Virus record (IMG/VR): IMGVR_UViG_3300005264_000016
Span: 1-40,735 of that record
Source: a virus
Reading direction: 5' to 3' (one strand)
Length of the DNA stretch: 40,735 bases
The position numbers and the translations under genes are program-made. Under the pieces are notes generated by a model that worked only from the letters and a program-made list of their open reading frames with translations, was not told where the DNA came from and made no database searches. Shown piece by piece: positions 1-40,735 of this stretch. Within the stretch, counting starts at the first letter, position 1, and the number at the start of each line of letters is the position of its first letter.

Positions 1-44
1 TAATATAATACTTAGAATATAAAGAGAACCCACAGGAGGCTCGT

Positions 45-1187
45 ATGTCAGACGATAATGGTAGTAAGGATTGTGGTATACATCATAACAACGTTGCTAC
101 AATACCTACTACAACGAAAGCTGTAAGTACAGTTATTAATAGTGATAACAAGCATTTAATGAATTTTTGTTCTGGTAATTTAAAATTTAATGTGGTAAGC
201 TTAAAAATGAGTAAAAAGGAATTTCTTGGAAAAGAGTACACAGTCCTTCCAGCTACAATAATTAAGGAAGGTGCCTTTTACCCTGAAGGTTCAGATCCTG
301 AAAAAGGTGCGTTATTTGTATCATCTGACGCTATAGAGAAGAGCGCATTGCGTTGGAATGGTAGGGGGGTGTCTTTAAACCACCCTACAAACGACACGGC
401 TACCTTGAACACACCAACTGATTATAACAACCAATATTTAGGTCTTGTCTTTAACTCTAGATACAGTAGCTCTGAAAAAGCTATAAAAACAGAGTTTTGG
501 CTAGATTCAGAAAGAGCAAAGCCTATAATTGACAAAATAAAATCAGGTGACAAGATAGACGTTAGCATAGGTGCATACGGAACCTTTGGAAACGCCGAAG
601 GAAACATAGGCAATACTTATTATGGACATTCTTTTGAAAATATCAAACCCGATCATGTAGCAATATTGCCATTTTCTGATGGAGCATGCAGCTATGAACA
701 TGGTTGTGGTATAAGAGCTAAAAAAACACCAGAAAAAATTAAAGAACAAAAAAAGGAAATGGCTATTAAAATGAACGATTCAAAAAATAATTGCGATGAA
801 ACTTTATCAAATGATGTCGATAGTCACAGCATTGACAATATTAAGTCTTTACTTTGCCACGCGTCTCCCGAGTTAAGAAAATCTATCCAGATGGCGATGC
901 TGCAGCAAGAGACTGCAAAAGCTGACGTAATAGACAAAATAAATGCTATTGGCGGTGTCTCTTTTTGTGATAAGTTCTTTGAAAAAAACTCGACTACTGA
1001 TCTATCAAAAATAGTAGCTTTGGCAGACGCTAAAGTGGCTAATTTAAAGAAAATTGAAGATACTGAGATGGAAAGAAACGAAAAAGATGTAGCTAAAACC
1101 AACTTTTCATTAAAAACCCCAGCTCGTAATTCAAGAGAAGACCTTGACTATGTGGCTATCCCGAACATTAATTTACTAGATAAATAG
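45..1187 (+). CDS. Capsid maturation protease (DUF2213-like) with C-terminal scaffold-like region
   Basis: The 380-residue product resembles DUF2213 prohead proteases, which cleave scaffold and capsid during head maturation. Residues about 55-225 hold the protease-like part. Candidate catalytic residues are His113 (LNHPTN), Ser174 (DVSIGAYG) and His204 (PDHVAILP), the His-Ser-His set expected of assemblin-type proteases, followed by the GACSYEHGCG segment typical of the family. Residues 230-380 are charged and probably helical, as in protease-scaffold fusions. An in-frame ATG at 759 (Met239) could start a free scaffold, but the purine-rich stretch before it is very close. AGGAGG precedes the chosen start. 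The gene is first in the late operon that continues into capsid genes. The family assignment is by motif recognition and the scaffold role is inferred. Confidence 0.8.
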   Translation: MSDDNGSKDCGIHHNNVATIPTTTKAVSTVINSDNKHLMNFCSGNLKFNVVSLKMSKKEFLGKEYTVLPATIIKEGAFYPEGSDPEKGALFVSSDAIEKSALRWNGRGVSLNHPTNDTATLNTPTDYNNQYLGLVFNSRYSSSEKAIKTEFWLDSERAKPIIDKIKSGDKIDVSIGAYGTFGNAEGNIGNTYYGHSFENIKPDHVAILPFSDGACSYEHGCGIRAKKTPEKIKEQKKEMAIKMNDSKNNCDETLSNDVDSHSIDNIKSLLCHASPELRKSIQMAMLQQETAKADVIDKINAIGGVSFCDKFFEKNSTTDLSKIVALADAKVANLKKIEDTEMERNEKDVAKTNFSLKTPARNSREDLDYVAIPNINLLDK

Positions 1188-1196
1188 GATGATCTC

Positions 1197-1712
1197 GTGG
1201 CGAATAGATATAATACAATAAGGCTTAAAATTTACGGCAATCCCAGTGTCGAAGTAGAATACTATGCAGCAGCCGTCCTCCCTTCGGCTATAAAGCCGGG
1301 TATGTCAGTGGAGATACAACCAGACGGTACCATTATTCCTAATGCAGCAGCGGTCGCTACAGATCTACCAAGGCCTAAAATTATTGCGATATCTAACTCA
1401 TTAGTAGGCAAAGGAGTTAGTGAAGATTGGAATGATGTCGAAAACGACTACTTCGGCGAAGATCTCGTGTCATGTTATCAGGTACGGACAGGTGACAAAA
1501 TATGGGGCTGGTTGCCTCCGGGGGAAACCGCTCAAATAGGCGACCCTTTGTTCATGACAGGCTCTAATGTTGGAGCTGGATGGGCTGGATGCCTTGAACC
1601 TTGGCAGGCTGGTTTCGACACGAAAGCATACTTGCTTTTTGGTCATTCAGAGGAGCTTGTTGATAATTCTACTGGCTCAGTGCCTGTTAGAATAAATGCG
1701 ATAGCGTGGTGA
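1197..1712 (+). CDS. Capsid cement/decoration-like protein, paralog 1
   Basis: The 171-residue product begins at a GTG codon with AGGAT upstream. The segment around residues 60-115 (an -ISNSLVGKG- block, then D-LVSCYQVRTGDKIWGWL and AQIGDPL) resembles small phage cement or decoration proteins that sit on the capsid lattice. It is clearly paralogous to the next gene: both begin with a RYNT-RL--YG-P-VEVE block and share KPGM, DGTIIP, DWND, D-V-CY-VR-GDK and VPVRI. It lies between the protease and the major capsid protein, where decoration genes are usual. The exact role is inferred from position and general resemblance, and a capsid-stabilising function is not proven. Confidence 0.6.
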   Translation: MANRYNTIRLKIYGNPSVEVEYYAAAVLPSAIKPGMSVEIQPDGTIIPNAAAVATDLPRPKIIAISNSLVGKGVSEDWNDVENDYFGEDLVSCYQVRTGDKIWGWLPPGETAQIGDPLFMTGSNVGAGWAGCLEPWQAGFDTKAYLLFGHSEELVDNSTGSVPVRINAIAW

Positions 1713-1715
1713 TTA

Positions 1716-2204
1716 ATGGCTAGATATAATACAGTAAGACTAGCGACTTACGGGGCTCCTCCTGTAGAGGTTGAGCGATACTGCGCTGCTGCTATAAAAC
1801 CGGGTATGTTTTGCCATCTTGATACTGATGGTACTATCATTCCAGAAGACGCAGCTGGTGGTTCAGGGGGGGCCTCTCCCAAGCTGATTGCTATAGAAAA
1901 TACTCATTTAGGCATGGGGATAACCGACGATTGGAACGATAGTAGCCAAGACTACCAAACAGGCGATCTTGTTACTTGTTATCACGTTAGATCCGGTGAT
2001 AAAGTATGGTGTTGGCTAGGTGTCGGGCCTGATGCTAACGCCCGAATTGGACGGCAGTTTCACGCATGGGGTGCTGATACTGGGTTTGATGGAACGTTAC
2101 TAGTAAATAACAATAATCCTAGGGGTATAGTTGGAACCCCAAACGAAAACATAGACAATTCAGCAGGACTAGTGCCTGTTAGAATTGAAGTGATAATTTT
2201 ATAA
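1716..2204 (+). CDS. Capsid cement/decoration-like protein, paralog 2
   Basis: The 162-residue product is the second of a tandem pair and shares the whole domain plan of its upstream neighbour, including the N-terminal RYNTVRL block, the DDWNDSSQDY segment, TCYHVRSGDKVWCWL and the C-terminal LVPVRIEV. It lacks a few residues in the N-terminal loop and differs in the region after ARIGRQF. It starts three bases after the upstream stop, so translation is probably coupled. Two diverged copies suggest either two kinds of decoration subunit or a heteromeric one. Function is inferred from position. Confidence 0.6.
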   Translation: MARYNTVRLATYGAPPVEVERYCAAAIKPGMFCHLDTDGTIIPEDAAGGSGGASPKLIAIENTHLGMGITDDWNDSSQDYQTGDLVTCYHVRSGDKVWCWLGVGPDANARIGRQFHAWGADTGFDGTLLVNNNNPRGIVGTPNENIDNSAGLVPVRIEVIIL

Positions 2205-2216
2205 AGGACTTTCAAA

Positions 2217-3287
2217 ATGTCTGATAAAAAAGAAACTGCCGTCGATATGGAGTCAAATTACATCGCCGACGGTAAAGCGCACGGAGATATTGCTAAAGCT
2301 ATAATGGGCAACGAATACAGTCTTATGCAGATGGCTAAAAGATATAGAAACTTAAATTTTTCAGCTTTGCCAGCTAATTATTGGAAATATATAGATGATA
2401 TAGTCCATAGAGTAGCGAGGGAACAGCTTGTGGGGATGAAAGATATTCAGGCTGCTGGTGGTTTTGTCAATATGGACAGACGTGCTGGTACTGCTTACGA
2501 ATACTACAAGATCTCTGAAATGAGCAAGGGTAATTTTGCTATGACACCAGATGAGAGAGGCACCGCAGACGTTCTTGATTTCTCAACTGCACGTTTAGCA
2601 TTGCCTATTGCAAAAAAAGAGTTTTGGGTTGAAGTAAACCTAAATTCAACAGCTTCTAGAAACGGCTTTGACTTGATGATGGCACTCACAGAAGCTGCTA
2701 GTTTCCAGATTGCAAATGAGCTTGAAGAGTTTTTGTTCAATGGTCTTTTTGAGCTGGATGCTAATCTTAAAGCTTACGGCTACACAAAATGGCCTGATCG
2801 TAATATTTTCGACACTGCTGCTGGATTTGTGGACTGGAAAACCTTGATCGATCCGGTAATTCAATACCGACCAGATTTAGTGCTCAAGCAGCTTGTTGAT
2901 ATGGTAGAGGTTCTCTTCTTACAGAACCATTATGGACCGTATAAGCTTTATATCCCAAAAGAATACTCATACATACTTAGTATGGATTACACCACAGGCA
3001 CGACAGAACAGCCAGTTGTTGGAACTATTCGTGACCGTCTTATGATGATCGAAGGTCTTTCTAGCATTTCTGTTTCAAGAAAATTAGCAGATAACAATAT
3101 CTTGCTTGTTGAATTAACTCCAAGCTCGGTTCAGATAGTTAACGGTATTCCTTTGACTGTAATGGACTGGGAGCCTCCAAATTCACCGAACTGGAGACAC
3201 GAATATAAAGCAATGGCTTGTATGGTTCCGTTGTTTAAATCTGATTACAATGGTCAAAACGGAATTCTACATGGTTATGTAGGTTAA
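2217..3287 (+). CDS. Major capsid protein (HK97-fold type, inferred)
   Basis: The 356-residue product has the size, position and composition expected of the major head protein: it follows the protease and cement genes and precedes head-tail connector genes. The N-terminal 70 residues are helical and polar, and a globular body follows with features common in capsid subunits of this type (AAGGFVNMDRRAG, LPIAKKEFWVEVN, LELTPSSVQI-like C-terminal strands). AAGGACT lies before the ATG. No motif is diagnostic by eye, so the assignment rests mainly on gene order and size. A minor head protein is the main alternative but is unlikely, since no other capsid candidate exists. Confidence 0.8.
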   Translation: MSDKKETAVDMESNYIADGKAHGDIAKAIMGNEYSLMQMAKRYRNLNFSALPANYWKYIDDIVHRVAREQLVGMKDIQAAGGFVNMDRRAGTAYEYYKISEMSKGNFAMTPDERGTADVLDFSTARLALPIAKKEFWVEVNLNSTASRNGFDLMMALTEAASFQIANELEEFLFNGLFELDANLKAYGYTKWPDRNIFDTAAGFVDWKTLIDPVIQYRPDLVLKQLVDMVEVLFLQNHYGPYKLYIPKEYSYILSMDYTTGTTEQPVVGTIRDRLMMIEGLSSISVSRKLADNNILLVELTPSSVQIVNGIPLTVMDWEPPNSPNWRHEYKAMACMVPLFKSDYNGQNGILHGYVG

Positions 3288-3288
3288 T

Positions 3289-3687
3289 ATGGCAAATTTT
3301 ACTGTTCCATCCGTTGAGTATGTTAGAGAAATAATAGAAACAGAAGTTGATGATGCTGTTATTGAAGGGTGTATAGCTTCTGCTGCAGTAGCCGTGGAGT
3401 CAAGTATTCCTTACACCGCTATCAGAAACGATCTTGCATTAGAAATACAACGATGGCTGGCTGCTCATTTTGTTTCCGAACGAACACCAAACAGTAGAAT
3501 TATAGAGGAAAAAATTGGCGAATCAGGCATTAAATATAACTCTTCATCTTCAGTTATTGGCGCTAGTGGTAAAATAGAGCGGTTCTCGACCACTTTTTAT
3601 GGCAGAACAGCTATTGATCTGGACCCTACAGGGGCTTTAAGGGGTGTTAGCGGTAGACCCCGCAGGCAAAGGCTGTGTTCAGTATGA
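3289..3687 (+). CDS. Head-tail connector (adaptor-like) protein
   Basis: The 132-residue product starts one base after the capsid gene stop. Its first half is mostly helical with a hydrophobic pattern (YVREIIETEVDDAVIEGCIASAA, then LALEIQRWLAAHFVSERTP), and the second half is a Ser/Gly-rich arm. This is the plan of head-tail adaptors of the DUF4054/gp6-like group, which bind below the portal to close the head channel. The position directly after the capsid gene supports this. The specific family is inferred from general pattern, not from a signature motif. Confidence 0.6.
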   Translation: MANFTVPSVEYVREIIETEVDDAVIEGCIASAAVAVESSIPYTAIRNDLALEIQRWLAAHFVSERTPNSRIIEEKIGESGIKYNSSSSVIGASGKIERFSTTFYGRTAIDLDPTGALRGVSGRPRRQRLCSV

Positions 3688-4103
3688 GCTGGTTAACTAG
3701 GCTAATTAGAGAACCTACTTTGTATTGGCGGCCTCCTAGATCTGATGCTTTTGGTAATTTTTCATGGTTATATCCAGATCAGATAAAATGTAGATGGGAA
3801 TACAGAAATGAGTACCTACAGAGCTCATCTGGGGACGAGACGATCTCTAAAGCTACAATCTATACCAATACCTTGATTAGGGTAGGAGGTTATCTGTGGA
3901 GGGGCATGGAAATAGATGTAGCAAACGATTTCGCACCACCTCTTGGAGAATCGTCATATGACCAAGTCTCAAAGGCCACCAAAACTATGTTTGAGGATGA
4001 ATATGTATCTCAGTATGTTTATGCTCTAAGAGTTACTGATGTCAGCAGGATGAGCCTTTTAACAAACAACGATGTCTTTATATACAAAGTTTCTTTGACG
4101 TAA
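3684..4103 (+). CDS. Head-closure (stopper-like) protein
   Basis: The 139-residue product begins at ATG 3684, which overlaps the upstream TGA in an ATGA arrangement. A GTG nine bases upstream is possible, but the AAAGG at 3668-3672 is better spaced for the ATG. The protein is predicted to be mainly beta strand (TLYWRPPRSDAFGNFSW, KCRWEYRNEYLQ, ALRVTDVSRM). Size and position between the adaptor and the HK97 gp10-like gene match head-completion stopper proteins. No family motif was recognised with certainty. Confidence 0.5.
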   Translation: MSWLTRLIREPTLYWRPPRSDAFGNFSWLYPDQIKCRWEYRNEYLQSSSGDETISKATIYTNTLIRVGGYLWRGMEIDVANDFAPPLGESSYDQVSKATKTMFEDEYVSQYVYALRVTDVSRMSLLTNNDVFIYKVSLT

Positions 4104-4474
4104 TGGCTAAAACAAAAAATACGGCATCAGGTGGATTGAAAAAGTTGAACAATTTGATGGTCAGACATGTTTATGGTCAAGCCATGACAGCATTAACCTT
4201 GCAGGTTAAAAAGTTATCAATGAAAAAAACACCTGTTGATACTGGTTATTTGAAATCGGCAACTTTTACTCAATTGATGCGAGTTAGCGGTAAAGGAATA
4301 AAAGGTTCGGTTTTTAATACTGCTAATTACTCATTGTACGTTCACGAAGACTTACATGCTAAACATACTGTTGGTGATGCTAAATTCTTAGAAAAAGCTA
4401 CCAACGAAGTTAGACCTAAGGCAAGTCAAGTTTTGGGAGTATACGTGAAAAAAGCTTTGAATGGAAAAACATGA
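4103..4474 (+). CDS. HK97 gp10-like neck/tail completion protein
   Basis: The 123-residue product carries the pattern typical of HK97 gp10-like proteins: a helical N terminus, then MKKTPVDTGYLKSATF, a central YSLYVHEDLHAKH segment and a C-terminal helix. Such proteins act at the head-tail junction or in tail completion. Its ATG overlaps the upstream stop as TAATG, so it is translationally coupled. The next gene overlaps it by four bases. Confidence 0.72.
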   Translation: MAKTKNTASGGLKKLNNLMVRHVYGQAMTALTLQVKKLSMKKTPVDTGYLKSATFTQLMRVSGKGIKGSVFNTANYSLYVHEDLHAKHTVGDAKFLEKATNEVRPKASQVLGVYVKKALNGKT

Positions 4475-4869
4475 GACATTCACCATCGCACGACATTGCT
4501 ATTTTTCTTTCTGAAAATGGTTTTGGAGAATTAGGATATGATATTTTTGCGGACACCGAAGCACCGGATAAACCGAACGGTATTATCGCTGTTGAAGTCT
4601 ATGGAACCTATGCCCCAGCGTCTGCTAATATGTCCTACAAGCAACCCACTGTACAGGTCTTGGTTCGTGATGCTCTTGGTAATGGCTCAGCGTGCTCTGA
4701 TAAAATATATGCTATTGACGAGATTCTCCATGGGTTAGAAAGTGTAATTATTGGTGATACTAGGTACGCTTTTATTTTAAATACTAACGATCCAGTGAGG
4801 CTGAGGGGCGATAAGAACAAGCGTCCTGTCTGGGTAGTTAATTATAGATGTTTGTTGGGAGAAAAATAA
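4471..4869 (+). CDS. Tail terminator-like protein (minor capsid PF12691 type)
   Basis: The 132-residue product starts in an ATGA overlap with the gp10-like gene. The order of segments (DIAIFLSENGFGELGYDIF, then PTVQVLVRD, then a DEILHGLESVII helix and a C-terminal VWVVNYRCLLGE strand) matches the tail terminator or minor capsid group that caps the tail tube next to the major tail protein. Its position right before the tail tube gene agrees. The call is by pattern and synteny. Confidence 0.65.
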   Translation: MRHSPSHDIAIFLSENGFGELGYDIFADTEAPDKPNGIIAVEVYGTYAPASANMSYKQPTVQVLVRDALGNGSACSDKIYAIDEILHGLESVIIGDTRYAFILNTNDPVRLRGDKNKRPVWVVNYRCLLGEK

Positions 4870-5489
4870 TGGGAGACCATAAGAATACTCAAGCCATTCT
4901 TGGCAAAGATTTGACAGTTATGATGGGATACGAGGCTACGGCAAGGGAAGATTTTAAAGAAGTTTTCGAAGTTATAGAATTGACTCCTTTTTCGCCTACT
5001 AGAGCTGCTATAGACGTAACTTATTATAATAGTTCTATGTATAGAGATATTATACAAGGATTATATGATAACGCAGAGGTTACACTGAGGGGTAACTATG
5101 CTATCTCAGACCACAGATCTACTAGTCCAGACGACAAAAGGATTGTTTTTGCGAAGCTATGGGATTGGTTCCAAGATGATGAAGATACCTACACTGAGCC
5201 CCTAGATATCCTGATACAATACCCTAGATACAAACCAACTGATTTGTTTGGGTTTCATCTTTTCCAAGGACATATAACAACGCTAGAACTAGACCCTCCC
5301 CTTGATGCTCAATTGACGTACACGTGCACTCTGACTACCAGTGGTCCTATCAAATGGGCTACTAGTGACAGCCCTCCGGGTGTATTGCTTAAAGACAAGT
5401 GGTCAGAGCAGGGTAAAGGCAAAGCTATTAAAGCAGTTAAGAAAAATGATATTGCCGTAGCACGGCCTATAGTACCAAACTCAAATTAA
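4869..5489 (+). CDS. Major tail (tube) protein
   Basis: The 206-residue product starts at ATG 4869, overlapping the upstream TAA as TAATG; an in-frame codon at 4848 lies inside the upstream gene and is less likely. The central part has the pattern of tail tube subunits (EVIELTPFSPTRAAIDVTYY, then MYRDIIQGLYDNAEVTLRGNY, and LTYTCTLTTSGPIKWA near the end), with the strand-rich body and late TCTLT-SG strand usual in this group. It lies directly before the tail assembly chaperone pair, the standard order. Its subunits would stack into the tail tube around the tape measure. Confidence 0.78.
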   Translation: MGDHKNTQAILGKDLTVMMGYEATAREDFKEVFEVIELTPFSPTRAAIDVTYYNSSMYRDIIQGLYDNAEVTLRGNYAISDHRSTSPDDKRIVFAKLWDWFQDDEDTYTEPLDILIQYPRYKPTDLFGFHLFQGHITTLELDPPLDAQLTYTCTLTTSGPIKWATSDSPPGVLLKDKWSEQGKGKAIKAVKKNDIAVARPIVPNSN

Positions 5490-5511
5490 TTATTAAAAAA
5501 AGGAATAGTAC

Positions 5512-5886
5512 ATGACAACAGAAAGAAAATTCACAAAAACAATCATGAAAGATGATTTAATGCTTCCAGTTTCTACTTTTGAACATTTTGATATCGACTG
5601 CATGAGCGCTAGTATTAGAGTCCATGAATTAGGAATAAGGGATTTATTAGACTTTGAAAAGAAATATACAATCCCCGAGACAAATAAACTGAATATTAGA
5701 AATGGAGAAGCTATTTTTGACCTTTTAACACATTCTGTTAGAGATTCTGACGGTGAAAAAATATTCAATTCAGAAGAAGGACAGAAAGTTTTAGAATGTT
5801 TGCCTAGCAGTGTTGCTCAGAAGATGTTTCAGGTTGCTTTTAGATTGAGCTGGTTGCCAGAAACTGATAAAAAAAAAGAGAGTTAA
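5512..5886 (+). CDS. Tail assembly chaperone, short form (lambda G-like)
   Basis: The 124-residue product lies between the tail tube and tape measure genes, the invariant place of tail assembly chaperones that bind the tape measure before tube polymerisation. It begins after an AAAAAAAGGAATAG leader. Its last codons run through nine consecutive A residues at 5869-5877 before stopping at 5884-5886. The zero-frame end is only three codons past the A-run, which fits a termination product made when ribosomes do not slip. The sequence itself is not conserved enough to name a family, so the call rests on position and frameshift architecture. Confidence 0.8.
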   Translation: MTTERKFTKTIMKDDLMLPVSTFEHFDIDCMSASIRVHELGIRDLLDFEKKYTIPETNKLNIRNGEAIFDLLTHSVRDSDGEKIFNSEEGQKVLECLPSSVAQKMFQVAFRLSWLPETDKKKES

Positions 5887-6221
5887 GCGACAAGCAACTC
5901 TTATGTCATAGGCTGTGTTTAAGTCTGGGGTGTACAATCTCAGAATTATCGCAGCGTATGACTGTAAGTGAACTAAACGACTGGATTGAATACTACAGTC
6001 AAGAACCTTGGGGTTCTGTTGTTAGTGGGAAACGTCATGCGCTGACAACGTCTGTCATAGCAAATGTCGCACAATCCTTATCATCTAAAAGACAAAAACC
6101 GTTTAAGTTACAAGATTTTGAAATAGGGTGTACTAGCAAAAAACAGACTTCAGAACCTAAAAAAAGACCGTGGCAAGAAGTAAAATCAATGTTTGATGCT
6201 TTTTGTCCTAAAGGGAGCTAG
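5512..6221 (+). CDS. Tail assembly chaperone, frameshifted long form (lambda GT-like)
   Basis: A -1 slip on the A-run at 5869-5877 would fuse the short chaperone to the downstream frame and give about 236 residues (122 from the first frame, 114 from the second). The new frame is open from the slip site to 6221. It continues with LCHRLCLSLGCTISEL and then QRMTVSELNDWIEYYSQEPWG, the pattern of the C-terminal domain of tape-measure chaperones. This sequence runs in from upstream of the ATG at 5958, so an independent start there would cut the domain in half. The T part normally contacts the tail tube protein. The fusion is inferred, but both frame content and gene order support it strongly. Confidence 0.8.
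5869..5877 (+). promoter_or_regulatory. Programmed -1 ribosomal frameshift site (A9 slippery run)
   Basis: Nine consecutive A residues read as GAT AAA AAA AAA GAG in the zero frame form an A-AAA-AAA type slippery heptamer. The zero-frame stop follows at 5884-5886. A slip back by one base enters the frame that encodes the chaperone T domain up to 6221. The site lies at the conserved place for this event in siphovirus tail operons. Confidence 0.8.
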
Positions 6222-6223
6222 AT

Positions 6224-8551
6224 ATGGCTTTTAATGCAGGCACTATAGAGACTAAATTAGAGCTTAATGCTACAAGCTTTACGGCTTCCCTTAAAAAGAT
6301 GGAGTCCAGCTCCGCTAGATCGTCAAGATCAGTAGAAAGATCTGCAAGCAAACTAGAACGTAAAGTCAATTCGTCTATGAATGGCGTTGCTAATTCAATG
6401 GGTTCTATGGCGGCGTCAATGGGCTCTATAAAAACTAGCATGTCAAAGGTTAGCTCAAGTGTAGAGTCTGCTACGTCTCGTATGCAGTCATTTGGGAGTA
6501 AGACAACCTCATCTATTAAAAAAATAGAATCTCCTGTAAAAAAGTTAACAAAATCATTTTCAAAACTAAAAATAGGTATTCTTGGCCTTGCCACTACTGT
6601 TATTAGTGGTAAGCTAGTATCAAACTTTAAAGAACTTGCTAAGGAAGTTGGAACCAATGTTGCCAAAATGCAGTTTGTTACTGGATCTGCTAATGCCGCA
6701 AAAGCTAAATTTGAAGAGCTGAGTAAGACTGCTAACACGATGGGGATCTCTGTTAAGGCGTTGACCGGCTCGTATTCAGATTTTACAGCCGCGGCTAAGG
6801 GCACCTCAATGGAAGGTGAGAAAGCAGAGGGTTTGTTTATGGCGATGTCTAAGGCGGCATCGGTATTAGGGATGACAACAGATCAAACTAAAGGTTCCTT
6901 TCTGGCTTTATCACAGATGATGGGTGGAGGTACCGTTCGGGCTGAGGAATTGTTTATTCAATTAAACGATAAATTACCCGGTGCGGGTCGTATTTTTGCA
7001 AAAGCAATAGGCGTTTCAGTTTCTCAAATGCGTGACATGATGAAAAAAGGAGAGCTTCTATCAGAAGAAGTCCTTCCAAAAGTCACTGAGGAAATGGAAA
7101 AAGTTTTTAGTGCTCAGGCAAAAAAGAATGCCAAGGGCCTAACGGCTGAACTAAGTAGAAACGAGAATGCGTGGACGGATCTTAAAAAGGCCATATACGA
7201 CACCACAGAAGCCCCAGCAACCACTTTTTTCCAGACTCTTACTGGGTCTATCAACCTAGCAACTAAGGCCTTGAGAGGTTTTGCTAAGTTAAATTCAAAA
7301 ATGGTATCAATGTCTACGGGAACTGTTTCTTCTGGTCTTGGGTTCGCCCTTACTAACCCAGTTATTCCAGAATCTATCAAAGGTTCAGCAGCCGATACTT
7401 TCGCCAATAGAGACCCGTTTACAGACCCGATACAAAGAACTGAAATAGCAGGAGAACAGATACTATCAGTTGCTGATAATATCGAGTTAGAACTAGACGA
7501 CAGTAAATTGACCGCTGTAAGGACCCAAATAGAGCGGGCAATGGAAGATATTGCGTCTAGTGATATAAGTTCCAATCTGACTAGATCAGTGCATGATGGT
7601 TTAGCAAGCGTTAAAGGTGAATTAGACGAATTTTATAGCAGTTTGGGGTTTGGGGGCGATGATGCAATGTTGGGTGGCGAGGCATTATCTGATGGAATAA
7701 TGATAACCTTAAACAATATTGCTAGAAACGTAGTAGAGGGCACTAAGACTGTTGCTGAAGCCATGTCTGAAGCACAGCATATCATTAGTGAAGAGCAAGA
7801 AAGTATCATGCTCAAACAAGAGATAATAGCCGACAAAGAGTTAGAAGCTGCTGAAAAATTGAAAAAAGCAGCCGAGATAGCTGGGGAAGATTCTCTTGTT
7901 TTTTCTACTTTAGAGATAGGGATAAACGGCATGTCTGATGCTTTATCAACTTTTATTACAACTGGCAAGGTTGATTTTAAACAAATGGCTTTGTCTATGG
8001 TAGCAGAAATGCAAAAAATGATTGTTAAGATGTATATCCTAAAACCTTTGATGGAGTCGTTTAATATCAAAGGAGGTGGTTCAATGCCCTCGATGTCTGG
8101 CGGAGGCGTGGCTGCTGGTGGGCAAGTTTCTGCTTTTGCTAAAGGTGGCGTAATAGATGAAAAAATTTTAGGGATAGGCACTTCGTCAGGGAAAAAATAT
8201 TCGTTTGGGGAAAAAGGCCCTGAAGCTATAGTTCCTATGGATAAAAAAGCTGATAATTCTGCTGGTAAAGCTATGTCTAAGCTCGATCTTTCTGCCAATC
8301 AGGCTAATTACAAAATATCTAAATCTTTCAAAAACTCTAGCCAAGAAGATTATGGGGTTAAAAACGAAGCTATGGGGTCAGATACGAATACTCAAAAAAC
8401 AAATAATATAAACATTAGTATTTCTGCGCTTGACAGCAAAAGCGTTGTTGAGCTTATGAGAGAGAACCCTTCGGCTATCACTGGGCCTTTAACAGAATCG
8501 CTAACATTAGGCGATAGAGGCGTAACTTCAGCTATAAGGGGGTCTATGTAA
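6224..8551 (+). CDS. Tail tape measure protein
   Basis: The 775-residue product has the tape measure plan. The N terminus is Ser/Lys-rich and coiled-coil-like (residues 20-110), and a tape measure domain follows around residues 150-330 (TANTMGISVKALTG, LGMTTDQTKGSFLALSQMM, RAEELFIQLNDKLPGAG). A helical middle comes next. The C-terminal part resembles the lambda tape measure C domain, with AEMQKMIVKMYILKPLMES, a Gly-rich linker and FGEKGPEAIVPM. At roughly 0.15 nm per residue, the usual rule, the tail would be about 115 nm long. AAGGGAG precedes the start. It directly follows its chaperones and is translationally coupled to the next gene. Confidence 0.92.
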   Translation: MAFNAGTIETKLELNATSFTASLKKMESSSARSSRSVERSASKLERKVNSSMNGVANSMGSMAASMGSIKTSMSKVSSSVESATSRMQSFGSKTTSSIKKIESPVKKLTKSFSKLKIGILGLATTVISGKLVSNFKELAKEVGTNVAKMQFVTGSANAAKAKFEELSKTANTMGISVKALTGSYSDFTAAAKGTSMEGEKAEGLFMAMSKAASVLGMTTDQTKGSFLALSQMMGGGTVRAEELFIQLNDKLPGAGRIFAKAIGVSVSQMRDMMKKGELLSEEVLPKVTEEMEKVFSAQAKKNAKGLTAELSRNENAWTDLKKAIYDTTEAPATTFFQTLTGSINLATKALRGFAKLNSKMVSMSTGTVSSGLGFALTNPVIPESIKGSAADTFANRDPFTDPIQRTEIAGEQILSVADNIELELDDSKLTAVRTQIERAMEDIASSDISSNLTRSVHDGLASVKGELDEFYSSLGFGGDDAMLGGEALSDGIMITLNNIARNVVEGTKTVAEAMSEAQHIISEEQESIMLKQEIIADKELEAAEKLKKAAEIAGEDSLVFSTLEIGINGMSDALSTFITTGKVDFKQMALSMVAEMQKMIVKMYILKPLMESFNIKGGGSMPSMSGGGVAAGGQVSAFAKGGVIDEKILGIGTSSGKKYSFGEKGPEAIVPMDKKADNSAGKAMSKLDLSANQANYKISKSFKNSSQEDYGVKNEAMGSDTNTQKTNNINISISALDSKSVVELMRENPSAITGPLTESLTLGDRGVTSAIRGSM

Positions 8552-9018
8552 TGAGCTCAGAAACATACCCTCCATTGGTAGACAATCCAGATATACACGC
8601 AGGTCCTTACACGGTTCCAATTGTTTCTCCTGTTTCACAGGACAGAAATCAGTTGGTTATGGTTTCTAAGTTCTCTAACGGAGATGAGCAGCGGCGGCTG
8701 ATTTTCGACAGAACGAGAACTGAAATAGTTGCCAAACATGAAAAATTGACGGTCAATTGGTACAACAAAATATTGAGTTTTTACAATGATAGGAACGGAG
8801 CTTTTGACTCGTTTAATTTGTGGTTTAGGTGGCGATATGATGTTTCCACTCTTTTATGGGACCCTTGGAATACTCCGGCTCCTTATAAATATAGATTTTC
8901 TGAGGATGCTTTGAAGGTTACTTCGTATAAAGACATATGGTTCGATGTAGAGGTTAAATTAATCGAAACAAACGAGCTAGAAGACGTGTCATCGACCGTT
9001 TTGAGGGATACCCAATGA
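8551..9018 (+). CDS. Distal tail/minor tail protein (lambda M-like position)
   Basis: The 155-residue product follows the tape measure with a TAATG overlap. It contains KLTVNWYNKILSFYNDRNGAFDSFNLWF, a segment seen in phage minor tail proteins of the DUF2460-like type, which usually read FY--R-G--DSF. It lies where lambda has gene M and where many phages have a distal tail protein that joins the tube to the tip. The exact family is uncertain. Confidence 0.6.
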   Translation: MSSETYPPLVDNPDIHAGPYTVPIVSPVSQDRNQLVMVSKFSNGDEQRRLIFDRTRTEIVAKHEKLTVNWYNKILSFYNDRNGAFDSFNLWFRWRYDVSTLLWDPWNTPAPYKYRFSEDALKVTSYKDIWFDVEVKLIETNELEDVSSTVLRDTQ

Positions 9019-9659
9019 GACCTATAGATCCAGTAGTAATAGCTCAACTTGGCAGCTTACAATTCGTTCCTGCTATTTTGGTAGAAATAGCTTTTAATCC
9101 GGGCACGGATGCCTTTTTTTATACCAGTTGGACAAGACCGTTAGTGAACGGTGGTAATACTTTTAGTCCTAGAGGCATGGAGTTGTCCCAACCTATTAGT
9201 TACGGTGCTTCAGCAATAGTTGATCACACGAGCATAAAATTAGATGATGTAAATAGAGATGTATATTTTAAACTTAGAGATATCGATACTACTCTCGACC
9301 AAAGCGTAACGATTTATGTAACCGTTCTTAAAGTAGAGGATTTCAGTATTTTAGGGACTTCGATACTTTGGAAGGGCTTTATGTCTGGTTGGGGATACTC
9401 GAGCGGAACAACGTCAATTAGACTGGTTTCAATCATGGACAGGTGGACTAACATAACAACTTCTAAATATTCAGGTAGCTGTAGATGGAAGATTTTTAAG
9501 GGATCTGAATGTATGTACACAGGCCCATCAACATCATGTGATAGGAATTACGGCACCTGCGTTGGTTACGGAAATTCATCCAATTTTGGGGGCTTTAGGT
9601 TTATACCAAAAATACAGAACAGAATAAGACATGCAAACGACCAAAAAGACGACAAATAA
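9015..9659 (+). CDS. Minor tail protein L-like (DUF2163/BR0599 type) with four-cysteine C-terminal domain
   Basis: The 214-residue product overlaps the upstream gene by four bases (ATGA). The N-terminal two thirds are beta-rich. The C-terminal domain has four cysteines at residues 156, 166, 175 and 182, followed by an NFGGFRFIP stretch. This is the arrangement of lambda gpL and DUF2163 proteins, where such cysteines bind a metal or iron-sulfur cluster at the tail tip. It lies between the distal tail gene and the NlpC/P60-like gene, which matches L-K-J order. Metal binding is inferred from the family. Confidence 0.78.
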   Translation: MRPIDPVVIAQLGSLQFVPAILVEIAFNPGTDAFFYTSWTRPLVNGGNTFSPRGMELSQPISYGASAIVDHTSIKLDDVNRDVYFKLRDIDTTLDQSVTIYVTVLKVEDFSILGTSILWKGFMSGWGYSSGTTSIRLVSIMDRWTNITTSKYSGSCRWKIFKGSECMYTGPSTSCDRNYGTCVGYGNSSNFGGFRFIPKIQNRIRHANDQKDDK

Positions 9660-10110
9660 CGGTTACAACCATTTCAAAAAGTGTTCTGAAGTTATTTCAA
9701 CACTTTTCGGAGTTAAGTACAGGCTGGGTTCGGCTACTGAAAAAGACAGCTTGGACTGTTTTAAGGCGCTGGTTTTGTACATTGAAGGTGTTTATGGCGA
9801 CAAAATACCATTGTCGTATAACGGAGTTTCGTACAACAAGTGTTGCGAGATATATGGCAAAAATAGCACAAAAGCCATGAAATTATTTTCTGGATACATA
9901 AAGCATAATTTTACTGAGACAAAGGATAACAATATTTTTGTAGGTGATATTATGCTTTTTTATAATAAAAAGGATGTCGTTGAGTCGGTTGGAATAAGTG
10001 CCGGCAATTCAAAGGCAGTTGTAATCACAAAGGAACGTGGTGCAATCATGATAATAACTAACTATTACGATCACCACAAGGGGTACAGATGGCAGCAGCG
10101 ATACCTTTAG
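9631..10110 (+). CDS. NlpC/P60-like tail protein with altered active site
   Basis: The 159-residue product overlaps the L-like gene by 29 bases and the J-like gene by 22. It has the NlpC/P60 plan: YRLGSATEKDSLDCFKALVLYI with the expected nucleophile Cys43, then GDIMLFYN at 105-112. The following strand usually reads HVGI-LGNGK and starts with the catalytic histidine; here it reads VESVGISAGNSK, with Ser119 at that place. Active members cleave peptidoglycan peptides during entry. This one may be inactive, structural, or use another residue, such as one of the two histidines near 148-149. The fold call rests on the motif pair and on synteny with lambda K. Confidence 0.65.
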   Translation: MQTTKKTTNNGYNHFKKCSEVISTLFGVKYRLGSATEKDSLDCFKALVLYIEGVYGDKIPLSYNGVSYNKCCEIYGKNSTKAMKLFSGYIKHNFTETKDNNIFVGDIMLFYNKKDVVESVGISAGNSKAVVITKERGAIMIITNYYDHHKGYRWQQRYL

Positions 10111-12911
10111 CGATAGGACTTTTGGCGTCCACAGCAACCACTACAGCAGTTACAGCAGGAGTTTTGTCAGCCGCATCGGCAGCTTTCATCATGGCCGGAA
10201 CACAGGTTTTGGCATCAGTAGTAGCATCTCATATGAGTTCAGATCAGCAAGGCGAGGCAAACGGACTTCAGAATTTGAGAGGGAACACCATCAGTTCTCA
10301 AAAAACAATCCCAATATTATATGGACGGCACAGGGTTGGCGGCAACGACCTATACATAGGAGCAAGTGATGATTCCGTGGTCGCTCTGCAAGCCATATGC
10401 GAAGGTCCTATTTCGGGTATAGAGTCTATAGAAGTCCCAAACGCGTCTCAAACAGTTGAAGCAATCTTTATAGATGGTCAACCTATTTATGAGTTTGATT
10501 CAACATATTATACTAGAAAGAACGGTTCTTCGGGTGTCCCCCAAGCTGACGAATATATTCCACATTCGTCTTCTAAAATAGCTCGTACAATAATGCTAGG
10601 TGCTGCAAACCAAAATGCTATTCCTTGGGTTGTCAATTTGTTTCCGGAAGCTACAGACAGGTACAAGCATATTGCGTATGTAGCCTTTCGGATCAAGGCT
10701 GAGGGGGTTACAGCTCTTCCTAGAAGAGAAGTAATTGTAAAAGCAAAGATAATTAAAGATATACGAACTGGGGTAGATACTTTTTCAAGAAATCCAGTGG
10801 ATATCTTATATGATTATGTTAGCAACTCTCGATATGGACTGGGATGGGATTCTAGTCTTATTGATACCGTTTCATGGCAATCTGCAGCAAGATATGCTGA
10901 AATGAAAAACTTTAATATTGATTTCGGAATTACTGGGCCAACAAAAGCTCAGTTCGTGATTGACAGTATTTTGAGATATTTCAGAGGCACATTGACGTGG
11001 TGGGAGGGGAAGTTATATTTAAAATATAGCGATTATCCACTCGAGGTTTCATCATTTACTGTTGATGATGAAGTAATCATGATTGATGGCGATAAAGGTA
11101 GTCTTGTCTCCGTTAATGAGCCGGATAGATCCTCAAAGCCTAAGGCTGTAAGAGTTCGATATATGACAACAAATTTCACCTCTTTTGATTTTACTCTCGA
11201 CGATTTTAATATCGGAGAGTCAGAAGCCTTTACTCAACAAATCGACCTACCTGCTTTCCAAAGCAAAGTGGCTGCTAATGATATAGGAACCTACGCCCTT
11301 AAACGTGGAAAAAGAAACCGAACGTACACAGTCACGTTAAGAGCTGATATGATCCAATTAGACATCGGCGATGTTGGGTTTTTGACATCCAGTGAGCTTG
11401 GTATTGCCAACCAGCCTGTAAGGGTTGCCCAAAGCAATTTTTCATCGGACAGCTCGTGTACTGTAGTTTTTATGGAAGAGGACAACAGTATTTATGAGCA
11501 CGATCCCGTTACCGAACCTTCTGAACTTGGAGAATTGCACTTATTTGAGTCTGCAAACGCACCACCACCGGTAAAGAATGTTTCTATGAGTGAAACCTTA
11601 TACCACTATAGACGGCGGTCATATAACAGGGTTGTAGTTGCTTATGATTCGCCTGTGGACGAGAGCACGACGCCACCGACACCTTATGGGTGGTATAGCC
11701 ATGCAAACGTCTATACAGGGTTTGACTTTTGGAAACCGGTTGATCCTTTGAACGAAAGTGAAATCGGTGCTCCATTCCCTGACGATCCTACTGAGGCTAA
11801 GCTTTCCAATCCAACTGAATATTATGATGAAATAGAGTCGGGTGATTTAATATATTTATTAGATGAACCAAATCCAGACCTAAAAACTAAGCATGTTATT
11901 GGCAAGAGAGGCGGTAACATTATAAGGATTTCAGATTGGTCATTTGGTTTTGGTTACCAAAGATTTAAACTTATCAAGAGAAACTCCTTAAAAACGATCT
12001 CAGGGTCCAGAAACCAAGCTCTTATAGACCCAGCAGAGGAAGGCCAAACATACTATATAGCTCCAGTGTCGGTGTCTACATCAGGTACAGTTCAGGACTT
12101 TGGAACGGAAACAATATATGAGTATACCGTTATAGGTGCTTCTAAAACAGTACCTCCTGAAATAGGTAACTTTACTGCTGGGTTTACAGATCAAGGTCTA
12201 ACTTTCAATATCCAACCGAAAGATACTGATAAAGGAGTCGATATACATGGGTACGAGCTACGCAGAGGTCCTACATTTGATACGGGTGTTAGGATTTATA
12301 CTTCAACATCAGGTAGCGGCAGTATTCCCGATGTCATGCCGCCCAATACCACCAATTCAATATGGGCATCTTCAGTTGGTGACAATGGGCTAAGTGCACC
12401 GACTACATTCAGATTGATTGGGGCAACTGACCATCCTGAATATAAACCTTTTGGTTCTAGAGTAGTCAAAACGTTTACCTTCGTATTCAACGAAGCTAGC
12501 TCTATGAATATAACTTCGAATGGTAACTATTTCAGATGTGCTCAAACAGGCGATAACTTATATGGGTACATAATATCAAATCCTGTCAATATGTATCCAA
12601 CTATGCCAGACGCGTACCCAAATTTCTCCAAAACGGTTTATTTGAGTTTAAGTCATAGAGTTCAAGGCACGGTAGCCCCTGAAGCCGGAGCTCCGGTTGG
12701 CATAAGGTCTTCTGTGTCTTTTGTTAGGGGTGGCGCTTATTCAGAGTTCAAAGGTGATACGATGGCTTTTTTTGCTTCGGGGATAGGCTCTCATTTGGTG
12801 ATAAGATTTGACATAATAGATACTGTTTTAGGGTCTTTTTATGAAATAAGTAAAGATATTGAAGTTTCCATTTACCAACGAATTCTGCGTTGGTCTGATA
12901 TGATAAGGTAG
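10089..12911 (+). CDS. Tail tip attachment protein (lambda J / GTA tip-like)
   Basis: The 940-residue product has an Ala-rich hydrophobic N terminus (residues 1-45), then LRGNTISSQKTIPILYGRHRVGG and LQAICEGPISGIESIEV, the opening signature of J-like central tip proteins. A beta-rich body follows with a phage tail region around 230-480 (RNPVDILYDYVSNSRYGLGW) and fibronectin-like strands near the C terminus. Such proteins form the central tip and often bind the host receptor. AAGGGGT precedes the start. It ends the conserved tail block, and the adhesin genes follow. Confidence 0.88.
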   Translation: MAAAIPLAIGLLASTATTTAVTAGVLSAASAAFIMAGTQVLASVVASHMSSDQQGEANGLQNLRGNTISSQKTIPILYGRHRVGGNDLYIGASDDSVVALQAICEGPISGIESIEVPNASQTVEAIFIDGQPIYEFDSTYYTRKNGSSGVPQADEYIPHSSSKIARTIMLGAANQNAIPWVVNLFPEATDRYKHIAYVAFRIKAEGVTALPRREVIVKAKIIKDIRTGVDTFSRNPVDILYDYVSNSRYGLGWDSSLIDTVSWQSAARYAEMKNFNIDFGITGPTKAQFVIDSILRYFRGTLTWWEGKLYLKYSDYPLEVSSFTVDDEVIMIDGDKGSLVSVNEPDRSSKPKAVRVRYMTTNFTSFDFTLDDFNIGESEAFTQQIDLPAFQSKVAANDIGTYALKRGKRNRTYTVTLRADMIQLDIGDVGFLTSSELGIANQPVRVAQSNFSSDSSCTVVFMEEDNSIYEHDPVTEPSELGELHLFESANAPPPVKNVSMSETLYHYRRRSYNRVVVAYDSPVDESTTPPTPYGWYSHANVYTGFDFWKPVDPLNESEIGAPFPDDPTEAKLSNPTEYYDEIESGDLIYLLDEPNPDLKTKHVIGKRGGNIIRISDWSFGFGYQRFKLIKRNSLKTISGSRNQALIDPAEEGQTYYIAPVSVSTSGTVQDFGTETIYEYTVIGASKTVPPEIGNFTAGFTDQGLTFNIQPKDTDKGVDIHGYELRRGPTFDTGVRIYTSTSGSGSIPDVMPPNTTNSIWASSVGDNGLSAPTTFRLIGATDHPEYKPFGSRVVKTFTFVFNEASSMNITSNGNYFRCAQTGDNLYGYIISNPVNMYPTMPDAYPNFSKTVYLSLSHRVQGTVAPEAGAPVGIRSSVSFVRGGAYSEFKGDTMAFFASGIGSHLVIRFDIIDTVLGSFYEISKDIEVSIYQRILRWSDMIR

Positions 12912-12914
12912 CAT

Positions 12915-15410
12915 ATGACTGATTATAATCAAGATGTACCTAGCTTTGATCACAAGTGGCCTGATGATATCGAGGCTATGCTTGCTAATTTTCAGACCAT
13001 AAGGTCGAAATTCATAGGTGCTAGCGAGCCAACTATTGATGCAACCGAAGATGACGGTACGTTAATACCGGGAGGCGGGGCGTTAGCTTCTATGCAATGG
13101 TGGGCTGACACATCGGCTAGAATTCTTAAGCTTAGAAGTACAGGTAATGATGGATGGTGGAATACTATCAATCTAGATTATGCTATGGTAGACCAGCATA
13201 ACAGACCAGAAACGTTCCTGTCTGACTTACAGAGAAAGGCAAGTATTGTCAGAAGCCAAGAAATATTCCCAAAGGCTGTTTCATCAACTTATATAAAAGT
13301 AGGGTACACAATCCATGACCCTATAACCATAAATCCGGGATGGATAGAAACTGAAAACCTTTTAGTCCAAGGAGTGTTTAAGGCAGACACAATAACCTGT
13401 AGGATTTTGAATGTCACAGAGTACGCCACAATTGAAGCTATGCAAGTCGATCGCAATACCAAACTATTTGGGTTGCTTGATGTCCACGGTGCTGTCACAG
13501 CTCGTAGTACTGTAGACATTGCTGGTAATTTGTTTGTGCATAGCGATATAAAGTCTGATTATTCAAATTCTAAAGCGTACTTCTATGATGTTTATGTATC
13601 TTCTCGTATCAGAAATAGCCTTGCTATAGAAACAGATCTAACTGTTGGTAGAAATGCACGTGTGGCTAATACCTTAACGTCCAACAACGTAAGAGCTTAT
13701 TATAGTATAATTGGGGGATCCGTAACTGGTACATACGGAACTTTTACAGAAAATCTTAGAGCTAGAAAAGTTTTTTATTGTGAACAACAAATAGGCTCAG
13801 AAGCAGAAAAAGTTCCTTTGATGTATGTTGATTACATTGGTGATCCTGATGATAGAGCAGATGAGATATGGACTTCTACCATAGATGCTTTTGATGTAAA
13901 CTGTAATACTACTAATGCTAAAAGAGTATATGTAGATAATTTACAGTGTTTTTGGACTATTACAGCTAAAGATATAGTGGCGTCTGGCAATGTCTCAGCC
14001 GTCAATATTGGGGCGTCTGGGATTATCACAACTGTAGATTTAGCGTCGTCAGGGACTATTTATGCTCAGAACATTACAGCCACTAATATAATTACATCCA
14101 ATATCTCCGCTGTAGGTGGTACTTTCTCGGTAGAGTTACGGGCTAAGACGTTTTATTGTGATCAACAAATAGGAAGCCCTACCGAAAAGGTTCCTGTTCT
14201 ATATGTCGATACTATAGGATCTTACAGCAATAGAGTTAATTCATTATGGGTAACAAATTTAAGTATTAATAGCCTTACTGCTTCCACTGTGACATGCGAC
14301 AATTTGGTAGCTAACCAAAACATTTATTGTAACCAGTTAGGGGCTACTAATGATATGGTCCATAGGGCATACGTGAGTAACATAGGCGATAGCTCTCATA
14401 GGGTTTCTGACTTGTGGGTGAATAATTTCAACACTGTAAACGTTAATTGTACCAACGTAAATGCCAGCAATGACATTGTCGGCGGGTCTGTTACAGGTGG
14501 GTATGCAACCTTCACACAAAATCTAAGAGTGCATAAGGTTATCTACTGTAGTCAACAAATAGGTATTGACATAGAAAAAGTTCCTTTGATGTATGTTGAT
14601 TACATTGGTGACCCTGATGATAGAGTAGACGAGATATGGACTTCTACCATAGATGCTTTTGATGTAAACTCTGACCGCGTTACTACTAAAAGAGTTAACG
14701 CAGATAATTTACAGTGTTTTTGGACTATTACAGCTAAAGATATAGTGGCGTCTGGCAATGTCTCAGCCGTCAATATTGGGGCGTCTGGGTCTGTAGATTG
14801 CAACACCATGGCTATTGCCGGTGACCTTTTTGTTTCTGGGTCTATCTATTGCGATGATTCGGTTATACACCCACTACCTCCAGAAAGAAGTAAAGAAATT
14901 CCTGCTACTAGTGGTAAAAATTATAGTGATAGGTATATTAGATCCATAGACAAAGATTTTATGTCTAACACTCGGAAAGAAAGTTGGCATAAAAAGGTTA
15001 CTCAAATTGGAAGCAGTTACAAGATAGACAGCGGTAAAAGCGCTGTTGACAGGGCCTACAGTGTAGTTTTTATGAAGAAAGGTTCTTACTGCGTGGCTGC
15101 TAACCTTACCTGTGCAGTAGGTTCTTCTGTAGCTAAGGGCCAATACGGGATTGAGGTTGTTGTTAAGAATACCGATATTGAGAAATCTTACGTTAGTGGC
15201 GCATTCGAATATAGTAACACAACGTTCCCTATTAGCCTTGACCAATATGGACTTGAGTCTGCCTTTATCTGTGGTTCGGAAAGAGGGTCTGTGTTTTTCG
15301 ACGTTAGAGAAGACTCTTATGTCTTGGTTAAAATTAGAGCTGTCAGGACTAAGGAAGTCAATGTTTTCCATGTCTTATTGGGTTATTCAGTTGAAATAAC
15401 TGAAAATTAA
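12915..15410 (+). CDS. Repeat-containing tail adhesin/fibre protein 1
   Basis: The 831-residue product begins four bases after the J-like gene. The N-terminal 130 residues form a separate domain with SMQWWADTSARILKLRS, as in proteins that attach to a tail tip. The middle is built of repeats with the core QQIG---EKVP-(M/L)YVD-IG----R---(L/I)W, a variant of the LGS--RW--IYA repeat of phage fibres. One repeat block is nearly duplicated at DNA level (13806-14021 and 14574-14789). The C-terminal 170 residues, after GSSYKIDSGKS, form a beta-rich head that could be a jelly-roll receptor-binding domain. Receptor binding is inferred. Confidence 0.7.
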   Translation: MTDYNQDVPSFDHKWPDDIEAMLANFQTIRSKFIGASEPTIDATEDDGTLIPGGGALASMQWWADTSARILKLRSTGNDGWWNTINLDYAMVDQHNRPETFLSDLQRKASIVRSQEIFPKAVSSTYIKVGYTIHDPITINPGWIETENLLVQGVFKADTITCRILNVTEYATIEAMQVDRNTKLFGLLDVHGAVTARSTVDIAGNLFVHSDIKSDYSNSKAYFYDVYVSSRIRNSLAIETDLTVGRNARVANTLTSNNVRAYYSIIGGSVTGTYGTFTENLRARKVFYCEQQIGSEAEKVPLMYVDYIGDPDDRADEIWTSTIDAFDVNCNTTNAKRVYVDNLQCFWTITAKDIVASGNVSAVNIGASGIITTVDLASSGTIYAQNITATNIITSNISAVGGTFSVELRAKTFYCDQQIGSPTEKVPVLYVDTIGSYSNRVNSLWVTNLSINSLTASTVTCDNLVANQNIYCNQLGATNDMVHRAYVSNIGDSSHRVSDLWVNNFNTVNVNCTNVNASNDIVGGSVTGGYATFTQNLRVHKVIYCSQQIGIDIEKVPLMYVDYIGDPDDRVDEIWTSTIDAFDVNSDRVTTKRVNADNLQCFWTITAKDIVASGNVSAVNIGASGSVDCNTMAIAGDLFVSGSIYCDDSVIHPLPPERSKEIPATSGKNYSDRYIRSIDKDFMSNTRKESWHKKVTQIGSSYKIDSGKSAVDRAYSVVFMKKGSYCVAANLTCAVGSSVAKGQYGIEVVVKNTDIEKSYVSGAFEYSNTTFPISLDQYGLESAFICGSERGSVFFDVREDSYVLVKIRAVRTKEVNVFHVLLGYSVEITEN
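13806..14021 (+). repeat. Internal direct repeat, copy A (216 bp)
   Basis: This segment of the adhesin gene aligns without gaps to 14574-14789, exactly 768 bp (256 codons) downstream. The last part, from about 13935 onward, is base-for-base identical. The differences cluster in a 30-base stretch around 13899-13932. Identity including silent positions points to a recent duplication or gene conversion. Confidence 0.9.
14574..14789 (+). repeat. Internal direct repeat, copy B (216 bp)
   Basis: This is the second copy of the repeat at 13806-14021. It is in frame and encodes EKVPLMYVDYIGDPDDR, then a variable core, then DNLQCFWTITAKDIVASGNV. Between the copies lies a more diverged protein-level copy (DQQIGSPTEKVPVLYVDTIG). 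Confidence 0.9.
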
Positions 15411-15450
15411 AGGTATATTACGTTATGACAATATCTCAATTGGAGGGTGC

Positions 15451-17400
15451 ATGGCTGGTACAGTTTATTTAGAAGGTGAAGTTACTGAGTTATCAGAGGC
15501 TCAAGGGGACTACGAACTAGTTCAAGTATTTTCAGTTGGCACAACTGGTCCGCCGGCTTCTGATGCTGCTGAGTATGCTATAGCTTCTGGATCTTTTATT
15601 CTAGCGTCTGCTATCAGAACGTACAGACACATACAATTATCTGGTTCTGCAGAAACTGTGAACGAGTCTTTTGGGAATATGTCTGTAGGCCACATTCTTC
15701 GACTAAGTGGCTTTGACTGTTTGCAAGAAAATTGGTCAGAAGGAAGAATATCTATATATGTACCTTTACATGGTGAAGAAGTAGAATTAGTTTCAGAAGC
15801 TTTTGGAGAGTTTTATTTTTCGGTAGCATTGGAAGGAGAGGCATTCCAAGCAACAGAAGCTACTGGTGACTTCGAAATGCAACTGGCTCTATCTGGGGTG
15901 GCATATCAAATTTCTGAAGGCCACGGGCTTATGTCTAAGCTTAGTAGACTCTTCGGTGAAGTTACACAGGTGTCTTTTGGTGAGTCTGCTCACTTAAGAG
16001 AAATAACTTTTTTAGAAGGTGACGACTCTGAGCAATTGTCTAAGGGGTGTGGTGAGTTTACAACGAGAGGGGAAACACATACCTATAGGTATGAATATCT
16101 GGAAGGAGAATCTGTTCAGGGTAGTTATAGTTACTACGCAAGCGAATGCGGTACTCTTTTCGGAGCTCATTTTCAAACGACAGCTAGGCTACACGGGTCG
16201 ACATACCAGCTTTCGCATGGAGAGAACATAAGGAACGACCCTAGGAACACTATTAGAGTAACATCGTATTTGAGAGGTGAGGCAACACAATATAATGAAG
16301 CCGAGTGTTCTAAGATAATATTGGACAAACATTTCTCTGGGTTAGCTACGTGGATAAGTGAATCCATTGGCCGAATACCATTAATTAAAGTGTTGTTGTT
16401 CCAGCAGAGTGTTAGTACGATAGCAAGTAAATCGGTCGGGGGGGACGATTATGACATCGTGTCAGGCAGAGACAAAAACCGTATAGCGGTGACTTCTGGA
16501 GTAGGATTGGGTTTCGAGCCGTCCCATCCAGAAATAAGTATTCATTTGGCATTATTTGGAGTGGCTGCTCAATGGAGTGAGGCCGATGGATATATAGTAG
16601 TAGAGGATCACTTGTTCGGGGAAGGGACTCAATTCTTTGAAGCGGATGGGTCTTTTAAAACCTTCAAATATCTTAAAGGAGAAACATACCGTTATTCTTT
16701 AGCGTCAGGTTTTATTTCTGAAGAGCAGCTAATGGAAGGAGAATCCTTTCAGGTCAGCGAAGGCGATCCAGCTCCATTACAGGAATGGACAGCTCTTTAT
16801 GGTGATGCCGAGTTAGTAACCGAGGGCTTTAACAATATATTTATTACTGAAGCTATCCTGAGAGGAGTAGCCGAGTTTGTTGCAGAAGTTGATTTGGCAC
16901 CTATAAGGATGATATATTACGGGTTTAAAGGTTTACCAACCCAATATAACGAGTCCGTGAACACGTCTTTTTCTTCTCAAGTGTTTATAGATGGACTAGG
17001 CGAGAATGTTTTGTCTGCCGATGGTTTTATAACTCTAGGAAAGGCTTTGTTCGCTTTTGCTGAACAAGTATCAGAAGCTGATCTAGCTGATTTGCGTGAG
17101 AATACGCCCTTGTATGGTGTCACCGAGCAGTTGACCTATTCTGAAGGGTATTGCACAACTCATAAGGCTTTAAGTGGCGTGGCTGAACAAGCTTTTGTGG
17201 CCGAGCCAGTCATAATGGTAATACATAGGTTTTTAACAGGAACTGAGCCTGTCCGGATGAGCGACGGCATAGGATCAGCTCTATTTGAAACAATTGCTGG
17301 AGGTCAAGGTGATCAAGTGTTTGAAGCATCAGGTTTAATGTCGCTTTCGACGATACTAGAACCTGTTACCGATCCATCAATCGAATTATATAATTTTTAA
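15451..17400 (+). CDS. Tail-region protein made of about 25 degenerate 20-21-residue repeats
   Basis: The 649-residue product follows a GGAGGG site. Almost its whole length divides into units of 20-21 residues with consensus L-G-A-Q-SEA-G followed by 7-8 variable, often aromatic or hydrophobic residues. Clear examples are LEGEAFQATEATGDFEMQLA, LFGVAAQWSEADGYIVVEDH and LFGEGTQFFEADGSFKTFKY, all 20 residues long. A few units carry insertions (residues 26-60, 205-275 and 325-370). Short periodic strands of this kind suggest a beta-solenoid or a fibrous shaft. The family was not recognised. Position between two adhesins suggests a virion fibre or baseplate spike component. No catalytic motif was seen. 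Confidence 0.6.
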   Translation: MAGTVYLEGEVTELSEAQGDYELVQVFSVGTTGPPASDAAEYAIASGSFILASAIRTYRHIQLSGSAETVNESFGNMSVGHILRLSGFDCLQENWSEGRISIYVPLHGEEVELVSEAFGEFYFSVALEGEAFQATEATGDFEMQLALSGVAYQISEGHGLMSKLSRLFGEVTQVSFGESAHLREITFLEGDDSEQLSKGCGEFTTRGETHTYRYEYLEGESVQGSYSYYASECGTLFGAHFQTTARLHGSTYQLSHGENIRNDPRNTIRVTSYLRGEATQYNEAECSKIILDKHFSGLATWISESIGRIPLIKVLLFQQSVSTIASKSVGGDDYDIVSGRDKNRIAVTSGVGLGFEPSHPEISIHLALFGVAAQWSEADGYIVVEDHLFGEGTQFFEADGSFKTFKYLKGETYRYSLASGFISEEQLMEGESFQVSEGDPAPLQEWTALYGDAELVTEGFNNIFITEAILRGVAEFVAEVDLAPIRMIYYGFKGLPTQYNESVNTSFSSQVFIDGLGENVLSADGFITLGKALFAFAEQVSEADLADLRENTPLYGVTEQLTYSEGYCTTHKALSGVAEQAFVAEPVIMVIHRFLTGTEPVRMSDGIGSALFETIAGGQGDQVFEASGLMSLSTILEPVTDPSIELYNF

Positions 17401-17420
17401 ACTAATCAAAGGGGTAAAAA

Positions 17421-17897
17421 ATGGCTATTATCAATGGGTATAGCAATTATACAGCAGCAGGACTTCAGAACCATGGAATGGCAGTAACAGATACAGCTTA
17501 TCAGCCTCCGGTAGCCAACGATGTTGTTGTTGGCCTTTGCTTACAAACCAACCCATTCCAGACAGGCTATGTACCCGGAACTGTGACAAGCGAGCCAATC
17601 GGAATTGGTGGTTACACAAGGGCTGTGGCAAAGAGTGGTGACCCTTCAGGAACGGGCGTGTGGACAGTATCGGCTCAGACAGATGTAACTGAAATAGAAA
17701 ATCAGGCATCGATCACTTTCAATGTTTCTACAGCTAGCTGGGGCACTGTTTATTATTTTGGTGTTTTTGATAATGCAGATCCAAATGTTGGCCAATTGAT
17801 ATGGGGAGCGGCAGTTACAACTCCAAAACTGATAGAGAATGAAACAGTAGTAGTTTTTACACCACAGGCTTTGAAAATAAAAGCTAGAAATGTGTAA
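17421..17897 (+). CDS. Small virion/tail-associated protein
   Basis: The 158-residue product starts after AAAGGGG. Its C-terminal half contains SWGTVYYFGVFDNADPNVG, then LIWGAA and a late VVFTPQALKIKA strand. This resembles a family of small phage structural proteins with the pattern WGTV--FGIFD---GG-LL--GAL. These are usually found next to tail fibre genes. A structural role in the tail is inferred from this resemblance and position; the precise function is unknown. Confidence 0.5.
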   Translation: MAIINGYSNYTAAGLQNHGMAVTDTAYQPPVANDVVVGLCLQTNPFQTGYVPGTVTSEPIGIGGYTRAVAKSGDPSGTGVWTVSAQTDVTEIENQASITFNVSTASWGTVYYFGVFDNADPNVGQLIWGAAVTTPKLIENETVVVFTPQALKIKARNV

Positions 17898-17902
17898 ACA
17901 AA

Positions 17903-18223
17903 ATGATACCTACAATTATTGTTCGAAGTCATAGCGATAATGTGGCGTATTTGGTGCTTAAGAACAAAGGTATACCCCTGCAATTAAGGGGGTTATCCTC
18001 TGTTCTTCTATGTACAGATACTGGAAATAAAATTGATTCTTATTCCCACCCAGATGCATTTGGATGGACTGGGCTTCCTAGGGGTGTCCTAGAACTAAAA
18101 CTAGGTAACATTGACTTTGGGACAGGTATAGAAAATGCAAATCTATCTGTTTTTGATGGATTGCATCTAAACGGAATCTTTTTTGGGTCTATCAGGCTAA
18201 GAACTATCAAAGGATGTTCTTAG
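17903..18223 (+). CDS. Unknown small protein in the adhesin cluster
   Basis: The 106-residue product starts five bases after the upstream stop, with no clear purine-rich site, so it probably depends on coupled translation. The sequence alternates strands and turns (AYLVLKNKGIPLQLRG, RGVLELKLGNIDFG) and looks like a compact beta domain of the kind found in baseplate or fibre-attachment proteins. No family was recognised. It is cotranscribed with the flanking fibre genes. Confidence 0.5.
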   Translation: MIPTIIVRSHSDNVAYLVLKNKGIPLQLRGLSSVLLCTDTGNKIDSYSHPDAFGWTGLPRGVLELKLGNIDFGTGIENANLSVFDGLHLNGIFFGSIRLRTIKGCS

Positions 18224-18238
18224 CAAGCGGGAGTAAAA

Positions 18239-21052
18239 ATGGTTGATAACAACAAGAACAAAGCAGTTTGGGGCTCAACAGGAGCTACAGGTAGACCTGT
18301 AGCTCCTAAAAGAGCGACACCTATAGTACCTCAAGCAAAGACTAAGCGACAGGCTGTAAACAGGAGTTTGCCCAATGTCGCTCCTAAGGTTATTGCAAAA
18401 CATATACCAAGAAAGCCTGTTTCTAGAAAACAGGAATCCAATAAACCGGCAATAAGCAGAGCTTTGAGACTATCTGCCAGTAACGGTAATGCTACCAAAT
18501 TTCTTAGAGAACTCGGGTCTCGCGAGGGTGTTTCTTCCTCTGATTTAATCATGACAAGTCGAAGCACTATCGATGAAAGTTATAAAACAACAATAGGGGC
18601 TCTTGGTACGCAAATACTAAACTCTGATGCTAGCGCTATTTTTAGTACAGTGTTGGCAACAACATCTATTTCATCTAATGGTAACATAAGTTCTACTTCT
18701 GGAAGTTTGACTACCACCGCAGCAGCGTTAGGTAATGACGGTACTTTGACAGCCGTAGCTGGTAATTTTTCTGGGGCTTTGTCTAGTAGTTCTTTTTCGT
18801 CCACTGCGGTGTCTGCTGACAGTATTGTTGGGTTGTCTCTTGATATAAATGGTCAAGCTCAGGCCGATTCTTTGTTAGTTCTTGGACCTGCTGTTGTGAC
18901 TGGAGTTTTGACAGGAGATGAAGTTACCGCGAATTCATTAAGCTCAGCAACAGGTGCTTTCGGGACCGTTAGCTCTACTGGAGCGGCTAATCTGAACAGC
19001 GTTGTAGGCACAGTTTCGGTGGAGAGCCCTTCCATTACCGGAGGTGTCGTCCGCGGCCTTACCGAAGTGCGTGGGCTAAATATTATTTGTGATAATACGA
19101 TAACAACAGACAGGTTCGATGCAACAGGTTCTTCTTTTGCCGATGAACTTACTATTAACGACGTAACAATAAATAATAGTTTTTATGCGCTCTTATTAGA
19201 AGGTGAAAATGCTAACATTGCTGACACTGTTACTTGTGTTAACCTCAACGCAACAAACATTAGAGCCAACGGGTATACTGGGAGTGGTGATATTGGGGCC
19301 GGTTCTGTTGAATGTACTAACCTTACTACAAACAATATCGTTGGTTTAACACCATCGGCAAGTCTTACATTGGCAATGGTAAACGCCACAACTAGTCTTT
19401 CCGCGGCTAGCGCAACAATAATGGGGTCTTTGTTGTCAGGCGCGATTACATCTGAAGGCCACCTTCAGGCTGACACCACTCTTGATGTGGTTGGACAATT
19501 ATCGGCTGGCAGCATCGATAATGTTGCCAATATGACAAATATCGGGGTAATAAATGCAACTACGGTGAATGCAGATGCACTGCACTCCGGTATCAATATA
19601 ACATCCCCAGCCGCTACTATTGGGGCTATAGGATGTGCTGACATAACTGCGTCCGATGCAATAGTAGGATCTTCGGTTACAGCAGCAAATATTGTAGGGA
19701 CTACCAACGTAAATGGTGCGACTTTTACAGCAGCGGGCAACATTTCTACCACTAACGGTAATATAATAACTACTAACGGAGATATTATAACGTCAAGTGG
19801 TGCTCTTGTTGGGGGTTCTTTAAGTATTTCTGGTGACGCTGATATAGCTAATATGCTTGATGCCCATGGTAGTGCTCATTTTTACAGCGATTTAACTGTT
19901 GATGGTGATATCATCATCGATGATCTGAATGTCGACAATCTTGTAGCAACAGCTTCGATAACTGCTCAAGCAGGTGATATCACAGCATCTCAAGGCGATA
20001 TTAATGTTACTCTTGGAAGTGTTAATGTTCCAGATGGGACAATCACTTCTAAAGGTTCAAGTGTAGGTGTGGATGGAATATCAACTATAGCGGCTATTTC
20101 CGGAGCTTCTCTAGCTATTTCTACAGATGTTGATATTACTAATAATTTGGACGTTCATAATGATGTCCATATATATAATGATTTAACTGTTGATGGAACA
20201 TTTATTTTAGCAGACTCTGATTTAGTAGTTAACAGTCTTACTGCTGCGACACATATGACTGCTCAAACTGGAGACATATCGGCTATATTAGGGTCTGTTA
20301 ACGTAGCTTCAGGAGATATAAACGTCACCCTAGGTAATATAACTGCACCGAATGGCACCTTGTCTATCGACGCTATTGGAGCTGGATCTACTATTAGTGC
20401 TGTAGGTACTATAACATCATCTGGAGGAGATATTGTAGTACCTAGTGGTAGTGTCGTAAGTAATGCGTTTGTTGGTTATTCTCATACTAACAAATATGTG
20501 ACAATGAATGCTTCAGAGATATCTGTTGTATCTGACAATAAGATAGAGTTGTGGTCTGCGGCTGGGAATTCTTTGGATATTAGTCCAAACGGAAATATTT
20601 CTGAGCCTTTCAAGGGACATTCTTATGTCAGGCTATCTAATTTTACATCACCTAAAGATGTTCCAACTGCTGTCGATATGGGAGTAATTGAATACGATCC
20701 ATTAAATCAGGTTGATCTTGCAGCGAACACCATTACTGTGGCTGATAGTGGATTTTATAAGACTGAATTGTCTATTACAGGTATCACAACTACTACCCTT
20801 CCGGTTGGAACTTCGATAACTTATAATCTTCTTGTGAATGGAGTAGCTAGTTCATCGATAGCTATTTTTCCAATCCCTCCTGATCTGACTTATGTATTTG
20901 CTTTTGCAAATATCACAATGCCTATGTTTTCTGGATCGGAATATCTTGATGCTGGTGATGTTATAAGTGTAACTTTAATTGTCACTTCAGAATCAGGTCA
21001 GTCTTTCGATGTTAAGACTAGATCGTTTATTTCAGTAACTAAATTAAGCTAG
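18239..21052 (+). CDS. Repeat-rich tail fibre with C1q/TNF-like C-terminal head
   Basis: The 937-residue product has a basic N terminus (residues 1-90, many Lys/Arg/Pro), then about 650 residues rich in Ser, Thr, Ala, Gly and Ile with short repeats such as G-I-TS-G, GDINVTLG and DLTVDG. A block of about 97 residues is duplicated in the second half: LSISGDADIANMLDAH and LAISTDVDITNNLDVH, each followed by DLTVDG. The last 140 residues, from YVRLSNF, carry a VADSGFYKTELSITG segment and end in RSFISVTKLS, which matches a C1q/TNF-type jelly roll that would trimerise and bind a receptor. GGGAG precedes the start. It is the last gene of the late operon. Confidence 0.72.
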   Translation: MVDNNKNKAVWGSTGATGRPVAPKRATPIVPQAKTKRQAVNRSLPNVAPKVIAKHIPRKPVSRKQESNKPAISRALRLSASNGNATKFLRELGSREGVSSSDLIMTSRSTIDESYKTTIGALGTQILNSDASAIFSTVLATTSISSNGNISSTSGSLTTTAAALGNDGTLTAVAGNFSGALSSSSFSSTAVSADSIVGLSLDINGQAQADSLLVLGPAVVTGVLTGDEVTANSLSSATGAFGTVSSTGAANLNSVVGTVSVESPSITGGVVRGLTEVRGLNIICDNTITTDRFDATGSSFADELTINDVTINNSFYALLLEGENANIADTVTCVNLNATNIRANGYTGSGDIGAGSVECTNLTTNNIVGLTPSASLTLAMVNATTSLSAASATIMGSLLSGAITSEGHLQADTTLDVVGQLSAGSIDNVANMTNIGVINATTVNADALHSGINITSPAATIGAIGCADITASDAIVGSSVTAANIVGTTNVNGATFTAAGNISTTNGNIITTNGDIITSSGALVGGSLSISGDADIANMLDAHGSAHFYSDLTVDGDIIIDDLNVDNLVATASITAQAGDITASQGDINVTLGSVNVPDGTITSKGSSVGVDGISTIAAISGASLAISTDVDITNNLDVHNDVHIYNDLTVDGTFILADSDLVVNSLTAATHMTAQTGDISAILGSVNVASGDINVTLGNITAPNGTLSIDAIGAGSTISAVGTITSSGGDIVVPSGSVVSNAFVGYSHTNKYVTMNASEISVVSDNKIELWSAAGNSLDISPNGNISEPFKGHSYVRLSNFTSPKDVPTAVDMGVIEYDPLNQVDLAANTITVADSGFYKTELSITGITTTTLPVGTSITYNLLVNGVASSSIAIFPIPPDLTYVFAFANITMPMFSGSEYLDAGDVISVTLIVTSESGQSFDVKTRSFISVTKLS

Positions 21053-21106
21053 GAATGGCTATAGTTGTAAAGGGGTGTATTTTCATTTTTATGTAACAAG
21101 AATGCT

Positions 21107-21152
21107 TTATATTTATATATAGGGGCTTTAAAGCCCCTATATATAAATATAA
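21107..21152. terminator. 46-bp perfect palindrome, bidirectional terminator
   Basis: Two 23-base arms are perfectly complementary with no spacer; the centre is GGGGCTTTAAAGCCCC flanked by A/T-only arms. It lies between the rightward structural operon (ending 21052) and the leftward early operon (stop codon at 21153-21155, immediately adjacent). It would form a GC-core stem with a U-rich 3' arm on either strand, so it should stop transcription both ways. Confidence 0.8.
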
Positions 21153-21407
21153 TTATTGAACTATTATGTTTCTTTCTACATACATGGTCTTAAACATTAG
21201 GTGCTCAAGGCTGATATTCAGGGCATTGGCCATCTTTACCAGTGAACCAACGTTTAATATCGGATCGTCGGTCTTTTCAAGCCGTGACAACGTTGCTCTT
21301 GCAAGCCCTGCACGTTCGCAAAACTCTTTTTTGGACATACCCTTACCTTTAAGAAGTATATTGATGTTTTTAGTGATGTTTTCAGTGATGTTTTTATTAG
21401 TTTCCAT
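21153..21407 (-). CDS. XRE/Cro-CI family HTH transcriptional regulator
   Basis: The 84-residue product has a single helix-turn-helix domain spanning about residues 12-70: INILLKGKGMSKKEFCERAG, LARATLSRLEK with the recognition helix, and VGSLVKMANALNISLEHLM. This is the XRE/Cro fold that binds short palindromic operators. There is no C-terminal oligomerisation or cleavage domain, so it is more like Cro than a full CI repressor. It is the last gene of the leftward operon and overlaps the helicase loader gene by 11 bases. The 16-bp palindrome at 26877-26892 is a candidate target. Confidence 0.85.
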   Translation of the reverse strand: METNKNITENITKNINILLKGKGMSKKEFCERAGLARATLSRLEKTDDPILNVGSLVKMANALNISLEHLMFKTMYVERNIIVQ

Positions 21408-22158
21408 TCTTCAAACCTTTGATCCGTTCGATTGCCGAACCTATTCGCAAGCTACTGCCTGACAGTTCAACTGGGTTACATAGTTCCAAGATCCTATCTA
21501 CAATAGCATTGCACATATTAACGTTGGCACCTCCAAAACCAGAGGTGTTCTGTGATAGCTTTTCAGCTAACTGGGTTGGTTTATAGTTGCTAGTAATAAT
21601 GGTTCTTTTGCCTGTTGCGAGCCTGACTTCGATCATATCTATCAAAGCCTCAAGAGTGTGGTCATATGTATTATGATTGCCTAGGTCGTCAATCAGAACC
21701 GCGTAGTGGCCGACTGTTAGCTTCTCTATAGTCTCAGCTATCTGAAATCTATTGACCCTGCTGAGTTCTGATATACGTATATATTTTACTGTTATTTTTC
21801 CCTTATGTTTGAGGATGAGTCGGTTCAACCAATCCACTGACAACATTGTTTTGCCTGTTCCATTTGACCCCCATAGATAGGGATACTCCTCATGATGTTC
21901 CATTCCTCCACTGTCTAAAGAATTGAAAATATCATTTACCTTAGACTGATTAGATAATAAATCTAATGGTAATTTATCGAGAAGGTATGCGGGGATATCA
22001 GAGCTGCGGACAGACTGATTAATGTTTTGAACATCAAGGTCTTTTTGGGAGGCTAAGGCAGCTTCATTAGCACACTGGTCGCATATACGTAGCTTTAAAA
22101 TCCTACCTTTGAATTCCATTTCTTCTATACGACTGCCTTTGTGGGAACACTTTTCCAT
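21397..22158 (-). CDS. DnaC-like helicase loader ATPase
   Basis: The product is 253 residues from the second Met codon, which has GGAG at ideal spacing; an ATG two codons earlier abuts that site. An N-terminal C-x-H plus C-x-x-C set (Cys4, His6, Cys26, Cys29) may bind zinc. The AAA+ core has Walker A GSNGTGKT (97-104), Walker B VLIDD (154-158), sensor TSN (189-191) and an IVDRI arginine near 222. DnaC/IstB-type loaders place the replicative helicase on DNA. No phage helicase was seen, so it probably recruits host DnaB together with the upstream initiator-like protein. Confidence 0.85.
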   Translation of the reverse strand: MEKCSHKGSRIEEMEFKGRILKLRICDQCANEAALASQKDLDVQNINQSVRSSDIPAYLLDKLPLDLLSNQSKVNDIFNSLDSGGMEHHEEYPYLWGSNGTGKTMLSVDWLNRLILKHKGKITVKYIRISELSRVNRFQIAETIEKLTVGHYAVLIDDLGNHNTYDHTLEALIDMIEVRLATGKRTIITSNYKPTQLAEKLSQNTSGFGGANVNMCNAIVDRILELCNPVELSGSSLRIGSAIERIKGLKNGN

Positions 22159-22167
22159 AATCATCTC

Positions 22168-22947
22168 CTACATAAGTGAGTTCAAAACATCTATTTGAAT
22201 ATTACGAGGTGTTTTTTCGGTTGCATGGGCTTCCCAAGGTCTTCTCTTGAGCATATTACCGAGTCCTAACAAAAATGCTCCGTTTTTTCTGGTCCATACT
22301 GGGTCCAATTTCAGGTTTTCGATATATTCCATCACCAATTTAGTTTGAGAACTTACAGCCTCTTTTACTGATATGTTATCAGGTCTATTATTGAGTGCCT
22401 CATTAATAATCTTGTTAAATTCAGCTCTTGCTACGACAGGCTGAAGGTCTTTTTTGTCACAATGGTATATTTCTTTGACTTTATTGAATGCATGCGTCAT
22501 TTCTGTGTTTGTTAACGGACTATCCATGAGCTTAATGGAGCATAGTCTTACTAAATTATTATAATAACAATGCCAAAGAAGGGTGTATTTGTTTTCTTTA
22601 CTAGCGATAACACCCTTCTCTCTATGGTATCTTTCCATTGCGATAAACATATTCGTGGTTAGACTCCTTAAGTGATATCTGACAGTGGCTAATGGGATAT
22701 TGAGTTTATCTGATATAGCCATATGCTTGACAGGCACCTTGATCTCATTATGAAGCTTGCTAAAAAGATAGTCCATTATAGTTCTAGCCGTTGGAGAAAA
22801 AGATATTCCCTTAAGAAAAGATAGGTACTTACCTGAGTAAAAAATATCTCCCGACTTGAACTCACCACCAACGGATGGGAACACTGACGTTTTTATTTGC
22901 ACTTGGCTTTGGTTTTTTAAAATTAGAAACATTCCTTCGCGTGCCAT
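22168..22947 (-). CDS. Replication initiator/replisome organiser-like wHTH protein
   Basis: The 259-residue product has a winged-helix-like segment around residues 50-115: SPTARTIMDYLFSKLHNE, then KHMAISDKLNIPLATVRYHL and SLTTNMFIAMERY. The rest is helical. The position immediately upstream of a DnaC-like loader matches the lambda O / replisome organiser order, in which the first protein binds the origin and the second brings the helicase. AAGGAAT precedes the start. No iteron array could be seen inside the gene. Function is inferred from context and the DNA-binding fold. Confidence 0.6.
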   Translation of the reverse strand: MAREGMFLILKNQSQVQIKTSVFPSVGGEFKSGDIFYSGKYLSFLKGISFSPTARTIMDYLFSKLHNEIKVPVKHMAISDKLNIPLATVRYHLRSLTTNMFIAMERYHREKGVIASKENKYTLLWHCYYNNLVRLCSIKLMDSPLTNTEMTHAFNKVKEIYHCDKKDLQPVVARAEFNKIINEALNNRPDNISVKEAVSSQTKLVMEYIENLKLDPVWTRKNGAFLLGLGNMLKRRPWEAHATEKTPRNIQIDVLNSLM

Positions 22948-22964
22948 TTTGATTCCTTTCTTAT

Positions 22965-23366
22965 TTAGAATGGTACATCTGCATTATTTGGTTCTGCATT
23001 ATTTGGTTCTGCATTATTTGGTTCTGCATTATTTGGTTCTGCAGTTTTAGTGTTGTCGTCTTTATGTGATATTACTTCTAGGCTTTGTGCACGTATCATA
23101 ATGGTTGTTTTGCCGTTATATTCATTAAAGACAGGTTGCCCAATTACCAAAACTAAATCACCTTTGTACAGGAAAGGATCTACGTTTGTAGCTACCTTTC
23201 CGAATACAGTTATCTTGTACCAATCAGTTACTGATATACCTTTTTCTTTTCTCGAATTAGCTATACTTAATTCTAATACAGCCAAACTATTATCGCCTAC
23301 ATATTTTAGCTCATTCTTGTACCCAACATATCCCATCAAGGTTATCTGCGCTATTGATCTGGCCAT
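22965..23366 (-). CDS. ssb: Single-stranded DNA-binding protein
   Basis: The 133-residue product has an OB-fold N-terminal domain (MARSIAQITLMGYVGYKNEL, LAVLELSIANSR, DWYKITVFGKVA, YKGDLVLVIGQPVFNEYNG) and an intrinsically disordered tail. It ends in ADVPF, close to the DDIPF tip that recruits partner proteins. The tail is four copies of AEPNN encoded by exact 15-bp repeats. It protects single strands during replication and the exonuclease/RecT reaction encoded just upstream in the operon. AGGAG lies before the start. Confidence 0.92.
   Translation of the reverse strand: MARSIAQITLMGYVGYKNELKYVGDNSLAVLELSIANSRKEKGISVTDWYKITVFGKVATNVDPFLYKGDLVLVIGQPVFNEYNGKTTIMIRAQSLEVISHKDDNTKTAEPNNAEPNNAEPNNAEPNNADVPF
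22979..23038. repeat. Four exact 15-bp tandem repeats in the SSB tail
   Basis: The unit CTGCATTATTTGGTT (plus strand) occurs four times without a mismatch, followed by a five-base partial copy. It encodes the AEPNN linker repeats of SSB on the minus strand. Perfect identity suggests recent slipped-strand expansion. Confidence 0.95.
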
Positions 23367-23376
23367 GTTTAATCTC

Positions 23377-24450
23377 CTATTTCATGTTTTCTTTAGTGAA
23401 TGTATCAAAATCAAAATCTTCTATCTTCTTGCCATCAAGTTGCTTGGTGAACGTCTCGTATAGCGCACTTAACGTCTCCCTGTCCGATATTAGAGGGTAT
23501 GAATTCTTAGTAAGGCAAGCCGTGTTTGCTACCGAGTATGCGTCTGTCGATAGAATACCTTTCATGAATAGTTTTTTTAATTGGGATTCTGATTGCGCAT
23601 CTTCGTCTTCGAGTTGATCTATTTTTGATTCTTGCGCTTTTAACCCTTCCTTTTTTGATACAGCTTTGTTGTAAGATAATGGCGCTTTATAAGGCTCGTA
23701 AGGTTTTGTTTTCCGTGCGACTGACTCTACCTTGCTAGGCTCTTTGTAGTCTAATCTTGGTTTGTCCTTAGCAACACTAAGGGTGTCATCTGATACCTCT
23801 GTGAGCTCTTCTGAACCTATCATTTCCTCTCTTGTATACAATCCACCCAACGCATCGCTGAAAAGTTTCCTAGCAGCAAACGACCATGCTCTTGCCTCCA
23901 ACATGCGATATGGATACTTATACCAAAAAGATGCAAAGTTATAATTTCCCTTCTGTGGTTTGGCGTATTTGTAAAAATCTGGATTGTCTGTCGACGACAC
24001 TCGATCGTCCCACAGCCCAGCTCTTTTTGCATCTCCAATTGAGAAGGTTCTGGTTATTCTTCCTTTAATCCCTCTCCTTTCCATTACGCAGAAGGCTGCA
24101 AAGTCGTTATTTGGAAAGGTCCCGGTAAATCCGTCGTCAAAAAAAATCAATTCTCCAGTCCCTAAAACTTTGGCATTGGCTCCTTCTCCCCATATAGTCA
24201 GCTTGTCTCCTACCATCAGAAGATAATTTAATGCAAAGCTAGGGGAAAGGCCTCGATCTTGCGCGTCAATGAAAAAGGCGAACAACTCCTTAGCGTTTTG
24301 ATAAAGCCGTTCCTTAACCCACCTTCCATCTTTCTTGACTTTGTGAGTAGGTATTCCGTGGCCTGTTTCATGTCTTAACTCGGCCTCTATTGCCAACCAT
24401 TTTACCTTGGGATCGATCCAGTCTAGTTGTTGTATTATTTCCAGTTCCAT
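23377..24450 (-). CDS. RecT-family single-strand annealing protein
   Basis: The 357-residue product has the RecT pattern in residues 50-220: LFAFFIDAQDRGLSPSFALN, MVGDKLTIWGEG, TRTFSIGDAKRAGLWDD and YPYRMLEARAWSFAARKLF with DALGGLYTREE. Such proteins anneal complementary strands for recombination-dependent replication and repair. About 130 residues of charged, probably disordered linker plus a C-terminal helical part make it longer than typical RecT (about 270). It overlaps the exonuclease gene by 16 bases, and the pair is the usual phage exonuclease/annealase module. SSB lies just downstream. Confidence 0.85.
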   Translation of the reverse strand: MELEIIQQLDWIDPKVKWLAIEAELRHETGHGIPTHKVKKDGRWVKERLYQNAKELFAFFIDAQDRGLSPSFALNYLLMVGDKLTIWGEGANAKVLGTGELIFFDDGFTGTFPNNDFAAFCVMERRGIKGRITRTFSIGDAKRAGLWDDRVSSTDNPDFYKYAKPQKGNYNFASFWYKYPYRMLEARAWSFAARKLFSDALGGLYTREEMIGSEELTEVSDDTLSVAKDKPRLDYKEPSKVESVARKTKPYEPYKAPLSYNKAVSKKEGLKAQESKIDQLEDEDAQSESQLKKLFMKGILSTDAYSVANTACLTKNSYPLISDRETLSALYETFTKQLDGKKIEDFDFDTFTKENMK

Positions 24451-24998
24451 ATTTTAAAAAACTCTGATGTTCTCAGAGCCTCCATAAAGGTTTCTAAGTC
24501 TTTTTCATACGAGTCGTTGTAAGAGTTATACAAAGGCTTTTTACCGTCTCTGACGCGCAAAGAACCATGTTCGTTAACCGTTCCAAGGACATTGTCTGAT
24601 TCATCAATCATCATCTTGTAAACGGCGAGTTGCAATCGCCACCACGGTTGCTTCGCCTTTGATGTTTTGTAGTCTACTAAGGTCAGATTAGTTCGGTCGT
24701 TTTTGTCGGCTAATATCAAGTCAGGATGCCCTATCAAGCCAAACTTTTCTGATTTCAATTCAGGTTCTTTTTTTAGAACAATTTTATCTTTTAATATTAC
24801 CTGTTTCCACTCTAAATAACTGTTGTAGTAACCTAATAATCCGTCTGGTATATACGCACCTGAGTCGAGAGGATCTTCTATGTCTAGCTCACACATCAAA
24901 TGTACCTTTGACCCTCGTTGCGTGTGTTCAGGCTTAAACCATCGTTTGTCTAAAAAAAAACCTATTATAGTGGTAACGCTTTGATATTTACTGACCAT
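24435..24998 (-). CDS. PD-(D/E)XK exonuclease (RecE/Cas4-like)
   Basis: The 187-residue product has the full active-site order of PD-(D/E)XK nucleases. There is a GSKVH motif near residue 30, then GLIGHPDLIL with Asp93, TLVDYKTSK with Asp109 and Lys111, and a RLQLAVYKMM helix with Gln123. It would resect DNA ends to produce strands for the RecT-like partner encoded by the overlapping downstream gene. It is somewhat short but includes all motifs, so it is probably intact. Confidence 0.85.
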   Translation of the reverse strand: MVSKYQSVTTIIGFFLDKRWFKPEHTQRGSKVHLMCELDIEDPLDSGAYIPDGLLGYYNSYLEWKQVILKDKIVLKKEPELKSEKFGLIGHPDLILADKNDRTNLTLVDYKTSKAKQPWWRLQLAVYKMMIDESDNVLGTVNEHGSLRVRDGKKPLYNSYNDSYEKDLETFMEALRTSEFFKIWNWK

Positions 24999-25025
24999 CC
25001 CAGCACCTATTATTTAACCTTAGCG

Positions 25026-25388
25026 TTATTTTTTAGTTATTTTGTGATTGTTTATGAATTTGTTTATTAAGCTGGTGTTTGAGCTGATTGTTCCTGATGT
25101 TGTAAATCTTTGTAATGTCTCCCCCATGCTCCCTTGGCTAACAGTGTCAATTACTCCCTCTACGGGCGTATACGGTGGGCTAATGAAGCAAATGTCTCTA
25201 GTAGGGTCGATACTTTCTGGTGGCACCACTGATGTAGCTCCATTAGTTAGTTTTCTTACTAGTGCACACGTTCCGATCTTGCCAGCGTGGCTGCATGAGT
25301 TTCTGTATAAAGGGTCTTTGCATCTCAAGCTAGTGTTCTTGTATCGTTCAGTTCCGTCCCACATTCTTGTCTTTACTAATTTAGTCAT
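25026..25388 (-). CDS. Unknown early protein, cysteine-containing
   Basis: The 120-residue product is preceded by AAGGA at good spacing. The N-terminal half has Cys residues in CKDPLYRNSCSH and GTCALVR, and the rest is Ser/Thr-rich and polar without clear structure. A rightward open frame covers the same DNA, but the leftward reading is preferred because it has a ribosome binding site and lies in line with the early operon. No family was recognised. Confidence 0.55.
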   Translation of the reverse strand: MTKLVKTRMWDGTERYKNTSLRCKDPLYRNSCSHAGKIGTCALVRKLTNGATSVVPPESIDPTRDICFISPPYTPVEGVIDTVSQGSMGETLQRFTTSGTISSNTSLINKFINNHKITKK

Positions 25389-25491
25389 TTTTTTATCCTT
25401 AAAATGATAGTTGATTTAGGTATTAAAGTGGTATATGTGCTATAGGTACTCTCGGTATTGTGTTTGGTTTTAGTACTATTCCTTTGTGGTT

Positions 25492-25513
25492 GGGCGTCCG
25501 TAAAAAGACGCCC
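25492..25513. terminator. Small GC-rich hairpin in an early-operon gap
   Basis: GGGCGTC and GACGCCC form a perfect 7-bp stem with an 8-base loop, in the 136-bp gap between the genes ending at 25525 and starting at 25388 on the minus strand. The U-rich run follows it only in the rightward direction, so in the direction of the operon it is more likely an attenuator or RNA-processing hairpin than a strong terminator. Confidence 0.4.
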
Positions 25514-25524
25514 TTATCTTTTAG

Positions 25525-25956
25525 TTAGCATTCTCCTAAATCTGATTTGCCCAGCCTAGGATACCTAAGGTATTTGTCGGATCGCTGACAGGATTCATTG
25601 TATATTGCTAATAGGCTTGACCCCATCATATAGGGAAATGCCCGAGAAAGAGCATTCTCTCGGTCATTGACTACCATCAAATAGAAGCCTAACCATACAA
25701 ACATTGTATTTTGGTTGTCGTCGGATTTAAAAATAGCGTATTTTTCGCATTTTTCTGACGCCTTGACACATAACATTTTGACTAGTTCGTCTATAGCTAT
25801 GTCAAAAGTGTCGCTATAAATGGCTAATGTTTTAACTTTTGCCTTAACCCAATCTTTTAATTTGTTACACTCTTCTTTATCTTTCTCCCAAGCTGTTTTA
25901 TTTATAAAGTTAGATATTATTTCCAAAGCATTTCTTTGTTCAGTTAAGTTGTCCAT
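25525..25956 (-). CDS. Unknown early helical protein
   Basis: The 143-residue product follows an AAGGAG site. It looks wholly alpha-helical, with charged helices at residues 8-60 (EIISNFINKTAWEKDKEECN, LKDWVKAKVKTLAIY) and a more hydrophobic stretch MFVWLGFYLMVVND near residue 85-98, too short and polar at the ends for a confident membrane span. Six cysteines are scattered. It lies in the early operon between two other unknown genes. No family was recognised. Confidence 0.55.
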   Translation of the reverse strand: MDNLTEQRNALEIISNFINKTAWEKDKEECNKLKDWVKAKVKTLAIYSDTFDIAIDELVKMLCVKASEKCEKYAIFKSDDNQNTMFVWLGFYLMVVNDRENALSRAFPYMMGSSLLAIYNESCQRSDKYLRYPRLGKSDLGEC

Positions 25957-26004
25957 TACTAACTCCTTTTTTTAGTTATTAAAACCTCTGGTTTATCAAT
26001 AGGG

Positions 26005-26745
26005 CTATGAAGTCAAAAGGTCTGTTTTGACTTCATCAATAAGTATGCCCAAAAAATCGCATTGCTTCCGCGCCTCTGCTAGTGTAGCTAAATACACTAC
26101 TTTCTTATCATTGATATTATTGCTTGTTCTAGTAGCTGTTTCTAGCAGTAATTCTAGGTGTCCGATTCTGTCTTCGAGAACCATGATCTTATCGGCCTCT
26201 AATGGGTCTTGTTGTGTTGCAAATAGTAGTGGATGGGCTAAAGACTCCGTGGGGTTATTGACAGACTGGGGCTGGTCTTGGCCTCTTCTGGCGAACTTAT
26301 GAATAATTTCTTGTGTAACTTTTCCAAAAGAGATGGAATACCCTCGTCTAGCTGTATTTGAGTTTATGTCTTTCTTTTGTAAAGCATATTCGAGGCAGGA
26401 GGCTGCACTTTCAGCTCTTTTACCATGAGGTATTGGTTCAAGAAATATAGTTATCTTGTCTCTAGTTTTTCCTATTTCACCAACTTTGTGATGTTGTATC
26501 CTATTAAGAAAAGGAGCAACGTTGTTTTGAAAGCTTATCAGCCTCCTGCAATTTGTGAAGCAAATAGTGATTGCTTTATTTTCCTCCGCTTTGTGTATTT
26601 GGATAGGCTGGAAGTTCATCAGCGTTTGTATGGTGTCCAGAACGGTTGTAACCTCCCATCTTTGGCTCCTGCACCATACGTTCTCTACTATTTTCCTCCA
26701 TGCGTCTAGCGAATGTTGTTTTGAACTTAGTTGTTCTGGATTCAT
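26005..26745 (-). CDS. Unknown protein, first gene of the early operon
   Basis: The 246-residue product begins after a CACAAAGGAGATA leader like those of several rightward genes. The N-terminal 115 residues contain strands and helices with several basic residues (RRLISFQNNVAPFLNRIQHH), a polar linker follows, and residues 190-240 form a probable coiled coil (KIMVLEDRIGHLELLLETATR). As the first gene after the leftward promoter it would be made earliest, a place where host-takeover or regulatory proteins are common. No family was recognised. Confidence 0.6.
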   Translation of the reverse strand: MNPEQLSSKQHSLDAWRKIVENVWCRSQRWEVTTVLDTIQTLMNFQPIQIHKAEENKAITICFTNCRRLISFQNNVAPFLNRIQHHKVGEIGKTRDKITIFLEPIPHGKRAESAASCLEYALQKKDINSNTARRGYSISFGKVTQEIIHKFARRGQDQPQSVNNPTESLAHPLLFATQQDPLEADKIMVLEDRIGHLELLLETATRTSNNINDKKVVYLATLAEARKQCDFLGILIDEVKTDLLTS

Positions 26746-26786
26746 TTATATCTCCTTTGTGGTAAGTTTATTTAGTGTTGGAACTA

Positions 26787-26815
26787 CTCATAGATGATAA
26801 GCAATCTTATGTCAA
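26787..26815 (-). promoter_or_regulatory. Leftward early promoter candidate
   Basis: Read on the minus strand, TTGACA (26810-26815) and TATGAG (26787-26792) are separated by 17 bases. The -35 is a perfect consensus and the -10 matches four of six positions. It lies about 40 bp upstream of the first leftward gene. Confidence 0.6.
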
Positions 26816-26849
26816 GTGTTATTTTGAATAATATTAAAAAATAAATGTG

Positions 26850-26878
26850 TTGACAACGAAAGCTATTATTTATATATG
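26850..26878 (+). promoter_or_regulatory. Rightward promoter candidate for the packaging operon
   Basis: TTGACA (26850-26855) and TATATG (26873-26878) are separated by 17 bases. The -35 is a perfect consensus. It is divergent from the leftward promoter, with the -35 elements about 35 bp apart, and lies about 60 bp upstream of the small-terminase-like gene. Confidence 0.6.
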
Positions 26879-26892
26879 ACGAATCATCGTCA
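26877..26892. promoter_or_regulatory. 16-bp palindromic operator candidate
   Basis: TGACGA-ATCA-TCGTCA is an inverted repeat with perfect 6-bp arms and a 4-bp spacer. It covers the edge of the rightward -10 and the expected transcription start. A half-site TGACGAAT recurs at 26909-26916, 32 bp away, about three helical turns. The phage's XRE protein is the obvious candidate ligand. Confidence 0.45.
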
Positions 26893-26936
26893 AGATGTAT
26901 TTAAAAAGTGACGAATTGATAATATCAAGGATGCTT

Positions 26937-27506
26937 ATGAAAAAATTTAAATGCATAGTGTGCAGCCATAAAGACAGAAAAGATATCAATGCCAGATTGT
27001 TAAGAGGTCAGTCTAATAATAGCGTAGCTAAGCTGTTCGGTCTTTCAGAGCCAACAGTACGCCGCCACCGTAACAAACACCTTGCTGATGTTGTCGTTAA
27101 TGCGATGGCACAGACACTAGAGAACTCTAAATCATTAGAAGATGCCGTGATGGCTAATAATAACGTTTTAGAGGTATACGGTAATAACAGTGCTGAATCT
27201 TTAAGTATGAAGAACTTTAAGGATATGCCATCTCCTTTAGAGGATATAGGATCACATATCAAATTTCTCTATGAGGAGGCCGTAGAGACGATGTTGTTTG
27301 CAAAAGCACAGTTAGATCAGAACCTAAAGCTAAAAGCGTTAAGGGACGCACGTGAGTGCTTGGTTTTAATCAAAAATGCTGCGGAATTACTAATGCACAA
27401 GGCACAAGATGATGAATTAGAAGTTTTAGTGGCTAAGATCTTGGATGCTGTTCACGACTTTCCTGAAGCAAGGGAAGCCATATCACTTAAACTGTTGGGG
27501 GAATAG
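26937..27506 (+). CDS. Small terminase subunit-like DNA-binding protein (zinc knuckle plus HTH)
   Basis: The product is 189 residues from ATG 26937, which has AAGGA at 26927-26931; codons at 26895 and 26931 are in frame but poorly placed. The N terminus carries C-x-x-C-x-H followed by a helix-turn-helix (SNNSVAKLFGLSEPTVRRHR, then NKHL), a pattern common in small DNA-binding proteins next to terminases. The remainder is helical (SHIKFLYEEAVETMLFAKAQ), as expected for oligomerisation. It is the first gene of the rightward packaging operon, four genes before the ATPase. It probably recognises the packaging site, but a transcription factor role is possible. Confidence 0.65.
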   Translation: MKKFKCIVCSHKDRKDINARLLRGQSNNSVAKLFGLSEPTVRRHRNKHLADVVVNAMAQTLENSKSLEDAVMANNNVLEVYGNNSAESLSMKNFKDMPSPLEDIGSHIKFLYEEAVETMLFAKAQLDQNLKLKALRDARECLVLIKNAAELLMHKAQDDELEVLVAKILDAVHDFPEAREAISLKLLGE

Positions 27507-27508
27507 TC

Positions 27509-27745
27509 ATGGGAAAAGACAATAGAAAGACTCAGAAAACTGTAAACGGAACACCTGTACAATGCCGAACAATAAACATGGGTAGCACATTGCAAGCGCT
27601 TATGGATGTTCTCGAGGAGCTTGGAGACACATCCATCATTACTCCGGGAATTGACTATGTCTTTAAGAAACAATGGCAAGCTTTAATGCAAAGGAATGAA
27701 ATATCTTTTGACGGCACTCAAATAGTTATAAAAAAATGGGGGTAA
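27509..27745 (+). CDS. Unknown small protein in the packaging operon
   Basis: The 78-residue product starts two bases after the upstream stop with GGGGGAAT before it. It has a basic N terminus (MGKDNRKTQKT), a helix (LQALMDVLEELG) and a C-terminal strand pair ending in IVIKKWG. No family was recognised. Tight spacing shows cotranscription with the terminase-like genes. Confidence 0.6.
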   Translation: MGKDNRKTQKTVNGTPVQCRTINMGSTLQALMDVLEELGDTSIITPGIDYVFKKQWQALMQRNEISFDGTQIVIKKWG

Positions 27746-27748
27746 GTG

Positions 27749-28099
27749 ATGTCAGAATATAGAATTAGAATAGGTAAACTGCTGGCCTATATGTATGATG
27801 TAAGTTCAATGGATAAATACCCAGATGAATTTTTCATGAAAATGATATGTGCTGTCGATTCGTCTATATGGAACGAAGATGAGATCTTAAATGATCCTGA
27901 CATCGACACCGAACAGGCTTGGTGTTTTTGTTACCACCATGCTCATGAAATATATTTAAAAATGATAATGAGGAAAGGTGGCCGAAAGACTTTTAAAAGA
28001 GGTGAGACTAGGAGGCCGACATTGGATTACCTTAAAGAATCTTATGAGAGGGCTAATAAGCACCTTATTAAGCTACTATACCCTTATTACGGAGGTTGA
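27749..28099 (+). CDS. Unknown acidic/helical protein
   Basis: The 116-residue product begins at ATG 27749; a GTG immediately upstream is also in frame but abuts the previous stop. It is helical, with a Cys/His/Tyr-rich patch (AWCFCYHHAHEIY) near residue 65 and a strongly basic stretch (MRKGGRKTFKRGETRR) that could contact nucleic acid. No family was recognised. It is one base from the next gene. Confidence 0.6.
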   Translation: MSEYRIRIGKLLAYMYDVSSMDKYPDEFFMKMICAVDSSIWNEDEILNDPDIDTEQAWCFCYHHAHEIYLKMIMRKGGRKTFKRGETRRPTLDYLKESYERANKHLIKLLYPYYGG

Positions 28100-28100
28100 T

Positions 28101-28406
28101 ATGGAAGTATCAAGTAAAGAAAAATGGCTGGTCAATGTTATGATCAAGTTCGTGGGCATGTCTGCATGGCGGTATGATTTCTTGAAGCAAATATATAAAT
28201 GTCTTTTACAAGCTAAAAACAAGCAGTTTAGCAGCAAAGATCTGAATTATTGTTTGCTCGATACACTGGCTTGGTTTGGATTTATCCTAGATAAAGAGGG
28301 CTGTCCAGAAATGAAATATAAAGAAGCAGTAGCCCTTTACGGTGATGTTTTCAGAGACTTCGACTGGATTGAGTTCCCCCCTGTCAAGAAAGATGATTTT
28401 AAATGA
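28101..28406 (+). CDS. Unknown small protein preceding the terminase ATPase
   Basis: The 101-residue product starts at ATG 28101, chosen because GGAGG lies at 28091-28095; a longer in-frame extension overlaps the upstream gene and has no such site. The sequence is helical with many aromatics (GMSAWRYDFLKQIYKCLL, CLLDTLAWFGFILD) and an acidic C terminus. It overlaps the ATPase gene by four bases (ATGA), so the two are translationally coupled. No family was recognised. Confidence 0.6.
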   Translation: MEVSSKEKWLVNVMIKFVGMSAWRYDFLKQIYKCLLQAKNKQFSSKDLNYCLLDTLAWFGFILDKEGCPEMKYKEAVALYGDVFRDFDWIEFPPVKKDDFK

Positions 28407-29176
28407 TCATTAATCAAGATAGGGCTCATTATTTAGCTCTTGCTGTAAATCCTTCTAAGTTTGCAGAGGTAGCTTTTGAGTTTAAGCCTGATGAATATCA
28501 AGATGGCGTGCTCAAACGACCAGATGCGGAGCAATTAATAGTGTGGTCAAGGCAGTTCGGTAAATCCGCCACCGTGGCAACTCTGTGCCTCCATACAGCC
28601 GTTTTTAACCCTGATAGTGTGGTTCTTGTAGCAGCTCAAAGAAAAGAGGTTGCACAGGAAATGATACGTAAGGCAAGAAAAGGGACAAGAATGTTGTGCG
28701 GTGGGTTTTTTCCTACTGTGAAGAAGGATAATGCAGGCAGCTTAGAGTTATCAAATGGGTCACGTATTATGGCCGTCTCAGGCAGCGAAAGTGGACCTCG
28801 TGGGTATACAGTTAACCTAGTAGTTATCGATGAGGCTTCTCGTGTACCTGAAGAGTATTACGAAGCCGTGACACCTACTCAATCGACAGTTAATAGACCT
28901 AAATTCATTGCCATGACAACACCATATGGCAGACGAGGTTGGTTTTGGGATTTATGGACTAAAAACACTGGGTGTTTTAAGCAGGTGTTGACCTACCATG
29001 ATTGCCCAAGAATAAGTGCTGATTTTATAGCGAAGGAAAAAGCAAGACTGCCTGATTATATTTTCAGGCAGGAATATCTGTGTGAATTTATCGACCCTAA
29101 ATCAGCAGTATTTGATTATGAAGACTTCATGGCCTGTATTAATGATAATATCGAAACAATAGGACTTAAATTTTAA
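28403..29176 (+). CDS. Terminase large subunit, ATPase half (split gene)
   Basis: The 257-residue product contains all terminase ATPase motifs: an adenine-binding PDEYQDGVL (29-37), Walker A SRQFGKSA (49-56), Walker B LVVIDE (139-144) and coupling motif AMTTP (170-174). It ends just after FRQEYLCEF and AVFDYEDF, the segment that in ordinary terminases leads into the nuclease domain. Full-length large subunits usually have 400-600 residues. The nuclease domain is absent here but is encoded separately at 30763-31371. The ATPase would pump DNA into the prohead through the portal. Its stop is followed at once by a new AGGAGG site, so the end looks like a genuine gene boundary. Confidence 0.88.
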   Translation: MIINQDRAHYLALAVNPSKFAEVAFEFKPDEYQDGVLKRPDAEQLIVWSRQFGKSATVATLCLHTAVFNPDSVVLVAAQRKEVAQEMIRKARKGTRMLCGGFFPTVKKDNAGSLELSNGSRIMAVSGSESGPRGYTVNLVVIDEASRVPEEYYEAVTPTQSTVNRPKFIAMTTPYGRRGWFWDLWTKNTGCFKQVLTYHDCPRISADFIAKEKARLPDYIFRQEYLCEFIDPKSAVFDYEDFMACINDNIETIGLKF

Positions 29177-29188
29177 AAGGAGGTCAGT

Positions 29189-29305
29189 ATGAGTGATATT
29201 GCAAGAGTCTATTTTGCCTTTAGCTACAATAAAGAGGTATGTAAGAAGGTTTTTGGTTTCGTCAAGGCTTCTGGTTATGAAGGGCATTTGTTTTGTACGT
29301 ATTAG
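29189..29305 (+). CDS. Miniprotein, 38 residues
   Basis: An ATG lies five bases after an AAAAGGAGG site and opens a 38-residue frame (MSDIARVYFAFSYNKEV at the start, ending GHLFCTY). The strong ribosome binding site and its tight position after the ATPase gene support translation. It has two cysteines and many aromatic residues. No family was recognised. It is the first of seven small genes that separate the two terminase parts. Confidence 0.5.
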   Translation: MSDIARVYFAFSYNKEVCKKVFGFVKASGYEGHLFCTY

Positions 29306-29339
29306 GGAAGAGATAAATATCTAAAGGGAGGCATATCTG

Positions 29340-29549
29340 ATGAGTAACGTATTCTATAGTACTTTTACAGCATTATGGTGGAGTGTTACATTATGGTTCT
29401 TATATTGCGTTTTAACGATGTCGTTGGCTAGCCGTTACAGCGGGATCAGCAACAAGAGAGCTATCAACAGGTGCGCTAAAGCAGCTCCTGCATTCTCATA
29501 TTTAGTACCCTTTACAATGGTTTTAATCTATTTATTCACCAGCACCTAA
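29340..29549 (+). CDS. Small membrane protein with two predicted spans
   Basis: The 69-residue product has two hydrophobic segments, about residues 9-31 (TALWWSVTLWFLYCVLTMSL) and 49-66 (APAFSYLVPFTMVLIYLF), with a short basic loop (RYSGISNKRAINRCAK) between. AAAGGGAGG precedes the start. The topology resembles class II holins and many small phage membrane proteins, but position within the packaging region gives no support for lysis. Function is unknown. Confidence 0.55.
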   Translation: MSNVFYSTFTALWWSVTLWFLYCVLTMSLASRYSGISNKRAINRCAKAAPAFSYLVPFTMVLIYLFTST

Positions 29550-29568
29550 ATTTTTTTTAAAAAAGTAC

Positions 29569-29574
29569 TTGACT
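29569..29574 (+). promoter_or_regulatory. TTGACT promoter-like block, copy 1
   Basis: TTGACT followed by CATAATATAAA lies after a T8 run. Nearly the same block, T-run then TTGACTTATAATAAAA, recurs at 34034-34066. The -10 at the standard 17-bp spacing is poor here, so the element may be an unusual promoter. It lies about 100 bp upstream of the gene at 29675. Confidence 0.35.
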
Positions 29575-29594
29575 CATAATATAAAGCAAGACAT

Positions 29595-29664
29595 GTTGTA
29601 ACCAGTGATTGTAGCAATAGTTGTAGCAACTATCATATGAACATTACCACAATACTTACCACAA
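29595..29664. repeat. Cluster of TTGTRRYAA-like short repeats
   Basis: Three direct copies (around 29596, 29609 and 29621) and two inverted copies (29644-29652 and 29656-29664) of a 9-bp TTGTRRYAA-like element lie in the leader of the gene at 29675, with 12-13-bp steps within each group. This spacing is near a helical turn. It may be an operator array or a packaging-site-like cluster. Confidence 0.35.
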
Positions 29665-29674
29665 AGGAGATAAT

Positions 29675-30049
29675 ATGAATCATTACAAAGGCTTACCAGA
29701 TCCTTCAATGTTAGGTTTGGACGACTGCAACACATTGGATGAAGCGTTAGGATTTTGTTTAGCTAGAGTTACTAACATAAGACTTAGGGCGATATCGATA
29801 AGAGCTGCACAGGGTATCAAGGAAGATCCTGTCGTGTCTTCCAGCGAAGCAAGAGATCTCTTTATCTCAACCACGGCACGTTGGGTTTTAAAGCTCGAAA
29901 CTGATTCTCACCTTATGAATAACTCTGATCTTGAAGAGTTCAACGATATATTAGCAAAGTCTTTAGAATCTCAAAGAAAACGGTATGTGCTTATTGGTAA
30001 ACTACATGATGCAATAATGACTGTAAACGGCTCGTTACTTCCTTGCTAA
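29675..30049 (+). CDS. Unknown helical protein in the terminase gap
   Basis: The 124-residue product follows an ACAAAGGAGATAAT leader of the type shared by other accessory genes here. It is helical (LDEALGFCLARVTNIRLRAI, SSSEARDLFISTTARWVLKL, SDLEEFNDILAKSLESQRKR). Several phage genes of this size and style encode regulators or anti-host proteins, but no family was recognised. It has its own promoter-like region and long leader, so it may be expressed separately from the packaging genes. Confidence 0.6.
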   Translation: MNHYKGLPDPSMLGLDDCNTLDEALGFCLARVTNIRLRAISIRAAQGIKEDPVVSSSEARDLFISTTARWVLKLETDSHLMNNSDLEEFNDILAKSLESQRKRYVLIGKLHDAIMTVNGSLLPC

Positions 30050-30071
30050 CGTCTTAAAAGTAGGAGTTTAT

Positions 30072-30182
30072 ATGGCAACTTTGGCTGTCGATTTTTCAGT
30101 AGGCTGTTCTGAGTGGTGTTCTTGGGGATGGATGTTTTTGAATGCCTTATGGTTTGGGTTTTTCGGTGACACTATTTGTTAA
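30072..30182 (+). CDS. Cys/Trp-rich miniprotein, paralog 1 (36 residues)
   Basis: ATG 30072 follows TAGGAG and opens a 36-residue frame with DFSVGCSEWCSW and a hydrophobic aromatic C-terminal half (MFLNALWFGFFGD). The core F-V-CS-W is shared with the next miniprotein. Length and hydrophobicity suggest a membrane-associated peptide. No family was recognised. The paired arrangement and ribosome binding sites make it likely to be real despite its size. Confidence 0.5.
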   Translation: MATLAVDFSVGCSEWCSWGWMFLNALWFGFFGDTIC

Positions 30183-30192
30183 GGAGGGTATT

Positions 30193-30291
30193 ATGACGAC
30201 TGAATTCTTAGAGTTTGCAGTGAGTTGTTCATCTTGGATTTGTGATATTTTTGGAGCAATGGCTGATCTTTACGAATGGTGGATTAACTAA
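30193..30291 (+). CDS. Cys/Trp-rich miniprotein, paralog 2 (32 residues)
   Basis: ATG 30193 lies after TAAGGAGGG, an excellent ribosome binding site, and opens a 32-residue frame with LEFAVSCSSWICDIFGAM and a tryptophan-rich end. It shares the F-V-CS-W core with its upstream neighbour. Its TAA overlaps the next ATG (TAATG), so it is translationally coupled to the gene at 30291. Function is unknown. Confidence 0.5.
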   Translation: MTTEFLEFAVSCSSWICDIFGAMADLYEWWIN

Positions 30292-30644
30292 TGTCAGAAT
30301 ATAAATGCGGATACCCAAGAATGAAGGTGCTTCCAGACCTAGTGGACTTCATGATCTTGTTTGAGACTGAACCTGAACAAGAGGCTGATGACACTTGTTG
30401 GTACCGCTACACGACTGAAAAAGATAAAGAAGATATTGTAGTAGAGGTTTTTTTTGATTTCTGTAATCCTTATTTTGCGATCTCAGCCAAACTCAACAAA
30501 AGGCATCTTTTTAGTTTAGAAAAAGGATCGTTAGAAGAAATAAAAATACATAATTCTAAGACAGGATCTTATCTACGTTGTCGTTTTTCAGATGGAGCGT
30601 GCTTGTATTATGAACCACGGCCATTTTATATATCGTGCTGGTAG
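30291..30644 (+). CDS. Unknown beta-rich protein in the terminase gap
   Basis: The 117-residue product starts in a TAATG overlap with the preceding miniprotein. It appears beta-rich with many aromatics and cysteines (DTCWYRYTTEKDKEDIVVEV, FFDFCNPYFAISAKL, SYLRCRFSDGACLYYEPRPF). It has no signal peptide or membrane span. No family was recognised. Confidence 0.55.
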   Translation: MSEYKCGYPRMKVLPDLVDFMILFETEPEQEADDTCWYRYTTEKDKEDIVVEVFFDFCNPYFAISAKLNKRHLFSLEKGSLEEIKIHNSKTGSYLRCRFSDGACLYYEPRPFYISCW

Positions 30645-30657
30645 TTAAGGAGGTGAA

Positions 30658-30723
30658 ATGTTTAAACCTAGAAGAGTAGTAGATGTGGACAAGTCCATTC
30701 TCATGCCTAGAGTTCATGGATGA
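30658..30723 (+). CDS. Possible 21-residue leader peptide before the nuclease gene
   Basis: ATG 30658 follows a strong AAGGAGGTGAA site and opens a 21-residue frame (MFKPRRVVDVDKSILMPRVH then Gly). Its end overlaps a second mini-frame from ATG 30716 of 14 residues that stops at 30760, two bases before the nuclease start. The chain of overlapping starts could couple translation into the nuclease gene. The ribosome binding site is convincing but the peptide itself has no recognisable content. Confidence 0.35.
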   Translation: MFKPRRVVDVDKSILMPRVHG

Positions 30724-30762
30724 TGCTGACTTGTTTTCAACGATTGAAATCAAGGATTAATA

Positions 30763-31371
30763 ATGGATAAAAGACTATTTATAGGGTTGGATTTAGGACA
30801 GCAATACGATTTTACCGTTATAACCGCTGTCAGTTCATACAGAACGGATCATCGTGAAATAACCCATACATTAGAGTACATTCACCGATTTCCACTCAAA
30901 ATGAGCTACTCAGTTATGGCAAACCAAGTGACGAGCTTCGTCACATCTTCAAGAGTCAAACTTTACAACCCTACTTTGATAGTCGACTTCACTGGGGTGG
31001 GTGCTCCGGTATATGATATGCTCGTCAAAAATGGACTCAAACCAGTTGCATTTACTATCACTGGTGGCACCCAACCTAACATCACAAATCGTCATAAAAT
31101 GTCAGTTCCTAAACGTGATATGGTGGCATCTTTGCAAATAGCACTGCAAAATCGCAACATAAAAATACCATCAAATATCAACGAGCTCGAGCAACTGAAA
31201 TCTGAAATTCAAAATTTCCATATAAAGATTGACAAAAGTTCGTCGACTACTTTTGGGGCATTGAGAGATAGCGTTCATGATGATATAATAATGGCTTTGT
31301 GTATGTCTATTTGGTACGCTGATTATGCATTGGTAGGGAAGCAATCACCATTTATAAAGGTAGGAAATTAA
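30763..31371 (+). CDS. Terminase large subunit, nuclease half (split gene)
   Basis: The 202-residue product is a stand-alone RNase-H-fold terminase nuclease. It opens with FIGLDLGQQYDFTVI (Asp10), continues with TLIVDFTGVGAPVYDML (Asp75) and ends its core with SVHDDIIMALCMSIW (Asp173/Asp174), the three acidic groups that bind the metals for concatemer cutting. The ATPase domain is absent and is encoded 1.6 kb upstream. The product starts directly at the domain's first strand, so the break falls in the interdomain linker. The two proteins presumably form a two-chain large terminase. The portal gene follows one base later. Confidence 0.85.
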   Translation: MDKRLFIGLDLGQQYDFTVITAVSSYRTDHREITHTLEYIHRFPLKMSYSVMANQVTSFVTSSRVKLYNPTLIVDFTGVGAPVYDMLVKNGLKPVAFTITGGTQPNITNRHKMSVPKRDMVASLQIALQNRNIKIPSNINELEQLKSEIQNFHIKIDKSSSTTFGALRDSVHDDIIMALCMSIWYADYALVGKQSPFIKVGN

Positions 31372-31372
31372 A

Positions 31373-32770
31373 ATGACAGAAGTTAAAAAACCGGCTGTTT
31401 TCACGTCTCGAGATTTTTGGGACCCGAGTTTGAATAAGGAAAAAATATTATACGATGCTTTGGGGTTCCCTCAGAAAATAGCATATAAGGACTATCTTAG
31501 AAGATACAAGAGACAAGAGGTTGCGCATAGGATCATCAAGGCTCCAGCAACAGCTACTTGGTCTGACACTCCAGAGATTTATGACAACACCAAAACAGAA
31601 GGTCCTGAAGGAAAAGTGAATAGATCAACGTTTGAATTAGCATTTGATTTATTAGCTAACGAACTCAAATTGTTCGGTAATTTAAAGAAGTTAGACATTC
31701 TGGCATCATTAGGCAGGTTCGCTATTTTGATGCTTGGGTACAACTCTGACTCTGTGTCTGTATTGGCACCCGTCACGGCGTCAGATAAGCTTGTATATGT
31801 CAAACCTATAAGCGAAGAGCACGTGACTGTTTTGTCTTGGGATTACGATCCGACATCAGAAAGATACGGATGGCCTAAGATTTATCAGATCGAGGTGGCT
31901 ACCGATTCCGAAGAGAGCAGGACTATTCAGGTTCATTGGTCAAGAGTTATCCACGTTGCAATAGATACCCTTGATGAAGAGCTTTATGGGATACCGGCAA
32001 TGGAGCCTATTTATAATAGACTCATTGGGTTGGACAAGATAGCTGGGTCTGCTCCTGAAGGTTATTTGTTAGGTGCAAGAGGTGGGTTTGTATGTAAGGC
32101 GTCAGAACATTCAGCTTCTCTCACGGACGATGAAAAAAAGGCTATATCCAACGAATTGAACTTATATTTTGAACAGCAGAAAAGGACTCTTACGGTCGAT
32201 GGCTTGGACATTCAAGAGCTTAAGCCTCAAGTTATTTCACCAAAAGAGCAGATTGATGTTCAGTTGAGATTAATTAGTGCTCAAACGAACATACCTGTAA
32301 GGATATTGACTGGTTCTGAAAGAGGTGAATTGGCATCATCTCAAGATGAAAGGGGTTGGCTAAAATACATAGAACAGCGAAGAAATGAGGTGGCAGAAGG
32401 GTCTATGTTGACACCATTAGTAGAGAAGCTAATCTTCAATGGAACGCTGCCAGAACCTGTTGGTGGCTTTTACTTTACATGGAAGCCGTTGCTAGTCCTT
32501 ACAGACAAAGAAAAGGCCGAGATAGCTGAATTAAACATAAAGGTTCTAGATACTTATGCGTCCAATCCAACTGCTATGGCTATATATCCACCGGAGTTCT
32601 TTTTCAGAGATTTCTTTGGTAAAACGAATGAAGAGATACTAGAAATGGAACAAGCGTCTAACCTAGTGGACGATGATGCGTTTTTAGATGAGGATTTAAA
32701 GGAATACCCAGATGAAATCGAAGAGCAAAAGAATAGTAAAGAAGGAACAAAAAAAGTCGACAGACCCTAA
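31373..32770 (+). CDS. Portal protein (DUF1073-like)
   Basis: The 465-residue product resembles DUF1073-type portal proteins. Supporting segments are YLRRYKRQEVAHRIIKAPA, a body with HWSRVIHVAIDTLDEELYGIP, LEPIYNRL-like helix, then SAQTNIPVRILTGSERGELASSQDE and WLKYIEQRRNEV near residues 300-345. The portal is the dodecameric vertex ring through which DNA is packaged and to which the tail attaches. It is directly downstream of the terminase nuclease, the normal order. The C terminus is acidic and overlaps the next gene by 59 bases. Confidence 0.85.
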   Translation: MTEVKKPAVFTSRDFWDPSLNKEKILYDALGFPQKIAYKDYLRRYKRQEVAHRIIKAPATATWSDTPEIYDNTKTEGPEGKVNRSTFELAFDLLANELKLFGNLKKLDILASLGRFAILMLGYNSDSVSVLAPVTASDKLVYVKPISEEHVTVLSWDYDPTSERYGWPKIYQIEVATDSEESRTIQVHWSRVIHVAIDTLDEELYGIPAMEPIYNRLIGLDKIAGSAPEGYLLGARGGFVCKASEHSASLTDDEKKAISNELNLYFEQQKRTLTVDGLDIQELKPQVISPKEQIDVQLRLISAQTNIPVRILTGSERGELASSQDERGWLKYIEQRRNEVAEGSMLTPLVEKLIFNGTLPEPVGGFYFTWKPLLVLTDKEKAEIAELNIKVLDTYASNPTAMAIYPPEFFFRDFFGKTNEEILEMEQASNLVDDDAFLDEDLKEYPDEIEEQKNSKEGTKKVDRP

Positions 32771-33191
32771 ACGTAACCAAAGGATCCTTAACAAGGCTTT
32801 TGGTAGGCTAGAGAGTTACAATTGCTGCCCAGCCCCAGCCGAAGTATTTATAGACCTATATCGTCTCAATAGCTGGGATAGTGATATCCCTAAATTTGTG
32901 CCTGATGGTCCAGAAGCGGACGATATTTTAGAATACGCAGGGTGGTACAGTAGTATCGATGAAAGGATACGTAGACACTGGGACAGTTACACTATCTATA
33001 AATACGATGATGTTGATCAAATAGAGTTTTTGCATCTGTTCTACAATAACCATTGCCCTGAGCTAACAGGAGATCCTAATCTAAACTCAGCTTGTTGGGT
33101 TTGCGAAAAACATAAAACGGTATTCAGTGAGGTTGAAGACTCGTGTCCTAGAAATTTTAAAGGTCACGTATGGGTTAACCAATGCCCTTGA
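32712..33191 (+). CDS. Unknown protein with C-terminal Cys pairs
   Basis: The 159-residue product starts inside the portal gene, at ATG 32712 with AAAGGAAT before it. The N terminus is very basic (MKSKSKRIVKKEQKKSTDPK) and the body is acidic and aromatic. The C-terminal part has ACWVCEKH and DSCPRNFKGHVWVNQC, an arrangement that could bind zinc. No family was recognised. It overlaps the next long frame by ten bases. Confidence 0.55.
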   Translation: MKSKSKRIVKKEQKKSTDPKRNQRILNKAFGRLESYNCCPAPAEVFIDLYRLNSWDSDIPKFVPDGPEADDILEYAGWYSSIDERIRRHWDSYTIYKYDDVDQIEFLHLFYNNHCPELTGDPNLNSACWVCEKHKTVFSEVEDSCPRNFKGHVWVNQCP

Positions 33192-33217
33192 AAATAAAAC
33201 CAAAGAAAGAACACAAA

Positions 33218-33988
33218 ATGAAGACAATTAAAAGATTAAGCTTGGCCGCTGTTTGTTGGGCGTTCTTATGCCCCAGCATAGCCTTTTCAGGGACTCATGG
33301 ACCCTATGATATTAAGGATTCTATTCCTCTTCCCGATGGACCTATAGGCCAGTTTAAGCCAGATAGGGAAGGTCCTTACGAAGCGACTAGTTTTGGTGAT
33401 GATTGTACTCAGCAGCCTAGTTCTGAGGGGGATGAAGCATGGAATGATTACAGGCCCATGGAGGCTTTATTTGAATTGCCGCAGCCACCCAAGCCGAAAG
33501 ATAAAGATTCTGGCACTGCACCACCTAGCGACGACCGATGTTTCCCAGTCGGTAATTACAGACTGATGACACCAAATGAATACCTTGCCTTGGTGGATTC
33601 TTATGGTGTTTCGGTAGCTGAAAGTTTTGTAAACGTGGCCCACGACTGGGACGGATATTACGGTTATGGAGGGAATCCTCCGCCTAAATTTCAAGACCCA
33701 AGAGATGGAGTTTTTGTTGAAAATGAACCATCGGAGCCTCAGAAACCTCAACCTTATGCAGCAGTAATGCTGCCAGAAGAGTCTTGCCCGTTACCCGGAC
33801 CTGAGTACGGTAAAGAGATTGGTATTGAGTTTTGCACCTTAGAGGACCAATTTGAAAGGGCTAGAAGAAATCATCAGCTAAGAGCCAGACGGCAAGAAGA
33901 CAGAGAAATAAGGGATTTCGTATCTGAAAAACTTAGGGAAGAAAAAGCAATAAGAAGAATTGAGGAAGAATACGATTCTGAGTTGTAG
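33218..33988 (+). CDS. Exported proline-rich protein with Sec signal peptide
   Basis: The product is 256 residues from ATG 33218, chosen because it begins a textbook signal peptide: MKTIKR, then LSLAAVCWAFLCPSIA and a likely cut after AFS. An in-frame ATG at 33182 would add 12 residues before the n-region. The mature part is Pro- and Asp-rich (PLPDGPIGQFKPDREGP, PQPPKPKDKD) with several cysteines, and the last 60 residues are a highly charged helix (RARRQEDREIRDFVSEKLRE). It would reach the periplasm or cell surface. A moron function such as superinfection exclusion is possible but unproven. No family was recognised. Confidence 0.6.
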   Translation: MKTIKRLSLAAVCWAFLCPSIAFSGTHGPYDIKDSIPLPDGPIGQFKPDREGPYEATSFGDDCTQQPSSEGDEAWNDYRPMEALFELPQPPKPKDKDSGTAPPSDDRCFPVGNYRLMTPNEYLALVDSYGVSVAESFVNVAHDWDGYYGYGGNPPPKFQDPRDGVFVENEPSEPQKPQPYAAVMLPEESCPLPGPEYGKEIGIEFCTLEDQFERARRNHQLRARRQEDREIRDFVSEKLREEKAIRRIEEEYDSEL

Positions 33989-34050
33989 TCTTCTTATTGA
34001 TAAGGCCCATAAGCCTATTGTGGCTATTCAATGTTTTTTTAAACAACCAC

Positions 34051-34079
34051 TTGACTTATAATAAAACATGATGTATCTT
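34051..34079 (+). promoter_or_regulatory. Promoter candidate (TTGACT block, copy 2)
   Basis: TTGACT (34051-34056) is followed 17 bases later by TATCTT (34074-34079). The upstream T7-AAA and downstream ATAATAAAA sequence is shared with the block at 29552-29583. It lies about 35 bp before the gene at 34113. Confidence 0.5.
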
Positions 34080-34087
34080 CTTATTAA

Positions 34088-34115
34088 ATAAACAACACAA
34101 AGGAGATAGTAAATG
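34088..34115 (+). repeat. 28-bp gene leader repeat, copy 1
   Basis: The 28 bases ending in the ATG of the gene at 34113 are identical to 34517-34544. The core is ACACAAAGGAGATAGTAA. It contains the ribosome binding site. A similar CACAAAGGAGATA core precedes the genes at 26745 (minus strand) and 29675. Confidence 0.85.
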
Positions 34116-34520
34116 ACAAAAGACGTCACCAATGAGCCAAGAATGCACGATGAAATTAGTAAATTAAACAAAGCTATAAGCATTTCAAAAGATTTAGACA
34201 CGAAGCTCAATAAATATTTTACTCATAAAGAAACAATAGAAAAGTTATCTACTGGTTATAATACACTGATGCTGAGGTTCTTATCGCGGGTAAATGACAT
34301 AAGTGTTAGCAGTGTTCAAATCACTGCCAACACAGAATATCACATCATGATCGGATCTCTTTTGTCAGAAGAAAAAATGAACAGAGCTTTGCTGAAAACT
34401 CCAGACTTAGGTCGGCTAGATTACCATATTTTTAGAGAAATAAGTGATTCAATGTTTAGGTTATCTCTAAAAAATTTAAGACAGCTTAGAAAATGCTTTA
34501 AATGGGATTTTAGAAGATAA
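34113..34520 (+). CDS. Unknown helical protein
   Basis: The 135-residue product follows the 28-bp repeated leader. It is helical and basic (HDEISKLNKAISISKDLDTK, then LNKYFTHKETIEKLS, and a C-terminal RLSLKNLRQLRKCFKW). A short HIFREISDS segment has an echo (NKFREISEG) in the next gene, but overall similarity is too weak to call them paralogs. No family was recognised. It may start a separate transcription unit from the promoter at 34051. Confidence 0.6.
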   Translation: MTKDVTNEPRMHDEISKLNKAISISKDLDTKLNKYFTHKETIEKLSTGYNTLMLRFLSRVNDISVSSVQITANTEYHIMIGSLLSEEKMNRALLKTPDLGRLDYHIFREISDSMFRLSLKNLRQLRKCFKWDFRR

Positions 34521-34544
34521 ACAACACAAAGGAGATAGTAAATG
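34517..34544 (+). repeat. 28-bp gene leader repeat, copy 2
   Basis: This is identical to 34088-34115, including the ATG and ribosome binding site. Perfect identity over non-coding sequence suggests recent duplication or recombination between leaders. Confidence 0.85.
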
Positions 34545-34949
34545 GATAAACATCGAGAGGAATTAGTAACAGCAGTGGTTGAGTCAACTCAAAGACTCGA
34601 TATGGCAGTCTTGGGGTATCTTAAAAATGTGTCATTATTGACAGTCTTTAAGGATTTATATTCTGATGCTTTTAACAACTTTGTAAATGCTATTGCCAAC
34701 CTAGAACCAGATGACAAAGACCAAATAGTGGTGTCGGTTAATTTTGCCATATACAGTCGTATCAAGTGGGTCCTTAAGCATCGAACAGAAGTTCCTACCA
34801 CTAACAAGAATAAATTCAGAGAGATATCTGAAGGTACATTGAAAATTCTGTTTGGTGAATACTTCGTGATCAAAGATAGTGCTGATATCGAGTACTTATA
34901 TTGGGATGATAAAAACCAAGGCTGTGATGATAATTGTACGTGCGGTTAA
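34542..34949 (+). CDS. Unknown helical protein with Cys-rich end
   Basis: The 135-residue product uses the second copy of the repeated leader. It is helical (REELVTAVVESTQRLDMAVL, FKDLYSDAFNNFVNAIANL, VVSVNFAIYSRIKWVLKHR) and ends in CDDNCTCG, a short cysteine cluster. No family was recognised. A hairpin at 34961 follows and may end this transcription unit. Confidence 0.6.
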   Translation: MDKHREELVTAVVESTQRLDMAVLGYLKNVSLLTVFKDLYSDAFNNFVNAIANLEPDDKDQIVVSVNFAIYSRIKWVLKHRTEVPTTNKNKFREISEGTLKILFGEYFVIKDSADIEYLYWDDKNQGCDDNCTCG

Positions 34950-34960
34950 TAGCTAACCTG

Positions 34961-34987
34961 AGAGCCCTGACATCATTGCTGGGCTCT
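34961..34987 (+). terminator. Possible terminator hairpin
   Basis: AGAGCCC (34961-34967) and GGGCTCT (34981-34987) form a 7-bp stem with a 13-base loop, followed by only TTC. The short T-run makes it a weak terminator at best. An AAAGGAG ribosome binding site for the next gene follows directly. Confidence 0.45.
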
Positions 34988-35006
34988 TTCAAAAGGAGAT
35001 AAGGAT

Positions 35007-35366
35007 ATGAACAACTACAGTAACCTAACAGACCATGAAGTCACTTGGATAAACACCTTATTAGAGAATATACCTTCGGCATGGAATATTGACGCTGGAG
35101 AAGATGAAATGGAGGTGTATTACCATTTCTTACTATTCTTAGAAAGGCTTATGAATAGTAAGAAAAACGAAAACGACGTAATAGGAACTATTGTCGCCGA
35201 CCTAGTGTCTGTTGGATGGGCTCTGGGCGAGTGTTATATTAGTTATTATTACGATGAAGAAGATCCTGAATTTACTGATGAAAACTTACAAAGCTTAACC
35301 ATGCGCATGAACGAAACTTATCCAAAATTGGCTATATCAGAAATGGTTGCTATGGAAGCAAGCTGA
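35007..35366 (+). CDS. Unknown acidic protein
   Basis: The 119-residue product follows an AAAAGGAGATAAGG site. It is strongly acidic (EDEMEVYYHFLLFLERLM, YYYDEEDPEFTDENL), a composition seen in some phage DNA-mimic or anti-host proteins, though this alone proves nothing. It is adjacent, without a gap, to the small membrane protein gene. No family was recognised. Confidence 0.55.
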   Translation: MNNYSNLTDHEVTWINTLLENIPSAWNIDAGEDEMEVYYHFLLFLERLMNSKKNENDVIGTIVADLVSVGWALGECYISYYYDEEDPEFTDENLQSLTMRMNETYPKLAISEMVAMEAS

Positions 35367-35558
35367 ATGAACTTACAAACACAAATAATCATAGGGTTTA
35401 TATTAGCTACTGTTGGATCAATTATGTCAGATTACCTAGGCACTGTCATCACTGATCTGTATTTAAAAATAGGTAAAGCTACCAAGTATATCGGTATCTT
35501 GATAATGGCAAAGGCATTTCTAGACATAGCTAGAATGCTAGACAACGTGATTGTGTAG
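35367..35558 (+). CDS. Small membrane protein
   Basis: The 63-residue product starts immediately after the upstream TGA. It has a hydrophobic segment at residues 6-26 (QIIIGFILATVGSIMSDYLG) and a second, weaker one at about 40-58 (YIGILIMAKAFLDIARML). It could be a two-span or one-span membrane protein. Holin is one possibility among several. No family was recognised. Confidence 0.5.
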   Translation: MNLQTQIIIGFILATVGSIMSDYLGTVITDLYLKIGKATKYIGILIMAKAFLDIARMLDNVIV

Positions 35559-35573
35559 CTCAAAAGGAGATGC

Positions 35574-35618
35574 TTTACTAGTTTGTTCATTTTCGATCAA
35601 TATGAACAAACTAGTAAA
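35574..35618 (+). promoter_or_regulatory. 17-bp perfect inverted repeat (RNA hairpin) before a membrane peptide gene
   Basis: TTTACTAGTTTGTTCAT (35574-35590) and its exact complement (35602-35618) flank an 11-base loop. The hairpin ends about eight bases before the AAAGGAGG of the 33-residue peptide gene. No U-run follows, so it is not a standard terminator. An AAAAGGAG motif and a three-codon frame (ATG CTT TAC TAG, 35570-35581) overlap the left arm. It may regulate translation or act as a DNA operator. Confidence 0.65.
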
Positions 35619-35637
35619 CGATTTAAAGGAGGCTCAA

Positions 35638-35739
35638 ATGTTTGAGATTATAGCATTGGTAACAATGACAGGTGGAGCAATGGCAGCGGTCGGTGGTGCT
35701 GCGATCATAGGTGGGTTGATAATAAGGGCTTTTGGGTAA
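35638..35739 (+). CDS. Single-span hydrophobic peptide (33 residues)
   Basis: ATG 35638 has AAAGGAGG at ideal spacing; in-frame starts further upstream lie inside the hairpin and lack such a site. The peptide is almost wholly one membrane span, MFEIIALVTMTGGAM then AAVGGAAIIGGLIIRAFG, with small residues at a GxxxG-like pattern that could promote oligomerisation. Toxic or pore-forming peptides and small holins look like this. The upstream hairpin suggests controlled expression. Function is unknown. Confidence 0.55.
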   Translation: MFEIIALVTMTGGAMAAVGGAAIIGGLIIRAFG

Positions 35740-35760
35740 TAGAATAGGAGTGTACTGATC

Positions 35761-36234
35761 ATGGTAAAACCAACAATTATGACCAAAACAAATGTATTCG
35801 AGGCTATTAACAAGATAGAAATTCTTATCGAAAAGTATCTTAATAAAGAGGATGGCTTTAACCTAGAAACACTCAAGCATTTTTTTAACGAATACTATGA
35901 CGAGTTCATAGACCCAATACCAACTGTTATTACCTTGAAAAGTCACGTTCCAGCCCATGGGTGTCCGTCCAAAACATTCTATATGTCTGTTTTTTTTGTG
36001 CTTAAAGGGATTAGAACATTTATCAATTCATCAAGTATACTAACGGAGAGTGATGAGGTTCTTTTTAGAAAGGGTCTAGCTGCTGCTTACAAAGGCTTTA
36101 TACTAACAGGGTCCATTATTGACCTAATGAAGGGAGAATTTAAGTGCAAAAACGAAGCTACAACCGACAAAAGACTAGAATGTCTTGATATAGAGACTTT
36201 ATTTTGCAAAGTTAGTACATCAAAAGAACTGTAA
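35761..36234 (+). CDS. Unknown helical protein
   Basis: The 157-residue product follows TAGGAGTG. It is helical with basic and acidic patches (NVFEAINKIEILIEKYLNKE, LKHFFNEYYDEFIDPIPT, SDEVLFRKGLAAAYKGFILT), and its size, composition and place beside other accessory genes match its neighbours. No family was recognised. It immediately precedes the MuF-like gene. Confidence 0.55.
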   Translation: MVKPTIMTKTNVFEAINKIEILIEKYLNKEDGFNLETLKHFFNEYYDEFIDPIPTVITLKSHVPAHGCPSKTFYMSVFFVLKGIRTFINSSSILTESDEVLFRKGLAAAYKGFILTGSIIDLMKGEFKCKNEATTDKRLECLDIETLFCKVSTSKEL

Positions 36235-36242
36235 GGAACTAG

Positions 36243-37163
36243 ATGGCTAAACGACCCAGTGACCCAACCAGAACCATCACTTTACGTAGATATTTCGTTA
36301 ATCAATTCAACGCTAGATTTAATGCTATTTCGATGCTTATTAAGATGAGCGTTATTGATAACGACTGCTTCAACTTAAAACCCTCCACCTTTTCAACAGC
36401 AGATCCTATTGGCCAGACAGGTTGGAAATCAAGGCTGATGCCCTTAAAAAGAGGTCCATATGCCTTTGAGCGCACTGCTGAGAAGATCCAGTGGTTCTTG
36501 GATTGGTTGCATCAAGAGGAAAGTAAGTCGGTCTTCGAGATCATGCACTATGCTAATTTAGGATCAGGTGTTGAGCCAATTTGGGCAAATATCTACATAC
36601 GAGAGTTTTACAAGAAAGGAATTAGGTGGGGCAGAGACAATCTAAACGCCGCTGGTACTAAACCAAAGCTACCTACTGACAGCGACAGTATTCAGTTATC
36701 TATGGGCCAAACAGAGCACGTTGATAGGCTAGGTGCTATATACACTAGAACATTCACTGATCTTAAAGGAATAACGGCTACAATGGACGCTCAAATGTCC
36801 GCTGTGCTTGCTGAAGGGCTCAGAAAAGGTGATAACCCAAGGGTAATTGCCAAGTCTTTAATAAACAGAGTTGACAAAATGGCTAAGTATAGGGCAACAT
36901 TAGTGGCCCGCACAGAGTCGATTAGGGCACACCACGTAGCGTCTATACAAGAATATAGAAACGCTGGAGTAACGGGTGTGGAGGTTCAAAGCGAGTGGTC
37001 CACTGCTGGAGACGACAGAGTTTGTAGAAGATGTGCTCCATTGGACTATGACAGAACCGGCAAAGTTTACCCTCTCGACGAAATTGAAGGTATAATACCG
37101 TTGCACCCTCAATGCAGATGCGCTGCCTTGCCACATATTAAAGAATTGGAGGGGATCTTTTAA
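36243..37163 (+). CDS. Phage head morphogenesis protein (Mu gpF-like)
   Basis: The 306-residue product has a helical N-terminal half and the Mu F-like C-terminal domain. LVARTESIRAHHVASIQEYR is followed by W--AGDDRVCRRCAPLDYDR, a PLDEI stretch and LHPQCRC. The CxxC plus HPxCRC cysteines and histidine are the hallmark of the MuF domain. These minor head proteins sit near the portal and help head assembly, and some enter the host with DNA. It is the last clear head gene on this side; the protease at the left end of the window continues the order on a circular map. Confidence 0.85.
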   Translation: MAKRPSDPTRTITLRRYFVNQFNARFNAISMLIKMSVIDNDCFNLKPSTFSTADPIGQTGWKSRLMPLKRGPYAFERTAEKIQWFLDWLHQEESKSVFEIMHYANLGSGVEPIWANIYIREFYKKGIRWGRDNLNAAGTKPKLPTDSDSIQLSMGQTEHVDRLGAIYTRTFTDLKGITATMDAQMSAVLAEGLRKGDNPRVIAKSLINRVDKMAKYRATLVARTESIRAHHVASIQEYRNAGVTGVEVQSEWSTAGDDRVCRRCAPLDYDRTGKVYPLDEIEGIIPLHPQCRCAALPHIKELEGIF

Positions 37164-37567
37164 TGCACCACTTTTTTGACAGAAATCCGGAGGTTGATTT
37201 GACACGCGAATTAAATTTAGCACAGAAGATAACGGAAGATGTGATTATGCCTTGCATAGATTGGCTTTTGCCTTTTATAACTTTTATTTTAGTATTATTC
37301 ATTTTAGGTGCTGCAGCAATCGGTCTCAAATATCTTTATAGATATTTCATGAATATTCAGGAAGAGAAAAAAGCAGACCTGAAAAAAAGAACAGAAGATT
37401 TGAACAAAGTACAAAACGATTTGGCAGGAAGATGGAAAGAATGCAATAACAAAGAGGCTGAGTTAAATCTGAGAGCTGGTGGGTACACAAACACAGTCTT
37501 TCCTGCACAACCACAGTCAAGAGTTGCACCAGCATCCCCTTCTAGACCGATCCCACCAACCAGATAA
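37163..37567 (+). CDS. Membrane-anchored coiled-coil protein, possible inner-membrane spanin
   Basis: The 134-residue product overlaps the MuF gene in a TAATG. It has one strong membrane span at about residues 34-58 (WLLPFITFILVLFILGAAAI), a charged coiled coil at 63-105 (EEKKADLKKRTEDLNKVQND) and a Pro-rich tail. That plan matches an Rz-type spanin or a small tail/portal-associated membrane protein. The N-terminal 33 polar residues are longer than usual for Rz. A strong terminator follows. The spanin call is tentative. Confidence 0.45.
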   Translation: MHHFFDRNPEVDLTRELNLAQKITEDVIMPCIDWLLPFITFILVLFILGAAAIGLKYLYRYFMNIQEEKKADLKKRTEDLNKVQNDLAGRWKECNNKEAELNLRAGGYTNTVFPAQPQSRVAPASPSRPIPPTR

Positions 37568-37594
37568 TATAAGTGTGTGAGGCAAGCAACGGGT

Positions 37595-37629
37595 AAAAAA
37601 AGGGAATCTTTATGATTCCCTTTTTTTTT
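37595..37629. terminator. Strong intrinsic terminator
   Basis: GGGAATC (37602-37608) and GATTCCC (37614-37620) form a stem with a TTTAT loop, flanked by seven A on the left and nine T on the right. It ends the packaging/head operon after 37567. The A and T tracts make it potentially active on both strands. Confidence 0.85.
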
Positions 37630-37666
37630 AGGTAGTTATTGGACAATCTATTAATAAAGGAACCAA

Positions 37667-38044
37667 ATGGAGTATTCTTTTGAAGTAAGAAGTAAATTAC
37701 CATCATTTAACCAAATAATCGCATTCGCAAAAGTTCAAGCGTACGGGTCTAAGTATAACAGTTCTAAGAAGCGTTACGAGCGGATTATATCCGATTCTAT
37801 AGGTAAGTACCAGCAAGCCAGCATTGAGAATGCCGCGATCGAGATGTGCTGGCATGAGCGTCATAGAAGACGAGACCCAGACAATATAGCTGCAGCATGC
37901 AAATACATTATGGATGCAATGGTTACTAAAAACGTTATAAAAGATGATACTTACAGGTTTGTAAAATCAATAGCCCATACATTTGTATACGGTTCTGATT
38001 TTGATGGCGTTGTGGTTCGTTTAAGAGGTGATGAGTGTCTTTAA
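37667..38044 (+). CDS. RusA-like Holliday junction resolvase
   Basis: The 125-residue product contains HRRRDPDNIAAACKYIMDAM, then TKNVIKDD, which is the RusA active-site pattern; Asp70, Asp72 and Asp93/94 are the likely metal ligands. RusA enzymes cut four-way junctions as symmetric dimers and resolve branched replication and recombination intermediates before packaging. Length is typical. AAAGGAACC precedes the start. It works with the exonuclease, RecT and SSB of the early operon although it lies far from them. It overlaps the next gene by ten bases. Confidence 0.85.
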   Translation: MEYSFEVRSKLPSFNQIIAFAKVQAYGSKYNSSKKRYERIISDSIGKYQQASIENAAIEMCWHERHRRRDPDNIAAACKYIMDAMVTKNVIKDDTYRFVKSIAHTFVYGSDFDGVVVRLRGDECL

Positions 38045-38382
38045 CAGTCAATATCAAAACCAGAATGTCTAAAGACCAGCTCACAGTGGCTAAACATTTC
38101 ATAGATAATGTTTGTGCTTCTACCAAAACCGACCTAGTAGCTAAGAAAATCCTCTCACAAGCTGTGGCAATGCATTCGGAAGATTCTGATTCTGAGATAT
38201 CAATTTCATTCGAAGACTTCACTAGGTGTCACATATTTGTTTCTTATTGGGGAGAGAGAGTCCCCGAGACTGTAGAGTTTAGAAAACAAATAGACATGCT
38301 GAATTTTCTGAAGAAAGTCAATATCTTGGCTGGTAAAGGGCTTGGCGTAAGCAAGAAATGGCTTGACGATACAATGTACTAG
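38035..38382 (+). CDS. Unknown protein
   Basis: The 115-residue product is best started at GTG 38035, which has AGAGGTGA at good spacing inside the resolvase gene; an ATG at 38065 is the alternative. It is mixed alpha/beta (SKDQLTVAKHFIDNVCAST, EISISFEDFTRCHIFVSYWG) and ends in a helical GVSKKWLDDTMY. No family was recognised. The overlap shows it is cotranslated with the resolvase. Confidence 0.55.
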   Translation: MSLTVNIKTRMSKDQLTVAKHFIDNVCASTKTDLVAKKILSQAVAMHSEDSDSEISISFEDFTRCHIFVSYWGERVPETVEFRKQIDMLNFLKKVNILAGKGLGVSKKWLDDTMY

Positions 38383-38435
38383 TATGATAATTTATTGTTA
38401 TTTAAATATTGACTTATTGTAAGAAAGGAATTAAA

Positions 38436-38651
38436 ATGATCTGGAAATCTGCTTTAGGAGGATGGGTTGTTTCTTATGTGTTTTTGTCTTTTGGTTTAAA
38501 CGATGGAATGAGTGGTTTTTTTTCTGTATTATATCTTGTTTTTGTTTGTTCATTCCCAGCTGTTTTCTACACTATGTACTACAAGCACAAGCTTGATGAA
38601 CCCAAGGAAGAGCATGACATTAAAGAAAAACCTAACTTGCCGTGGGAGTAA
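38436..38651 (+). CDS. Small two-span membrane protein, possible holin
   Basis: The 71-residue product starts at ATG 38436 with AAAGGA before it. Two hydrophobic segments, about residues 3-21 (WKSALGGWVVSYVFLSFGL) and 28-48 (FSVLYLVFVCSFPAVFYTMY), are followed by a charged tail (KLDEPKEEHDIKEKP). This is the shape of class II holins. It overlaps the lipoprotein gene by 38 bases. Holin is a reasonable guess because of size and neighbours, but no lysis enzyme was found nearby. Confidence 0.5.
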   Translation: MIWKSALGGWVVSYVFLSFGLNDGMSGFFSVLYLVFVCSFPAVFYTMYYKHKLDEPKEEHDIKEKPNLPWE

Positions 38652-38991
38652 GTTAGCAGCTTTGATTGTTGTTTTTGTGATTTTATTTTTAATAAGTGGT
38701 TGCGCTGGTCTTTACAACCCCAGAAACCCATTTATTAAGGCTATTGACACCGCTTCTGCTGCACTTTCTAACCGAAAAGAGATATTTGTAGCAGACATCG
38801 TTGGAGCTCTCACCTGCAGACTCTTATCTGAAAAAGGGTGGGGGGATAAAAGCTTGTTTAACAGGGGTCGTGTCTTGGGGTTGTTCGAAGCCACAACGAT
38901 AATACAAGAGATTGCTAAAAAAAAAGGTATTGATCTAGATAAGATTGGACTAGATATCGATTTAGAAGAATTAATGAACGATTTAATTTAA
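38614..38991 (+). CDS. Lipoprotein (lipobox LISGC), possible outer-membrane spanin or exclusion protein
   Basis: The 125-residue product begins at ATG 38614 with AAGGAAG upstream, inside the previous gene. Its signal peptide has a basic n-region (MTLKKNLTCRGSK), a hydrophobic core (LAALIVVFVILF) and lipobox LISGC, so Cys30 would be lipidated. The mature part of about 96 residues is helical, ends in acidic LDLEELMNDL and lacks the Pro-rich stretch of typical o-spanins. It could be a superinfection-exclusion lipoprotein instead. It implies a host with lipoprotein export. Confidence 0.65.
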   Translation: MTLKKNLTCRGSKLAALIVVFVILFLISGCAGLYNPRNPFIKAIDTASAALSNRKEIFVADIVGALTCRLLSEKGWGDKSLFNRGRVLGLFEATTIIQEIAKKKGIDLDKIGLDIDLEELMNDLI

Positions 38992-39043
38992 GGAAATGGG
39001 CCTTGGCCTCGAATTAGGTTAATGGCCCGTTCAGTATTTTAGA

Positions 39044-39072
39044 TTGAAGAATAGGTTGACTTTAAATATAAT
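39044..39072 (+). promoter_or_regulatory. Promoter candidate
   Basis: TTGAAG (39044-39049) and TATAAT (39067-39072) are separated by 17 bases; the -10 is a perfect consensus. A TTGACT lies in the spacer at 39056-39061. It would drive the small gene at 39096. Confidence 0.6.
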
Positions 39073-39095
39073 CTCTAAAAAGCTGGGTGTCAACA

Positions 39096-39317
39096 ATGAA
39101 TAAGCAACATAGGTTAGTCTTTGCTGTAGAGACTTCACTTCAAGCCCTTATCAACAAAGCCAACCAGTGTAAGGAATCGCCAAACTTCATAGAAGACGAT
39201 TACATGGTTGGATATTATTCAGCCACTACAAACGCGATAACGACCATCTCAGATGCTTTAAAGAACAACGGTATAGACTTGGGTATTATTAAGGTAACTA
39301 AGATCATAAGATTATAA
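39096..39317 (+). CDS. Unknown small protein
   Basis: The 73-residue product starts at ATG 39096, with a weak ribosome binding site; GTG 39087 is an alternative. It is helical (VFAVETSLQALINKANQCKE, ATTNAITTISDALKNNG) with a hydrophobic C-terminal strand. Its length and simple helical nature suggest a small regulator. The promoter at 39044 and the hairpin at 39315 make it look like a single-gene unit. No family was recognised. Confidence 0.55.
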   Translation: MNKQHRLVFAVETSLQALINKANQCKESPNFIEDDYMVGYYSATTNAITTISDALKNNGIDLGIIKVTKIIRL

Positions 39318-39348
39318 TAATGGGCGATTTTTAGTCAACCCATTATTA
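39315..39348 (+). terminator. Hairpin at the end of the single-gene unit
   Basis: TAATAATGGG (39315-39324) and CCCATTATTA (39339-39348) form a perfect 10-bp stem with a 14-base loop. The left arm begins in the stop codon of the gene at 39096. There is no U-run after it, so termination would be weak; mRNA stabilisation is possible. Confidence 0.5.
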
Positions 39349-39423
39349 AGTCGGTTGCGCTGCTGGGGCACTTAATGTAAGCTTCTTATTGATATTAACA
39401 TCTGTAAAAGGAGGAAGAGAAAA

Positions 39424-39522
39424 GTGTACTTCAAAGGTTTTACTGATTACTGCATACTTCTTTTGATGTCAAGCTTTATAATCGCAAGATATGTCTTGAC
39501 GAGCGCCAGCACGGGATTCTAA
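39424..39522 (+). CDS. Possible 32-residue hydrophobic peptide
   Basis: A GTG at 39424 lies nine bases after an excellent AAAGGAGG (39407-39414) and opens a 32-residue frame with a hydrophobic stretch (CILLLMSSFIIARYVL). The strong ribosome binding site is the main support. It would be a small membrane peptide. The end of the frame overlaps a tRNA-like sequence on the other strand. No other evidence exists. Confidence 0.35.
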   Translation: MYFKGFTDYCILLLMSSFIIARYVLTSASTGF

Positions 39523-39908
39523 CCCAAGATCTCTCCATTATGCCTAATGTCTTTCCGATACGTCTACCGGACTCTCATTTACAACCGACGGTCACGTGGT
39601 ACTAAACTATTTAAGGGCTTTAGAAACCCATATTTATTAAGTATATTAGGAGCGAGGAAAGGTGATTATGTCTTGTCATCTGAAGTTGCACAATTTTGCA
39701 TACCAAGAATCGTAACATTACTTATAAACCCGCTCCTAATAAAGGAGATAAAACAAAAGACTAACAACTAAGTAACCAATATTATGAACACAGTCTATGT
39801 AAAGACTAACCATTTGTCAAGAGAAAAATGCTTATTTATAAAATAAATATTTTTTGTATTAAAATATGTGTTATAGTGCAAGCACAACCAACTATTAAGG
39901 AGATCGAA
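39523..39908. other. About 390 bp without a convincing gene
   Basis: A 74-residue frame (39547-39771) crosses this stretch but has no ribosome binding site and a composition unlike its neighbours, so it is not called. The minus strand at about 39497-39590 has tRNA-like pieces (a T-arm-like GGGTTAGAATCCC and a GGTAGAC D-loop-like segment) that do not fold into a full cloverleaf. The right part holds the thymidylate kinase promoter and leader. Confidence 0.5.
39849..39877 (+). promoter_or_regulatory. Extended -10 promoter candidate for the kinase gene
   Basis: TGTTATAGT (39869-39877) is a TGN-extended -10. The -35 region at 17-bp spacing is a T-run with no consensus. The start of transcription would be about 25 bp before the AAGGAGATCGAA ribosome binding site of the gene at 39909. 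Confidence 0.4.
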
Positions 39909-40541
39909 ATGATTACTATCGAAATAGAAGGGATAACTTGCGCAGGTAAAACAACAACAATTCCTGTCCTTACCAACCTGCTTGAAGAAAAAGGACTGAC
40001 TGTTGTATCGGCTAAGGAACCGGGCGAAACGCTATTGGGAAGATTAGCCAGAAACTACGTTTTAGAAGTGTCACCGTCAAAACGCCATGCGTTGTCCGAC
40101 ATGCTTCTTTTTTTAGCTGCGAGATCTAACGTATACGAAGAAGTAATATCGTCCAATACAAGCGATGTGGCTTTGTTTGACCGGCATTATGGATCTACGT
40201 TTGTATACCAATGTTGTCTGGGAGGAGTTCCCTGTTCGTTGCTTGAAACATTATCCTCACAAATGGGTTACAAGGTGGATATGAGCTTTATATTGGATTT
40301 AGAGCCTAAAGTTGCATATGAGAGACATATCAAACGTGAAGAGATAGAGCCACGAGCAGATGGCGGTAACTATTGCAGCAAGTCTGAATTCTTAGAATAC
40401 AATGAGAAAGCCAGAATGGGCTTCTGTAGATACTACACCGACAAACGCAGGTCAGACAACGCATTCATAATAAATAGCACTGAAGCTGTTGAAACGATTG
40501 CAGAAAACATAGCAGCCAAAATAGCGCCGCAGACCGACTAG
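39909..40541 (+). CDS. tmk: Thymidylate kinase
   Basis: The 210-residue product starts at ATG 39909, where AAGGAGAT lies upstream; a longer in-frame extension has no such site and is not homologous. It has the P-loop EGITCAGKTT (7-16), the KEPGE segment near 36-40, DRHYGSTFVYQ (91-101, the DR-Y/H motif binding dTMP) and a lid region with EPRADGGNYCSKSEF. It converts dTMP to dTDP with ATP and would raise dTTP supply for replication of an A+T-rich genome. No thymidylate synthase was seen. It appears to be transcribed from its own promoter. Confidence 0.88.
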   Translation: MITIEIEGITCAGKTTTIPVLTNLLEEKGLTVVSAKEPGETLLGRLARNYVLEVSPSKRHALSDMLLFLAARSNVYEEVISSNTSDVALFDRHYGSTFVYQCCLGGVPCSLLETLSSQMGYKVDMSFILDLEPKVAYERHIKREEIEPRADGGNYCSKSEFLEYNEKARMGFCRYYTDKRRSDNAFIINSTEAVETIAENIAAKIAPQTD

Positions 40542-40563
40542 ATCGCCAGATCGAGTTGGGATG

Positions 40564-40610
40564 TAGACTCTGATAAAATATATGTTGTTTATATATTTTA
40601 TTAGAGTCTA
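40564..40610 (+). terminator. 20-bp hairpin after the kinase gene
   Basis: The arms 40564-40583 and 40591-40610 are complementary over 20 positions with one G-T pair, and the loop is GTTGTTT. It lies just downstream of the kinase stop. The 3' arm is T-rich, but no clear T-run follows. It probably ends transcription or protects the mRNA. Confidence 0.6.
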
Positions 40611-40626
40611 AGGGGTATATTATAAG

Positions 40627-40661
40627 TAAGAGTATAATATTTAGAATATAATATACTCTTA
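40627..40661. repeat. 10-bp inverted repeat in the A+T-rich end tract
   Basis: TAAGAGTATA (40627-40636) and TATACTCTTA (40652-40661) are exact complements separated by 15 bases that include TTTAGAATATAA. A similar TTAGAATATAA occurs at 12-22 at the left end of the window. Confidence 0.7.
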
Positions 40662-40687
40662 TAATATATAATATAATACTAATTAAG
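40661..40687. repeat. 27-bp direct repeat, copy 1 (A+T-rich end tract)
   Basis: These 27 bases, ending in ATACTAATTAAG, are identical to 40709-40735, 48 bp downstream. The tract is almost purely A/T. Confidence 0.9.
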
Positions 40688-40708
40688 TAATTATATATAA
40701 TTACTATA

Positions 40709-40735
40709 ATAATATATAATATAATACTAATTAAG
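40709..40735. repeat. 27-bp direct repeat, copy 2, at the window end
   Basis: This is identical to 40661-40687. Copy 1 continues with TAAT after AATTAAG, and the window begins with TAAT, so joining the ends continues the repeat by four bases. This is consistent with a circular map opened inside a repeat. Confidence 0.85.

What the first reader, a model, noticed from the sequence alone, without database searches (positions are those of the whole stretch)
28403..31371. Large terminase encoded as two separate genes 1.6 kb apart
Seen: 28403-29176 has every ATPase motif (Walker A, Walker B, coupling motif) and stops right after the FRQEYLCEF/AVFDYED linker. 30763-31371 starts at the first strand of the RNase-H-fold nuclease (GLDLG, VDFTGVG, HDDI) and has no ATPase. 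Known: large terminases are normally one chain with both domains. Inference: this phage uses a two-chain packaging motor, split exactly at the linker, and the gap has been filled with small genes that each have a ribosome binding site. Neither end shows intein or intron sequence. Separate genes would allow the nuclease to be dosed or timed apart from the motor.
Basis: partly seen in the sequence, partly recalled or inferred. Interest (0 to 1): 0.78.

Follow-up and report, generated by a model that had tools for sequence, protein, structure and literature searches.

The report
Phage packaging motor in two genes
The enzyme that pumps phage DNA into the capsid and then cuts it is normally one protein, but here the pump and the cutter are two separate genes, and the same arrangement turns out to be common in a large, poorly recognised group of phages and prophages, which makes it possible to test whether the two parts need to be joined at all.

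Summary
28403-29176 encodes a complete terminase ATPase and 30763-31371 a complete RNase-H-fold terminase nuclease. No full-length terminase is present, and no intron or intein was found. Misassembly is very unlikely: an independent contig with a syntenic, circularly permuted genome (ATPase 76%, nuclease 62% identical) has the same break with 7.9 kb between the genes, and two more distant phages with related portals have 2.5 and 2.0 kb. Reading it as a private oddity of this phage is too narrow. About 90 loci in viruses, prophages and plasmids, from at least six bacterial phyla and MAGs labelled archaeal, carry this ATPase and nuclease as two genes, usually adjacent or overlapping. In four related phages, this one included, unrelated small genes have also pushed the two apart. 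Other lineages put the nuclease first or carry tandem nuclease genes. Public resources leave the nuclease unnamed (PHROG 'unknown function', RefSeq 'hypothetical protein'). Best explanation: a two-chain large terminase whose nuclease acts in trans. The sequence facts are solid; complex formation and function are inferred. In T4 the domain hinge is reported essential for packaging, so this natural exception is directly testable. New variant of a known kind.

The parts
26895..27506 (+). Probable small terminase (TerS), HTH protein, 203 aa
   Evidence: Homologs directly upstream of the ATPase gene in about 20 split and fused loci; 59% identical protein in G001. No Pfam or PHROG hit over cut-off, so the name rests on position and homology
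27509..28406 (+). Three small ORFs between TerS and the ATPase (27509-27745, 27746-28099, one ending at 28406 with uncertain start)
   Evidence: ORF list; no family hits
28403..29176 (+). Large terminase ATPase subunit, 257 aa: Walker A SRQFGKS, Walker B LVVIDEA, motif III TTPYG, ends 32 residues after RQEY
   Evidence: Pfam and PHROG, profile vs PDB, AF2 and Foldseek, alignment of 39 relatives
29189..30723 (+). Inserted small ORFs: 29189-29305, 29340-29549, 29675-30049, 30072-30182, 30193-30291, 30291-30644, 30658-30723; only 30291-30644 has a relative in the G001 gap
   Evidence: Sequence and ORFs; no family hits; tblastx between gaps
30763..31371 (+). Large terminase nuclease subunit, 202 aa, RNase-H fold, catalytic D10, D75, D174 (HDD)
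   Evidence: phrog_27743, profile vs PDB, AF2 and Foldseek, alignment of 43 relatives, G20c active site
31373..32770 (+). Portal protein, directly after the nuclease gene
   Evidence: Phage_portal_3 1.1e-29 and phrog_146 2.4e-56; related portals in G001, L177, L180

Best explanation
This is a functional large terminase made as two polypeptides. The ATPase chain forms the portal-docked ring that translocates DNA; the nuclease chain is recruited in trans, perhaps through the conserved C-terminal tail of the ATPase, TerS or the portal, to make the first and last cuts. The two-gene state is shared by a large TerL lineage in which the genes usually touch; in this phage group a variable block of small genes has additionally entered between them. 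Shown: two intact, conserved, separately startable genes with complete active sites, found across many genomes. Inferred: that the two chains work together in one motor, and how they dock.
For: Complete ATPase and nuclease with conserved catalytic residues. Same break in G001, L177 and L180. About 90 two-gene loci: 65 plus 25 new. Purifying selection on both genes, pN/pS 0.21 and 0.29. Correlated divergence of the two subunits, r = 0.69, 0 of 2000 permutations. TerS and portal beside them. No other terminase ATPase in the record.
Against: No experiment shows that the two chains meet or that DNA is packaged. In T4 the separated domains lose translocation (PMC9958956). Correlated divergence can come from shared descent alone. 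Most loci are MAG or viral contigs. Five loci have an ATPase with no recognised nuclease; three of them end close by, two do not.
Confidence: 0.8

Rival explanations
1. The two coding regions are joined after transcription or translation (trans-splicing intron, split intein, frameshift or stop readthrough), so that a one-chain terminase is made after all.
For: Inteins do occur in this ATPase family: L189 carries two, one of them in the RQEY-C motif close to the split point. In some other loci the nuclease frame follows the ATPase stop in the same frame.
Against: No intron in Rfam; no intein sequence at either end; own start, stop and ribosome-binding site for both genes; gaps of 1.6-7.9 kb exclude readthrough here; in L099 the nuclease comes before the ATPase.
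Confidence: 0.04
2. The nuclease chain is no longer part of packaging but works as a free resolvase or nuclease in replication, and the ATPase packages alone or with another nuclease.
For: The fold is RuvC-like. The nuclease diverges faster than the ATPase (62% against 76%). It is physically separated from the ATPase gene here.
Against: Closest profile and fold matches are terminase nucleases; it sits directly before the portal in the window and G001 and next to the ATPase in most loci; the two diverge together.
Confidence: 0.12
3. Assembly error or decaying gene: the split is an artefact of the contig or a remnant of a broken terL.
For: Only contigs were available, no reads; the window has just one close relative.
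Against: Independent contig G001 is syntenic around a full circle and has the same break; purifying selection on both genes; about 90 loci with the two-gene form.
Confidence: 0.02

Closest known systems
TerL of Thermus phages P74-26 / G20c
   Same: Same two domains; ATPase profile 1.9e-21 to 4zni, nuclease profile about 4e-16 to 5m1f/5m1q; same catalytic aspartates
   Different: One chain there; two genes here
TerL of Meiothermus phage MMP17 and Thermus phage Riverbug
   Same: Closest isolate-phage ATPases, about 37% identical, with related TerS upstream
   Different: Fused, 415-417 aa, 36-residue linker
PHROG families 7579 (ATPase only) and 27743 (nuclease only, unknown function)
   Same: Both subunits match; relatives such as L093 match at 2.9e-65 and 3.6e-42
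   Different: PHROG does not link the two, and leaves 27743 without a function
T4 gp17
   Same: Best fold match of the ATPase (3.5e-14)
   Different: Single chain whose hinge is reported essential for packaging (PMC9958956)
phi29-type packaging ATPase
   Same: Packaging ATPase chain without an active nuclease domain
   Different: Different ATPase family with a vestigial nuclease (PMC7672431, abstract only); here an active-looking nuclease is kept as a second gene

Membership tests
Tailed-phage large terminase (TerL) | Walker A/B and motif III ATPase of the terminase fold | tested here: met
   Pfam, profile vs PDB, AF2 with Foldseek
Tailed-phage large terminase (TerL) | RNase-H-fold nuclease with three catalytic acids | tested here: met
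   D10, D75, D174 align with G20c D294, D347, D429; AF2 with Foldseek
Tailed-phage large terminase (TerL) | Both domains in one chain | tested here: not met
   Two genes 1.6 kb apart, same in G001
Tailed-phage large terminase (TerL) | Packages and cuts DNA at the portal | not testable with these tools
   Needs biochemistry
Two-gene TerL group described here | ATPase ORF ending shortly after RQEY plus a separate nuclease ORF beginning at GxDLG | tested here: met
   65 + 25 loci
Two-gene TerL group described here | Single evolutionary origin | tested here: not met
   AU test rejects the split rows as one clade on a quick tree; several split/fused changes needed
terL interrupted by intron, intein or homing endonuclease | Intron RNA, intein or homing endonuclease between or at the parts | tested here: not met
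   Rfam, Pfam and PHROG on gap ORFs, end sequences

The most novel reading that the evidence does not exclude
A packaging motor in which a free ATPase ring translocates DNA with no covalently attached nuclease domain, and an exchangeable nuclease subunit, in some lineages two or three paralogs, docks in trans only for cutting. Gene order, copy number and fusion state are then freely rearranged across phages of many bacterial phyla and of MAGs labelled archaeal.
Probability: 0.5. Interest if true: 0.85.

Novelty: new variant of a known kind. Interest (0 to 1): 0.72.

Why it matters
Models of the T4-type motor move DNA by having the ATPase pull on a tethered nuclease domain through a hinge, and T4 loses translocation when the hinge is absent (PMC9958956). 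A widespread natural terminase with no covalent tether gives a direct test of whether that tether is needed, and lets the cutting subunit be removed or exchanged without touching the motor gene. It also gives a likely function to a nuclease family that databases leave unnamed (PHROG 27743; RefSeq 'hypothetical protein'), and warns that terminase-based annotation in this lineage sees only half of the enzyme.

Tried and rejected
Two PHROG families seemed to prove published split terminases, but in MMP7 the two annotated pieces come from a gene cut by the record's origin, so that record is not counted. Intron, intein, frameshift, misassembly and a second terminase: rejected. Split as a single clade: rejected by an AU test on a quick tree; the trees need 7-8 changes between split and fused, of which starred branches force 2-4. 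Close-relative scans found only G001. Defence function of gap genes: nothing among the window gap ORFs tested, only a methyltransferase in the G001 gap. Literature searches for a described two-gene large terminase found none in the open-access library; most subscription papers are not in it. From memory, some actinophage annotations use separate names for terminase ATPase and nuclease domains; the one record I tried, Jay2Jay, annotates one large subunit, so this stays unverified.

Full report
OBSERVATION. The first (257 aa) has Walker A SRQFGKS, Walker B LVVIDEA and motif III TTPYG, passes the Pfam cut-off for Terminase_6N and stops 32 residues after RQEY. The second (202 aa) has seven residues before GLDLG and carries VDFTGVG and HDD. 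Pfam sees it only weakly, but a profile from 43 relatives matches the crystallised G20c terminase nuclease at about 4e-16, and the predicted structure (pLDDT 90) has that nuclease as its best PDB match, followed by HK97 TerL, RuvC and HCMV UL89. The ATPase model (pLDDT 90) matches the T4 gp17 and P74-26 ATPase domains. G20c needs D294, D347 and D429 for cutting (PMC5389553); the aligned residues here are D10, D75 and D174. From RQEY to GLDLG the two chains together have 39 residues, against 36-65 in fused relatives, so no part of the enzyme is missing.

REALITY OF THE SPLIT. The window is a whole 40.7 kb virus record. Another IMG/VR contig, G001 (46.7 kb), is syntenic with it around a full circle. 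Its ATPase gene (76% identical) ends at the same residue, and its nuclease gene (62%) lies 7.9 kb downstream, just before the portal. Both genes are under purifying selection at least as strong as portal and TerS; synonymous sites are near saturation, so only the ratio of proportions is used. Misassembly and decay are therefore very unlikely. No intron or intein was found, and no second terminase ATPase.

BREADTH. A four-sequence ATPase profile was used to scan viral contigs and bacterial genomes. Classifying stop-to-stop ORFs with ATPase and nuclease HMMs gave 65 loci with two separate ORFs, 13 fused, 8 with a long tail that this nuclease model does not recognise, and 5 with an ATPase and no nuclease found. 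The 65 include the window, G001 and three Salinibacter plasmids. A separate scan started from the nuclease profile gave 29 split viral contigs, 25 of them new; among those with a nuclease score over 100 bits and an ATPase in view only one (L183) was fused. A few of these have unusual ATPase tails and were not checked one by one. Sampling followed sequence patterns, so these are counts, not frequencies. Hosts include Acidobacteriota, Planctomycetota, Pseudomonadota, Bacillota, Rhodothermota, candidate division NPL-UPA2 and MAGs labelled archaeal (MAG labels can be wrong). In most loci the nuclease ORF overlaps or directly follows the ATPase ORF. Those examined are phage-like: tape measure and neck genes in L111, an integrase in L093, a portal in L011, head-tail adaptors in L013 and L014. 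Salinibacter plasmids pSR11, pSR14 and pSR31 carry the pair too; RefSeq calls the ATPase 'terminase family protein' and the nuclease 'hypothetical protein'.

WHAT IS SPECIAL HERE. L177 and L180 share portal homologs with the window (45% and 42%) and also have displaced nucleases, 2.5 and 2.0 kb from the ATPase. With G001 that makes four related phages in which different small genes occupy the space; in the ATPase tree they fall together, but with weak support (33). Only one gap gene, the one directly upstream of the nuclease, is shared between window and G001, and none with L177 or L180. Larger gaps also occur elsewhere (L102, L145), so the space looks like a place where genes accumulate once the two ORFs are independent.

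MODULARITY. The TerS candidate (26895-27506) has homologs directly upstream of the ATPase gene in about 20 loci, split and fused. In L099 the order is nuclease, TerS, ATPase. L153 has three nuclease ORFs in tandem, pSR31 two, L108 one full and one partial. ATPase and nuclease distances correlate (r = 0.69, 0 of 2000 permutations), as expected for partners, though shared descent alone also gives correlation. Split and fused forms are interleaved in the ATPase tree, and an AU test rejects the split rows as one clade. One fused acidobacterial linker (L117) keeps the 'DDV.PL' tail of the standalone ATPase followed by extra residues, which looks like re-fusion; the direction of change is not proven.

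MECHANISM. Best reading: ATPase ring on the portal, nuclease supplied in trans, possibly docking through the conserved ATPase tail. The tail as a docking peptide is a guess: its pLDDT is only 60-71. The main objection is T4, where domains without the hinge keep their own activities but lose translocation (PMC9958956). Either these motors bind the two chains tightly without a covalent link, or this ATPase does not need the nuclease domain to move DNA. Both are testable.

NOVELTY. The parts are known; the two-chain arrangement is a new variant. I found no description in the searchable literature, which covers open-access papers only. tblastn of the nuclease subunits against 50,697 phage records found four records: Riverbug and MMP17 with a single-chain TerL, MMP7, whose two annotated pieces come from the record origin, and Tunturi_4, annotated as one large subunit.

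Noticed in passing
L189:6403-9579: The ATPase ORF of this viral contig carries two intein-like insertions, one after PTQRQ and one inside the RQEY-C motif, close to the point where the family is split.
   Followed up: partly
L153:10688-12730; L108:10881-11989; L175:5178-6436: Two or three nuclease ORFs in tandem behind a single ATPase gene (one of the two in L108 is partial); in the second and third copies of L153 and both of pSR31 the His of the HDD motif is replaced.
   Followed up: partly
L099:8885-10810: Gene order nuclease, TerS, ATPase: the nuclease lies upstream of the ATPase.
   Followed up: partly
L122, L127, L131, L134, L135, L136, L141, L151: Planctomycete TerLs with a related ATPase fused to a C-terminal part (GGIDFGWRNPFAA) that the nuclease model of this group does not recognise; possibly a different nuclease family.
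   Followed up: no
L006:16953-17830 (G001 gap): DNA methyltransferase gene (PF01555) in the G001 gap looks broken: its last part seems to continue in another ORF at 17678-17830.
   Followed up: no
L145:10694-11930: The space between ATPase and nuclease is filled with short repeats (accacagagaacacagag-like) around one small ORF.
   Followed up: no
MK071653.1 (Meiothermus phage MMP7): terL is cut by the record's origin and annotated as two proteins, a source of false split-terminase entries.
   Followed up: yes
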